DNA of 42,988 bases from positions 1 to 42,988 of IMG/VR virus record IMGVR_UViG_3300030333_002388; one strand, written 5' to 3'. The notes beneath the pieces are model-generated. The model ran no database searches, was not told the origin of the DNA, and was given only the letters and a program-made list of their open reading frames with translations. Source of the stretch: a virus. A program made the translations under genes and the position numbers. Position 1 is the first letter of the stretch; every line of letters begins with the position of its first letter. This document shows positions 1-42,988 of this stretch, piece by piece.

Positions 1-1
1 T

Positions 2-3000
2 ATAGGTCACTGGGGTAATGATAATTTAGTAAATCTTACTGCTGATGGTAAATTAGGGATAGGAACTGAATCGCCTGATTTTGAGTTAGATGTTGCAGGT
101 AATATAGGTATAGACGGAAAGCTGTATCATAATGGAGATCATAATACTTATCTAGGTTTTGATGCTGATGAAATACAGTTAAGAACAGGTGGAACTGATA
201 GAGTCATTGTTGATTCTTCAGGTAATGTAGGAATAGCCACTACTCCTTCATCTTTATTTCATTTAAAAACTGGCAACAGAGATTTAAACTTTGTACTTGC
301 AGATAGTCCATCAACAGGGAATGTTGGAGTTCAGTTAAGAGCAGGTGCAAGTGACTATATTGGTATAGCAGGCGGTGGTGGAACAGGAATCGGGATTGTT
401 GTAGATGATAGCAATAACGTAGGAATAGGAACTTCCTCACCTTCAGAAAAACTAGATGTAAACGGAACTCTAAATGCAACTAATTTAACAATAGGTGGTG
501 CACAGGGTAGTGATGGACAAGTATTAACTTCAACAGGAAGTGGTGTAGCTTGGGAAAACGCTACAGGTGGATCAGGAGGCATGACTTCTTTCCAATTAGA
601 AGATGGTGATGGTACTGAAGTAGCTGTATCAGATGGTAAAGAAGTTAAATTTGTTGAAGGTGGTGGTATTGATATAAATTGGACAGATACAGATAATGGT
701 ACAGATGGAGACCCATATGATTTAACATTTACTGTAAACGCAGCACAACCTAACATTACAAGTCTTGGTACTTTAACAACTCTTACAGTAGATGACATTA
801 CTATAGATGGCTCTACTATTTCTGATGGTGGAGATTTTACATTAGATGTTGGTGGAGATATTGTTCTTGATGCAGATGGTGGAGATATATGGTTTAATGA
901 TGGTGGAACAACTATTGGAGTATTTAAAAATTCTTCAAGTCATTTATTTATTGAATCTTCTGTATCAGATAAAGATGTATTAATTAGAGGTAACGATGGT
1001 GGTTCAACAATTACTGCTGTTGAGTTTGATATGTCAGACGCAGGAACAGCGAGTTTTAATCACGACATTAAACTTGCCGATAGTGGACAAGCTATATTTG
1101 GTGATGGTGATGATTTATCAATATATCATGCAAGTGACTTTAATTTCTTAATTGCACCTACACACCCAATTGTTATTGGTGGTACTTCTATTAGTCTAAA
1201 AAATGCTGCAACTACTGAAAATATGTTAGTTGCTACACAAGATGGAGCTGTAACTCTTTACCACAACAACGCAGAAAAACTAGCAACAGCTAGTGGTGGT
1301 ATATCAGTAACAGGAGAAGTCGCAGCAACATCATTAGATATTAGTGGTGATGTAGATGTAGATGGCACTTTAGAAGCCGATGCAATTACCGTTAATGGCT
1401 CAACTTTAGCAAGCGTTATAGCAGGAACTACAGTAACATTAGCTTCCACAGTTTCAGTTTCAGACAGCACAGCAAACACAAATTTCCCTGTAGTCTTTCA
1501 CGATGAATCAAACGCATTATTAGATGATACAGGCGCTTTAACATACAATCCAAGCACAGGAACATTTGTAGTTCCTAATTTAAATGTCACTGGTACTACT
1601 ACTACTGTAGATACTACCACAATGACAGTAACAGACAAAAACATTGAAATTGCCAAAGGTGCAGCAAATGATGCAGCTGCAGACGGAGCTGGTATAACAA
1701 TAGATAGTGGAGATGGAGATAAGACCTGGAACTGGGTAGACTCCACAAATGCATGGACATCTTCTGAACACATTCAAGTTGGAACTGATAAGGTATTTGG
1801 TTTTTCAAATGATACAAATACTTATATTGATAGACCTGCTGCTGATGTTATAAGATTTACTACAGGGGGATCAGAAAAGGCTCGTATTAATTCTTCAGGT
1901 ACTTGGCTTAGCATGGCAACACAACAAGGAATTGGTGGCACACCAGCAGACTCAAATACTTTTGAGCTAGGTAGAGGATACTTGAACTTAGCTAGAGATG
2001 ATACTGCAGACGCTAAACAAATTACTTTTGGTAAAAATGGTGCCGTTCATTCATATATAGAAACAACTTCTACTGCATTAGTTTTAGATTCTACAGTTGA
2101 TATTGTCCTAGATGCAGATGGTGCAGATGTTCTTTTTAAAGATGGTGGAACACAATTTGGTAAAATTAGTAAAGGTGGTGGCTCTGATCTAATAATTGAT
2201 GCAAGTATTGCTGATAAAGACATATTCTTAATGGGTACAGATGGCTCTACTGCAATTACTGCTCTTAAACTTGATATGTCAGCAGCAGGGGCAGCAACAT
2301 TTAACAGTACAATAACCAGTAGCGACATAACCATAACAAATGCAGGTCCAAGTCTATATCTTGTAGACACAGACAATGATTCTGACTGGCAAATTAAGAA
2401 TGGTAATGGGCATTTTAGAGTAATAGATACTACAAATTCACTAGACAGATTAAATATTGATACAAGTGGACGTGTAGGTATAGGAACAGCAGGAGGAGCA
2501 GCTGGAGCAAAACTTCATGTACTAAGTGGTACAGATAACAATTTATCAGCAGATATTTCAGAAGTAAGGTTTATAGGTGCTGATAAAGCTATAACAGGAG
2601 AACAAGCCAATTTAGTCATACAAACAAATGACGATATGGCAATAAATAAAGGTGGCTCTATTGCATTTGGTGGTAGACATACAACTTCATCAACTAATAG
2701 TGGAAATTTTGCTCATATTAGCGGAAGAAAAGAAAATTCAACATCAGCAAATTATGCGGGGTATTTATCTTTTGGTACATCAGATAGTGCTTCTGATATA
2801 ACTGAGGCGATGAGAATATCTTCAGATGGAGTATTATGTATAGGAGATACCGAGGGCTGGACTAGTACTGTTTTAGACTTAGGTGCTACTTCAAATAATA
2901 TGAGAGTTGGAAATACTCTTTATTTTTATGATAGTAATAGGTATATAAAAAGAAATAGTAACGACTTAGAATATTCTACTAATGGAAAACATAATTTTAC

Positions 3001-6000
3001 AGCAGGTAATGTTCAAGTTTCAGCAGGTGGTCTATCTTACGATAACAATGGACAGATGTACTCTTGGAGAGCACAAAACAATTCAGGAAATGCTAGTAAT
3101 TATACAAAAATAGCTTCAGTATCGGGTTCACAGAGCACAAGATTCTATATAAATGTATATGGTAGAAGTCAAGGTTACTCAGATGGAGTATTAGGAGCTA
3201 TGGCTACTATCGTTGGTCAGATAAACAATGATAATGATATAGACCTAATGTATTACAATTTTTATGCTGATGAAGATGCCATTAATGGTGCAGGTCATGT
3301 TAATACTGGAAGTTGCACAGCAGACATATATGTTCAAACAGGCACTTATTCAGAATTGGTAGCACAGGGTGGAATCTCAGATGGAACACTCACACCTTAT
3401 TCAACTACTACAGGCTCATCTGCCCCAACGAATCACGTAGCTGCAAGTCAAAGAGTCGTACTAGTACAAAATGCTAGTGGACAAGTTGGTATTAATGATA
3501 CCTCACCTTCAGACACACTTGATGTAAATGGAACAGTTAGTTTAAAAAATACTAGTGCTACAGCAGCAAATTATATTCACATGCCTAGAGGTGGTGGAAT
3601 CACTCTTTATGGTGATGCTAACCAACATCATGGTATATTCTCAAGAGATCAAAGTAATAATTCAGCAGATGATCTTATGATTACCTCTTATGGAGCGGTT
3701 TATATTGATTTAGATTCAAATGATAATAATACTTCAGGTGCAGACTTTGTTATAGGTAAACATAATAGCACTAGTAATAATTTATTGGTTGTTGATGGAG
3801 AAGATGGAGATGTCGGTATTGGTACAACACCTTCGTTTTCTTCAGGAAGTGGTTTAGAAATAGAAAGAAGTGGAACTGCTACTTTAAGACTACAAGATTC
3901 AGGAAATAAATCAGCAGAAATCAGAATGAGTACTGATTTAGAGTTTGTCTCTGTTAATAGTGGTTCAAATATGGTTTTTGATGCAACAGGTGATATTGTC
4001 CTAGATGCAGACGGTGGAGATATTAATTTAAAAGATGGGGGAACAGAATTTTTAAGATTATCAAACTCAGGAGATGGACCTCAGTTTTATTCTCCTGTAT
4101 CAGATAAAGATTTTAAATTTGTTGTAAATGATGGTGGTAGTGATACAACTGTACTTTATATTGATGGGTCTGCTGCTGGAAATGTCGGTATCGGTACAAC
4201 AAGTCCTATAGCAGACTTACAGGTAGGCGATGCTTCATCAGCACAAACTTTTTTAATGTTAGGGCCTAACTCCAACACTACAAGCTCACAAATCCTCTTT
4301 GGCGATAATACTTCAGGTGGTGACCCTTATGAAAATGGTATGGGCATAAGATACGATAGCTCAAGTAATGTCTTGCATTTTGATGATAACTACAACGATG
4401 GTGGTAGTGCCAATAATGAAATTATGAGTATTGACAGAGATGACCAAAGAGTTGGTATTGGCACAACCTCACCAACAGGTAAATTACATATACATAATAC
4501 ATCTACTACTTCAGATGGAGATGGATCAGCAGACGAATCACCAACAGGTCAAGATAGTATTTTACTTTACGGTCATGGGGGAACAAACGGTCAAACTTAC
4601 GGAGGCATAACTTGGTTAGGTAGTAGCAGTAGGAGACGTGCCATGATAAGCGCTGTTGCTGAAAGTACTGATACTGATTATCTAGGATTAGCATTTTATA
4701 CTCAAGGTACTGATGGTTCAGGTGACTTTTATGAATCAATGCGTATAGCTCGTAATGGTAATGTCGGAATTGGAACTACAAGTCCTAGTTTTTCAGCAGG
4801 TTCTGGTTTAGAAATAAGTAGAGCAGGTCCAGCGACTTTAAGACTAGAAGATACAGATGGCACAACAGGCGCAACAGAATTAGTTCAAGTAGATGCAGAC
4901 GGTTATTTATTAACAAGACAAAGTAGTAACTTAATTTTTGGTACAAATTCTTCTGAAAGAATGAGAATAACTTCTTCAGGAGAAGTACAAATACAGCAAA
5001 GTGGTTTAGTAATAGAACACGCAAGTACTCCATTTATGCAACTTAAAGATACAACCAATAATGTTAGTTTAAAATTTTATGCACAAGACAGTAATGCTTT
5101 TGTAGGAACAACATCAAGTCACGAAGTAAATATTGGTACAAATAATACTACTGCTATAAATATTACCACTTCTCAAGAAGTTACTATTTCTAATGGATTA
5201 GATGTATATGGAGCTTCCCCTGCTATTAAATCAAGGGGATCAGACAGTGAAATAATACTACAATCTCTAAATGAATCAGCTTCAAATGCAGCTCAGTTCC
5301 ATATTGCACACCAAGCAGGAAATGCACAAATCTATAATGCTAGAGGAAATATGCGTTACTACATGGGTGCTAATGATGCAACTTATATAGAAGGCGATGG
5401 CAATTACATGGAAATTAATACTGCATCAGGTTATACAAGAATTGGTGCTAATAATTCTTCATTCTCTCATTTTTATACTGATAGAGCTGAATTTTATTTC
5501 AATAAAGCTGTAGCAATTAATGGAGCTTGCCGACCTTATGGCGATGATACCCATGATTTAGGTAGTTCAAGCAATAATTGGCGCGAATTATTTATAACAA
5601 CAGTTACTGCAGCAGGTGATGTTACTGCATATGCTTCTGATGAAAGACTAAAAACAAATATTGTAAAAATAGATAGTGCAGTAGAAAAAGTAAAACAACT
5701 AAGAGGTGTAACTTTTGATTGGAAAGATGATGTAGAAGAAAAAGGATTTAAGCCTTCAGCAAAACATGAGACTGGAGTTATTGCTCAAGAAATACAAAAA
5801 ATAATACCAGATGCGGTTGTACCCGCACCTTTTGATTCAAATTATTTGACAGTAAAACATGAAAAAATAATTCCTCTACTTATTGAAGCAATTAAAGAAC
5901 AACAAGAAGAAATAGAACAATTAAAAAGAGATTCACACCCCGCAAAGGATATGTGTGACATGAAAGGCTACAAAGATTTGGTAGCAAGAATAGAAAAAAT

Positions 6001-6025
6001 GGAGAAAAGTAATGGCAATAACTAA
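2..6025 (+). CDS. Giant tail fibre / receptor-binding protein with C-terminal S74 chaperone (5' partial)
   Basis: The reading frame is open from base 2, so the gene is cut by the left edge; 2007 codons are visible. An internal ATG at 581 is not the start, because the same repeat-rich protein continues upstream of it. The body is built of many degenerate blocks containing VGIGT(T/S)SP-like and DGGD-rich motifs, typical of beta-structured fibre shafts. The last ~120 residues match the intramolecular chaperone of endosialidase (peptidase S74): SDERLKTNI, where self-cleavage before the aspartate is expected, then GVIAQEIQ and a terminal coiled coil rich in E/Q/K. Known family role: the chaperone trimerises the fibre and then cuts itself off. 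It probably mediates host adsorption. The stop overlaps the next gene. Confidence 0.93.
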   Translation: MGHWGNDNLVNLTADGKLGIGTESPDFELDVAGNIGIDGKLYHNGDHNTYLGFDADEIQLRTGGTDRVIVDSSGNVGIATTPSSLFHLKTGNRDLNFVLADSPSTGNVGVQLRAGASDYIGIAGGGGTGIGIVVDDSNNVGIGTSSPSEKLDVNGTLNATNLTIGGAQGSDGQVLTSTGSGVAWENATGGSGGMTSFQLEDGDGTEVAVSDGKEVKFVEGGGIDINWTDTDNGTDGDPYDLTFTVNAAQPNITSLGTLTTLTVDDITIDGSTISDGGDFTLDVGGDIVLDADGGDIWFNDGGTTIGVFKNSSSHLFIESSVSDKDVLIRGNDGGSTITAVEFDMSDAGTASFNHDIKLADSGQAIFGDGDDLSIYHASDFNFLIAPTHPIVIGGTSISLKNAATTENMLVATQDGAVTLYHNNAEKLATASGGISVTGEVAATSLDISGDVDVDGTLEADAITVNGSTLASVIAGTTVTLASTVSVSDSTANTNFPVVFHDESNALLDDTGALTYNPSTGTFVVPNLNVTGTTTTVDTTTMTVTDKNIEIAKGAANDAAADGAGITIDSGDGDKTWNWVDSTNAWTSSEHIQVGTDKVFGFSNDTNTYIDRPAADVIRFTTGGSEKARINSSGTWLSMATQQGIGGTPADSNTFELGRGYLNLARDDTADAKQITFGKNGAVHSYIETTSTALVLDSTVDIVLDADGADVLFKDGGTQFGKISKGGGSDLIIDASIADKDIFLMGTDGSTAITALKLDMSAAGAATFNSTITSSDITITNAGPSLYLVDTDNDSDWQIKNGNGHFRVIDTTNSLDRLNIDTSGRVGIGTAGGAAGAKLHVLSGTDNNLSADISEVRFIGADKAITGEQANLVIQTNDDMAINKGGSIAFGGRHTTSSTNSGNFAHISGRKENSTSANYAGYLSFGTSDSASDITEAMRISSDGVLCIGDTEGWTSTVLDLGATSNNMRVGNTLYFYDSNRYIKRNSNDLEYSTNGKHNFTAGNVQVSAGGLSYDNNGQMYSWRAQNNSGNASNYTKIASVSGSQSTRFYINVYGRSQGYSDGVLGAMATIVGQINNDNDIDLMYYNFYADEDAINGAGHVNTGSCTADIYVQTGTYSELVAQGGISDGTLTPYSTTTGSSAPTNHVAASQRVVLVQNASGQVGINDTSPSDTLDVNGTVSLKNTSATAANYIHMPRGGGITLYGDANQHHGIFSRDQSNNSADDLMITSYGAVYIDLDSNDNNTSGADFVIGKHNSTSNNLLVVDGEDGDVGIGTTPSFSSGSGLEIERSGTATLRLQDSGNKSAEIRMSTDLEFVSVNSGSNMVFDATGDIVLDADGGDINLKDGGTEFLRLSNSGDGPQFYSPVSDKDFKFVVNDGGSDTTVLYIDGSAAGNVGIGTTSPIADLQVGDASSAQTFLMLGPNSNTTSSQILFGDNTSGGDPYENGMGIRYDSSSNVLHFDDNYNDGGSANNEIMSIDRDDQRVGIGTTSPTGKLHIHNTSTTSDGDGSADESPTGQDSILLYGHGGTNGQTYGGITWLGSSSRRRAMISAVAESTDTDYLGLAFYTQGTDGSGDFYESMRIARNGNVGIGTTSPSFSAGSGLEISRAGPATLRLEDTDGTTGATELVQVDADGYLLTRQSSNLIFGTNSSERMRITSSGEVQIQQSGLVIEHASTPFMQLKDTTNNVSLKFYAQDSNAFVGTTSSHEVNIGTNNTTAINITTSQEVTISNGLDVYGASPAIKSRGSDSEIILQSLNESASNAAQFHIAHQAGNAQIYNARGNMRYYMGANDATYIEGDGNYMEINTASGYTRIGANNSSFSHFYTDRAEFYFNKAVAINGACRPYGDDTHDLGSSSNNWRELFITTVTAAGDVTAYASDERLKTNIVKIDSAVEKVKQLRGVTFDWKDDVEEKGFKPSAKHETGVIAQEIQKIIPDAVVPAPFDSNYLTVKHEKIIPLLIEAIKEQQEEIEQLKRDSHPAKDMCDMKGYKDLVARIEKMEKSNGNN

Positions 6026-6278
6026 AACTACAACTGTAGAACTTATTGAAGTGCGACCTGCTGCAAATTCTTCCGCAGCAAACAGTTCAAATGAAAAGTA
6101 TAATAGTGCAATGGTTGTATATAAGAATATTCTTGATGACAGTAGTGATGATGACTTACCTGTAACTGCTAAAACAACAAAATATTTTTATAAATTTGTT
6201 GCAGATGGTGGAGCGGCAACTAACTACTCAAGTGAAGACGCCCTTGTAAAGGCAGTTCTAGACGCAATTTGGGAATAA
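6012..6278 (+). CDS. Small tail-fibre-associated protein of unknown function
   Basis: 88 residues, soluble, no membrane segment. The start is well placed: GGAGAAAAGTA precedes the ATG, and the first 14 bases overlap the end of the fibre gene in another frame, implying translational coupling. The N-terminal half is Ala/Ser/Asn-rich (AANSSAANSSN); the C-terminal half alternates polar and aromatic residues (YFYKFVADGG). Small proteins of this type commonly follow fibre genes in marine phages. A minor fibre or assembly role is inference from position only. Confidence 0.72.
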   Translation: MAITKTTTVELIEVRPAANSSAANSSNEKYNSAMVVYKNILDDSSDDDLPVTAKTTKYFYKFVADGGAATNYSSEDALVKAVLDAIWE

Positions 6279-6279
6279 C

Positions 6280-7092
6280 ATGGCTGTACCCTCATCTGGA
6301 GCAATAACAATGAGAGGAATCTTCTCGGAGAAGAACGAGAACGATTATAGTGCGCAAAATATGGACGGAGAAAATTCCGTTAGCTTAAAAGGATTATGTG
6401 ATAATAGCACTAATGATTCTAGTGGTGGAAATATAAACTTGAATACAGGTTTTGCAAGTACAGCTAGTGGAGGAGCAAATTTAGATGATGCTCCTTACGC
6501 AATGAGTGAGTTTCGTGGATATGACCATGACGCCTCTACTCTAATACATTCAACTACTTTCCAACCTGATAAAGATACTGTAAGTCTTCCATATCAATCT
6601 GTTTATCATTTTTCAGGATTCGGCTCCTCTAACCACCCAGTTTCAAACTGGACAGGCGGAGATTCATCAATGAATGATATAACTTTTCCAGATAGTGCAA
6701 CTTTTGGAGGAATTTCTTCAGCGTCTAGTGGTGCACAAACTATAGCAGGAAATAAAATCTATATAGCATATCTTTATAACTGGAATAATGATGGAGATAG
6801 TACTAATGGAGAAACTATACAAATTGGTTTTGGAAAGAAACAAGAAGGTTCAGAAGTATTTAGTGCAAGTGCAACTGATTGGACAAGTATAAAAATATAT
6901 GATGGAAGTAATAATAGTGCAACATTAAGAGTAACACTAAATAGAGCAGATGCAGATAGTGCAACTGTTAGTACTTCGGGTGGATACACAGGAATAGTAT
7001 ATAAATGGAACGCTTCTAGAGGCTTTAGTGATTACTTTGGAACAAATACTACTGCAAGTAGTAATGATGAACATTTTATAGAGATATCATAA
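6280..7092 (+). CDS. Putative tail adhesin / minor tail fibre protein
   Basis: 270 residues beginning MAVPSSGAITMRGIF. The opening pattern (PSSGxIsm, later APYAMSEFRGYDH) is one I associate with marine phage tail-tip or fibre proteins, in which a short N-terminal adaptor ends in an (M)SEFRGY-type motif before a beta-rich, Ser/Thr/Gly-rich C-terminal domain. Here residues ~90-270 form that Ser/Asn/Thr-rich domain, which is probably the ligand-binding part. It lies 2 nt after the preceding stop, and its stop overlaps the next start. Structural role: moderately sure. Receptor: unknown. Confidence 0.7.
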   Translation: MAVPSSGAITMRGIFSEKNENDYSAQNMDGENSVSLKGLCDNSTNDSSGGNINLNTGFASTASGGANLDDAPYAMSEFRGYDHDASTLIHSTTFQPDKDTVSLPYQSVYHFSGFGSSNHPVSNWTGGDSSMNDITFPDSATFGGISSASSGAQTIAGNKIYIAYLYNWNNDGDSTNGETIQIGFGKKQEGSEVFSASATDWTSIKIYDGSNNSATLRVTLNRADADSATVSTSGGYTGIVYKWNASRGFSDYFGTNTTASSNDEHFIEIS

Positions 7093-7889
7093 TGAGTATA
7101 ACAAGATCAAATTCAAATAAAAAAATAATAGATTCAGACTATTCAGGTGTTAGCATTGAATCACTAGATAAGAATAGTACTGATGATGGTTTTATATCTT
7201 ATGTTCATACAAAAATATTAGGAACATTTGCTACTACACAAGAAAGTAATACTAATTTTAAAGATGATATTTACATGGACGGCAGTCTTGCTCGTTCAGA
7301 TTATACTGTTGGTACAACACAAGGACAAGCAATAGTATCAAAATTACAAGCAGATTGGGCTAGTGAAGTGCCTAATTATTCTGCTCATGCAATTAATCTT
7401 GTAGCAGAATTTACACCAGATCGATTACCTTATACAAATAATAGTATTAGTTGGTATAATTTTGAAGAGCCATCTAGTGCTATAAAAACTACTTATAGTC
7501 TCTCATATTCTAAATATTGTAATTGGTATGGATTAAAATTTGATAAGACAACAAAAGAAGTTATGGCAAAAATAGTTTTACCAAATGATGAATTTGTTTC
7601 TAAATACGGAGAACCAAGTATTTCACTACCAGCATGGTTAAAAAAAGAAAACGGAAGATTTTTTGCTAAACTTCATAAGAAAGACGGTTCTGTTGATGAC
7701 TACTATGATATATACATACACGCACCAGTATCTCTTTTTAAAGAGTGGACTGACGCAAATTCACTTACATTCCCTTACAATACAAGTTCTGTTAATTTAA
7801 AAGATAATATTTTATGTTGGGGTATAACAGTAAAAGGAAGCACAAATGAAATCAAGCACATTAAAGCGTACTCAAGAGTCTATTTATAA
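7092..7889 (+). CDS. Hypothetical virion/tail protein
   Basis: 265 residues; the ATG overlaps the previous stop (TAATG). No domain is recognised. The sequence is soluble and rich in Tyr, Ser, Asn and Asp (SYSKYCNWYGLKF; DYYDIYIHAPVSLF), which suggests a beta-rich surface protein. Its position at the end of the fibre cluster and co-directional coupling suggest a structural or adhesin function. This is inference only. Confidence 0.62.
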   Translation: MSITRSNSNKKIIDSDYSGVSIESLDKNSTDDGFISYVHTKILGTFATTQESNTNFKDDIYMDGSLARSDYTVGTTQGQAIVSKLQADWASEVPNYSAHAINLVAEFTPDRLPYTNNSISWYNFEEPSSAIKTTYSLSYSKYCNWYGLKFDKTTKEVMAKIVLPNDEFVSKYGEPSISLPAWLKKENGRFFAKLHKKDGSVDDYYDIYIHAPVSLFKEWTDANSLTFPYNTSSVNLKDNILCWGITVKGSTNEIKHIKAYSRVYL

Positions 7890-7992
7890 AGAAGTAGATA
7901 AGAAATTTTGGGAAAAGAGTCGAAAGGAAAAAGAAATGTACTATAAAAATAAATGTCAATGTTGTAAGTGTTGTAATTGCACTTGCTGTTAA
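7846..7992 (+). CDS. Tiny protein with metallothionein-like cysteine-rich C-terminus
   Basis: 48 residues, starting inside the 3' end of the preceding gene (44-nt overlap, different frame) behind a very good Shine-Dalgarno site (AAAGGAAG, 5 nt before ATG). The first ~36 residues are highly charged, probably helical (Lys/Glu-rich). The last 12 residues are CQCCKCCNCTCC: eight cysteines in CxCC/CC/CxCC arrangement. Such clusters bind Zn/Cd/Cu in metallothioneins or Fe-S in some virion proteins; no family is recognised here. It is the last gene before the bidirectional terminator and so belongs to the tail transcript. Confidence 0.7.
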   Translation: MKSSTLKRTQESIYKEVDKKFWEKSRKEKEMYYKNKCQCCKCCNCTCC

Positions 7993-8017
7993 AATAAAAA
8001 GGGGCAATAAGCCCCTC
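7991..8017. terminator. Intrinsic terminator between convergent transcripts
   Basis: Hairpin GGGGC-AATAA-GCCCC. Read on the minus strand it is followed by TTTTTATTTT, a standard Rho-independent terminator for the nrd/replication operon. On the plus strand it is followed by the weaker TCTTC, so it may also stop the tail transcript. Confidence 0.85.
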
Positions 8018-8021
8018 TTCA

Positions 8022-8288
8022 CTACATTACTGGAGTTTCTTCTCCAGATTCATCATCTGAAACATTATCTGAAGCTTCCACCGATGCTGTTAATCTAGCA
8101 GTGAAACCTTCTGTAGCAACTGAAACTTGATCAAGTTCCATTTGTAACTGTTGCTTTCTAGTATTTAAACTATTAAGACAAGCAACAATATACCTTGCTT
8201 CATCTGATAATTCAGAGATGACATATTTTTTATCGTCAAGCATCAAGACTGGTTCGTCTTGAGTTACTTCTGGATTTTGAGTACTCAT
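8022..8288 (-). CDS. DUF6447-like small acidic protein
   Basis: 88 residues. The central segment VLMLDDKKYVISELSDEAR followed by a helix-rich stretch with regularly spaced Leu/Gln resembles the DUF6447 pattern (a displayed strand, then YxxxxLSDEAK and a long helix) seen in cyanophage and marine phage genomes; function unknown. The C-terminus is acidic. The ATG follows an AGGAGAATAT site just behind nrdB, and the gene is last in the operon before the terminator. Confidence 0.65.
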   Translation of the reverse strand: MSTQNPEVTQDEPVLMLDDKKYVISELSDEARYIVACLNSLNTRKQQLQMELDQVSVATEGFTARLTASVEASDNVSDDESGEETPVM

Positions 8289-8296
8289 ATATTCTC

Positions 8297-9256
8297 CTAT
8301 TTAAATATATCTTCCCAATTACCTTGGGTACTACTTTTAGCATACTCAGTAGCTCTGTTTTCAAAAAAGTTGGTATGCTCAACCGCATTAACTTGCATAT
8401 CTATCCAAGGCAACGGATTCTCTGTACTATGAAAAATCTTTTTCATACCTAACTGAAGTAATCTTCTATCCGCAATATAACGAATATACTCTTTTACTTC
8501 TTTCGCTGTTAGATCAGGAACATTTGTCTTGTCAAAACATACATCAATAAACTTATCTTCGAGTTCAACAGTCCTTTCGGCTGCGCAGTAGATTTCATAT
8601 TTAAGTCTATCAGTCCATAAGTCTGGATTTTCAGCTATAAAAGTTCTAAATAGCTTGGTTAATCCTTCCACATGAAGGCTTTCATCTCTTATAGACCATG
8701 TAACAATCTGTCCCATACCTTTCATTAAGTTATGTCTAGGATAGTTAAGAAGAACAGCAAAACTACTAAATAGTTGTACTCCTTCTGTAAATCCACTATA
8801 TACTGCCATAGTCTTTGCCATTTCATGTGGTGTTTTCATGTTGAAATTCATTAGATAATCATGTTTTTCTACCATCTCATTTATATCCATAAATTCTTTA
8901 TACATATCATCAGATTTACCTAATGTCTCTAATAGTAAAGAATATGCTTCTTGGTGTACTGCTTCCATAGCAGCAAAACTTACTAACATCATTCTTACTT
9001 CAGGTTGTTTAAATGTTGGTAGATAATGATGTGCATATCCACCACAAACATCAACATCAGCTTGTGTAAAAAATCTAAATATATTATCTAATAATAATCT
9101 TTCATCATTTGTTAATTTTTCATTATAATCTTTTATGTCATCTGCAAGAGGAACTTCATCAGGCAACCAGTGCATTTGCTGTTGCTTTTTATAGTTCTCA
9201 AATGCCCAAGGATAAGTAAAAGGTTTATAATAATTTCTTTCTTTTAATAAATTCAT
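8297..9256 (-). CDS. nrdB: Ribonucleotide reductase class I, small (radical) subunit
   Basis: 319 residues, usual length for a phage R2 protein. It houses the di-metal/tyrosyl radical that starts ribonucleotide reduction. All ligands can be placed by spacing against E. coli R2: D67, E98, H101, E158, E192, H195, and the radical tyrosine Y105 (motif EAVHQEAY). It is therefore a Tyr-radical type, not a Tyr-less variant. The ATG directly abuts the nrdA stop (TAAATG), so the two are co-translated. It supplies dNTPs for phage DNA synthesis with NrdA and the glutaredoxin nearby. Confidence 0.96.
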   Translation of the reverse strand: MNLLKERNYYKPFTYPWAFENYKKQQQMHWLPDEVPLADDIKDYNEKLTNDERLLLDNIFRFFTQADVDVCGGYAHHYLPTFKQPEVRMMLVSFAAMEAVHQEAYSLLLETLGKSDDMYKEFMDINEMVEKHDYLMNFNMKTPHEMAKTMAVYSGFTEGVQLFSSFAVLLNYPRHNLMKGMGQIVTWSIRDESLHVEGLTKLFRTFIAENPDLWTDRLKYEIYCAAERTVELEDKFIDVCFDKTNVPDLTAKEVKEYIRYIADRRLLQLGMKKIFHSTENPLPWIDMQVNAVEHTNFFENRATEYAKSSTQGNWEDIFK

Positions 9257-11023
9257 TTAGCCCTCACAACTTAGACAATCTTGTTGTTCAAAGATTATCT
9301 CTCTCTTTACTTCATTGGAAACATTGTCTGCACGACTTATTGCCTCACTTCTCAGATAGTAAAGTGTTTTTAAATTTTTTGCCCATGCCACCATGTGAAT
9401 ATTGTGCAGTTCACCTTTGTTTACATCAGGTGGGAAGAACAGATTTAAACTTTGAGACTGACAAATAAATTGTTGTCTCTCAGCTGCGTGTTCAATAACC
9501 CAGGCTTGATTAATCTCAACTGCTGTCTTGAACACTTCTTTTTCTTGTTCACTTAGAAACTCTAAGTGTTGAACGCTACCTTTATTTGTAACTATATCTC
9601 TCCATGTTTTATCATCATTCATATCATAACTATCTAAAACTTTTTCTAAGAATTTATTCTTTTGAAGATATGATCCACTCTTTGTTTTTTGAGTGTATGC
9701 ATTTGCTCTAAAAGGTTCTATACTTGGAGATGTATTTCCACAAATAATACTAGAAGAAGCATTAGGTGCGATAGCAAGTAAATGAGCATTTCTTACTCGA
9801 CAACTATCGTCATCTGGGCAAGCTCCTCTTTCTACTGCTAACTGTAGGGTTTCTTGCATTGCATCATTCTTGATATGTTTAAATATCATATGATTTGCAC
9901 TAGCAGCAACAGGTCCTTCAAAAGGAATATTGTTTTTCTGCAAGTATGCGTGGAAACCCATAGCACCCAATCCTATACTTCTTTCACGATATGCACTATA
10001 CTTTGCTTTTTCTAGTTGTGAAGGTGCGTTATCGATAAAGTGTTGCAATACATTATCTAGGAATCGCACTAAATCTGGAATAAAAGATGGGTGTTTAGAC
10101 CAATCATCAAAATACTCCAGATTTACACTACTTAGACAACATACTGCTGTTCTTTCTTCGTTTGTAGGTAAAGTAATTTCTGAACAAAGATTACTGTGAT
10201 TTACATATAATCCTTTCTTTTGTTGAAAACTCGGTAAATCATTATTTACTGCATCTTCAAACATTACATATGGTTCTCCCGTTTCCATACGATTTTGTAG
10301 TATCTTTACCCATAGCGCTCTCGCACTTACTACTTTTTTAACTTCTTTTGTATGGGGATCAACTAATTCCCATGAGTCGTCGTATCCATCTTCTTTTGTT
10401 GCTCTGTGGATTGTTTCCATGAACTTGTCTGAGATAACAACTCCGTGATGAAGATTAAGGAAGCGACGATTAGTATCACCCCCAGTTGGTTTTCTTCCAT
10501 CTAAAAACTCCTCTATTTCAGGGTGAGTTATATGTAGATATGCAGCGTAACTTCCTCGTCTTGTGACTCCCTGTGAGAAAGCTAGCATTTCTGCATCTAC
10601 AACTTTTACAAAAGGAATTACTCCTGTGCTTTCTGAACCTTTAGAAGTACGAGTTCCAGAAGAACGAACATCACTCCAACTTCCGCCTATACCACCACCA
10701 AATGATGATAAAAATGCGTTCTCTGTATAATGTCCTGTTATTCCTTCTCTACTATCTTCTATATAATTCAAAAAACAACTTATAGGTAATCCTCTAGCTG
10801 TGCCACCATTTGATAAAACGGGGGTGGCAAACATAAACCAAAGATTACTTGCGTAATCATAAATTCTTTGAGCATGGTCGTCATCATCGGCAAAAGCCTC
10901 AGCTGCACGAGCAAACGCTTCTTGTGGACTCTTTTCATCGCCCACTAAATATCTGTCTCCTAGAGTTTTGAGACTAAAGTCTGTTAATAACTTATCTCTA
11001 CTATAATCTATCTTCACTGACAT
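9257..11023 (-). CDS. nrdA: Ribonucleotide reductase class I, large (catalytic) subunit
   Basis: 588 residues, shorter than cellular NrdA because the N-terminal ATP-cone is missing: the protein enters the ten-stranded barrel quickly. Allosteric activity control by dATP is therefore probably absent. The active site is intact: an early cysteine (LPISCFL), NLCSEI (Asn/Cys/Glu triad), second redox cysteine (AVCCLSSVNL), the radical-transfer tyrosine pair (LKTLYYLRSEA) and a C-terminal CLSC pair that exchanges electrons with glutaredoxin/thioredoxin. A Shine-Dalgarno site (AAGGTGG) precedes the ATG. Confidence 0.96.
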   Translation of the reverse strand: MSVKIDYSRDKLLTDFSLKTLGDRYLVGDEKSPQEAFARAAEAFADDDDHAQRIYDYASNLWFMFATPVLSNGGTARGLPISCFLNYIEDSREGITGHYTENAFLSSFGGGIGGSWSDVRSSGTRTSKGSESTGVIPFVKVVDAEMLAFSQGVTRRGSYAAYLHITHPEIEEFLDGRKPTGGDTNRRFLNLHHGVVISDKFMETIHRATKEDGYDDSWELVDPHTKEVKKVVSARALWVKILQNRMETGEPYVMFEDAVNNDLPSFQQKKGLYVNHSNLCSEITLPTNEERTAVCCLSSVNLEYFDDWSKHPSFIPDLVRFLDNVLQHFIDNAPSQLEKAKYSAYRERSIGLGAMGFHAYLQKNNIPFEGPVAASANHMIFKHIKNDAMQETLQLAVERGACPDDDSCRVRNAHLLAIAPNASSSIICGNTSPSIEPFRANAYTQKTKSGSYLQKNKFLEKVLDSYDMNDDKTWRDIVTNKGSVQHLEFLSEQEKEVFKTAVEINQAWVIEHAAERQQFICQSQSLNLFFPPDVNKGELHNIHMVAWAKNLKTLYYLRSEAISRADNVSNEVKREIIFEQQDCLSCEG

Positions 11024-11864
11024 AATTTTCCACCTTTTCTAATATTTCTCGTGCATTATCTTCTCCGATATGTGCAACAGGGTTTAATTTTAAATCCATA
11101 AGTTCCACATTTAATAATAAGTGATCTTTTCCAAACTCATTCAGGCTTTCAATATATTTATATTTTCCATGAACGGGTAAAGACTCAGCTATATCAAATA
11201 TGTCTCCCATGTTCTGCATTAATGTTACTGCTCTCTTTGGTCCGACTCCTGTAACTCCAGGCACATTATCTCCTTTATCTCCAGTCAGACATTTAAAAGT
11301 AATGTACTGCTCTGGATCAAAATCATAATGCTCGTCCCAGTTATCAAGAGTTGTTTCTTTTCTCGTTACTGTTGAGAATCGTGATATATTCTCATCTATT
11401 AGTAAATCCCAGTCTTTATCTGAAGAAATTAACCAAATATGGTTCAGTCCCATATTCTCTCTATTTTGACAAATAAAAGCAGCAATATCATCTGCTTCTA
11501 CTCCTTTATACTTGAGAGTAAGTATATTTTCTCTTTCTCGTAAAGTTTTCATTGTATATTCTAAATGAGTTATGAACTCTATAAATAGTTCTTCTTCCTC
11601 TTTAGTTTGTTCTGCAAATCTTTCTTTACGATTTGCTTTGTACTCTGGATAGAGTTCTTTTCTATAATTACTTCCTCCATCACCAAGTACTACTATCTCC
11701 CCGCAATCATAAGATTTTGCGAGTGATTTTATAGTTCTTATATATTCTTCACAGAAAGCTAAATTACCTGCGTGTTTCCATCTAAAAGCAATGTTGAGTC
11801 CATCAACTACTAATAGATTGCCGTTCGGTGTCAGCTTCCCATGGTCTGTAAATTGTATTGCCAT
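11001..11864 (-). CDS. 5'-3' exonuclease / flap endonuclease (T5 D15-like)
   Basis: 287 residues with the FEN fold: metal-binding LLVVDGLNIAFRW near residue 21, the DGG and YKANR region forming the arch base, GVEADDIAA, SSDKDWDLL, and the helix-hairpin-helix GDKGDNVPGVTGVGPKRA. Known role: removes RNA primers and flaps during replication and acts in recombination. The gene starts inside the upstream nuclease gene (62-nt overlap) and ends inside nrdA. The start is supported by conservation of the N-terminal metal motif, although the GGGA site before it is modest. Confidence 0.92.
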   Translation of the reverse strand: MAIQFTDHGKLTPNGNLLVVDGLNIAFRWKHAGNLAFCEEYIRTIKSLAKSYDCGEIVVLGDGGSNYRKELYPEYKANRKERFAEQTKEEEELFIEFITHLEYTMKTLRERENILTLKYKGVEADDIAAFICQNRENMGLNHIWLISSDKDWDLLIDENISRFSTVTRKETTLDNWDEHYDFDPEQYITFKCLTGDKGDNVPGVTGVGPKRAVTLMQNMGDIFDIAESLPVHGKYKYIESLNEFGKDHLLLNVELMDLKLNPVAHIGEDNAREILEKVENYVSEDRL

Positions 11865-12291
11865 TTGTAAATCCCGTCTGTTCTTTTTCTAACCAATGAT
11901 CTAGTAATAGTATGTAAAGGTTTAACCATGCTACATACATATACTCATCTGTATTTTGTGGTTTTCGTTCTGTGCCTACATACTGTTTTGAATGATTCTC
12001 TTTAAATATTAAAAGAGGTTCTTGTTCCATCTCACTAGCTTGTCTGCATAGTTTAGTCCACCACTGGACTATATTGTTATTTTTCTGTGTAAACATTTTA
12101 TGATTAAGTGCCATATCTTTATAAAATTTAACTTCAATAGTGAATATATTTTCTTGATCTTCTAAATATAGGTCACCTTTTATTTTACCACTACCAGAGC
12201 CAGGAGTTTGTATAAACTTCTCTCCAGTAAAGTCACTTAATATTTTTGCTACTTTTAATTCGGCATATCTGCCTTTACTTCTTGAACTCAT
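11803..12291 (-). CDS. PD-(D/E)XK nuclease, Holliday-junction-resolvase-like
   Basis: 162 residues. A clear PD-(D/E)XK core is visible: KGRYAELKVAKIL with E11, then D40 in SGKIKGDLYL, then E53-V-K55 in FTIEVKFYK. The early E and the short spacing resemble archaeal Hjc-type and phage resolvases, which cut branched DNA. The start overlaps the glutaredoxin stop (ATGA). Its position next to FEN, SbcC and SbcD supports a recombination or DNA-processing role. Substrate specificity is not determined by the motifs. Confidence 0.82.
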   Translation of the reverse strand: MSSRSKGRYAELKVAKILSDFTGEKFIQTPGSGSGKIKGDLYLEDQENIFTIEVKFYKDMALNHKMFTQKNNNIVQWWTKLCRQASEMEQEPLLIFKENHSKQYVGTERKPQNTDEYMYVAWLNLYILLLDHWLEKEQTGFTNGNTIYRPWEADTERQSISS

Positions 12292-12509
12292 TGTAATTTT
12301 TCCTCTAGTTCGGTATAGCCTCCCACATATTCTCCATCAACTATAATTTGTGGAAATGTCCTTGCGTGTGGAAATAGTTTTCTCACATCTTCAAAAGTAT
12401 AATCTTCGTTCATCATTTTATACTCTACATTTGCGCCTTTCATTTCTGCAAGTGCTTTTGCTTTTGTGCAAAATGGACAGTTTGGTATGCTATAAATTTC
12501 TATGTTCAT
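12288..12509 (-). CDS. Glutaredoxin
   Basis: 73 residues, compact glutaredoxin fold: IYSIPNCPFCTKAK with the redox pair CPFC near residues 11-14, the cis-proline motif TFPQI, and GGYTEL that contacts glutathione. Probable role: electron donor for the phage ribonucleotide reductase encoded four genes downstream. Translationally coupled at both ends (TAATG before, ATGA after). Confidence 0.93.
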   Translation of the reverse strand: MNIEIYSIPNCPFCTKAKALAEMKGANVEYKMMNEDYTFEDVRKLFPHARTFPQIIVDGEYVGGYTELEEKLQ

Positions 12510-12622
12510 TATTTGCTTTTTTCTTCTGCTTCGATCATTTTATCTTTAATATCGACTTGACCGTCTCTGTTTTTATCCTTTCCTGTGATGATATTCCACC
12601 ACTTTACTATAAACTTAAACAT
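12509..12622 (-). CDS. 37-residue protein with a single EF-hand-like calcium loop
   Basis: Begins inside the end of sbcC (16-nt overlap) with an AAGGAG site 11 nt before the ATG, and ends by TAATG overlap with glutaredoxin. The N-terminus is an amphipathic helix (FKFIVKWWNII); residues 15-26 read DKNRDGQVDIKD, matching the 12-residue EF-hand/dockerin Ca2+ loop (Asp/Asn at 1, 3, 5, Gly 6, hydrophobic 8, acid 12). A helix follows. Function unknown. Too short for a paired EF-hand domain, so dimerisation or partner binding is likely if it binds calcium. Confidence 0.68.
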   Translation of the reverse strand: MFKFIVKWWNIITGKDKNRDGQVDIKDKMIEAEEKSK

Positions 12623-14382
12623 GATATATTATTCTCCTTAGTAATCTCTATCTTTTCTAGTAGTGGGTGTGTCCAACCATGTGAAACAAGATATGTATTA
12701 AGGTCCTCTTCTTTTAATAGAACTTCTACTACTTTTTCTTTACCTTGCTCATCAAGTGCTTGGTTTACCTCATCTAAAAACAATACATTGATTCTAGATG
12801 ATGAAATACTACTCATTAATCGTCTAATTGCGACAAGTGTTGCAATGTTTACCCTTGCCAGCTCACCGCTGGAAAGTGCGGTAATATCTATAATGTTACC
12901 ATTATCTGATACTTCAACATTCAACTTATCGCTTTGTATGACGAAGTTAAGGGCAAACCTACCATCACTAAACTCTGCAAGATAGTGATTGGTCATATCT
13001 TCCAGATTCTTCACCATATTCTCAATCTTATAAGCAAGTAGTCCGTTCGTACTAAATGCTTTCTTGAGTAGTTCAAGTATCTGCAAGTTATCTTCTTTCT
13101 CAAAAAGTTGCCCTGAAACTTCTTCTAATTCTTTTTCAAACTCTTCCGTTTGTTCTTGTATAATACCTATACGAGTATTGTGTCTTTCTCTGCGATTATT
13201 TTCCTCAATTATTTCTTCAAGTTTCTCTCTTGACTGAGAAATTGTCTCCTTAAGCGAGGATATTTTTTCCGATAATTCACTTTCAGAAAGTAACTCAGAC
13301 GGAAGACTCGAATCGATGTTGCGATAAACTTCTTCAAAATTTCTTTGAGTTTCTTGTGCCGCGTAAATCTTTGAATTACTACTCTTGATTTCCTCAATTT
13401 GTTCAAGAAGATCTCGAACTTTTTCCGAAGCATTTTGCTTTTCCTTTTCTTGTTTAATTTGTATATCTTGAATCAGTTTTGTGTCAACTTCTTGCAAACA
13501 TGTAGGACACACTTTCTCGTCTGTACCAGAGAATACTCTCTTATTTGCTTCTGCACGCCACTGACCCAGCTGGGATTGAAGATCATCATAATCTTCTATC
13601 TTTCCATCTACCTTCTCAACTTTTATAGATTTCAGTTGCTCTTTAAAATAATTATTTCTTGAAATATTTTTATTTTTATCGGTGATATTTTCAAATTCTA
13701 CTTGTAAAGAACGTAAAGTCTTTTCATCTTCTTCCGAATGAAATGGTAAATCTAATTTTGATAATAGAGATGTATCTTCCAACTTATTGTCATTTAACCA
13801 CTTATCAATGGTATCAATTTTTGACTCTAATCGTGAAACACTTAAAGAATCCTGTCTTACAGCTTCTTTAAATATATCAAAATATTTTACATAGTCATCT
13901 AGTTGCAACAAGTCAATCAAAAACTTTTTACGATTAGTGTCTGTTGCAGTTAAAAACTGCAAACTTGCGTTTGTATTTTGATAAACCAGTTGAGTAAATG
14001 TTTTGAAGTCAATACCTAAAATTTCTCCCAATGTTTTGTAGGTATTAGTTGCGGTATGTGAGGATATATCCTCGCCATTTTTAATTAATTTACATTTTAG
14101 ATTTGTCCTACGACTAACATCGATAACATAATCGTTGCTGTCAATAGAAAAACTAAGACTGATATCATAACCTTTATTAATATATCGGTTAGCAATATCG
14201 GCTTTCTTAATATTTTTACTGTTTTTATTGAATAATACTTCTTCCAATATAAGAGGAACAGAACTTTTTCCAACACCGTTTGTACCCACCAACTGCGTGA
14301 GTGTGGCTTTGGATAAGTCAATTTTGTTTCCTTCTCCATATGAGAAGCAATTACTCCATGCTAAAGTTTTTAGAATAATCAT
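12607..14382 (-). CDS. sbcC: SbcC/Rad50-like recombination ATPase (T4 gp46 / T5 D13 type)
   Basis: 591 residues, a short SMC-like ATPase. Walker A GTNGVGKSS at 33-41; a long coiled coil with a zinc-hook CPTC at 292-295; signature LSSGELARVN and Walker B INVLFLDEVNQALDEQGK near the C-terminus. Known partner: the SbcD/Mre11 nuclease encoded immediately upstream, with overlapping genes (32 nt). The complex resects or clears DNA ends and host DNA and feeds recombination-dependent replication. Confidence 0.94.
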   Translation of the reverse strand: MIILKTLAWSNCFSYGEGNKIDLSKATLTQLVGTNGVGKSSVPLILEEVLFNKNSKNIKKADIANRYINKGYDISLSFSIDSNDYVIDVSRRTNLKCKLIKNGEDISSHTATNTYKTLGEILGIDFKTFTQLVYQNTNASLQFLTATDTNRKKFLIDLLQLDDYVKYFDIFKEAVRQDSLSVSRLESKIDTIDKWLNDNKLEDTSLLSKLDLPFHSEEDEKTLRSLQVEFENITDKNKNISRNNYFKEQLKSIKVEKVDGKIEDYDDLQSQLGQWRAEANKRVFSGTDEKVCPTCLQEVDTKLIQDIQIKQEKEKQNASEKVRDLLEQIEEIKSSNSKIYAAQETQRNFEEVYRNIDSSLPSELLSESELSEKISSLKETISQSREKLEEIIEENNRRERHNTRIGIIQEQTEEFEKELEEVSGQLFEKEDNLQILELLKKAFSTNGLLAYKIENMVKNLEDMTNHYLAEFSDGRFALNFVIQSDKLNVEVSDNGNIIDITALSSGELARVNIATLVAIRRLMSSISSSRINVLFLDEVNQALDEQGKEKVVEVLLKEEDLNTYLVSHGWTHPLLEKIEITKENNISCLSL

Positions 14383-15289
14383 TAAATACTCTCACTATAT
14401 CGTTTGTTTTCTCTATTTTTAGTATCTCAGTTAGATACTTTACTAATTCTTCTTCCATTGTGAGATTTTCAAGATCAAGTGTTGCTTCAGTCTCTCGTTT
14501 TACAACTTTCTTGTCTAACAAGTCTGAGTTTTTAACTTTTGCTAAATCTTGAACATCTCCTTCTATTTCATAGATTGTATGATGCCATTCTGTCTGTACC
14601 ATTTCGTCTGGATTGTCTACTGTTTTACGAATTAACTGTGGTAAGTTAAATTCATGCCATGTCCAAGACCAATCGTCATCTATAAGTAGATAACCTGTCT
14701 TTACTTCATTTCTATGAAAAGAAGTAGTCATTGGACTGCCAGGATATACAATGTTTCTTTGAGTATTCTCGTGTGCATGTAAATCTCCTGCAAAAACAGT
14801 TTTAAACTTATCAAATCGAGTTAAATCTACTTCAGGTACTACATGAGGTGGTATCTCACCACGAACATGAGTAAATAAGTATTTCGCATCAATACTTTCT
14901 ATACTTTTCTTTTTATGCAAATCTGCATAGGGAAGAATCGCCCATTCATCTTCATAGTAGGTTTCTGTTATAACTTCTACTAGAGGATTTAATTCATTTG
15001 TTACTCGAATAAGATTATCAAAGAATGTTTTATTCTTTCGAGTAGCTTCATGATTTCCGTCAAATATAATAGTTCTCACTCCCACACTTTTTACAAAGTC
15101 AAAGTATAAAGTAAGTTCGTCCATTGACGGCATACGATCAAATAAATCTCCACCTATAATATGTAAACTTATTTGATCTTCTAGCTCTTTCAACTGCTCG
15201 AAAAAGAGTTCATACCTTGAGCAAGCCCAAGGCATTGGAACATTCTTTTGACCAAGTTTAATATGCCAGTCTGCCGTAAATAGTATCAT
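14351..15289 (-). CDS. sbcD: SbcD/Mre11-like nuclease (T4 gp47 / T5 D12 type)
   Basis: 312 residues with the calcineurin-like phosphoesterase motifs in order: ADWHIKLGQ (DxH), GGDLFDR (GDxxD), FDGNHEATR (GNHE), FTHVRGE, and AGDLHAHENTQ (GHxH-like). The ATG overlaps the preceding stop (TAATG). Partner of the SbcC-like ATPase next door. Confidence 0.93.
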   Translation of the reverse strand: MILFTADWHIKLGQKNVPMPWACSRYELFFEQLKELEDQISLHIIGGDLFDRMPSMDELTLYFDFVKSVGVRTIIFDGNHEATRKNKTFFDNLIRVTNELNPLVEVITETYYEDEWAILPYADLHKKKSIESIDAKYLFTHVRGEIPPHVVPEVDLTRFDKFKTVFAGDLHAHENTQRNIVYPGSPMTTSFHRNEVKTGYLLIDDDWSWTWHEFNLPQLIRKTVDNPDEMVQTEWHHTIYEIEGDVQDLAKVKNSDLLDKKVVKRETEATLDLENLTMEEELVKYLTEILKIEKTNDIVRVFNDYSKNFSME

Positions 15290-15927
15290 TATTCAACATC
15301 AAATTCTGATGAAATACTTTCATCAACTGAACCACCTTCTTGGGTTATTCTTTTTAGAAGCTCTAATTGTGCGTCTGCTGTTGGTCTTGGAAGAACATCG
15401 TCCATTGACTTTAACTCAGCAATAAGTGCCTGCTCGCTTTCATTGAGCGCTCTTGGCTTACATTTTAGTGCTTGTAACTGATACTCCACATTAAATACTT
15501 GTGGGCCTGTTTTAATTCTTTTGAAATAAACGTCCCAACCTGTTTCGTAATCTGTTGGATCTCCTAAATCTTCAGAAGCAGTCATTATTTGGTCAAATAA
15601 CTTTCTCTTTAGATTAAAGATTTTGATACTTGGTTCACTACCACCGTAATCAATACATTGAATAGCGTAAGACCAAGCACATTTTTGATCTGGATAGTAA
15701 GAAGGAACATGATCTGTCTCTTTGTTGTTAAAAGTTTCGCTATTTCTATCGAAAGCTAAACACTCAAGAGGTAGATTTTTATTATTTTCACCCTTTACCC
15801 AGTATAAATATCTAGGTAGTAAATCACCAACAAGTCTTACATGATGATTTTCTTTGCCTGTATAGACATATGATTCTACTTTTTCTTTTTGAGCCGAACC
15901 TTTGCTCTGATTAAATTTAATTGCCAT
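15289..15927 (-). CDS. Putative single-stranded DNA-binding protein (gp32-like)
   Basis: Start chosen at the ATG (MAIKFNQSKG) behind CAGGAGAATAAAA rather than an upstream in-frame codon. 212 residues. Lys-rich N-terminal arm, an OB-like central region with several aromatic residues and a Cys/His/Cys set (LECLAF, DQKCAW, QCIDYGG), and a strongly acidic C-terminal tail (SVDESISSEFDVE), as in phage SSBs, where the tail recruits partners. Context (recombinase nucleases downstream, helicase upstream) supports this. Called from architecture and context, not from a decisive motif. Confidence 0.65.
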   Translation of the reverse strand: MAIKFNQSKGSAQKEKVESYVYTGKENHHVRLVGDLLPRYLYWVKGENNKNLPLECLAFDRNSETFNNKETDHVPSYYPDQKCAWSYAIQCIDYGGSEPSIKIFNLKRKLFDQIMTASEDLGDPTDYETGWDVYFKRIKTGPQVFNVEYQLQALKCKPRALNESEQALIAELKSMDDVLPRPTADAQLELLKRITQEGGSVDESISSEFDVE

Positions 15928-16321
15928 TTTTATTCTCCTGTGTCTCCTCGAACATAAAGTGAATACGATTCGCTTTAATATCAAGCAGTCTGTTATTGTT
16001 AATAATACCCTGCGACACTCGGCAGTGCAACAGGTCTAATGTGGTGTCTTTAGTTTCATTATAATAGTGATAGGAGCGAAACGATGCGACACCTGCATAT
16101 TCTACTACTTCTCTATCACTGAATTGTCTGCCTTTTTCTAATAAGTCGATAGGATTAATAAGGAAACTACTCCCACCAAACTTATATCTCTGAAATTTAA
16201 ATGTTGGATCATAGTAATTTGTTGGTAACTTTTTATAAGTTATCATACGAAGTATGGCAATTATATGACCAATATTGCCATCACTTACTCTCATTACTTT
16301 ATCCCAGTCAAATAGTAACAT
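15917..16321 (-). CDS. Conserved phage hypothetical protein (DWDKVMRVSDGN family)
   Basis: 134 residues starting MLLFDWDKVMRVSDGNIG; similar N-termini occur in hypothetical proteins of cyanophages and pelagiphages as I recall, function unknown. No membrane segment. Start problem: the -10 box of a perfect promoter ends only 2 nt before this ATG, so a transcript from it would begin inside the gene. Translation may then start at the ATG at 16294 (M10), preceded by GGGATAAAG, or another promoter or read-through is used. The stop overlaps the SSB start. Confidence 0.7.
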   Translation of the reverse strand: MLLFDWDKVMRVSDGNIGHIIAILRMITYKKLPTNYYDPTFKFQRYKFGGSSFLINPIDLLEKGRQFSDREVVEYAGVASFRSYHYYNETKDTTLDLLHCRVSQGIINNNRLLDIKANRIHFMFEETQENKNGN

Positions 16322-16323
16322 AT

Positions 16324-16352
16324 ATTATAACACGAAAATTAATTGTTGTCAA
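16324..16352 (-). promoter_or_regulatory. Consensus sigma70 promoter
   Basis: Minus strand TTGACA, 17-bp spacer, TATAAT, preceded by an A/T-rich stretch with TTTTTC. It drives the long operon from 16321 down to the terminator at 7991. The -10 box almost touches the annotated ATG. Confidence 0.88.
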
Positions 16353-16369
16353 GAAAAATTTTTCTGAGG

Positions 16370-17650
16370 TCATAGTTGAGTTATCTCATATCCTTGTTTC
16401 ATATAATATCCGAGTCGAGCCTGATTCTGTCTCGAAGCTGTTTTACCTTTTAAATGAATATCTACCACTTTTGGCTGCAATTTTCCTTTTTCTTTTCTTA
16501 TTATTCTTCCTATTAACTGAGTTAATAAAGGCTCGTTGTTTATCGGAGTTGCTAACACAATACAACTTAACTCATTGATAGATATACCCTCTGAGAAAAT
16601 TGACTGAGTACCAAATAATACATTTTTATCTTTTTTTAACTGTTTAATTGTTTCTTCTCTTTCTGCATGATCCATGTCTCCTGTGACATGAATTGCATTA
16701 TCTCCTACTAACTGTGCACAAACTTTTAGAAAATATACTCTGTTTGACACAACTAATACTTTGTGTCCTTGAGCCGCATAAGCGGCAGCAATCATACTTA
16801 CACTACGAACATAATCTTCATTATAGCATAAATGATTTACTTTACTCGCCCAAGGCATTGTTCTTCCATCTAAAAATCTTACTTCTGATGGAACTACATC
16901 TACGGAAGGCGTCATGAAGTTTTCCTTTGGCGGTTTCAAAACATGATTACCAAAGTAATCTCTGAAAACTACATGGCGCCCGTCTTTTCTTTCTAGTGTT
17001 CCTGTAAGTCCTATCTTATATCGTGCAGGCATTTCATCTATAATTCTAGTAAAAGTTGGACTACTAACATGATGCATTTCGTCTAAAATGATAGTTCCAA
17101 ATAGATGTTTTATCTCTTTAATTCTACGGTATAAACTCTGAATATTCCCCACGACTATATCAGGCTCGGTGTTAAAGACTCCACTACCTATTCTGCCTGG
17201 CGTAAATCCATAGACTTTTTCTACTTCTTTTTCCCACTGCGTTCTTAGTGTAGTTGTATGAGTAACAACAAGCGTTTTCTGTTTTAGCTTTCCTGCAATA
17301 GCTAAACCTGTAAATGTCTTACCCCAACTGACCCATGCGTTTATTATAGCATTATCTTTGATCTCAGAATAAACCAAGTTTTGAGAAGGTCGTAACTTGA
17401 ACTTAAATTCTGGTAGTTTTACTGGTGACTTTACTCTTTTATCAATTATTTCATAGTCATCTGGGATCAAATCCAATCTTCCGCCAGGTATGGTAACTAA
17501 TCCTGCTCTAATTCGTCTATAAGTTTTTATAATGATAGGCGGATCCATAGGCATACGAGGTGGCAAACTATAAGTAAGCGCATTCTCGAGCTTTTCTTCG
17601 AGTTCGGGTGTGGTATCTAAGTATATTCTATGATTAAGAATTGCCTTCAT
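16370..17650 (-). CDS. SF2 DNA helicase (UvsW / T5 D10-like)
   Basis: 426 residues. SF2 motifs in order: motif I as AWVSWGKTFTGL (an unusual Walker A without the usual GxGKT), motif Ia VVTHTTTLRTQW, motif II IILDEMHH, motif III GLTGTLER, motif V LFGTQSIFSEGISI and motif VI QLIGRIIRKE. Known relatives unwind branched DNA and drive branch migration during recombination-dependent replication. The ATG abuts the previous stop (TAAATG). A promoter for downstream genes lies just behind its end. Confidence 0.92.
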   Translation of the reverse strand: MKAILNHRIYLDTTPELEEKLENALTYSLPPRMPMDPPIIIKTYRRIRAGLVTIPGGRLDLIPDDYEIIDKRVKSPVKLPEFKFKLRPSQNLVYSEIKDNAIINAWVSWGKTFTGLAIAGKLKQKTLVVTHTTTLRTQWEKEVEKVYGFTPGRIGSGVFNTEPDIVVGNIQSLYRRIKEIKHLFGTIILDEMHHVSSPTFTRIIDEMPARYKIGLTGTLERKDGRHVVFRDYFGNHVLKPPKENFMTPSVDVVPSEVRFLDGRTMPWASKVNHLCYNEDYVRSVSMIAAAYAAQGHKVLVVSNRVYFLKVCAQLVGDNAIHVTGDMDHAEREETIKQLKKDKNVLFGTQSIFSEGISINELSCIVLATPINNEPLLTQLIGRIIRKEKGKLQPKVVDIHLKGKTASRQNQARLGYYMKQGYEITQL

Positions 17651-18220
17651 TTATCTCCACTCAGGCCCTGCATACCACTGTACAAGAGACATACGAGTTC
17701 CTTTAGTTACAGGTTCTACTTCGTGCTTTAAAAATGATGGAAAGACAAGTATTGATCCTTTATTTCTCCACTCATCTTTTCTTAACTCTTTACCACTTAA
17801 GTTCCATAATACAAAGTCTCCACCTTTGTAATAATTTGGGTCTGTTAATTGTACAGTTATCGATAATTTTCTATTAATTGGAGTTGCTAAATCTACATCT
17901 CTATGCGCTCCATAATATTGTCCTTGACCATATATTCCAAACTGTATATTTTCTGTACTATTTATTACAGTTTGCCATGCTGTTTGATTTACTGCATGAA
18001 GGGTAGAACTTACTATACTCTCTACCCAATGTCCTCTTTCAAAGAAAGCAGTATTTGCTTTTCTTATAGAATTATCTTCCACTTTTCTACTTGTATTCTT
18101 CTCATATACTGAGGCTTCTTCTATTTTTAGCTTCTTACCTTCCTGTACTATAAAGTCACAGAGATCGCTTTCTAAGTAACTATCTAAAAATACTATTGGG
18201 TGTTGCATTACTGATTTCAT
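17651..18220 (-). CDS. 2-oxoglutarate/Fe(II)-dependent oxygenase (prolyl-4-hydroxylase type)
   Basis: 189 residues. Double-stranded beta-helix fold with the facial triad H106-x-D108 (AHRDVD) and H166 (LKHEVEP), plus R176 (GTRMSLV) to bind 2-oxoglutarate. Such genes are frequent in marine phages; substrates proposed include host or phage proteins and modified nucleobases. The substrate here is unknown. Embedded between polymerase-side genes and the helicase, co-transcribed and overlapping the next upstream gene by 4 nt. Confidence 0.9.
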   Translation of the reverse strand: MKSVMQHPIVFLDSYLESDLCDFIVQEGKKLKIEEASVYEKNTSRKVEDNSIRKANTAFFERGHWVESIVSSTLHAVNQTAWQTVINSTENIQFGIYGQGQYYGAHRDVDLATPINRKLSITVQLTDPNYYKGGDFVLWNLSGKELRKDEWRNKGSILVFPSFLKHEVEPVTKGTRMSLVQWYAGPEWR

Positions 18221-18444
18221 GTTATTTTACTCCATTCAATGATTGTTTCTTTTTCTATATCTTCCCACTTGTCAAAATCAATATCATAACAAATTAACTT
18301 ATCACCAGATTGATTTTCAATTTTATTACTTATATATTTATCTGAGAGTGTATACTCTCTTTCGTATATATTTCCACTTCGTAAACTACGGAATTTAATA
18401 AGTACTATTCCATCTACAAGTGCTTCTTCTAAACTTTTCTCCAT
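18217..18444 (-). CDS. Hypothetical small protein
   Basis: 75 residues, soluble, beginning MEKSLEEALVDGIVLIKFRSLRSG, then alternating charged and hydrophobic residues suggesting a small beta-barrel (RSLRSGNIYEREYTLS). Overlaps neighbours on both sides (4 nt and 16 nt), typical of coupled phage genes. Not recognised. Confidence 0.65.
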   Translation of the reverse strand: MEKSLEEALVDGIVLIKFRSLRSGNIYEREYTLSDKYISNKIENQSGDKLICYDIDFDKWEDIEKETIIEWSKIT

Positions 18445-18899
18445 GTATCTTTTTTCCTTTCTTCGCAGACTTCATATATTAGCCACGGTATTCCGCTTCT
18501 ATATAGTACTCCTGCCCATGTTTCTAAAGGACTTGGTGGTCTAGCAAAATCAAAAGCATGATTAATACCTTTAATCCATACTACACTTCGTCCTCTTTTC
18601 TTTTCTGTCTTTCGTATCTTATGATACTTTAATGGTATACTCTTTTCTTTAAAATATCTAAAGAACATACCTGTTGAATCAATATAAAAATTTCCTTTGT
18701 GTTTTATTAACTCAACTGTGTCTGTTATCATATATTTAAGTGGATATAAACTTTTCATTGGAGTTTGTAATCTTCTTTTTCCTAGAGTTTCTCCACTCAT
18801 ATTTTTATCATCTAGGACTTGATCTTCAATCCAAAGTATGCCATCTATAAGTTCTACACTATCCGTATGCACTACATAGACAGGAAACTTATACTTCAT
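18429..18899 (-). CDS. Hypothetical protein downstream of polA
   Basis: 156 residues from the ATG at 18899 (MKYKFPVYVV). An upstream in-frame TTG at 18911 is less likely. The ATG lies inside the last codons of polA in another frame. Basic central segment (KIRKTEKKRGRSVVW), then PPSPLETWAGV. No recognised domain. Position in the polA transcript suggests an auxiliary replication role, unproven. Confidence 0.65.
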   Translation of the reverse strand: MKYKFPVYVVHTDSVELIDGILWIEDQVLDDKNMSGETLGKRRLQTPMKSLYPLKYMITDTVELIKHKGNFYIDSTGMFFRYFKEKSIPLKYHKIRKTEKKRGRSVVWIKGINHAFDFARPPSPLETWAGVLYRSGIPWLIYEVCEERKKDTWRKV

Positions 18900-21156
18900 A
18901 CTTTGCCACAAATTTACCCATGCTGTAATCTTCTCCTACTTCAAAGTCACAACCTATTGGGGCATTTGGAATATTTACTCCTCTTTCTTTCTGCACACAT
19001 TCTTGTAATTTAGCACAGTATTCTTCTACATGTTCATCTGGTACTTCTGCAAGAATTGAATCATGAACTAAAGCAAATATTCTTGCTGGCATATTTACTT
19101 TCTTTATCCACTCATTCATTTCAATAGCAGCGAGTAAGTTTACATCAGAAGCAACAGATTGTACTAGAAAGTTAATTCCACTTCGTATTTCGTGTGAAGC
19201 AATTCCTCTATCTCTTGATTTTGCATTTGGCAATCTTCTTTTTCTTCCAAAGAAAGAATATATAAAAGCATTATCACGAATAAATTGCTGATTTTGTGTT
19301 AGCCATTTCTTTAAATTACTAAACATTTCAAAATATTGTGCAATTACTCTTTGCGCCTCTCCTACTGAAAATTCTTTTCCACTATCTTTGGTAACTTGCC
19401 AACTAATCTTTTGAGGCCCAGCTCCATACATTATACCAAATGTTACTGCTTTTGCTTGTTGTCTTTTATCTCCATAAAATTCAGCAACTTCATCTACTTC
19501 ACAAGGCAACTTAAATACTTGCTTTGCAATAGTAGAGTGGAAGTTACCTCCTTGTCTAAATACGTCCATTAAGTTCTCATCTTTAGCAAGAACTGCAGCG
19601 CAATAAACTTCTGCTGTTGTTAAGTCCATAGCAACAATTTTATGTCCTTCTTTTGCTTTGATACACCCTTTTACAATAGGATTATCACGAGGAATCTGTT
19701 GCATATTTAGTTTACCTGATGAGGAGAGTCTGCCTGAAGTAGTTCCATGCAGATTAAATCCTGTTCGTAAACGACCATCAAGGTCTAGAGCTGGTAATAT
19801 CTTATCGAGATATGTATTCTTTATCTTTACATTCTGACGAACTTCAAGAATAAGTTTTGGTATCTCGTGCTGTTCTCCTAATTGTCCAAGAACTTCTGCA
19901 TCGGTACTATCAGCACCAGTTCCTGTTTTCTTGCCAGTTGGCTCTAGTTTTATATAATCGAACAGTAAACTACGAAGTTGTACTGTTGAATTTGGATTAA
20001 ACTCTCCTCTATCCTTAATAAATTGTTGTACTTCAGGATATGAATTTAGTTTTGATACTGCATTATCAATCTGTTCTGCCATCAAATTAGAACTCTTTTT
20101 CAATCTATCAGTATCAAATGGTACTCCATTTGTTTCTATATCACAAAGGAAACGACAGCCTGGTAATAAAATGTTTCTGTAAACCCAAGTAAGTCTATCA
20201 TTAGTATCTAACGCTTTTTTAAACTTATGAAATAATACTAGAGTTACAACTGCGTCCATTGCAGCGTAGTCTTTCATTACTTCAAAAGGAACTAAATCCC
20301 AACTAAAATCATCTTTTAATATGCCATGCTGTTTACGATAGTTATCTATCCACTCATAGAGAGTTTGTTCATATTCACCATAGTCTGTATGTTTCATTGC
20401 CAATATCTTTAAACCATGTGTTCCCGGTTGTTCGTCTAATAAATAGTGTTGAAGCATTGTATCTTCAAATCTAGGGAAAGTAAAGTTGAAATGATACTCA
20501 AACCATTGTAAGTCAAACTTTGCATTATGAAATACTACTATCTTTTTCTCAAAGATTTGTTGCATATATCCTTCGCATTGTTTATCAATGCAATCTGTAG
20601 AAATATATGCTCCATGTTGCTTTCCATTATGTTCATATGATAGGGAAAAACCAATCATATATCCATCTCGTGGAGATAAGGCACTTGTTTCACAGTCAAG
20701 TGCTATATATTCAGAATCAGACACTATTGCACTGGTAAGAAATACATATGCTTCTGCTGTGTCTTCTATTCCTACTTTAAATTCTTCTGGTATTTCTGCT
20801 ACTTTCAAATCTCCCGATATATAATCTTTTATATTTTGTACTGCTTCTTCAAATGCTTTCTTTGCTTCAGGTCTAAAAGTAATCATAGCAGGATTAATTA
20901 TAGGTAAAAACTTATCATTGATAAGTCTACCATTCTCTGCTGTAATTGAAGTTTTCTTTGTGAAATACTTGAAAGGTTCTGAGCCTACAAGTATTAAGAA
21001 ATCATACTCATCTTCATTGATTTCTATATCAACATCAGATTTAAGTATTTTCTTTTTGTTTGCTGTAGATAGGGCGAACCTATCAAATTCAAAGTTAAAC
21101 CAACGATGAAAGTCAGTTGAACTTGGGGTTGTTTCTACTAATGCTATTTTAGCCAT
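18889..21156 (-). CDS. polA: DNA polymerase I family replicative polymerase with 3'-5' exonuclease
   Basis: 755 residues. The 3'-5' proofreading domain is intact: D154-x-E156 (ALDCETS), N211-xxx-D215 (HNAKFD), Y297-xxx-D301. Polymerase motifs: A = DLTTAEVYCAAV (D511, E516), B = KRQQAKAVTFGIMYG with R565, K569 and F573 (aligned with E. coli F762), C = LVHDS (H698, D699). Motif A is atypical: bacterial PolA has DYSQIELR, and the final Arg position here is Tyr. No 5' nuclease domain; that function is encoded separately by the FEN gene. The start overlaps the primase stop. Confidence 0.95.
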   Translation of the reverse strand: MAKIALVETTPSSTDFHRWFNFEFDRFALSTANKKKILKSDVDIEINEDEYDFLILVGSEPFKYFTKKTSITAENGRLINDKFLPIINPAMITFRPEAKKAFEEAVQNIKDYISGDLKVAEIPEEFKVGIEDTAEAYVFLTSAIVSDSEYIALDCETSALSPRDGYMIGFSLSYEHNGKQHGAYISTDCIDKQCEGYMQQIFEKKIVVFHNAKFDLQWFEYHFNFTFPRFEDTMLQHYLLDEQPGTHGLKILAMKHTDYGEYEQTLYEWIDNYRKQHGILKDDFSWDLVPFEVMKDYAAMDAVVTLVLFHKFKKALDTNDRLTWVYRNILLPGCRFLCDIETNGVPFDTDRLKKSSNLMAEQIDNAVSKLNSYPEVQQFIKDRGEFNPNSTVQLRSLLFDYIKLEPTGKKTGTGADSTDAEVLGQLGEQHEIPKLILEVRQNVKIKNTYLDKILPALDLDGRLRTGFNLHGTTSGRLSSSGKLNMQQIPRDNPIVKGCIKAKEGHKIVAMDLTTAEVYCAAVLAKDENLMDVFRQGGNFHSTIAKQVFKLPCEVDEVAEFYGDKRQQAKAVTFGIMYGAGPQKISWQVTKDSGKEFSVGEAQRVIAQYFEMFSNLKKWLTQNQQFIRDNAFIYSFFGRKRRLPNAKSRDRGIASHEIRSGINFLVQSVASDVNLLAAIEMNEWIKKVNMPARIFALVHDSILAEVPDEHVEEYCAKLQECVQKERGVNIPNAPIGCDFEVGEDYSMGKFVAKYEV

Positions 21157-21997
21157 ATAATACTCTCTTTATTTCTTTTATTTGTTGTTCTGTTAAATTC
21201 CCAGGGTCTTGGTTATCTCTTAACTTTACTATCTTAACTGCCATATCTAGGCTTTCTGCAAGACCCTTTATTTCCTGTGCTGCTTGACGACCTGCATCGT
21301 CACCGTCAAACATAATATCTATACCTGTTGCGCCTTGCATTTTCAGTAAAGATAATTTTACCCAATTCATTTGTCTTGTGCCGAAACAGCATACTGTATT
21401 CTTGAGACCTTTATCCCATAGATTCAAGGCATCAAACATGCCCTCTACAAGTATAGCACGATTCTGTATCAGCTTTGGTTTTGCTGGACAGAAAGGCAAC
21501 TGTACTCCAACAGGATAGATATAGTACTTAGGTCTAGTCTCTCCTATCATTGTATTATTAATCAATCTTCCGATTAATCCAACCGTCTTACCAGTTATAT
21601 CACGAATTGGGAAAATTATCCTTCCTTCAAATTTAGGTACATTCCAAGTAAATGCCTGCCAAATCTTTAAGGTTTCTTTTCCTATATTTCTAAACGGAGC
21701 GTCCCACATAATTCTTTCTTCGGGGAGTTGAATACCTACTGTCTCCGCTCTTTTTTGTTCTATTTTCTCTTTCACTTTGTGTATCTTTATTTCCAGACTT
21801 GTCGCTGGGGCACCAAAGTGTGTAAATACATTGCCTTTAAAACCACAAGAGAAACAATGCATTACTCCTGTAATTTTATCTACTCGCATACTCGGATTAG
21901 TGTCGTCATGCTCAGGATTAAGACACCGAATAACAGCGTCATTTCCCTGTATCTTAAAATCAATTCCTTTTTCTGTAAGTAAATCTGTTGCAATCAT
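21149..21997 (-). CDS. DNA primase (CHC2 zinc finger plus TOPRIM)
   Basis: 282 residues. N-terminal zinc finger CLNPEH...MHCFSCGFKG (Cys-His-Cys-Cys), then a TOPRIM core ILVEGMFDALNLWDKG followed by IMFDGDDAGRQAAQE. No helicase domain: unlike T7 gp4, the helicase is a separate gene nearby. The ATG has no Shine-Dalgarno site and lies 7 nt after a perfect -10 box, so the mRNA should be leaderless. Confidence 0.93.
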   Translation of the reverse strand: MIATDLLTEKGIDFKIQGNDAVIRCLNPEHDDTNPSMRVDKITGVMHCFSCGFKGNVFTHFGAPATSLEIKIHKVKEKIEQKRAETVGIQLPEERIMWDAPFRNIGKETLKIWQAFTWNVPKFEGRIIFPIRDITGKTVGLIGRLINNTMIGETRPKYYIYPVGVQLPFCPAKPKLIQNRAILVEGMFDALNLWDKGLKNTVCCFGTRQMNWVKLSLLKMQGATGIDIMFDGDDAGRQAAQEIKGLAESLDMAVKIVKLRDNQDPGNLTEQQIKEIKRVLYG

Positions 21998-22004
21998 AAT
22001 ATAT

Positions 22005-22033
22005 ATTATACTCGACTTTTAACTTTTTGTCAA
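22005..22033 (-). promoter_or_regulatory. Consensus promoter, leaderless primase-polA transcript
   Basis: Minus strand TTGACA, 17-bp spacer, TATAAT; predicted +1 within 1 nt of the primase ATG at 21997. Confidence 0.88.
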
Positions 22034-22042
22034 GTAATATTT

Positions 22043-22333
22043 TTAGCAATCCTTGACAAAGATACCATCGATCATTTTTCCCTTTCTATCTTTTATATCA
22101 TTGTAAGCGAGTTCTAAACAATCCTCTATAGTAGTTTCATTTCGCGCAGCAATATTAATAAGAATTACCAAACAATCTCCTATATCATCTCTTACATCTT
22201 GTTGTTTACATACACTATCAGATAGTTCTCCTACTTCTTGTATTAGTTTTAGAACTTGATCTTTATCTGTAGCGCCATCTATAAGGTTTCTATCCTCATG
22301 CCATTCTACTACTTTATTTATTAAATCTATCAA
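22043..22333 (-). CDS. MazG-like nucleotide pyrophosphohydrolase
   Basis: 96 residues. Metal-binding helices: LKLIQEVGELSDSV (ExxE(D)) and DDIGDCLVILINI (ExxD-like), the all-alpha NTP-PPase pattern. Start codon is TTG at 22333, supported by GGAG 7 nt upstream and by the need for the N-terminal WHEDRNL helix; it overlaps the methyltransferase stop. Phage MazG proteins hydrolyse NTPs/dNTPs or affect alarmone levels; the substrate is not deducible. Confidence 0.87.
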   Translation of the reverse strand: MIDLINKVVEWHEDRNLIDGATDKDQVLKLIQEVGELSDSVCKQQDVRDDIGDCLVILINIAARNETTIEDCLELAYNDIKDRKGKMIDGIFVKDC

Positions 22334-23177
22334 TTTTCTTCTCCATTAATTTTACATATTCTTTGCTAAGTTCTATCATTATAGAATCTCTGCCGTGTTT
22401 TTCTGCAACTATTCCCGTTGTACCAGTTCCTGCAAATGGGTCTAAAACTATTCCATTTTTAGGACTTCCTGCTAATATACAGGGTTCTACTAATTTTTGA
22501 GGGTATGTTGCAAAATGTCCCTCTTTTGCACTTGTATCACTAGGTATTGTCCAAACTGACCTTTTATTTTTTAAAGATTTTCCATCTATACAGATTTCTT
22601 TAATTGCTTCATAATCAAAATGATACTTACGAGATTTACTAAATAAGAATAAATACTCATGTGCTTTTGTACATCTATCTTTTGCACTTTCTGGTAGTGG
22701 ATTTGGTTTATGCCAAATAATATCCTGTCTAAGATACCACCCACTATCTTGCATCGCTAGTGCAAATCTCCATGGCATACCTAGTAGTTCTTTCTTATAA
22801 TAACTATCTCCTATATTGATCCACAGAGTTCCTGTGTTTTTCATTGTTCTTTTTACTTCTCTAAATACACCAACTAACTTTTTTATGAACTGATCGGGTG
22901 TATCTTCTAGTCCTATTTGATTGTCTTTGCCTCTTATTGCTCCACACTTTTTACATTTATACTTGAATATCTCTTTTGGTCTATTCACAGAGCTTCCTAT
23001 AGCATGCGCTCTAAAATCATCTCCTTGATGACTACAATTTGGATCGCCACCAATCCATTCTGCTGTACCATAATCTCTAAGATTCCAGTAGGGCGGACTG
23101 GTAATACAACAATCAATAGTATTTCTTTTTATTGATTGTAATGCTTTTCTACAATCTGAATTTATTATCTTAATCAT
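22314..23177 (-). CDS. DNA methyltransferase (amino-methyltransferase, beta-class order)
   Basis: 287 residues from the ATG at 23177; an in-frame extension upstream would run through the tRNA and is rejected. Catalytic motif IV CCITSPPYWNLRDYG comes first (near residue 27) and the AdoMet-binding motif I DPFAGTGTTG near the C-terminus, the beta-class order. A CxxC/CxxC zinc-ribbon-like insert (YKCKKCGAIRG with an upstream Cys) may recognise DNA. SPPY fits N4-cytosine or N6-adenine methylation. No restriction enzyme is visible, so it is likely an orphan protecting phage DNA. No Shine-Dalgarno; the ATG is 5 nt after the tRNA CCA. Confidence 0.9.
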   Translation of the reverse strand: MIKIINSDCRKALQSIKRNTIDCCITSPPYWNLRDYGTAEWIGGDPNCSHQGDDFRAHAIGSSVNRPKEIFKYKCKKCGAIRGKDNQIGLEDTPDQFIKKLVGVFREVKRTMKNTGTLWINIGDSYYKKELLGMPWRFALAMQDSGWYLRQDIIWHKPNPLPESAKDRCTKAHEYLFLFSKSRKYHFDYEAIKEICIDGKSLKNKRSVWTIPSDTSAKEGHFATYPQKLVEPCILAGSPKNGIVLDPFAGTGTTGIVAEKHGRDSIMIELSKEYVKLMEKKIDRFNK

Positions 23178-23182
23178 AATAC

Positions 23183-23258
23183 TGGTGGAGCTGAGAGGAC
23201 TCGAACCTCCGACCCTCTGCGTGCAAAGCAGATGCTCTCCCAACTGAGCTACAGCCCC
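23183..23258 (-). tRNA. tRNA-Ala (anticodon TGC)
   Basis: 76 nt with encoded CCA. Acceptor stem GGGGCTG/CAGCTCC, D-arm AGCTCAGTTGGGAGAGC, anticodon loop TTTGCAC on stem TCTGC/GCAGA, T-arm GGAGG-TTCGAGT-CCTCT. Its first base is the last base of the upstream helicase stop codon, and the methyltransferase ATG begins 5 nt after CCA, so it must be cut from a polycistronic mRNA. Confidence 0.98.
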
Positions 23259-24616
23259 TATAAATCATGCACTCCCTCATTTGTTTCAAAGGTCTCTTTT
23301 AATTCTGCCTTTTCATCTGGATCCATTACGGTGTGCGGTCCAATCTTCAATGTTTCCCAATTAATTTCACTAACAAAACCCTGCATTTTACCACTTCTCA
23401 TTTTCTCACAACTAAGTTTAATTGCATTTTCTTGATCTCCCCAATGGGATATTTGGTAAGCAGCATCAACTGCATCATAAATACCTCGTGAAAATCTTAC
23501 TTGGTTATTATCATTTGTTTGAACAGCAGTTGCTACTAGCACATTTTCATCTTGTGCTAGATACTTTAATGCTTTGGATATTTCTATTTGTTCTGTCCAG
23601 TCATACTGACCTGAGCGACTTGGTGCGTTGTGACGCTTAACTTGGTTTAGATAATCAACTACAATGATGCCTAGATCATCATACTCTGCTCGTTTCTGTC
23701 GCACTGTACTAATGATTTTTGCCACAGTAAGTGCAGGATCATAAACTACATCAATCTGATTAGTCCTTTTAAACTCCTCTCTTGTAAGTAGTCTGTGAAA
23801 CTTATCAAAGTCTTTCTCTTTGAGATAACTTTCATAATGTTCCTGTCCTTTATCAAAACGCGCAGCCCACCACTTTGCAACTGTATTCCACTCATCATCA
23901 TACAAATTTCTTTCTATAAGTCTACCAAGAGGAACATTAGTACTCATACTTACAATTCTTTGCAGAATCTGACGAGTGTCCATCTCGATTGTGAAATAGA
24001 GAGCAGACTTACCAGTCTCCTGCACTGCTCTCGCAATATTACAAAGGGTAAATGATTTTCCTCCACCTCGTTGTGCGCCAACAACGACCAAATCTTTGGG
24101 AGAAAATTTATAGGATAAATCATAATCTTGATTCAATCCTAATGCTAGTCGATTCTCTAAATCTTCTGAGGAATCGAAAAGTTCTACTGTGTCCATAGCT
24201 TCATCATCATCTTTTGTATCGACTCGATCTTGAACTTGGACAACTAATTCTTGCAGACTGTCAATATTTTCTTGTGCGTCTGCTAGTGTTATTGTGTTCT
24301 CTATATAATCATCTATGCGTGTAAGTATTTCTCCCTGTGCAAACTCATTTTTTAAATAATCAAGCAGGAGGTATGGATCGATATCTGTTTCAACAGTTTC
24401 GATTGCATAGATTTGTTCTTGTAATTCTCTAGACCTAATACTTGATTTAAGGTCTTCAAAGGTTGGTAACTTGTGATATTTTAATACATGCTTGTCAATT
24501 ATATTATGTATTTTTTGGTAGGTTGTAGAGGGTAGATAATGGGATTTCAAACGATTCCAAGTTACAAAATCGCCTTGTGATATAATTTGTTTAATTAATG
24601 CTGATGCTAATGTCAA
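23258..24616 (-). CDS. Replicative DnaB-like DNA helicase
   Basis: 452 residues. RecA-fold ATPase: Walker A GAQRGGGKS at 180-188, an H1a-like ALYFTIEMD, Walker B LGIIVVDYLNQV and a sensor region ATAVQTNDN. The N-terminal ~150 residues are helical, as in DnaB N-domains, with an acidic linker (DTKDDDEAMDT). Start is TTG behind GGGAG; no ATG is available before conserved sequence. It works with the separate primase, PolA and SSB candidate. The stop codon merges with the tRNA-Ala 5' end. Confidence 0.9.
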   Translation of the reverse strand: MTLASALIKQIISQGDFVTWNRLKSHYLPSTTYQKIHNIIDKHVLKYHKLPTFEDLKSSIRSRELQEQIYAIETVETDIDPYLLLDYLKNEFAQGEILTRIDDYIENTITLADAQENIDSLQELVVQVQDRVDTKDDDEAMDTVELFDSSEDLENRLALGLNQDYDLSYKFSPKDLVVVGAQRGGGKSFTLCNIARAVQETGKSALYFTIEMDTRQILQRIVSMSTNVPLGRLIERNLYDDEWNTVAKWWAARFDKGQEHYESYLKEKDFDKFHRLLTREEFKRTNQIDVVYDPALTVAKIISTVRQKRAEYDDLGIIVVDYLNQVKRHNAPSRSGQYDWTEQIEISKALKYLAQDENVLVATAVQTNDNNQVRFSRGIYDAVDAAYQISHWGDQENAIKLSCEKMRSGKMQGFVSEINWETLKIGPHTVMDPDEKAELKETFETNEGVHDL

Positions 24617-24635
24617 TTATTCTCCCAAATAAAAT

Positions 24636-24674
24636 GAGTGAGGGGTGTCACTCGTGATACAAACCCCTACACTC
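24636..24674 (-). terminator. Intergenic hairpin, possible attenuator
   Basis: GAGTG-AGGGGT paired with ACCCCT-a-CACTC (11 bp, one bulge, 16-nt loop). On the minus strand it is followed by ATTTTATTT and then the helicase ribosome site. A weak or leaky terminator between the HTH-repeat gene and the helicase, or an RNA processing site. Confidence 0.5.
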
Positions 24675-24683
24675 TAAGTTAAA

Positions 24684-25397
24684 CTAGCCAATGTTTTTTC
24701 TTGCACTGCCATCGTAGTCTGCACAAGTTAAGCCTCTTCTTGTTAGCATGGTTTTAACACCTCTAACAGTTTTACCGACTTCGTCTGCAATTTCTTCGAC
24801 TGACATGCCTGAAATGTCTAGATCAGCAAGAACGTCTGCTTTACCATTGCCTTTTACATGCTCTTGTTTTGGTATAGCATTGATCTCGCCAGCTCTTAGT
24901 AAAGAAAGTGCTTTACCTCTGATAGAGTTTACACTTCTTCCTAAAGATTCTGCAATCGCTTCAACGAAAGCTCCATCATTTACCATTCCGATAAATGTTG
25001 CTTCTTCTTCATCGCTGTAAGTCTTTACAGATTCTACCTTTGGTGCAGGTTTAACATGAGATGTTAACTGCATAGAAAGGATTTTACCTTGAATTGACTT
25101 AGCACTAAATGCTCCGCCTTCAAAGTTCTCAGCAATTTCAGCATATGTATACTGACCGCTGTTATCATTTACAAAATTTGCAAGAGTAGATTCTTGCTCA
25201 TCTGAAAAAGATTTTGCTTGGGAAGCTGATGCTAATTCAACTTCGTAACCCATTTTTCTTAGCTTTGAAGAAACACTTCTTGAAGATGTTTCTAATTCAT
25301 CAGCTGCCTCTGCAACTGTTGCTTGGGAAACTGGGCCTGAACCAACAAAGTCTACTAGACTTTGTGTTCTTTCGTCTGTCCACTTAGGTACTGCCAT
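24684..25397 (-). CDS. Multi-HTH / SANT-like DNA-binding protein
   Basis: 237 residues made of about four repeats of a tri-helical unit: (W)TDE..SLVDFV...AEAADELETSSRSVSSKLRKMGY; FSDEQESTLANFV...YAEIAENFE..SAKSIQGKILSM; YSDEEEATFIGMV...EAIAESLGRSVNSIRGKALSL; and a final VEEIADEVGKTVRGVKTMLTRRGL. Each has the W/F-(T/S)DE start and an (S/R)xxxKL recognition helix. Same family as four smaller genes in this window. Likely a transcription regulator or DNA-coating protein; targets unknown. The stop is followed by an attenuator-like hairpin. Confidence 0.78.
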   Translation of the reverse strand: MAVPKWTDERTQSLVDFVGSGPVSQATVAEAADELETSSRSVSSKLRKMGYEVELASASQAKSFSDEQESTLANFVNDNSGQYTYAEIAENFEGGAFSAKSIQGKILSMQLTSHVKPAPKVESVKTYSDEEEATFIGMVNDGAFVEAIAESLGRSVNSIRGKALSLLRAGEINAIPKQEHVKGNGKADVLADLDISGMSVEEIADEVGKTVRGVKTMLTRRGLTCADYDGSARKNIG

Positions 25398-26161
25398 TAT
25401 TTTTCTCCTATTAATGATTTTATATTATTTATAATCTTGACTCCTCGATCACGAGCAGTCTGTGTTTTAATTGACTCAATTCCACTCTCATTTACTAAGT
25501 GAGTGCAGTCTTTAGTCAGACTTGATTTAACTATGAAACCATAGTTCTCAAGAACTTTTTGTGCATGAGCCTTTGTAGGATAACTTTTTAACTTTCCTGT
25601 TATACAGACTGTTCCTTTGACTTCTTTTACTTCTACTGCTTTATCTGAACTTGTAAAGTCAAAAGGCAACGAATCTAAATAATCATATTGGTCAAATGTT
25701 TCTTCCAACCATAGTAATAGATTTTCCGTTGCTTTTGGGCCGATACCTGATTCACTACAAGTAATTTCATTGATATCTCGTATGGTTGAGATAGTTCCAC
25801 ATATTTTTTCTGAAACGGATCGCCCAATTAACGGAATAGAAAAGGCGGGTAAAAGTGTTTGAAGGTCTACTGATTTCGACTTCTCAAGTTCTTCATAAAC
25901 TTTACTACCAATCTTTTCCGAATCTAACCTCATGATTATCTCATGCTTTTCTAATTCGTAGAGTTCCACTACATCTTCGACTTTCAACTTCTTAAGAGTT
26001 GCAGGCCCAAGACCTTTTATTTTCAATTTAGAAACAAAGTTTTCTAACTTCTTATCATTCTTTGCTTCACAATAGTCATTCCTACAAAACAACTGTTCAT
26101 TTACCAACTGTAATACTGAACTACATGATGGACAGCTTGTTGGAATTTCTATTCTTTTCAT
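25397..26161 (-). CDS. ligB: NAD+-dependent DNA ligase, C-terminal half (Zn finger, HhH, BRCT)
   Basis: 254 residues: zinc finger CPSC...CRNDYC (residues ~14-36), tandem helix-hairpin-helix motifs (LKIKGLGPATLKKL; SGIGPKATENL) and a BRCT domain (VKGTVCITGKL...AQKVLENYGF). This is the C-terminal half of LigA as a separate protein, as in phage T5, where two subunits form the ligase. Its partner lies about 1.1 kb upstream in the direction of transcription. The ATG has no Shine-Dalgarno site and only ~8-9 nt of predicted leader. Confidence 0.92.
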   Translation of the reverse strand: MKRIEIPTSCPSCSSVLQLVNEQLFCRNDYCEAKNDKKLENFVSKLKIKGLGPATLKKLKVEDVVELYELEKHEIIMRLDSEKIGSKVYEELEKSKSVDLQTLLPAFSIPLIGRSVSEKICGTISTIRDINEITCSESGIGPKATENLLLWLEETFDQYDYLDSLPFDFTSSDKAVEVKEVKGTVCITGKLKSYPTKAHAQKVLENYGFIVKSSLTKDCTHLVNESGIESIKTQTARDRGVKIINNIKSLIGEK

Positions 26162-26176
26162 ATTTTCTATTTATAT

Positions 26177-26205
26177 ATTATATACAAAACTAACCTTTTT
26201 GTCAA
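26177..26205 (-). promoter_or_regulatory. Consensus promoter upstream of the ligase C-terminal half
   Basis: Minus strand TTGACA, 17-bp spacer, TATAAT; 15 nt from -10 to ATG, leaving a leader of ~8 nt. Confidence 0.88.
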
Positions 26206-26222
26206 GAAATATTTTCAAATTT

Positions 26223-26603
26223 CTAGGATTCATTAAGATTTAAATTTTGATGCCTGTCTATCCAATCTTCTGCTGTTTCGCGTTTTTTAGGAAACCATCT
26301 TAAAATTTTAGAGTTAATACTAAAACACTCAGTATATCCTCCAAACTTTATTTCAGGTAGGTACTTATCATCTTTAAACATTTCATGTAATATCCACTCC
26401 ATTTTTCTACAATGATCGTACTCTCCTATCCAAGTTCTTTGAATGAACTGCTGATATTCACGAGTATAGAAATCCTTACTAGAACCTCGTTGTAATACTC
26501 CCAATCCTACTTTTCCAGCACGAAACTTTGCTATTCCTACTTTTAGGAATTTTTCTTGTGTTTCTGGATTTATAAACTTAATTCCGTAGATAATACCTTT
26601 CAT
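26223..26603 (-). CDS. T5orf172 / GIY-YIG-superfamily-like protein
   Basis: 126 residues. The pattern IIYGIKFINPETQEKFLKVGIAKF, RGSSKDFYTREYQ, and MEWILHEMFKD...GYTECFSI matches the T5orf172 branch of GIY-YIG folds (YGI/KVGI strand pair, Arg helix, catalytic-like Glu and a final xECF strand). Known members are stand-alone nucleases or fused to DNA-binding domains; function in phages is uncertain. The ATG overlaps the preceding mini-gene stop (ATGA). Confidence 0.66.
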   Translation of the reverse strand: MKGIIYGIKFINPETQEKFLKVGIAKFRAGKVGLGVLQRGSSKDFYTREYQQFIQRTWIGEYDHCRKMEWILHEMFKDDKYLPEIKFGGYTECFSINSKILRWFPKKRETAEDWIDRHQNLNLNES

Positions 26604-26692
26604 TTAAATAACCAAATTCTATGTCTATGTGCAAAAAGAAACCACCTGAAACCATGTCCTAGTGGTGCTGATTTTAAACGATTGTATTTCAT
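26600..26692 (-). CDS. 30-residue basic mini-protein
   Basis: Short reading frame (MKYNRLKSAPLGHGFRWFLF...) linked to both neighbours by ATGA overlaps: its ATG overlaps the upstream stop and its TGA overlaps the next ATG. Basic and aromatic, with a clustered AHRHR. No homology recognised; the case rests on perfect coupling at both ends in a cassette where all genes do the same. Confidence 0.5.
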   Translation of the reverse strand: MKYNRLKSAPLGHGFRWFLFAHRHRIWLFK

Positions 26693-26916
26693 TCCTTATA
26701 TCTTTTTGAAAAGTAGAGTCTTGTGTAGAATATTCTAATATATGCACTTATAGTTAAGAATATAACTGATATAACAGAAAGAGCTTCAGGACTGGTAATC
26801 CCAAACTGCTCTATACATAGCCAGAGTATTAGATAGTTTAAAGGAAACTGTGTCAGTAATGCACTAAGCACACTAAACAAAGTTTCTTTATGTATTCTTT
26901 TAGTCCTTTCGTTCAC
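26689..26916 (-). CDS. Small two-helix membrane protein (DUF7220-like)
   Basis: 75 residues, GTG start sharing its G with the upstream TAG. Two membrane segments: LFSVLSALLTQFPLNYLILWLC and LSVISVIFLTISAYIRIFY, followed by YTRLYFSKRY. The second segment ending in a (S/A)YxxRxxY-type motif is like DUF7220 phage and plasmid proteins of unknown function. Confidence 0.68.
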   Translation of the reverse strand: MNERTKRIHKETLFSVLSALLTQFPLNYLILWLCIEQFGITSPEALSVISVIFLTISAYIRIFYTRLYFSKRYKE

Positions 26917-27053
26917 TATATAAATATAACTACTAATACTAATATTGTTCTTGTTATTGCGACATCATCACTAAAGACGTCGTCTCCTTGTTTGGCTTTT
27001 ACACCTAGAGCATTTGCCCATATTCTCCATAAATATTTTATTTTATCCATCAT
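26916..27053 (-). CDS. 45-residue protein with C-terminal membrane anchor
   Basis: Two consecutive ATGs follow GAGGTAT. A Trp-rich amphipathic start (IKYLWRIWANALGVKAK), an acidic centre (GDDVFSDD) and a C-terminal hydrophobic tail (ILVLVVIFI). It overlaps the previous gene by 11 nt and its TAG shares a base with the next GTG. Unknown function. Confidence 0.55.
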   Translation of the reverse strand: MMDKIKYLWRIWANALGVKAKQGDDVFSDDVAITRTILVLVVIFI

Positions 27054-27207
27054 ATACCTCATTTAACATTGGCTCCCATACTTCTCGTCTAAAATATTCT
27101 ATATCCTTTTCAACAAGTACTATACCATGCTTTTTTTCTATTTTTCTTTGTTCATCAATCCATTTTTTATATTCTTCCTGAAGTGTACTTTCTGAATACC
27201 AAATCAT
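27043..27207 (-). CDS. 54-residue soluble mini-protein
   Basis: MIWYSESTLQEEYKKW followed by a charged helix and EYFRREVWEPML. The ATG overlaps the upstream stop (ATGA); the 3' end overlaps the next gene. Helical and highly charged; not recognised. Confidence 0.55.
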   Translation of the reverse strand: MIWYSESTLQEEYKKWIDEQRKIEKKHGIVLVEKDIEYFRREVWEPMLNEVYDG

Positions 27208-27320
27208 AGTGTATTGTCCTTATCTTTTTTGTTCTTATTTTCTACTATTAAACTAGATTCCCACACAAATAGTGCCATGAAAGAGAGAATTACAAATCCA
27301 AATATTATTTCTAATATCAC
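27204..27320 (-). CDS. 38-residue single-span membrane peptide
   Basis: GTG start preceded by AAGGAG at 7 nt, overlapping the end of the ligase N-half by 4 nt. N-terminal membrane segment (ILEIIFGFVILSFMALFVW) and a lysine/asparagine-rich cytoplasmic tail. Coupled to the next gene by ATGA. Confidence 0.55.
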   Translation of the reverse strand: MILEIIFGFVILSFMALFVWESSLIVENKNKKDKDNTL

Positions 27321-28261
27321 TCTACTCTCCTTACGATTTTTGGAATAATTTTCCCACTTCGTATAACTTCTACTTTACAACCTATTTCTAAATTAAGTGC
27401 TTCAATAAATCCTGCATTATGTAATGTTGCTCGTGAAATATTTGCGTCATCAATTACTACTGGTTCTAGTATTGCAACTGGAGTTACTGCCCCAGACTTG
27501 CCAACATTCCATTCAACATCTAATAGAGTTGTAGTCACTCCCTCTTCTCTTACCTTATGTGCAAACGCTCCTCGTGGGTGGTGTGAAGTAAATCCGAGAT
27601 TATAAAACTCTTCTACATTATCCAATCTCCACACTGTGCCATCTGTCGGATAATTATACTTATCTACAGTTAAAACAGTAACAAAACCTTTCTCCCCCAA
27701 TTCTAACAATCTGTGCGACCATTTTTCATGGGTAAGTGGCTCTGCATTATAAGCAACAAAAACTAAGTCAAGGGACCTCTGCTTAAATTCTTCAATGTCT
27801 TTAAGGTTTAAGGAACCTGCTGCGTAGTTTCTTGCATTAGGTATTTCGACAGGGGCGACTACTTCTCCTGTGATTTGAAGTATCTTTTCGTCTGTTTGTA
27901 TCTGACTAGGAACAAGATACTTCATTTTGTCTGTAATTGGAACACCTTTCTTTCCATCTCCACGAGTAAGAGCTAAAGTGTATACACCATCTATATAAAG
28001 AATGCTTACTGCACTCCCGTCTAATTTAGGTGTAATAACTACTGATTCATTCTCTGCCCATGAAGGCGGAGTAGTCTCTCCATCAAATACTTTCTGTAAA
28101 GACCACATAGGAAAGGTGTGAGGAATACGCTCCTCTCTATCATCTTTGTAACCGACTACTTCATCTACTTGCTTTAGTCTATCGTAGACATCATCAGCGA
28201 TCAATGGTTTACCATTGAAGTACGCCAAATCACATTGTTTAAGATAATTTTCCAAACTCAT
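27317..28261 (-). CDS. ligA: NAD+-dependent DNA ligase, N-terminal half (Ia, adenylation, OB)
   Basis: 314 residues. An NMN-binding Ia-like start (AYFNGKPLIADDVYDRL), then HTFPMWSLQKVF, the catalytic KLDG with K79 (TPKLDGSAV), TRGDGKKGV, ITGEVVAP, WNVGKSGAVTPVA and an OB-like end (VEVIRSGKIIPKIV). It ends where the zinc-finger region should begin; that half is encoded separately downstream. Mis-assembly is unlikely because both halves have proper starts, promoters and domain boundaries. Leaderless: the ATG is 6 nt from the -10 box. Confidence 0.93.
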   Translation of the reverse strand: MSLENYLKQCDLAYFNGKPLIADDVYDRLKQVDEVVGYKDDREERIPHTFPMWSLQKVFDGETTPPSWAENESVVITPKLDGSAVSILYIDGVYTLALTRGDGKKGVPITDKMKYLVPSQIQTDEKILQITGEVVAPVEIPNARNYAAGSLNLKDIEEFKQRSLDLVFVAYNAEPLTHEKWSHRLLELGEKGFVTVLTVDKYNYPTDGTVWRLDNVEEFYNLGFTSHHPRGAFAHKVREEGVTTTLLDVEWNVGKSGAVTPVAILEPVVIDDANISRATLHNAGFIEALNLEIGCKVEVIRSGKIIPKIVRRVE

Positions 28262-28267
28262 ACATAT

Positions 28268-28296
28268 ATTATACTCGAGTTTGAGATTATTGTCAA
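28268..28296 (-). promoter_or_regulatory. Consensus promoter, leaderless ligase-A transcript
   Basis: Minus strand TTGACA, 17-bp spacer, TATAAT, then ATATGT and the ATG. Identical downstream box to the promoter at 31554. Confidence 0.9.
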
Positions 28297-28306
28297 GAAA
28301 TATTTT

Positions 28307-28612
28307 TTAATTCTGATAAATATTGTCAAGTAAATCTTTAAAGTTTTCTTCAATAACTTTTTTACTTTCTGCAAGAGAAAGAATCTCGACTAATGCTGAA
28401 AACAGCTCTCTTGAGTTATCAAAGTCTAATAGCATAGAAATACCTTCCTTAGAAGGCTTCCATTCTTCAGTAAAATCTTGGTAATATTTTCTGATATGTA
28501 AATACTCTTTATCTCTAAAAGTATTTACCATTAAGTATATTTTTTCGCCCTTTTCTTCATTGTAATGTATTTCTCTTTCATACATTGAAGGAGCGTTATG
28601 TAATTCAATCAT
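28307..28612 (-). CDS. Hypothetical small acidic protein
   Basis: 101 residues; MIELHNAPSMYEREIHYNEEKG then KIYLMVNTFRDKEYLHIRKYYQDFTEEWKPSKEGISM. Part of this resembles transcriptional-coactivator-p15/PC4-like phage proteins (a strand pair, K/RxYY, then W-P-(S/T)-K-G-I), which bind single-stranded DNA. I regard this as possible, not established. The ATG overlaps the preceding stop. Confidence 0.6.
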   Translation of the reverse strand: MIELHNAPSMYEREIHYNEEKGEKIYLMVNTFRDKEYLHIRKYYQDFTEEWKPSKEGISMLLDFDNSRELFSALVEILSLAESKKVIEENFKDLLDNIYQN

Positions 28613-28868
28613 TTTTCAATATCTTTGAGAGAGGAACAATCGAAACTACATTCTCGGGAACTAATAGTCTATACGAGTCAGTATCCCAGCACCAGCATAA
28701 TACTTGGTGTTGGTTTGGTCTTGCACGATTTCTTTTTGACTGAATATAATCATTATCAAACTCCATTGTGCAAACATTATACTTTAGTTTTCGGCTTTTT
28801 GCACTACGATAAGTAATTACTGCATCGCCGTGCTTTTCCATCTCTTGTATAAATTTTTCTTTTTTCAT
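28605..28868 (-). CDS. Hypothetical SH3/WYL-like small protein
   Basis: 87 residues from the ATG at 28868 behind GCAGGAGAAAA; an upstream in-frame start at 28901 is less supported. A central beta-rich stretch (AVITYRSAKSRKLKYNVCTMEF) and RARPNQHQVLCWCWDTDSYR. Similar small proteins occur in marine T4-like phages as far as I recall. Function unknown. Follows a terminator, so expression may depend on read-through. Confidence 0.6.
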   Translation of the reverse strand: MKKEKFIQEMEKHGDAVITYRSAKSRKLKYNVCTMEFDNDYIQSKRNRARPNQHQVLCWCWDTDSYRLLVPENVVSIVPLSKILKND

Positions 28869-28940
28869 TTTTCTCCTGCGTTGGTTGATGTAATCCTTCA
28901 CCGTCCAATCGCTAGTTCAAAAAACAACTGTAACTACAAG

Positions 28941-28975
28941 ATATAAAAATACCTCGATTCATGAAGAATCGAGGA
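28941..28975 (-). terminator. Intrinsic terminator after an HTH-family gene
   Basis: Nine-base-pair stem CCTCGATTC/GAATCGAGG with a 5-nt loop; on the minus strand followed by TATTTTTATAT. Confidence 0.85.
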
Positions 28976-28983
28976 TATTTTAG

Positions 28984-29334
28984 TTAGCTATTAAGTTTGT
29001 TAATAGCTTCAGCAAAGTACTTAGCTGCTTTACCAGTAAGTTTAGTAATAATGGAATCATCAACATCAATTCCTGCGTCAGTTAGAGCTGAACTCAACTC
29101 TTGCTGTGCGCCTTCTTTTGACACTCTAGTTCCACCACCTGACGCTTTGCCAGTCGCAGGTGTTTTCTTAACATAGACACCAGCTTTTGTTAGAATCATT
29201 CTAACTCCATTAGGTGTTTGTCCTATGCTTTCTGCTATATCTGAAACAATCTCCATACTTGTTTCTGGAGTTGGTTCAGCGCCTTGGTAGTCTTCAACTA
29301 CCTGTGCTTTCATTTCATCTGTCCAATTTGACAT
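28984..29334 (-). CDS. HTH-family phage DNA-binding protein (TDEM/SANT type)
   Basis: 116 residues from MSNWTDEMKAQ, preceded by GGAG; the longer in-frame version from 29418 lacks a ribosome site but cannot be excluded, because the predicted +1 is just upstream of it. N-terminal tri-helix (DIAESIGQTPNGVRMILTKAGVYVKK), a Gly/Thr linker, and a C-terminal helical domain ending EAINKLNS. The same two-part layout is found in the genes at 34762 and 38682. Confidence 0.76.
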   Translation of the reverse strand: MSNWTDEMKAQVVEDYQGAEPTPETSMEIVSDIAESIGQTPNGVRMILTKAGVYVKKTPATGKASGGGTRVSKEGAQQELSSALTDAGIDVDDSIITKLTGKAAKYFAEAINKLNS

Positions 29335-29429
29335 TCGTTTTCTCCGTTTGTAAGATTCTGGCAACCCGGGCGCCCACCCTGTCGCTTGCCGCATCTGTAA
29401 ATAAAATCTATCACTCATTTATATATAAT

Positions 29430-29458
29430 ATTATATACAGAAATAGGGATATTGTCAA
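29430..29458 (-). promoter_or_regulatory. Consensus promoter for the HTH gene, with structured leader
   Basis: Minus strand TTGACA, 17-bp spacer, TATAAT. The ~90-nt leader up to 29334 contains an unusually GC-rich foldable segment (GGCAA...TTGCC closing GGGCGCCCGGG) in an otherwise AT-rich region. Confidence 0.85.
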
Positions 29459-29475
29459 GAACTATTTTAGAGTTG

Positions 29476-29673
29476 CTATGAAAAATGCTTTTTAATCACA
29501 TCAATCTTATCATTAGCTTCTGCTATTTTTGACACTTCTATTTCAATAGCTTCCACTATTTCAGAATGTTCTCCAATACCCACTGGATTTCTAATATAGG
29601 CAAGTATATTTGCTTCTGCTACTGCTACTTGTCCTTCTAACTTTTTAATTAGTGCTTCTAATAAATAATTCAT
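29476..29673 (-). CDS. Hypothetical coiled-coil protein
   Basis: 65 residues, almost entirely helical with heptad-like Ile/Leu/Val spacing (LLEALIKKLEGQVAVAEANILAYI; IEIEVSKIAEANDKIDVI). It overlaps the preceding membrane-protein stop by 4 nt. Not recognised. Confidence 0.6.
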   Translation of the reverse strand: MNYLLEALIKKLEGQVAVAEANILAYIRNPVGIGEHSEIVEAIEIEVSKIAEANDKIDVIKKHFS

Positions 29674-29927
29674 TTCACTGCCTCTACATATGTTGCTACA
29701 AATCTGAATCTATACTTTTCATGTAGCACTGCTGGTAAGAGAAGTGGCGCAACTATACATGACATTATTGCAAAAACAATGCCACTTAAAAACCACCATC
29801 TTACTGTTATTGAATTTGGTTTTATTAATTTTAACATTGTGATAGCAGGCCACCAAAGCCTCCATACTGACATTAAAACTGTTGCTAACCAAAATCCAAT
29901 AAGTATATTAGTATAATTTAACTCCAT
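29670..29927 (-). CDS. Small membrane protein, two predicted spans
   Basis: 85 residues: NILIGFWLATVLMSVW and FLSGIVFAIMSCIVAPLLLPAVL form two hydrophobic segments separated by a basic loop. Coupled to its neighbours by overlap on both sides. Unknown function. Confidence 0.65.
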   Translation of the reverse strand: MELNYTNILIGFWLATVLMSVWRLWWPAITMLKLIKPNSITVRWWFLSGIVFAIMSCIVAPLLLPAVLHEKYRFRFVATYVEAVK

Positions 29928-30555
29928 ATTCTTCTAGGTGTCGAAGACTGCCTAGGTTACATGCTAGTTGATTTCTATATCTACCACCATGTTTTACATA
30001 TGGAAAGAGAGTATCACTAAAATCAAAAGGTGGTTCTATTGTATAGACCAAATATCCATACTGACCATCAGGATTTATCCATTCCTGTTTAATAATAGCT
30101 GGTGTATTATTTGCTACACACCATACTTTCTCTCCAACCTCGAACCTTTCACTTACACACTGATCTGGTAACATAACTTCTTTCCAGTTATATTCAGCAG
30201 CTGGATATTTAAAAGGTACTCCGACTTTTTCTATAATATTTTTCACAAAAGCAGGTGAACGATATAAACTTGTTGCAATTTCTGAAAGGTTATATCCTTC
30301 AATATACATTTCGCATACTGATCTTATTTCGTCTTTTGTTGCTAGTTTACCTCTATTTTGAGACTTTCTAATAGCAACAAATGCTTCCTGATCTTTGTGA
30401 TCTTCTATTATCCTTGCCAATCTTGTTGTATTATATGTTATTCGAAGCATTTGACACGCTTCTTTCTTTGTGATTGGCTTCTCATTTTCGAGTAAATCTA
30501 TTACTCGTTGTATATTTGTTTTAGTTAAATTCTCGTAATCTTTCTTCTTTATCAC
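29908..30555 (-). CDS. HTH-containing phage protein with C-terminal SH3-like domain
   Basis: 215 residues, GTG start. N-terminal helices with two HTH-like units (ITKKEACQMLRITYNTTRLARII; YNLSEIATSLYRSPAFVKNIIEKVGVPFK), then a beta-rich domain (GEKVWCVANNTPAIIKQEW...YGYLVYTIEPP) ending with the conserved-looking HLEEYGVKLY. Similar proteins are found in cyanophages and pelagiphages. Probably DNA-binding; targets unknown. Confidence 0.65.
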   Translation of the reverse strand: MIKKKDYENLTKTNIQRVIDLLENEKPITKKEACQMLRITYNTTRLARIIEDHKDQEAFVAIRKSQNRGKLATKDEIRSVCEMYIEGYNLSEIATSLYRSPAFVKNIIEKVGVPFKYPAAEYNWKEVMLPDQCVSERFEVGEKVWCVANNTPAIIKQEWINPDGQYGYLVYTIEPPFDFSDTLFPYVKHGGRYRNQLACNLGSLRHLEEYGVKLY

Positions 30556-30802
30556 TTTCTACACTCAATAATATAATTCCATAGTGAATTATCTTTAATA
30601 CATCTTCTCGGTTATATCCATTTTTCTTGCCATAACGCTGAGCATACTTAATTATGTTACCTAAACAGAATCCAACTCCATGACCTGCGTCATTTATGAA
30701 CTCTGTAGATTGTATCTTGTTCATACTATAATGATTATCATAAGTGCTATCTATCCATTTTTTAATTTCATTTAGCACTTCGTCCTCTTTGAACTTATAC
30801 AT
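30521..30802 (-). CDS. DUF3310-like protein
   Basis: 93 residues. C-terminal core FCLGNIIKYAQRYGKKNGYNREDVLKIIHYGIIL matches the (G)NxIKYxxRYxxKxGxxEDLxKxxxYL signature of DUF3310, a common phage family linked by genomic context to nucleotide metabolism. The ATG overlaps the preceding mini-gene. Confidence 0.78.
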   Translation of the reverse strand: MYKFKEDEVLNEIKKWIDSTYDNHYSMNKIQSTEFINDAGHGVGFCLGNIIKYAQRYGKKNGYNREDVLKIIHYGIILLSVESDKEERLREFN

Positions 30803-30947
30803 TTCTTCTTCTCCTTTTAGGTTTTCGATTGTGTGACCTCCATCTGCTTACTGAAGATTTTGCATTTCTTATAAAGTTGTCTTTTTCTTCATCAGATAGA
30901 TTTTCGGGAATAAAAATATTTACTCCTCTATAAAAAAATTTTTCCAT
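30795..30947 (-). CDS. 50-residue basic mini-protein
   Basis: MEKFFYRGVNIFIPENLSD, then a charged helix and an Arg/Lys-rich end (RWRSHNRKPKRRRRNV). It abuts the preceding stop directly and overlaps the next ATG by 8 nt. The basic tail suggests nucleic-acid binding; otherwise unknown. Confidence 0.58.
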   Translation of the reverse strand: MEKFFYRGVNIFIPENLSDEEKDNFIRNAKSSVSRWRSHNRKPKRRRRNV

Positions 30948-31547
30948 TTATTTACTTGTTATCCTTTTGTCATACCAAGCCAACTCGTCGTCCCACCAAT
31001 ATGGCTCTGAACGATGCGACCACTTCGCAAAAGTTGCCTTGTCCGTGTGATAATACAGACGATACGAACCTACGACATCGCCTGGGTCTTTCAGTTCATC
31101 TGGCATAGCCATACCGAAAGGAGTGAGCCCATCTCTAGGCATATTTTTAGGTTCGGGTAATTTATTAATTACTTCAACCACTGACTTGTGTTGCTTACCA
31201 TAACGATAATGATACTCGTCATTCAACGCATTTGCATAGCAGTGAACCCACTCAAAATTGTCTAAAGAAGAACGCGTCCATATCGTGCAAGGGTGGTTAT
31301 ACATCATTGGCAGATATGGGGTAAGAGGTCGTTCCTCCATAGGCAAATGTTTTATTTTAGCTTTATGTTCATTTAGATAAGCAGATTCCTCTCGATTCAA
31401 TGCACGAGGTATAAACCCCAACATCTCATCTACCCAAACTGCTGTGCACAATAACTGTGCCGCTTCTAGTGGCATTTTAACTATGTGTTTGTCTACATGG
31501 TACTCTGCGCACTTATCTAAATCTTCATCTAGGTAAAACAAATTCAT
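30948..31547 (-). CDS. Conserved phage protein (MNLFYLDEDLDKCAEYHVDKHIVKM family)
   Basis: 199 residues. The pattern FYLDxD...DKHIVKMPLEAAQLLCTA, MYNHPCTIWTRSSLDNFEW, YRYGKQHKS, TPFGMAMPDE and VGSYRLYYHTDKA is one I know from T4-like cyanophages and other marine phages; some relatives are annotated as pyrimidine-dimer glycosylase-like, which I cannot verify. Conserved His/Lys/Asp suggest an enzyme. Leaderless: the ATG is 6 nt from a perfect -10 box. Confidence 0.72.
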   Translation of the reverse strand: MNLFYLDEDLDKCAEYHVDKHIVKMPLEAAQLLCTAVWVDEMLGFIPRALNREESAYLNEHKAKIKHLPMEERPLTPYLPMMYNHPCTIWTRSSLDNFEWVHCYANALNDEYHYRYGKQHKSVVEVINKLPEPKNMPRDGLTPFGMAMPDELKDPGDVVGSYRLYYHTDKATFAKWSHRSEPYWWDDELAWYDKRITSK

Positions 31548-31553
31548 ACATAT

Positions 31554-31582
31554 ATTATACTCGAATTTAAGATTATTGTCAA
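31554..31582 (-). promoter_or_regulatory. Consensus promoter, leaderless transcript
   Basis: Minus strand TTGACA, 17-bp spacer, TATAAT, then ATATGT-ATG. Confidence 0.9.
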
Positions 31583-31611
31583 GAATTATTTTTTGATATG
31601 ATCCTTGACAT

Positions 31612-31636
31612 ACTTAGAATATGCCAAGGATATGGT
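31612..31636. other. Imperfect hairpin behind the lysis cassette
   Basis: ATCCTTG and CAAGGAT arms with an inner CATA/TATG pair. There is no T-run on either strand, so it is not a classic terminator; it may separate lysis transcripts from the next promoter or act as an operator. Confidence 0.4.
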
Positions 31637-31658
31637 GATGAGCAAAATTATTGAAAGA

Positions 31659-32024
31659 CTACTTACCAAAAGCACGACCTGCCTCTGATATACCAAACGC
31701 TCCGAGTGTTACTACTACTAGCGAGGTATATATTGTATCATCAATTATCAACTCTTTGCCCATAAATGCTGTGATAAGATCACAACTGGCGAATACTATC
31801 ATAAAGAAGAAAGAAATAAATCCTATGATTGCTTTCTCATTTACATCATTGTCATCTAAAAACAAATCCATAAACTTCCTCTTTGGTGGAGCTAATTGTT
31901 TCTTAGCTGCTTCTGCTTCGGCTTTCAAAGCAGTGATAGTATCTTCTGCGTCATCTAGTTTATCTACTAGCGACATATACTTATCGAGGTCTATATTTAC
32001 CTCATTCCTGTTCTCCGCTTCCAT
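31659..32024 (-). CDS. Putative holin
   Basis: 121 residues. The N-terminal half is a charged coiled coil (SLVDKLDDAEDTITALKAEAEAAKKQ); the C-terminal half has two hydrophobic spans (AIIGFISFFFMIVFASCDLIT; IYTSLVVVTLGAFGISEAG) and a short tail. Its position directly after lysozyme and the spanin pair makes a holin likely. It overlaps the o-spanin gene by 23 nt. Confidence 0.7.
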   Translation of the reverse strand: MEAENRNEVNIDLDKYMSLVDKLDDAEDTITALKAEAEAAKKQLAPPKRKFMDLFLDDNDVNEKAIIGFISFFFMIVFASCDLITAFMGKELIIDDTIYTSLVVVTLGAFGISEAGRAFGK

Positions 32025-32370
32025 CGGTTGTTACCTTTCGGTAGTAAACTACTACCTCTTTGAGTTCACGAATGTATCGTTTTAACTCTTGCATATTATA
32101 TGCCATCAATTCATAATCAGGAACTGACATAGCGAGAAATACAACTTGTCCCTCTCTTTTTTCTAAATCAGCTAAAAACTGGTCTATGTTCTTTTCACTA
32201 ACTACATACCAATATGGTTCTTTTAAGTCTATTTCACGAGGTAGTACGGGTTGAATAATAACCCTTTCAATAGGTTTAGCACTAACCTCTAATGTCTTTT
32301 GTGGGAACAGGCTGCACTGTGATACCATCATCAGCGCTATCAATATCCCTACTATCTTCTTCAATTCCAT
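32002..32370 (-). CDS. Putative outer-membrane spanin (lipoprotein)
   Basis: 122 residues from the ATG at 32370 (AAGGAAG site); an upstream TTG is discounted. The signal peptide KKIVGILIALMMVSQC ends in a lipobox cysteine, so an exported lipoprotein. The mature part has a Pro-containing linker (PVLPREIDLKEP) and a C-terminal helix (YNMQELKRYIRELKEVVVYY). It starts inside the i-spanin gene in another frame (89-nt overlap), the Rz/Rz1 arrangement. Implies a Gram-negative host. Confidence 0.78.
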   Translation of the reverse strand: MELKKIVGILIALMMVSQCSLFPQKTLEVSAKPIERVIIQPVLPREIDLKEPYWYVVSEKNIDQFLADLEKREGQVVFLAMSVPDYELMAYNMQELKRYIRELKEVVVYYRKVTTDGSGEQE

Positions 32371-32692
32371 CAAATACTTCCTTTGTTGCTTTGTTTACTC
32401 TTGTTTCAATCAGTCCTGGCTTTGCCGCTGCTAATTTACTAAGATTATGTCTTTTAAATATATCAAGATAACGATTCATTTCTAACTCTATTTCTTGATT
32501 TTTACTTTGTAAATCAAGTAAACTCTGTCCTTGCAGAGTAAAATCATTTTGTAGTGATTCTATCGTTTCTTCTTGAACTTCTACTGCTACTTCTAATGTC
32601 TTTACATTACCAAGTAGTCTTTGATTTTCCGTATACAAGTAGTAACAAAGACCACTTGCTATTAATGTTGTTCCTAGAAAAATCTTATACAT
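32282..32692 (-). CDS. Putative inner-membrane spanin (Rz-like)
   Basis: 136 residues from the ATG at 32692 (MYKIFLGTTLIASGLCYYLY); a longer frame reaching 32809 lies inside lysozyme and is not used. One N-terminal membrane span, then a long periplasmic coiled coil (NVKTLEVAVEVQEETIESLQND ... QSKNQEIELEMNRYL) and an acidic tail. Fits i-spanin topology; the partner lipoprotein overlaps its 3' end. Confidence 0.78.
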   Translation of the reverse strand: MYKIFLGTTLIASGLCYYLYTENQRLLGNVKTLEVAVEVQEETIESLQNDFTLQGQSLLDLQSKNQEIELEMNRYLDIFKRHNLSKLAAAKPGLIETRVNKATKEVFDGIEEDSRDIDSADDGITVQPVPTKDIRG

Positions 32693-33128
32693 GTTCCCAC
32701 TCCATATCCTCAAAAAGAAGTGCTTCCGCTTCTCGTCTACGAACAAGCCCTTGGAGAACTTGTCCTCCAGCTTTATTCCATCTTTTGATTTCATGTGGAA
32801 CATCTTCATATTTGCCTTGATTTAACACTTTTAATAGTGTTGATTCTCTTAAATTTCCTGCGCCAAGGTTATATACCCAAGCTACTAGTGCGTCAAATTG
32901 GAACTGTTCTAACGGCACTTTGACCATATCATTTATGTACTTACAGAACTCCTCGAGTTCTATTTCTAGCATATGCTCTGCATGAGATTGACTCCATTCA
33001 TCTCCCTCTTGAACACCTTTTGTGTGTCCATATCCTATAGTCCAGACACCTGCTGGACACTTATATGCTTCTGCTTCAAATCCCTCAAACTTTTTAATAA
33101 GGGCTAAGCCTTCTTTACTTATTTCCAT
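32685..33128 (-). CDS. Endolysin, T4-type lysozyme (GH24)
   Basis: 147 residues. Catalytic region: KKFEGFEAEAY with the general-acid Glu, then CPAGVWTIGYGHT carrying the conserved GYGHT; later DALVAWVYNLGAGN and RRREAEALLF typical of GH24. No signal peptide or SAR domain, so release should depend on the holin. Good ribosome site (TAGGAG). Confidence 0.94.
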   Translation of the reverse strand: MEISKEGLALIKKFEGFEAEAYKCPAGVWTIGYGHTKGVQEGDEWSQSHAEHMLEIELEEFCKYINDMVKVPLEQFQFDALVAWVYNLGAGNLRESTLLKVLNQGKYEDVPHEIKRWNKAGGQVLQGLVRRREAEALLFEDMEWEHV

Positions 33129-33150
33129 TTGTTTATTCTCCTAGAAAGGC

Positions 33151-33172
33151 GACTCCGCTGAAGTGCGGAGTC
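33151..33172 (-). terminator. Hairpin between hsp20 and lysozyme
   Basis: Eight-base-pair stem GACTCCGC/GCGGAGTC with a 6-nt loop, followed on the minus strand by GCCTTTCT. Partial terminator or processing/stability element; the weak T-run suggests read-through into lysis genes. Confidence 0.55.
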
Positions 33173-33186
33173 TTGCAATAAACCTA

Positions 33187-33573
33187 TTATTCTATATCGA
33201 ATGTTTTAGGTTTCATTTCATCAGGAATATTCTTTACTATATTAATAGTAAGAATACCATCTTTAAGTCTTACGGAATCTACTTCCATATACTCTCCGAG
33301 TATAAACTGCCTATCAAATCCCTTTGAACTAAATCCTTTATGCAAGTAGCTTTCGCCCTCTTGCAACCAGTCAGTAGGTTTTGCTTTGATTAGCAACTTA
33401 TTTCCATCTTGTTCTACACTTACATCATCACGATGAAAGCCTGGAACTGCAATCTCTACACTCACAGATTCGTCATCTGTTCTTACCACATTGTATCGTG
33501 GATAATTTGTATCGACTGTTTCAAACATAGCTGGGTCAAACCCTAGAAAATGTCTTAACATTGTATTAGTCAT
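33187..33573 (-). CDS. hsp20: Small heat-shock protein (Hsp20/IbpA type)
   Basis: 128 residues with an alpha-crystallin domain: YNVVRTDDESVSVEIAVPGFHRDDVSVEQDGNKL, the (A)GF-type end of strand 5, then GFSSKGFDRQFILGEYMEVDSVRLKDGILTINI, containing the L-K-D-G-I-L-T-I motif. Known role: ATP-independent holdase; also common in cyanophages, possibly for virion assembly. The 5' leader is structured (see hairpin at 33570). First gene of the transcript that runs into the lysis genes. Confidence 0.94.
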   Translation of the reverse strand: MTNTMLRHFLGFDPAMFETVDTNYPRYNVVRTDDESVSVEIAVPGFHRDDVSVEQDGNKLLIKAKPTDWLQEGESYLHKGFSSKGFDRQFILGEYMEVDSVRLKDGILTINIVKNIPDEMKPKTFDIE

Positions 33574-33594
33574 AATTATACTCCTATATTATGA
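33570..33594 (-). promoter_or_regulatory. Candidate RNA thermometer over the hsp20 start codon
   Basis: In the mRNA, UCAUAAU pairs with AUUAUGA (7 AU-rich pairs) and the loop carries AGGAG; the downstream arm contains the AUG itself. Further upstream in the ~60-nt leader two more hairpins fold (GAAAACA/TGTTTTC; GCCATACC/GGGTGGC). A start codon in a weak stem before a heat-shock gene is the classic thermometer layout. Confidence 0.55.
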
Positions 33595-33640
33595 GCCACC
33601 CTATCGGTATGGCACTGAAAACACCATTGTTTTCATACTT

Positions 33641-33669
33641 ATTATAACGCAAATTAAACTTAAAGTCAA
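33641..33669 (-). promoter_or_regulatory. Promoter for hsp20 and the lysis cassette
   Basis: Minus strand TTGACT, 17-bp spacer, TATAAT. Unlike most promoters here it produces a ~60-nt leader with a ribosome site. Confidence 0.85.
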
Positions 33670-33680
33670 GAACTATTTTT

Positions 33681-33818
33681 CTAGTCGTCATCAAGATTGA
33701 TGTGTCCTTCTCGTTCTAGGACATCTATCGTATGTTCGATAGTCGCTCTTTTTGTTAAGTAAAATGTTCCCATGTTCGTTAAAATTAAAATTATTAGGTA
33801 TGCTGTATCAATATTCAT
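33681..33818 (-). CDS. 45-residue membrane-anchored mini-protein
   Basis: N-terminal membrane segment (TAYLIILILTNMGTFYL), then TKRATIEHTIDVLEREGHINLDDD. Small proteins of this shape (a span, then (T)xRxTxxxTIxVLExxGxI) occur in cyanophages and pelagiphages; function unknown. No ribosome site; the ATG is 7 nt from the -10 box, so leaderless. Confidence 0.68.
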   Translation of the reverse strand: MNIDTAYLIILILTNMGTFYLTKRATIEHTIDVLEREGHINLDDD

Positions 33819-33825
33819 AAGTTAT

Positions 33826-33854
33826 ATTATAGCAACTTTTCAGTGCCAAGTCAA
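33826..33854 (-). promoter_or_regulatory. Promoter, leaderless transcript
   Basis: Minus strand TTGACT, 17-bp spacer, TATAAT, then ATATAACTT leading to ATG at 33818. Confidence 0.87.
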
Positions 33855-33871
33855 GAACAAAAATTTAGTTC

Positions 33872-33900
33872 TTGACATTTAGCTTCTTTTGAGTTATAAT
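33872..33900 (+). promoter_or_regulatory. Plus-strand promoter, leaderless HTH/bS21 transcript
   Basis: TTGACA, 17-bp spacer, TATAAT, then ATACAA and the ATG at 33907. Divergent from the promoter at 33826, with only 17 bp between the two -35 boxes. Confidence 0.9.
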
Positions 33901-33906
33901 ATACAA

Positions 33907-34056
33907 ATGAAAGAATGGACACATAAAGATAGACAATATTTAAAGGATAATTACTCAAACTTACCTGTGCGAGTAATGGCAGAATATTTAGGAAGAACTG
34001 AAAACGCAGTAAGAAAACAAGTTCAATACCTAAGAAAGAGAAGGTGGACTTTTTGA
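33907..34056 (+). CDS. Small HTH (SANT/Myb-like) DNA-binding protein
   Basis: 49 residues: EWTHKDRQYLKDNYSNLPVR, then MAEYLGRTENAVRKQVQYLRKRRW. A single tri-helical unit with the (E)W(T)..D..YL..NY opening and the GRTxNAVRxQ recognition helix, as in SANT-like phage regulators. Leaderless. Its last codons overlap the start region of the bS21 gene, so the two are coupled. Confidence 0.82.
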   Translation: MKEWTHKDRQYLKDNYSNLPVRVMAEYLGRTENAVRKQVQYLRKRRWTF

Positions 34057-34313
34057 AGATTGATACAAAACATATGAAACTAGAAAGAGCATTAAGAAAA
34101 TTCCGAGCATATGGTAAAGAACTTAAGCAAGAATTGCTAGAACGCAAAGAATATAAGAAACCAAGCATTAAAAGAAATGCTACTCGACAGGCCGCGATTC
34201 GTCGAAATCGCAGAAAAACTGAAGCGGAAAAGGCACTTTACCAAAATTGGAAAGCGCAAGACCGTAAACTAAAAAAGCTAAGAATGTCTGACGCATTAGA
34301 TAGCGAGAAATAG
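34053..34313 (+). CDS. rpsU: Phage-encoded ribosomal protein bS21
   Basis: 86 residues. KIDTKHMKLERALRKFRAYGKEL..ELLERKEYKKPSIKRNATRQAAIRRNRRK follows the bS21 pattern: KIxxxExxxxALRRFKR, then a basic helix with (R)REFYEKPSxKRKRK. A C-terminal extension of ~25 residues is unlike E. coli bS21. The start is uncertain: TTG at 34053 has AAGGTGG 5 nt upstream and keeps the conserved KI strand; GTG 34044 or ATG 34074 are alternatives. bS21 sits by the anti-Shine-Dalgarno end of 16S rRNA. Marine phages including pelagiphages are known to carry bS21 genes; incorporation into host ribosomes is the proposed role. Confidence 0.82.
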   Translation: MKIDTKHMKLERALRKFRAYGKELKQELLERKEYKKPSIKRNATRQAAIRRNRRKTEAEKALYQNWKAQDRKLKKLRMSDALDSEK

Positions 34314-34410
34314 CACTTATAAAAACAACTTTATCTTACAAAAATAATTTATTTTTACATTTAAGTGACTTACAAAAACTCAGCGTTCCATGACCTTCAA
34401 AAAATAAATC

Positions 34411-34439
34411 TTGCATTATGCCGAATTTCGTGGTATAAT
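34411..34439 (+). promoter_or_regulatory. Plus-strand promoter of a putative small RNA
   Basis: TTGCAT, 17-bp spacer, TATAAT; no gene follows on this strand within 300 nt. Confidence 0.78.
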
Positions 34440-34445
34440 ATTTAT

Positions 34446-34708
34446 ATCTAATTTATTAGATGACCAAACCTAATCACCAAGTTAGTCTGGTTTTCCTTAC
34501 AAGATATGCTTAACAATCCACAGTCGAAGCGTAAGCGAGAGACTGGGGTGTTTGGTTTTATCTATTCTTGGAACTAAACTAAGACTAACTCGTGTTAATC
34601 ACTAATGTCTGTATAAAGCAAGACATATCTTAAAAACAAATCACATTTTCACTAATTACTAAAAATTCGTCTTAAACAACCGCAACTTTCGCCAAACCGA
34701 AATTTTTT
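34446..34708 (+). ncRNA. Putative structured small RNA (~260 nt)
   Basis: A gene-free stretch between a good promoter and a weak terminator (TTTCG-CCAAAC-CGAAA plus T6 at 34687-34708). Visible pairing: ACCAAAC (34463) with GTTTGGT (34550) closes a multibranch; CTAA/TTAG within it; CAGTC/GACTG (34521/34541) enclosing a GC-capped GTAA tetraloop flanked by GAA and GAGA; ATGTCT/AGACAT at 34605-34627. GTTAGTCT (34481) can alternatively pair with AGACTAAC (34582), suggesting two exclusive folds. No known family recognised. Confidence 0.55.
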
Positions 34709-34713
34709 AAAGA

Positions 34714-34741
34714 TACAAAAAAACCCGAACTAAATCGGGTC
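34714..34741 (-). terminator. Intrinsic terminator of the mini-gene operon
   Basis: ACCCGA/TCGGGT stem; on the minus strand followed by a run of seven T. Confidence 0.85.
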
Positions 34742-34761
34742 TAATTTGCACTACATAGCGT

Positions 34762-35064
34762 TTAGTTTTCTATAGACTGTAGTAATATCTTTAGAGTTTC
34801 TTTTGGAGCTTTTTCTAGCCCAGTTAGGGTTTCACAGCCCAGCTGGGATTGGATATCCTCAACTATTTGAAGTTTTGTGATTGGCACTTCTCCTGTTTTA
34901 GTTCGATATTCAACTCGTTTATATACTCCTTCTTTCGCTAGTTTTCCTATAATACTTCTAGCACTCTTATTATATACTTCAGCTAATCTGTTTACTGTAT
35001 CTCTTGTAGGATTTTCTTCATACTGCTTAACTATATTAGCTGTATCATCTTCCGTATAATTCAT
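34762..35064 (-). CDS. HTH-family phage regulator (MNYTEDD type)
   Basis: 100 residues: NYTEDDTANIVKQYEENPTRDTVNRLAEVYNKSARSIIGKLAKEGVYK is the tri-helical unit; RTKTGEVPITKLQIVEDIQSQLG leads to a C-terminal helical domain ending LKILLQSIEN. Closest relative in the window is the 38682 gene, sharing RSII(G/A)KL(A/S)(K/R)EGVYK and (Y/R)RTKTGEP-like linkers. Last gene of its operon. Confidence 0.8.
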   Translation of the reverse strand: MNYTEDDTANIVKQYEENPTRDTVNRLAEVYNKSARSIIGKLAKEGVYKRVEYRTKTGEVPITKLQIVEDIQSQLGCETLTGLEKAPKETLKILLQSIEN

Positions 35065-35266
35065 ACTTTTCTTTCTCCATTTTTCTTATACTGTGTTTAT
35101 ATGGTCTAGCAGGTCTTATTTCTACACCATCTTTAGTTACTCTGCCAGAGTTATAGTATATGTAGCATACTCCATACTCGATATAAATATGTTTCCACTT
35201 TTCTGACCATTCCTCATACTCCAGCAGTAACCTTTGTTTTTCTACTTCGTTTTTATACTCGGTCAT
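35045..35266 (-). CDS. Hypothetical small protein
   Basis: 73 residues, helical and charged (KNEVEKQRLLLEYEEWSEKW), then a tyrosine-rich strand (YIEYGVCYIYY) and a basic C-terminus. Coupled by overlap at both ends (4 nt and 20 nt). Unknown. Confidence 0.6.
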   Translation of the reverse strand: MTEYKNEVEKQRLLLEYEEWSEKWKHIYIEYGVCYIYYNSGRVTKDGVEIRPARPYKHSIRKMEKEKYELYGR

Positions 35267-35451
35267 CTTGCAAATGGGTTTGGTAATGGGTTACCCATAG
35301 CGTCAGTTCCTCTGTCAATAGCTGTGCCATCACAGTAGCCGACCATTTCTCTTCTGCGAATCTCTTTTCTAGCAAATTTACCATTAGGTGTTTGCTCGTC
35401 TTTTAACTCTGCTAGTTGAGCGTCTGTGTATTTTAAAAATTCTAAATTCAT
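35263..35451 (-). CDS. Hypothetical small protein
   Basis: 62 residues: NLEFLKYTDAQLAELKDEQTPNGKFARKEIRRREMVGYCDG, then RGTDAMGNPLPNPFAR. A helical first half and a Gly/Pro-rich tail. It overlaps the next gene by 4 nt. Unknown function. Confidence 0.6.
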   Translation of the reverse strand: MNLEFLKYTDAQLAELKDEQTPNGKFARKEIRRREMVGYCDGTAIDRGTDAMGNPLPNPFAR

Positions 35452-35455
35452 GTCG

Positions 35456-35650
35456 TTATTCTCCTATTAGTTTAGCAAGTTTTTCAAAGTCATACTGCTT
35501 GTTAAATTTGACTCCTACTCGCTTGTGGTTTGGTTTAGTTACAGTGTAGTCAAGCGTTACACCTATCTTCGCTAGTTTTCTAACTGAACGAAGCAAATCT
35601 TGATACTCGTCTTGTGTTATATAAACTTTCTCTAATGTTATTTCTCTCAT
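35456..35650 (-). CDS. Hypothetical small protein
   Basis: 64 residues: EITLEKVYITQDEYQDLLRSVRKLAKIG, then VTLDYTVTKPNHKRVGVKFNKQYDFEKLAKLIGE. A mixed alpha/beta pattern; the ATG overlaps the preceding stop (TAATG). Unknown. Confidence 0.6.
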   Translation of the reverse strand: MREITLEKVYITQDEYQDLLRSVRKLAKIGVTLDYTVTKPNHKRVGVKFNKQYDFEKLAKLIGE

Positions 35651-35784
35651 TATCCTTGTCCTCTACTTAGTTTGAAGCTACGCTTCTTATGTTTATTCAT
35701 AGTTGCCATACTCTTTGGCCTCTTGCCTATACTTGTTCCCTTTTTAGTGGGTATATGCCCTGTCGTTGTTTTAGCTTTTCTCAT
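35650..35784 (-). CDS. 44-residue very basic mini-protein
   Basis: TTTGHIPTKKGTSIGKRPKSMATMNKHKKRSFKLSRGQG: about one-third Lys/Arg, with a GTSIGxRPKS core and (K)KRSFKxxRGQG end that I recall from cyanophage mini-proteins. TAATG overlap at both ends. Probably nucleic-acid or ribosome associated given its composition; inference only. Confidence 0.65.
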   Translation of the reverse strand: MRKAKTTTGHIPTKKGTSIGKRPKSMATMNKHKKRSFKLSRGQG

Positions 35785-35870
35785 TATCTACTCCCAAAAA
35801 GTATTAGTAGCCATGTAATTAGTATTATCCAGCCGATTGTTAATTCAAAACTTTCGTCCCAATCTTTCAT
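35784..35870 (-). CDS. 28-residue membrane peptide
   Basis: KDWDESFELTIGWIILITWLLILFG: one membrane span after an acidic start. Coupled to both neighbours by TAATG overlaps. Unknown function. Confidence 0.55.
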   Translation of the reverse strand: MKDWDESFELTIGWIILITWLLILFGSR

Positions 35871-36073
35871 TATATAGCTACCTTTACTATCTTGTAACCT
35901 CGTCTTACTACTTCGTTTCTGCACTTCTGCTTTACTTTTGGTTTGCCGTTGTCATTGTTAATATACTTCATCAGTTCCTCCAGTGGAGTCTGCTTAATGT
36001 AGTGCTTATAAACAGTTGTTTTCTTTGTTGCTCTGTTATACACTCTCTCGTCTTGTTTAAATTTTATTGGCAT
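35870..36073 (-). CDS. Hypothetical basic protein
   Basis: 67 residues, Lys/Arg-rich: KFKQDERVYNRATKKTTVYKHYIKQTPLEELMKYIN, then KPKVKQKCRNEVVRRGYKIVKVAI. Alternating charged and hydrophobic residues suggest a small alpha/beta fold. Preceded by GGAG. Unknown. Confidence 0.62.
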   Translation of the reverse strand: MPIKFKQDERVYNRATKKTTVYKHYIKQTPLEELMKYINNDNGKPKVKQKCRNEVVRRGYKIVKVAI

Positions 36074-36082
36074 TTCTTCTCC

Positions 36083-36670
36083 TTATCTATTATCGAACCA
36101 TTGCCAGACTATTTCGTCCATAGTTTCTGATGGGTCGCCTTGTTCATACTCGCCTTCCCAAAAATCTTCATTGTCTACTACATCGCCGAATACTTCTCTC
36201 ATTTCTTCCATCAGTTCACCTAATTCTACTTCTTCAATAGTATAGTTGCCATCATAGTATTCAGCTACTCCAATGAAGTTTCTGAACTCATCTTCATAAG
36301 TCATTTTTATACTATGCTTCTTATCGTGATGGTCGTATAAATACTCGTGTAAATACTGCACAAACTGTACTGGTGGACTCCATGCAGAATAACCACTAAA
36401 AAAGTCCGCTTCTACATCTTCTACATTACACCACTTTGCGCCTACATTATTTACATAGTAGTTCCAGCTATCTTCTAGCCAGTCGTCTTTGTCGTAAGTT
36501 CCTTCAGGCATAAACTTTAATTTGTCTATGTCAAGAAGCTCATAACTTACATAATCGCTTCCGTCATAATGTTTTCGCTCTATACTTCTCATTTCCAAAG
36601 CAGAACTCCAACCTTTATGAGCCTGTTTGTTACCTGTTAGAGTAACATTAAAATATACATGATTAGCCAT
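36083..36670 (-). CDS. Api92-like ferredoxin-fold protein
   Basis: 195 residues. ANHVYFNVTLTG opening, WNYYVNNVGAKWCNVEDVE, and FFSGYSAWSPPVQFVQYLHEYL match the Api92-like pattern (a small N-terminal strand, the G-(T/A)KW motif and a (Y)xTAWSPP helix). Very acidic C-terminus. Known from plasmids and phages; function unknown. Confidence 0.72.
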   Translation of the reverse strand: MANHVYFNVTLTGNKQAHKGWSSALEMRSIERKHYDGSDYVSYELLDIDKLKFMPEGTYDKDDWLEDSWNYYVNNVGAKWCNVEDVEADFFSGYSAWSPPVQFVQYLHEYLYDHHDKKHSIKMTYEDEFRNFIGVAEYYDGNYTIEEVELGELMEEMREVFGDVVDNEDFWEGEYEQGDPSETMDEIVWQWFDNR

Positions 36671-36680
36671 TATTTTCTCC

Positions 36681-36875
36681 TTATTTGCCTAAATCTTTTA
36701 AATCCCTTTCGGTTATATACTGGTAGCCACCCTTGTTAAAGATAGGGGCAGACTGCTGTTTGCGTTGTTCAGTAAGTCGTTTTGCAACTTCATCTCCACA
36801 CTCCAAACATAGTTTACCCACTACTCTAACCCTAGCTGGGCTTACCTCGTTACTACATTTTCTACATCTTGCCAC
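36681..36875 (-). CDS. Small zinc-ribbon protein
   Basis: 64 residues; GTG start behind a perfect AGGAGG located inside the upstream gene. Two CxxC knuckles (CRKC and CLECG, residues 4-27) bind zinc, followed by a charged helix and YITERDLKDLGK. Resembles small zinc-ribbon proteins of cyanophages. Possible nucleic-acid or ribosome factor. Confidence 0.72.
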   Translation of the reverse strand: MARCRKCSNEVSPARVRVVGKLCLECGDEVAKRLTEQRKQQSAPIFNKGGYQYITERDLKDLGK

Positions 36876-37185
36876 TACTAAATCCTCCTAAAGTGTTATT
36901 TGGATTAGCTATGTGATTCTCTCTAAGGTAGTCAGCCACTAAATCTTCTAAGCATTGATACTCTTCGCAAAGAGCCTGACTATCAGTATCTATTGCATAC
37001 TCCATAGCGTCTTTCCATTCTTGCCTAGAAATTTTACTTAGACTTCGCACTCCTATATCATGGTGTGTTAAATCTTCCTCTAAGCTCTGCATATCAAGTA
37101 AGCCATAGATTATACAGTTGTGCTTTTTCTCTAAAAGAGATATAGCTTGATGCAAATCTAGTTCGTTTATATTTTCATTTTTCAT
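36862..37185 (-). CDS. Hypothetical protein, first gene of the mini-gene operon
   Basis: 107 residues from the ATG at 37185 (MKNENINELDLHQAI); a longer in-frame version would start inside the promoter. Helical, acidic; ends ANPNNTLGGFSSGKM. Leaderless: the ATG is 7 nt from the -10 box. Not recognised. Confidence 0.68.
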   Translation of the reverse strand: MKNENINELDLHQAISLLEKKHNCIIYGLLDMQSLEEDLTHHDIGVRSLSKISRQEWKDAMEYAIDTDSQALCEEYQCLEDLVADYLRENHIANPNNTLGGFSSGKM

Positions 37186-37192
37186 ACTATAT

Positions 37193-37221
37193 ATTATACT
37201 CGAAATTTGAATGTCAGTCAA
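37193..37221 (-). promoter_or_regulatory. Promoter of the ten-gene mini-gene operon (leaderless)
   Basis: Minus strand TTGACT, 17-bp spacer, TATAAT; +1 expected at the ATG 37185. The operon runs to the terminator at 34714. Confidence 0.88.
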
Positions 37222-37275
37222 GAACTATTTTTTCGGTGTTGATTCAAGAAGCACTCGAACGAGTGCGATTATTAG

Positions 37276-37310
37276 AAAAGAAAAAGCCTCTCACAACGAG
37301 AGGCTCAAAA
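37276..37310 (-). terminator. Terminator of the large non-coding RNA
   Basis: Eight-base-pair stem AGCCTCTC/GAGAGGCT with a 5-nt loop; on the minus strand followed by TTTTTC-TTTTC. It precedes the mini-gene operon promoter. Confidence 0.9.
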
Positions 37311-38506
37311 ACTATTTTGATTAAGTAACGGCTTACTGCCTATAGGAATTCAGCCGAGCAACCTTTAGAGCGTCTACTAATCTCACGATATCACTAGTCG
37401 AATCGATTTCCTACTTCGCTTTTCAACTACAATCGGAGTGCGTTGCGTGACCAGAGCCGAACATTGTGCAAGACTATAGGTCTTGTCGTAGTTTACTTCA
37501 CTTTTCAGTCCTTTAAGAAGGAATCAATGGGAGAGCAAGCAGGTTTCCCGAGACAAAGTCCTTGTTACCCTGCTAACAACTCTCAATGGTGGCAGTTTCG
37601 TAGATTACTGCCAACTAACAAGTGCCTGACATTGTCCTTGCGTAACGGATAGTTTCATAGCTTACTATCAACTTGCGAGATTGTTCAAGGTCATAACCTA
37701 CGCTTTTCATTACCTACTAACCCCATTTCCGACTACCCAGCGATTAGTGTACTGCATAGAAGAGAAGCAAACAGTAACGATTCGTCCATGAGGAATAGTT
37801 CCCATGAGGCTAGCCGTTCTAGTGAGCCGTTCTTATGGTAGTTCTCACGCCTGATGCTTCTTGCTACTGGGCTTCTGCCGTGCCGTAGGACTCGCCTCTG
37901 ATAACTCCACGCCTTTGGTAAACACGCCTTTGGATATTTAAGTTATTCTGTCTTATAGCCTACGAATCATTATTCAGTAGCTTTGCCACTCTGACATTTC
38001 GAGCTGATCGCTTCCCGCGTAGAACGCGACTGCGTAGAACTCGACAATCATATGAGTGGGCTTCTCAAGAGCCTCTGATAACAAACCAATGGGCTTGTCT
38101 AAGGGAGGCATTTTGCTTACTTGCGTTGGGTATCCTAAGAAGAACATAGCCTTGGCTTTCAGCAGTGTTAGGGGGCGAGAGCTAGTAATGGGTTATTGAC
38201 CTGCCCACTTCTGAGGGCTTACTACGGCACTATCACAGCGTGTGCAACAGACCTCTAACTCTCTCGCCTAAGATTGTTAAGGCTAGTTTTACCATTTTTC
38301 GTGTCGTTCCAAAAATGAAAACTAGCAAAAGCATAAAAAGAACAGCGTAACTCCCACCAACCTCTCCATGACTGTCCACCACTAGCTGTGGGCTAGAACA
38401 AGTCTACACCCTTTCGGCTAGAACAAGCAATCACACTTATTGTTACACTCTCACGAAACTCTTTGGTTTCGCCTCTTGGGTTTCTTTTGTGTTTTCCCAA
38501 TTCAAT
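37281..38506 (-). ncRNA. Large ornate structured non-coding RNA (~1.2 kb), GOLLD/ROOL-like candidate
   Basis: Bounded by a perfect TTGACA-17-TATAAT promoter and a strong terminator on the same strand. No plausible gene lies inside: the longest frames lack ribosome sites and are interrupted. It is clearly richer in G+C than its surroundings. Many helices can be read: GCTAGTTTT/AAAACTAGC extended by CATTTTT/AAAAATG (38282-38326); GGCGAGAG/CTCTCGCC (38174 with 38261) closing a ~95-nt domain; CGAAAC/GTTTCG near the 5' end; CGCG-TTCTA-CGCG. A hairpin type recurs with loop AANCTAYGAA on arms GATAGT/ACTATC and GGCAGT/ACTGCC. Size and style recall GOLLD and ROOL phage RNAs, but I cannot assign a family without covariance searches. 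Confidence 0.78.
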
Positions 38507-38512
38507 ATATAT

Positions 38513-38541
38513 ATTATATACTGGCTTTTGTATTTTGTCAA
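38513..38541 (-). promoter_or_regulatory. Perfect consensus promoter of the large ncRNA
   Basis: Minus strand TTGACA, 17-bp spacer, TATAAT, with A/T-rich DNA upstream. Predicted +1 near 38506. Confidence 0.92.
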
Positions 38542-38568
38542 GAAAAACTTTAAACTTTTTTTCTCGGC

Positions 38569-38682
38569 TTAATCGTCCTTGAATAAGTTAATTATCGGGT
38601 CGATTAATAGGTAGTAGATAAACAAGCCTATGATTATAACTGCCCACAGGCTTGTCATTAGTTCTACCATGAAGTTTTCCAC
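38569..38682 (-). CDS. 37-residue membrane peptide
   Basis: A GTG start shares bases with the preceding TAG; an alternative ATG lies at 38670. One membrane span (SLWAVIIIGLFIYYLLI), then DPIINLFKDD. Co-transcribed with the HTH gene upstream. The ncRNA promoter lies directly behind it. Confidence 0.55.
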   Translation of the reverse strand: MENFMVELMTSLWAVIIIGLFIYYLLIDPIINLFKDD

Positions 38683-39005
38683 TAGACCACTTCGCTTAGT
38701 CTTTGAACTAGGTTTTTGAGGTCTGCTTTTGTTGCTTTGCTAACAGTAGCGATTGAGCTATTGTCGATACCAAGCATTGTTGCAATCTCAGCTACGAGTT
38801 CGTCTTTTCTTACAACAGGCTCACCAGTTTTAGTTGTTCTAGGTTGTGCTTTGTAAACACCCTCTCTTGACAACTTAGCGATGATGCTTCTAGTTGTTTT
38901 TCCAAATTCCTGTGCTAGTGAAGCTACAGTATCTAGGTTTGGTTGTTGTTGGTATTCTTCTACCATTTGAGAAACCATCTCGTCTGTATAATTTTTACTT
39001 GCCAT
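38682..39005 (-). CDS. HTH-family phage regulator (YTDEM type)
   Basis: 107 residues from MASKNYTDEM at 39005 (GGAG site); the longer frame would include the promoter. Tri-helical unit YTDEMVSQMVEEYQQQPNLDTVASLAQEFGKTTRSIIAKLSREGVYK, linker RTTKTGEPVVRKDELV, helical C-terminal domain LVQRLSEVV. Very similar proteins recur in marine myophages and pelagiphages as I recall. Likely a transcription regulator or nucleoid-type protein. Confidence 0.82.
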   Translation of the reverse strand: MASKNYTDEMVSQMVEEYQQQPNLDTVASLAQEFGKTTRSIIAKLSREGVYKAQPRTTKTGEPVVRKDELVAEIATMLGIDNSSIATVSKATKADLKNLVQRLSEVV

Positions 39006-39029
39006 TTTTTCTCCTAAATTATGTCTATT

Positions 39030-39058
39030 ATTATAAACGGGCTTTTGAATTTTGTCAA
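39030..39058 (-). promoter_or_regulatory. Consensus promoter for the HTH gene
   Basis: Minus strand TTGACA, 17-bp spacer, TATAAT; ~18-nt leader with GGAG. Confidence 0.9.
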
Positions 39059-39066
39059 GAAGTTTT

Positions 39067-39180
39067 TTAAGCCACATGTGCTATTCCTATACACATCAGG
39101 AATACAACCATGAGAATAATACTTATCGCACATAGTCCACATTCAGCGTCTTTGAAACATTCTTTTATTTTCGATTTCAT
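39067..39180 (-). CDS. 37-residue Cys-containing membrane peptide
   Basis: KSKIKECFKDAECGLCAISIILMVVFLMCIGIAHVA: a basic start, CxxxxxCxxC and one membrane span. No ribosome site; the ATG is 7 nt from the -10 box, hence leaderless. First minus-strand gene of the divergent control region. Confidence 0.55.
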   Translation of the reverse strand: MKSKIKECFKDAECGLCAISIILMVVFLMCIGIAHVA

Positions 39181-39187
39181 ACATACT

Positions 39188-39215
39188 ATTATACAGAGCG
39201 TTTTCATAAAGTCAA
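39188..39215 (-). promoter_or_regulatory. Minus-strand promoter of the divergent control region
   Basis: TTGACT, 16-bp spacer, TATAAT. Confidence 0.78.
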
Positions 39216-39333
39216 TATGTTGGCGTAAGTTTTTTACTTAAACTTACGCTAGGAACTCGTGGGGGCGGCACGCGAAACCGCCCCTGGGCTTTTCGCAAAC
39301 CTTCAAAAATCTTTGCAAATCTTGTCAAAATTC
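39216..39333. other. Divergent intergenic region with perfect inverted repeat and GC-rich hairpin
   Basis: GCGTAAGTTT and AAACTTACGC (10-bp perfect arms, 7-nt loop, 39223-39249) lie 8 bp upstream of the minus -35 box. GGGGCGG/CCGCCCC (39262-39284) forms a GC-rich hairpin, followed by TTCGCAAAC and TTTGCAAAT repeats. No gene. The first repeat has no T-run on either side, so an operator or cruciform is more likely than a terminator. Confidence 0.6.
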
Positions 39334-39362
39334 TTGACAACCCAGCAAAAGTTTGATAAAAT
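39334..39362 (+). promoter_or_regulatory. Plus-strand promoter
   Basis: TTGACA, 17-bp spacer, TAAAAT. It leads into a gene-free GC-rich stretch. Confidence 0.72.
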
Positions 39363-39368
39363 ATAAAT

Positions 39369-39571
39369 AAGACTTATTATAAGCCCAGCCGCGCGCCTAT
39401 ACCACATTCGTACTTCATTTTAGCACTTAGATTTCGCACTTAGGCGCTGGGCCTGAACCACCCTCGCGAAACCTTTTAAATACGGCACATAGCAGGGGCT
39501 GATGGGGGGAAACCGACGCAAGAATGGGAGACACAGAGATTTAAAAAGTAGAAGATTTTTGCAAACATGTA
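39369..39571 (+). other. Gene-free GC-rich transcribed stretch
   Basis: No reading frame with a ribosome site. GCCCAGC (39384) can pair with GCTGGGC (39446), and it carries TTAGCACTTAG and GCACTTAGGCGCT motifs that recur at about 40230 and 40275. Possibly a structured RNA or a cis-acting DNA region; nothing recognised. Confidence 0.4.
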
Positions 39572-39600
39572 TTGACCCAGCTACAATTTTATGATATAAT
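39572..39600 (+). promoter_or_regulatory. Plus-strand promoter
   Basis: TTGACC, 17-bp spacer, TATAAT. Confidence 0.82.
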
Positions 39601-39659
39601 CGGTGCCGTTTATGTGTTTTTTGAAGGCATAAATAAGTCAAAGTTTTTTTAATTTTTCC

Positions 39660-39688
39660 TTGATTTCTTCTCAATGCTCCCCTATAAT
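39660..39688 (+). promoter_or_regulatory. Plus-strand promoter of a small gene
   Basis: TTGATT, 17-bp spacer, TATAAT; ~45 nt before the gene at 39742. Confidence 0.75.
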
Positions 39689-39741
39689 ATATACATGTTT
39701 TCGGAAATGGTTCTGAAAACGAAAGAAAGAAGGAGTTTATG

Positions 39742-39900
39742 ATGGCAAAAGAAGTCGAGAAAAAAACAAGAGTAAGCAAGAAAGCTCTTCTAAGAAAACT
39801 TGCAGAGAAAACCAACAGACCTTTGTTTCACTTTGATAGCTTAGCTAGAAGCAATGTTGAAACAATCAAATGGGTTCTCGAGCTAGTAGACGGTCAGTAA
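39742..39900 (+). CDS. 52-residue basic protein
   Basis: Preceded by AGAAGGAG; two consecutive ATGs at 39739 and 39742, either may be used. A Lys/Arg-rich helix (KEVEKKTRVSKKALLRKLAEKTNRP), then LFHFDSLARSNVETIKWVLELVDGQ. Helical; possibly DNA-binding, no family recognised. The transcript continues ~200 nt beyond the stop to a strong terminator. Confidence 0.68.
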   Translation: MAKEVEKKTRVSKKALLRKLAEKTNRPLFHFDSLARSNVETIKWVLELVDGQ

Positions 39901-40069
39901 TTGATAGTTTACAGCCCTTCGGAGTGTAGGCTACTCTGTCCCTCAAAGCCAGCCGAGCAGGAGATGGACGCCCTGCAAAGCGACCCTCACGGGTTGAACC
40001 TAATCTGGGCAAAGCTGTGAATATATCGCCACCTTGCAAGACGCTGTGTGGCGAGTGATGATGGTCAAG
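39901..40069 (+). other. Structured 3' region of the small-gene transcript
   Basis: No gene. Hairpins GCAGG/CCTGC (39957-39976) and CGCCA/TGGCG (40027-40053) lie between the stop codon and the DnaA-like repeats. G+C-rich compared with surroundings. Possible 3'-UTR-derived small RNA or origin sequence. Confidence 0.4.
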
Positions 40070-40101
40070 TGTGCATAACCCTGTGGATAACCTGTGGATA
40101 T
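40070..40101. repeat. Three DnaA-box-like repeats
   Basis: TGTGCATAA, TGTGGATAA and TGTGGATAT at 40070, 40082 and 40093, spaced 12 and 11 bp, all in one orientation. The middle one is the exact complement of the consensus DnaA box TTATCCACA; the others differ by one base. Next to a terminator and AT-rich repeats, this suggests an origin or DnaA-responsive site. Confidence 0.62.
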
Positions 40102-40103
40102 GG

Positions 40104-40131
40104 GGCCCCGCTCAAGGCGGGGTCTTTTTTT
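40104..40131 (+). terminator. Strong intrinsic terminator
   Basis: CCCCGC/GCGGGG stem with a 5-nt loop, extended by flanking GG/TC pairs, followed by a T-run (TCTTTTTTT). Confidence 0.92.
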
Positions 40132-40142
40132 ATCAATAATAC

Positions 40143-40171
40143 TTGACAAGCCCTGATTATTATGATATAAT
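40143..40171 (+). promoter_or_regulatory. Plus-strand consensus promoter without a downstream gene
   Basis: TTGACA, 17-bp spacer, TATAAT. No credible gene follows up to 40650. Confidence 0.85.
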
Positions 40172-40177
40172 AGACTA

Positions 40178-40308
40178 GGGGAAACCCAGTCGCGGGCGCG
40201 CCGGCTGAAAAGTAGACCAGTTTAGAACTTCAACTTAGCACTTAGGCGCTAACGCATCACTTTTCAACTTACCACTTTAGCACTTTGGCGCGCTGGCGCG
40301 CTCTAAAT
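40178..40308 (+). other. GC-rich gene-free stretch with TTAGCACTTAGGCGC repeats
   Basis: Contains GGGCGCGCCGGC, CTTAGCACTTAGGCGCT and TTTAGCACTTTGGCGCGCTGGCGCGC, related to the stretch at 39384-39452. No reading frame with a ribosome site. Confidence 0.45.
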
Positions 40309-40328
40309 GAGAATGAGAATCATTCTCA
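40309..40328. promoter_or_regulatory. Fur-box-like palindrome
   Basis: GAGAATGAGAATCATTCTC matches the 19-bp Fur consensus GATAATGATAATCATTATC at 16 of 19 positions and contains the 7-1-7 palindrome TGAGAAT-C-ATTCTCA. No adjacent gene, so the regulatory target is unclear. Confidence 0.5.
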
Positions 40329-40393
40329 ATCATAAACAGTATTTATATTATATTATAAGTATTATTAATATCTCGGATCTTTCCAAAAAAATA

Positions 40394-40446
40394 TCGCAAA
40401 TGTTTCTCGCAAATTTGCGAAAGATATCAGAAAAAATTTCGCAAAT
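40394..40446. repeat. TCGCAAAT repeats with a perfect 14-bp palindrome
   Basis: TCGCAAAT at 40394, 40407 and 40439; the middle copy is part of TCGCAAATTTGCGA (40407-40420). Operator- or iteron-like. Confidence 0.5.
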
Positions 40447-40474
40447 CTTTCTCGGCAATTTTCTAGCGATCCAT

Positions 40475-40588
40475 TTTCAATTCTATGGCTTCTTATCTTG
40501 AGCCATCAATAATAAAATAAATTTTTAAAAATTTATTTCAATTCTTTGGCTTCGAATCTTGAGCCATCAATAATAAAATAAATTTTTA
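40475..40588. repeat. Two imperfect ~52-bp direct repeats (61-bp period)
   Basis: Copies at 40475-40527 and 40536-40588 differ at few positions. Each holds a TGGCT/AGCCA hairpin. Read on the minus strand, each contains ATGGCTCAAGAT, which would encode MAQD(K/S)KP followed shortly by a stop, without a ribosome site. Confidence 0.7.
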
Positions 40589-40650
40589 TATATAAAAGTA
40601 AAACGGAATGATTCTCCAGAGAAGCCATTGTTGGAGTTTGAATTTTAGAC

Positions 40651-40681
40651 AAAAAAAAAGGCGTAACAGAGTGTTACGCCT
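40651..40681 (-). terminator. Intrinsic terminator of the right-hand operon
   Basis: GGCGTAAC/GTTACGCC stem; on the minus strand followed by nine T. Confidence 0.92.
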
Positions 40682-40689
40682 TACGAGGA

Positions 40690-41034
40690 TTAAAAAACAA
40701 TATCATTGGTTTTTGCATAATTATTTACATAATCTATTGCGCCCTTACACCAATTTCTTCTTCTGTCCCTTAAGTCAGTTTGAATAATGGAGTTAGAAAA
40801 CCAATGATATTGTTTTGCATACATACCCTTGAAAGTCCAAAGTTCTCGTTTTATTCCCTCAAGGTTACCTGCGAAATGTTTTTCAACATCTCGCAAGTAT
40901 CTGCTGACATCTCCATAGGGATTAGCAGTGTGAATGTCAGCATATTCGGCAGACGGATAAGTAAAAGTCATATCGGAATCTGTAGGTTTTCGATATTTTA
41001 TCTTTCTGCATGGATTATTATATTTAGTTTTCAT
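40690..41034 (-). CDS. Hypothetical protein
   Basis: 114 residues if started at the ATG at 41034 (MKTKYNNPCRKIKYRKP), which overlaps the preceding gene by 11 nt; longer starts at 41052 or 41058 are possible. Basic N-terminus, then AEYADIHTANPYGDVSRYLRDVEKHFAGNL. Not recognised. Last gene before the terminator. Confidence 0.62.
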   Translation of the reverse strand: MKTKYNNPCRKIKYRKPTDSDMTFTYPSAEYADIHTANPYGDVSRYLRDVEKHFAGNLEGIKRELWTFKGMYAKQYHWFSNSIIQTDLRDRRRNWCKGAIDYVNNYAKTNDIVF

Positions 41035-41266
41035 CTGTAAAATGTTTACCATCAACAATTTTAAAATATGTTAATAAATTAATAACCTTAGCCATGTGAT
41101 AAGCAGTAGATGAAACATTCTCGTTCCCATCTCTAAGCAAAGCGCCTAGTTGTTGCTTAACACAATCTACATTAAATTGAATATCATCAAAAATATAAGT
41201 GTTCTCGGCTATGCCTTTGAATAAATCTTGATAATCTTCATTAGTAAAATCTGAATAGTCTTTCAT
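41024..41266 (-). CDS. Hypothetical helical protein
   Basis: 80 residues: DYSDFTNEDYQDLFKGIAENTYIFDD, then VDCVKQQLGALLRDGNENVSSTAYHMAKVINLLTYF. Acidic and helical. Preceded by AAGGAAG at 7 nt; the ~180 bp upstream hold a TGCGCCAA/TTGGCGCA hairpin (41407-41434). Unknown. Confidence 0.65.
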   Translation of the reverse strand: MKDYSDFTNEDYQDLFKGIAENTYIFDDIQFNVDCVKQQLGALLRDGNENVSSTAYHMAKVINLLTYFKIVDGKHFTDEN

Positions 41267-41448
41267 ATAATTCTTCCTTAATCTGTTTGGCTATCAGTTA
41301 ATCGTTCTCTTTTAAGGAAGTTAAAAGCAACCAATAGCCATAACAGAAAATTATAGGGATATTTTAGAGGTAATCCCATTCAACCTATATCGAATTTTAT
41401 CGAATAGTGCGCCAAAATTACAAGGAGTTGGCGCATTCTCCTTTCTGT

Positions 41449-41754
41449 TTACCCAAACAGAAAATAAAAAAGATAAGACAGAATAGGAACAATTAATAAC
41501 AATAGGAAAGTAATTCCCAATGCTAGTAGTATCGTTTCTAATGCTGTACGATCCTTTTTGTAGATTAAATCTCTATATAATCGCAGTAAAGGATTATTAA
41601 ATTTTTTAACAGGGATATGTTGAAGCTGTCGAGCTTTCATGTCCTCGTTATATTTCCAATATTTTTCTTCATGCTCGGATAGAGTTTTAATTTGCCAACG
41701 ATTTTCAATTTCTTTTGTTGTCGTTGGTTTTTTACCAAATATCTTATCTAACAT
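41449..41754 (-). CDS. Membrane-anchored hypothetical protein
   Basis: 101 residues: a soluble charged N-terminal half (LDKIFGKKPTTTKEIENRWQIKTLSEHEEKYW) and a long C-terminal hydrophobic span (ILLALGITFLLLLIVPILSYLFYFLFG). It overlaps the previous gene by 11 nt. Unknown. Confidence 0.65.
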   Translation of the reverse strand: MLDKIFGKKPTTTKEIENRWQIKTLSEHEEKYWKYNEDMKARQLQHIPVKKFNNPLLRLYRDLIYKKDRTALETILLALGITFLLLLIVPILSYLFYFLFG

Positions 41755-41944
41755 TATTAAACCTCATAAAGTCTGAGATTTTATCCCAATGGCTTAAGAT
41801 AAAATCAGAGTTAAATTCTACAAAATATTCTGGATTAGTAAATTTCTCTAATGCGATATGGTCAAGATGATATCTTCTAGCCATATCAATAAAGTTATTT
41901 ATATCTGAATCCATAAGTTTTTCAATCATTTCTTTAGTGACCAT
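41744..41944 (-). CDS. Hypothetical small protein
   Basis: 66 residues from the ATG at 41944 (MVTKEMIEKLMDSDINNFIDM), with GGGTGG upstream inside the preceding gene's end; a longer frame to 41983 is less likely. Helical, acidic. Unknown. Confidence 0.62.
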   Translation of the reverse strand: MVTKEMIEKLMDSDINNFIDMARRYHLDHIALEKFTNPEYFVEFNSDFILSHWDKISDFMRFNNVR

Positions 41945-41946
41945 GT

Positions 41947-42102
41947 TCACCCACCCATTAATAAAGTTTGAGTGCATGACCATGCGACAAAAGAAAGAAA
42001 GACAATAATAGACATGATAGGGACAGCAAGTTCTAAATCACGCCAAAAGTTGCGCCATGCTTTTGCCCTTTCTTGTTTTCTTCTCAGTTTTTTAATATCC
42101 AT
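41947..42102 (-). CDS. 51-residue single-span membrane protein
   Basis: Good GAGGA site before ATG. A basic helix (DIKKLRRKQERAKAWRNFWRDLEL), then a span (AVPIMSIIVFLSFVAWSC) and a short tail. Its stop lies 2 nt before the next ATG. Unknown. Confidence 0.65.
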   Translation of the reverse strand: MDIKKLRRKQERAKAWRNFWRDLELAVPIMSIIVFLSFVAWSCTQTLLMGG

Positions 42103-42155
42103 ATTTTTTCCTCGTTTAAATTAATGGCGCTTTCAAAGGTAAGCGCCCAACCCAT

Positions 42156-42689
42156 TTAAGTTAATCGACCAAAGTGTCCGACTGTTTTAGCTTCAGGATT
42201 AAACCATAAGTCATTATGAAAATGTTTTAAATCCGAAATCAATTTAGTCTTATCTTTGTTTTGCTCAGTAGTAAGTTTAAAAAGTTCCTTTTTATACATA
42301 CCAAACGAGCCATCATTTTCCAAACCCATTACCCGTAGATATTCGAGTGATCGCTGTTCAAATATAAAACAGGTATGTCGCTCAAATTTTAATCCGTAAT
42401 CTACAGACCAAGCTAATTTAACAACAGAATATCCATTCCTTGAGTTAAATTCTCTTTCTATTTGTTTTATGCGTTTGGGTAAACCACCAACATCAGTCTT
42501 ACCAACCTTAAGCCAATTATCGCCGTTCCTATGAGTTATATGCAAAACATATATTCCCTCAAGAACAACCTTTAATAAATCAATCGGTTTATTTTGTATT
42601 CTCCGAATTAATTTATTTTTAGCTAATTTAGTCCGACTGTATGGATTAAAGCTACGAAGTTGTAAAGCTGTTCTAAGTCCCATTTTCAT
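42156..42689 (-). CDS. GIY-YIG/T5orf172-like protein
   Basis: 177 residues. Basic N-terminus (TKLAKNKLIRRIQNK), then GIYVLHITHRNGDNWLKVGKTDVGGLPKRI, which resembles the paired strands and WxKVGxT...RI of the T5orf172/GIY-YIG superfamily, and a possible Glu in FERHTCFIFEQRSLEYLRVMG. The second such gene in the window after the one at 26223. Nuclease activity unproven. Confidence 0.58.
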   Translation of the reverse strand: MKMGLRTALQLRSFNPYSRTKLAKNKLIRRIQNKPIDLLKVVLEGIYVLHITHRNGDNWLKVGKTDVGGLPKRIKQIEREFNSRNGYSVVKLAWSVDYGLKFERHTCFIFEQRSLEYLRVMGLENDGSFGMYKKELFKLTTEQNKDKTKLISDLKHFHNDLWFNPEAKTVGHFGRLT

Positions 42690-42852
42690 GTTGCAGTACC
42701 AGCTTTAAAAATCGTTCCGTACATTTTTCTTTCAACATTCTTTCCATATATAATCGGTCAGCTTGTGAAAGCGTATCGAGTTGCCAAGTTTCAGAAGCTA
42801 ATTTAATCATCTTCTGTTTCTTAGATTCCGTAGGTTTTTTATTATTAGTCAT
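42673..42852 (-). CDS. Hypothetical small basic protein
   Basis: 59 residues from the ATG at 42852 (GAGGAA at 7 nt); an upstream in-frame start at 42888 has no ribosome site. TNNKKPTESKKQKMIKLASETW, then a helix (LSQADRLYMERMLKEKCTERFLKLVL). It overlaps the next gene by 17 nt. The remaining ~100 bases to the window edge contain no gene that I can support. Confidence 0.62.
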   Translation of the reverse strand: MTNNKKPTESKKQKMIKLASETWQLDTLSQADRLYMERMLKEKCTERFLKLVLQHENGT

Positions 42853-42988
42853 AATAATTTCCTCGTTAGTTAATAATTCTGCCATCAACCTAGAAAGCAG
42901 AAAAGACTTGCCAATAGCTTCGCCCTCGACAAGTCAAGTACAATTAAACCATTATATAAGGGCGTGGTCAAATTTTCGGCGCGATGTC

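Follow-up and report, generated by a model that had tools for sequence, protein, structure and literature searches.

The giant ornate RNAs of phages rank with the largest structured RNAs described, and as far as we know no function has yet been established for any of them. Two of these RNAs, GOLLD and ROOL, form RNA-only cages, as seen for the cryo-EM nanocage (PMC12286853). ROOL is a large non-coding RNA (ncRNA) of phages and prophages whose function is unassigned and which has been reported to be very abundant (PMC12286853; PMC5643018). In the lytic Vibrio phage ICP1, an ncRNA of about 0.8 kb, located between ORF139 and ORF140 in a 1-kb gap devoid of ORFs, has been reported to exceed all other phage transcripts in abundance (PMC7567579), and the lytic phage K produces two long and abundant ncRNAs, lnc001 and lnc002, near its tRNAs (PMC9241854). 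OLE RNA is likewise large and ornate, but it is bacterial and not phage-encoded. The locus analysed here appears to encode an RNA of this large ornate phage kind, which belongs to none of the described families with which it was compared. By analogy, its closest functional counterparts would be those that are both abundant and non-coding, that is, the ICP1 RNA, the phage K lncRNAs and GOLLD/ROOL.

The window, meaning the whole stretch of DNA that was analysed, is an IMG/VR virus record of 42,988 bases. The nearest relatives of its DNA polymerase are found in T5-group phages (44% identity), and it probably represents part of a T5-like genome, taking into account that the contigs of its relatives reach up to 105 kb. 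The original prediction had placed in this window a very large structured ncRNA with its own promoter and terminator (Table 1), a proposal that is supported by covariation, by the lack of coding potential and by synteny in 128 loci. The best overall explanation, to which we assign a probability of roughly 55%, is a giant structured ncRNA of a group of T5-like marine phages, working as a folded RNA and not as an mRNA. That a real structured ncRNA exists at this place is almost certain.

Table 1. Location of the RNA unit, its structural elements and its flanking features in the window.
Feature	Position	Strand	Remarks
Giant structured ncRNA, ~1.23 kb	37281..38506	(-)	without conserved ORF; syntenic homologues; covariation
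Sigma70-type promoter of the giant RNA, TTGACA-17-TATAAT	38513..38541	(-)	12/12 consensus positions matched
Intrinsic terminator, GAGCCTCTC-GTT-GTGAGAGGCTT and T-rich tail	37284..37306	(-)	
Promoter of the next operon, TTGACT-17-TATAAT	37193..37221	(-)	11/12; kept in relatives; separates the operon from the RNA unit
Upstream syntenic gene, D5-like DNA-binding protein (PHROG 323)	38682..39002	(-)	synteny anchor
Downstream syntenic gene, function unassigned	36862..37221	(-)	
5' conserved block, ~210 nt	38161..38371	(-)	91-94% identical in L004 and L006, near-identical in L003
Hairpin with GCTAGTTTT/AAAACTAGC stem	38282..38326	(-)	conserved, not varying
Long-range helix, GGCGAGAG (38268-38261) with CTCTCGCC (38181-38174)	38174..38268	(-)	conserved, little variation
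Module A hairpin, GTGAG[AACTACCATAAGAACGG]CTCAC	37822..37848	(-)	17-nt invariant loop; stem fully covaries over subfamilies
3' domain (covariance model R2)	37329..37510	(-)	45 consensus pairs, 15 doubly compensated
3' hairpin, CGGCT-GAA-UUCC[UAUA]GGC-AGUA-AGCCG	37329..37356	(-)	loop-E-like GAA/AGUA internal loop

The predicted perfect promoter and the terminator on the same strand were both confirmed, the latter being the sole terminator-like site in the 36-40 kb region scanned, and transcription is predicted to start near position 38506. Raised G+C had also been noticed, and it indeed amounts to 42-48% within the RNA unit against about 36% in the flanks. Between positions 36000 and 40000 there are 22 sigma70-like promoters, compared with 8.2 expected by shuffling, and two of them are perfect, the second one being located at 39058..39030. 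Perfect promoters are thus no rarity in this genome, and near-consensus host promoters are what this phage group uses.

Relatives were gathered through two IMG/VR scans that made use of the flanking proteins, the family survey being anchored on the upstream gene, whose product matches PHROG 323, a D5-like regulator. A common layout was found in 128 of the 134 candidate loci, in which promoter(s), an ORF-poor stretch and a further promoter follow one another; the loci counted as family members are those with an ORF-poor stretch of 0.3-1.6 kb between the D5-like gene promoter(s) and the promoter of the next operon. A promoter corresponding to that of the window is present in nearly all relatives. 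Dereplication at 95% of the RNAs of the 128 loci gave 83 distinct RNAs, 278-1,592 nt in length (median 1,007 nt), which fall into 35 sequence subfamilies. Within the first set, blastn at E < 1e-5 links 70 of the 71 distinct RNAs, homology over the 35 subfamilies being drawn from synteny, pairwise links and common modules, and not from one global alignment. In the closest relatives (L002-L007 and L082-L086) the RNA occupies the same genomic place, and four blocks, corresponding to RNA positions 136-346, 618-685, 804-871 and 923-1198, are kept with 82-98% identity, the stretches between them being deleted, replaced or unrelated. When the RNAs of the window and of L119 were compared by blastn with 50,697 phage records, no match was found, and the syntenic gene likewise has no relative among these records. 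Some loci (L151, L142, L347, L348 and L358) contain, at the corresponding place, very short units (278-437 nt) that possibly replace the giant RNA or represent its minimal forms; the shortest ones, L347 and L348 (278-308 nt), might be replacements and not homologues.

The original prediction also proposed that homologues should be collected and covariation examined, and helices of this RNA were found to covary strongly. The clearest case is module A, whose loop AACTACCATAAGAACGG is nearly invariant over subfamilies and is closed by a G-C pair, on stems that are wholly different in sequence and are nevertheless complementary in all 20 instances (5-8 bp). This module is present in the window, in 17 further distinct members and in two fragments. 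In an alignment of 17 sequences, both sides change in six of the seven pairs, doubly changed cells number 41 (14.8 when shuffled), and the covariation score is 0.879 against 0.238 in shuffled alignments and 0.04-0.24 in slid controls, a score reached by none of 500 shuffles; it has to be borne in mind that these covariation alignments are small, that shuffle counts are not probabilities, and that RNAalifold is biased towards structures with standard pairs. Module A was picked without any such program, and its score collapses in the slid controls. In L082 and L086, which belong to the subfamily of the window, the two ends of the loop carry G...A in place of A...G, which may represent a swapped non-canonical pair. 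An exact IMG/VR-wide scan with the 17-nt core of this module retrieved 20 contigs, 19 of which carry it either within this RNA unit or on a truncated fragment of the unit (L331, L337, L338), the exception being L324, where neither promoter nor stem accompanies it. The 19-nt motif gave a single match in 257 Gb from 84,980 prokaryote genomes, approximately the chance expectation, and none of note in cultured phages. Outside this RNA, module A is essentially absent; within the RNAs that carry it, the complement of its loop is not enriched.

Module B (GGAAGC..TGCTTATAA) behaves like module A, with a score of 0.583 against 0.165. Its pattern has 70 matches in IMG/VR, which is estimated to be about chance and was not taken as evidence of spread. 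In subfamily 0, a domain of 160 nt comprises 25 consensus pairs, 18 of them doubly compensated, with 99.4% of cells paired. The model built on it (R1) retrieves eight members that belong to other subfamilies, each of them in sense orientation, plus a marginal one; those of the matches that were compared with the promoter coordinates lie within the RNA unit. This core domain is absent from the RNA of the window, and a single common fold for the whole family does not appear to be supported.

The window itself shows covariation in its 3' domain (about 180 nt), which scores 0.349 against 0.155 in shuffled alignments, with slid controls of at most 0.06. The corresponding model R2 recovers two held-out members, L084 (E 3e-7) and L085 (E 0.008), in both cases inside their RNAs; apart from these, 907 kb of sequence yielded only the window, sequences nearly identical to training members, and two marginal matches (E 0.1-0.3). 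The loop tetramer of the 3' hairpin is palindromic in all three variants seen (UAUA, CAUG and CUAG), as would suit a self-kissing contact. However, with three variants this is only a hint, because palindromic loops are not enriched in the family as a whole (24 observed and 21.3 shuffled). Matches to the 3' hairpin pattern outside the known subfamily-1 contigs were rejected as further instances, as they look like coding matches and have no stem. As for the two helices originally read as compensating, GCTAGTTTT/AAAACTAGC and GGCGAGAG/CTCTCGCC, both are present, but they hardly vary in the closest relatives and are thus not themselves compensating. The MFE z-scores (-1.15 sense, -2.36 antisense) are uninformative and give the transcribed strand no advantage.

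Taken together, comparison of the relatives demonstrates, at the level of sequence, a transcript-sized unit without coding potential that keeps its place in the genome, shows helices covarying on its transcribed strand and is built up from modules with invariant hairpin loops on freely varying stems. The position of module A ranges from about 30% to 81% of the RNA length, measured from the RNA start, and among the 10 RNAs that hold both modules A precedes B in six and B precedes A in four. Subfamilies thus have common modules in different orders, and we therefore describe the family as a modular, permuting giant RNA, which makes it a case of module shuffling within a non-coding RNA. A bolder proposal, which we put forward tentatively, is that it constitutes a novel class of giant phage RNAs, the architecture of which evolves in the way that protein domain architecture does, and that the RNA assembles into a large RNA-only or ribonucleoprotein (RNP) particle during infection. 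In such a class, hairpin modules with invariant loops would be gained, lost and re-ordered, and the place, the promoter, the terminator and the size would be kept.

With regard to how this RNA might work, its own strong host-type promoter would drive its synthesis and its own terminator would end it, and it would accumulate to a high level during infection. Loops that are conserved on freely varying stems are a usual mark of tertiary contacts or of sites for proteins. The folded RNA may act as a scaffold that places its invariant loops (those of module A, module B and the loop-E-like 3' hairpin) in space, and that either builds a homo-oligomer of RNA only, in the manner of GOLLD and ROOL, or binds a host or phage protein or the ribosome. 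A scaffold or RNP of some kind is rather probable, and the RNA-only homo-oligomer in particular is a more speculative option. An abundant scaffold, possibly self-assembling, is the favoured form of the proposal because of the analogy with the GOLLD/ROOL cages (PMC12286853) and with the abundant ICP1 RNA (PMC7567579).

The same invariant loops could be read in a different way, with the RNA being a sponge or protein decoy in which module A (AACUACCAUAAGAACGG) and module B (GGAAGC..UGCUUAUAA) bind a host regulator, a part of the ribosome or a defence protein, and the large body merely displays and stabilises these sites. Invariant loops on free stems are indeed what protein-binding hairpins should present, and the shifts of position and order of the modules among relatives are easier to reconcile with independent sites than with one fixed fold. 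However, a sponge should carry repeated copies of its sites, whereas modules A and B are single-copy elements, RNAs with multiple copies were hardly ever found, and many members lack these modules, which makes this reading doubtful.

Returning to the structured ncRNA, its relation to the described families has to be considered. The original prediction left open a new member or a new family, and it is the new family that is supported: searches with Rfam 15 at gathering and relaxed E-values, for the window and more than 20 relatives, returned only tRNAs and sub-threshold noise, with no match to OLE, to ROOL or to GOLLD, including the conserved 3' core of the latter. One could imagine a GOLLD or ROOL so diverged that the Rfam models fail to detect it, given the likenesses with GOLLD, which is also phage-encoded, ornate and of about 0.8-1 kb, with tRNAs sometimes in or beside the unit and with a conserved 3' and a variable 5' part, an arrangement seen here in the subfamily of the window. 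Three of the 83 distinct RNAs contain a tRNA, in a manner reminiscent of GOLLD (tRNA-Glu in L084; tRNA-Met in L342 and L349), and in L061 and L052 tRNAs lie just upstream of the unit. Nevertheless, the absence of matches in the window and in the relatives scanned renders such an origin quite improbable. The present RNAs differ from GOLLD in the permuted module order among relatives, and from ROOL in their motifs and their size (the solved ROOL has about 0.66 kb, against a median of 1.0 and up to 1.6 kb here). The ICP1 ncRNA, similar in being a long transcript from an ORF-less gap, was rejected as a homologue, since nothing detectable is held in common: models R1 and R2 do not match it, blastn returns only chance-level pieces, and modules A and B are absent. 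The phage K lncRNAs, which were likened by description, belong to another phage group (Staphylococcus Kayvirus). In the open-access literature, which was the scope of our search, no description of this RNA was found.

It could also be argued that the conserved element is the DNA itself, as an origin of replication or a packaging or recombination site whose folding would be incidental. Its intergenic and conserved position, its repeat-like modules and the proximity of another conserved non-coding stretch with DnaA-box-like sequences would be in agreement with this. However, the unit is equipped with a promoter and a terminator of its own, both pointing in the same direction, its transcribed strand is on average A-rich and purine-rich (A 32%, T 26%), and its compensatory pairs include many G-U and hardly any A-C on that strand, in a proportion by our own count of about 35:0 in the subfamily-0 domain and about 40:2 in the 3' domain of the window, an excess that is supportive only, as folding programs favour G-U. 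Composition and G-U excess together fit selection acting at the RNA level on the transcribed strand, and a DNA-level site is considered very improbable.

That the region is a long 5' leader or encodes a set of small peptides is hardly credible, since the longest frames (57 aa sense, 69 aa antisense) do not persist in relatives, in keeping with the lack of a credible gene noted originally; the sense ATG frame of 57 aa (38147-37974) was ruled out as a gene because it has no relatives in IMG/VR or PHROGs and its segment is deleted from L004/L006, where the frame of 49 aa is shifted by a single inserted base amid DNA of about 93% identity, and the terminator and the next promoter separate the RNA from the downstream gene.

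The giant structured RNA favoured here would thus represent an independent further family, with at least 83 distinct members, whose many short conserved modules and extreme divergence provide dense comparative data. The family suggests a dependence of marine T5-like phages on an RNA of this kind. Members of compact size (0.3-0.6 kb), situated at the corresponding position, may permit tests of structure and function for which the 1.2-kb form is unsuited.

Other elements were observed in the window. On the plus strand, a second conserved non-coding element (39905-40240) lies downstream of a conserved 53-aa frame (39739-39900) and has a strong terminator and two DnaA-box-like TGTGGATA sequences (40082-40100). 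It has no Rfam match, is 80-90% identical in L004, L082 and L085, and is possibly a second ncRNA or an origin. In addition, according to Pfam, the phage encodes an HSP20-family protein (33187-33573) and an N6/N4 DNA methylase (22314-23243).
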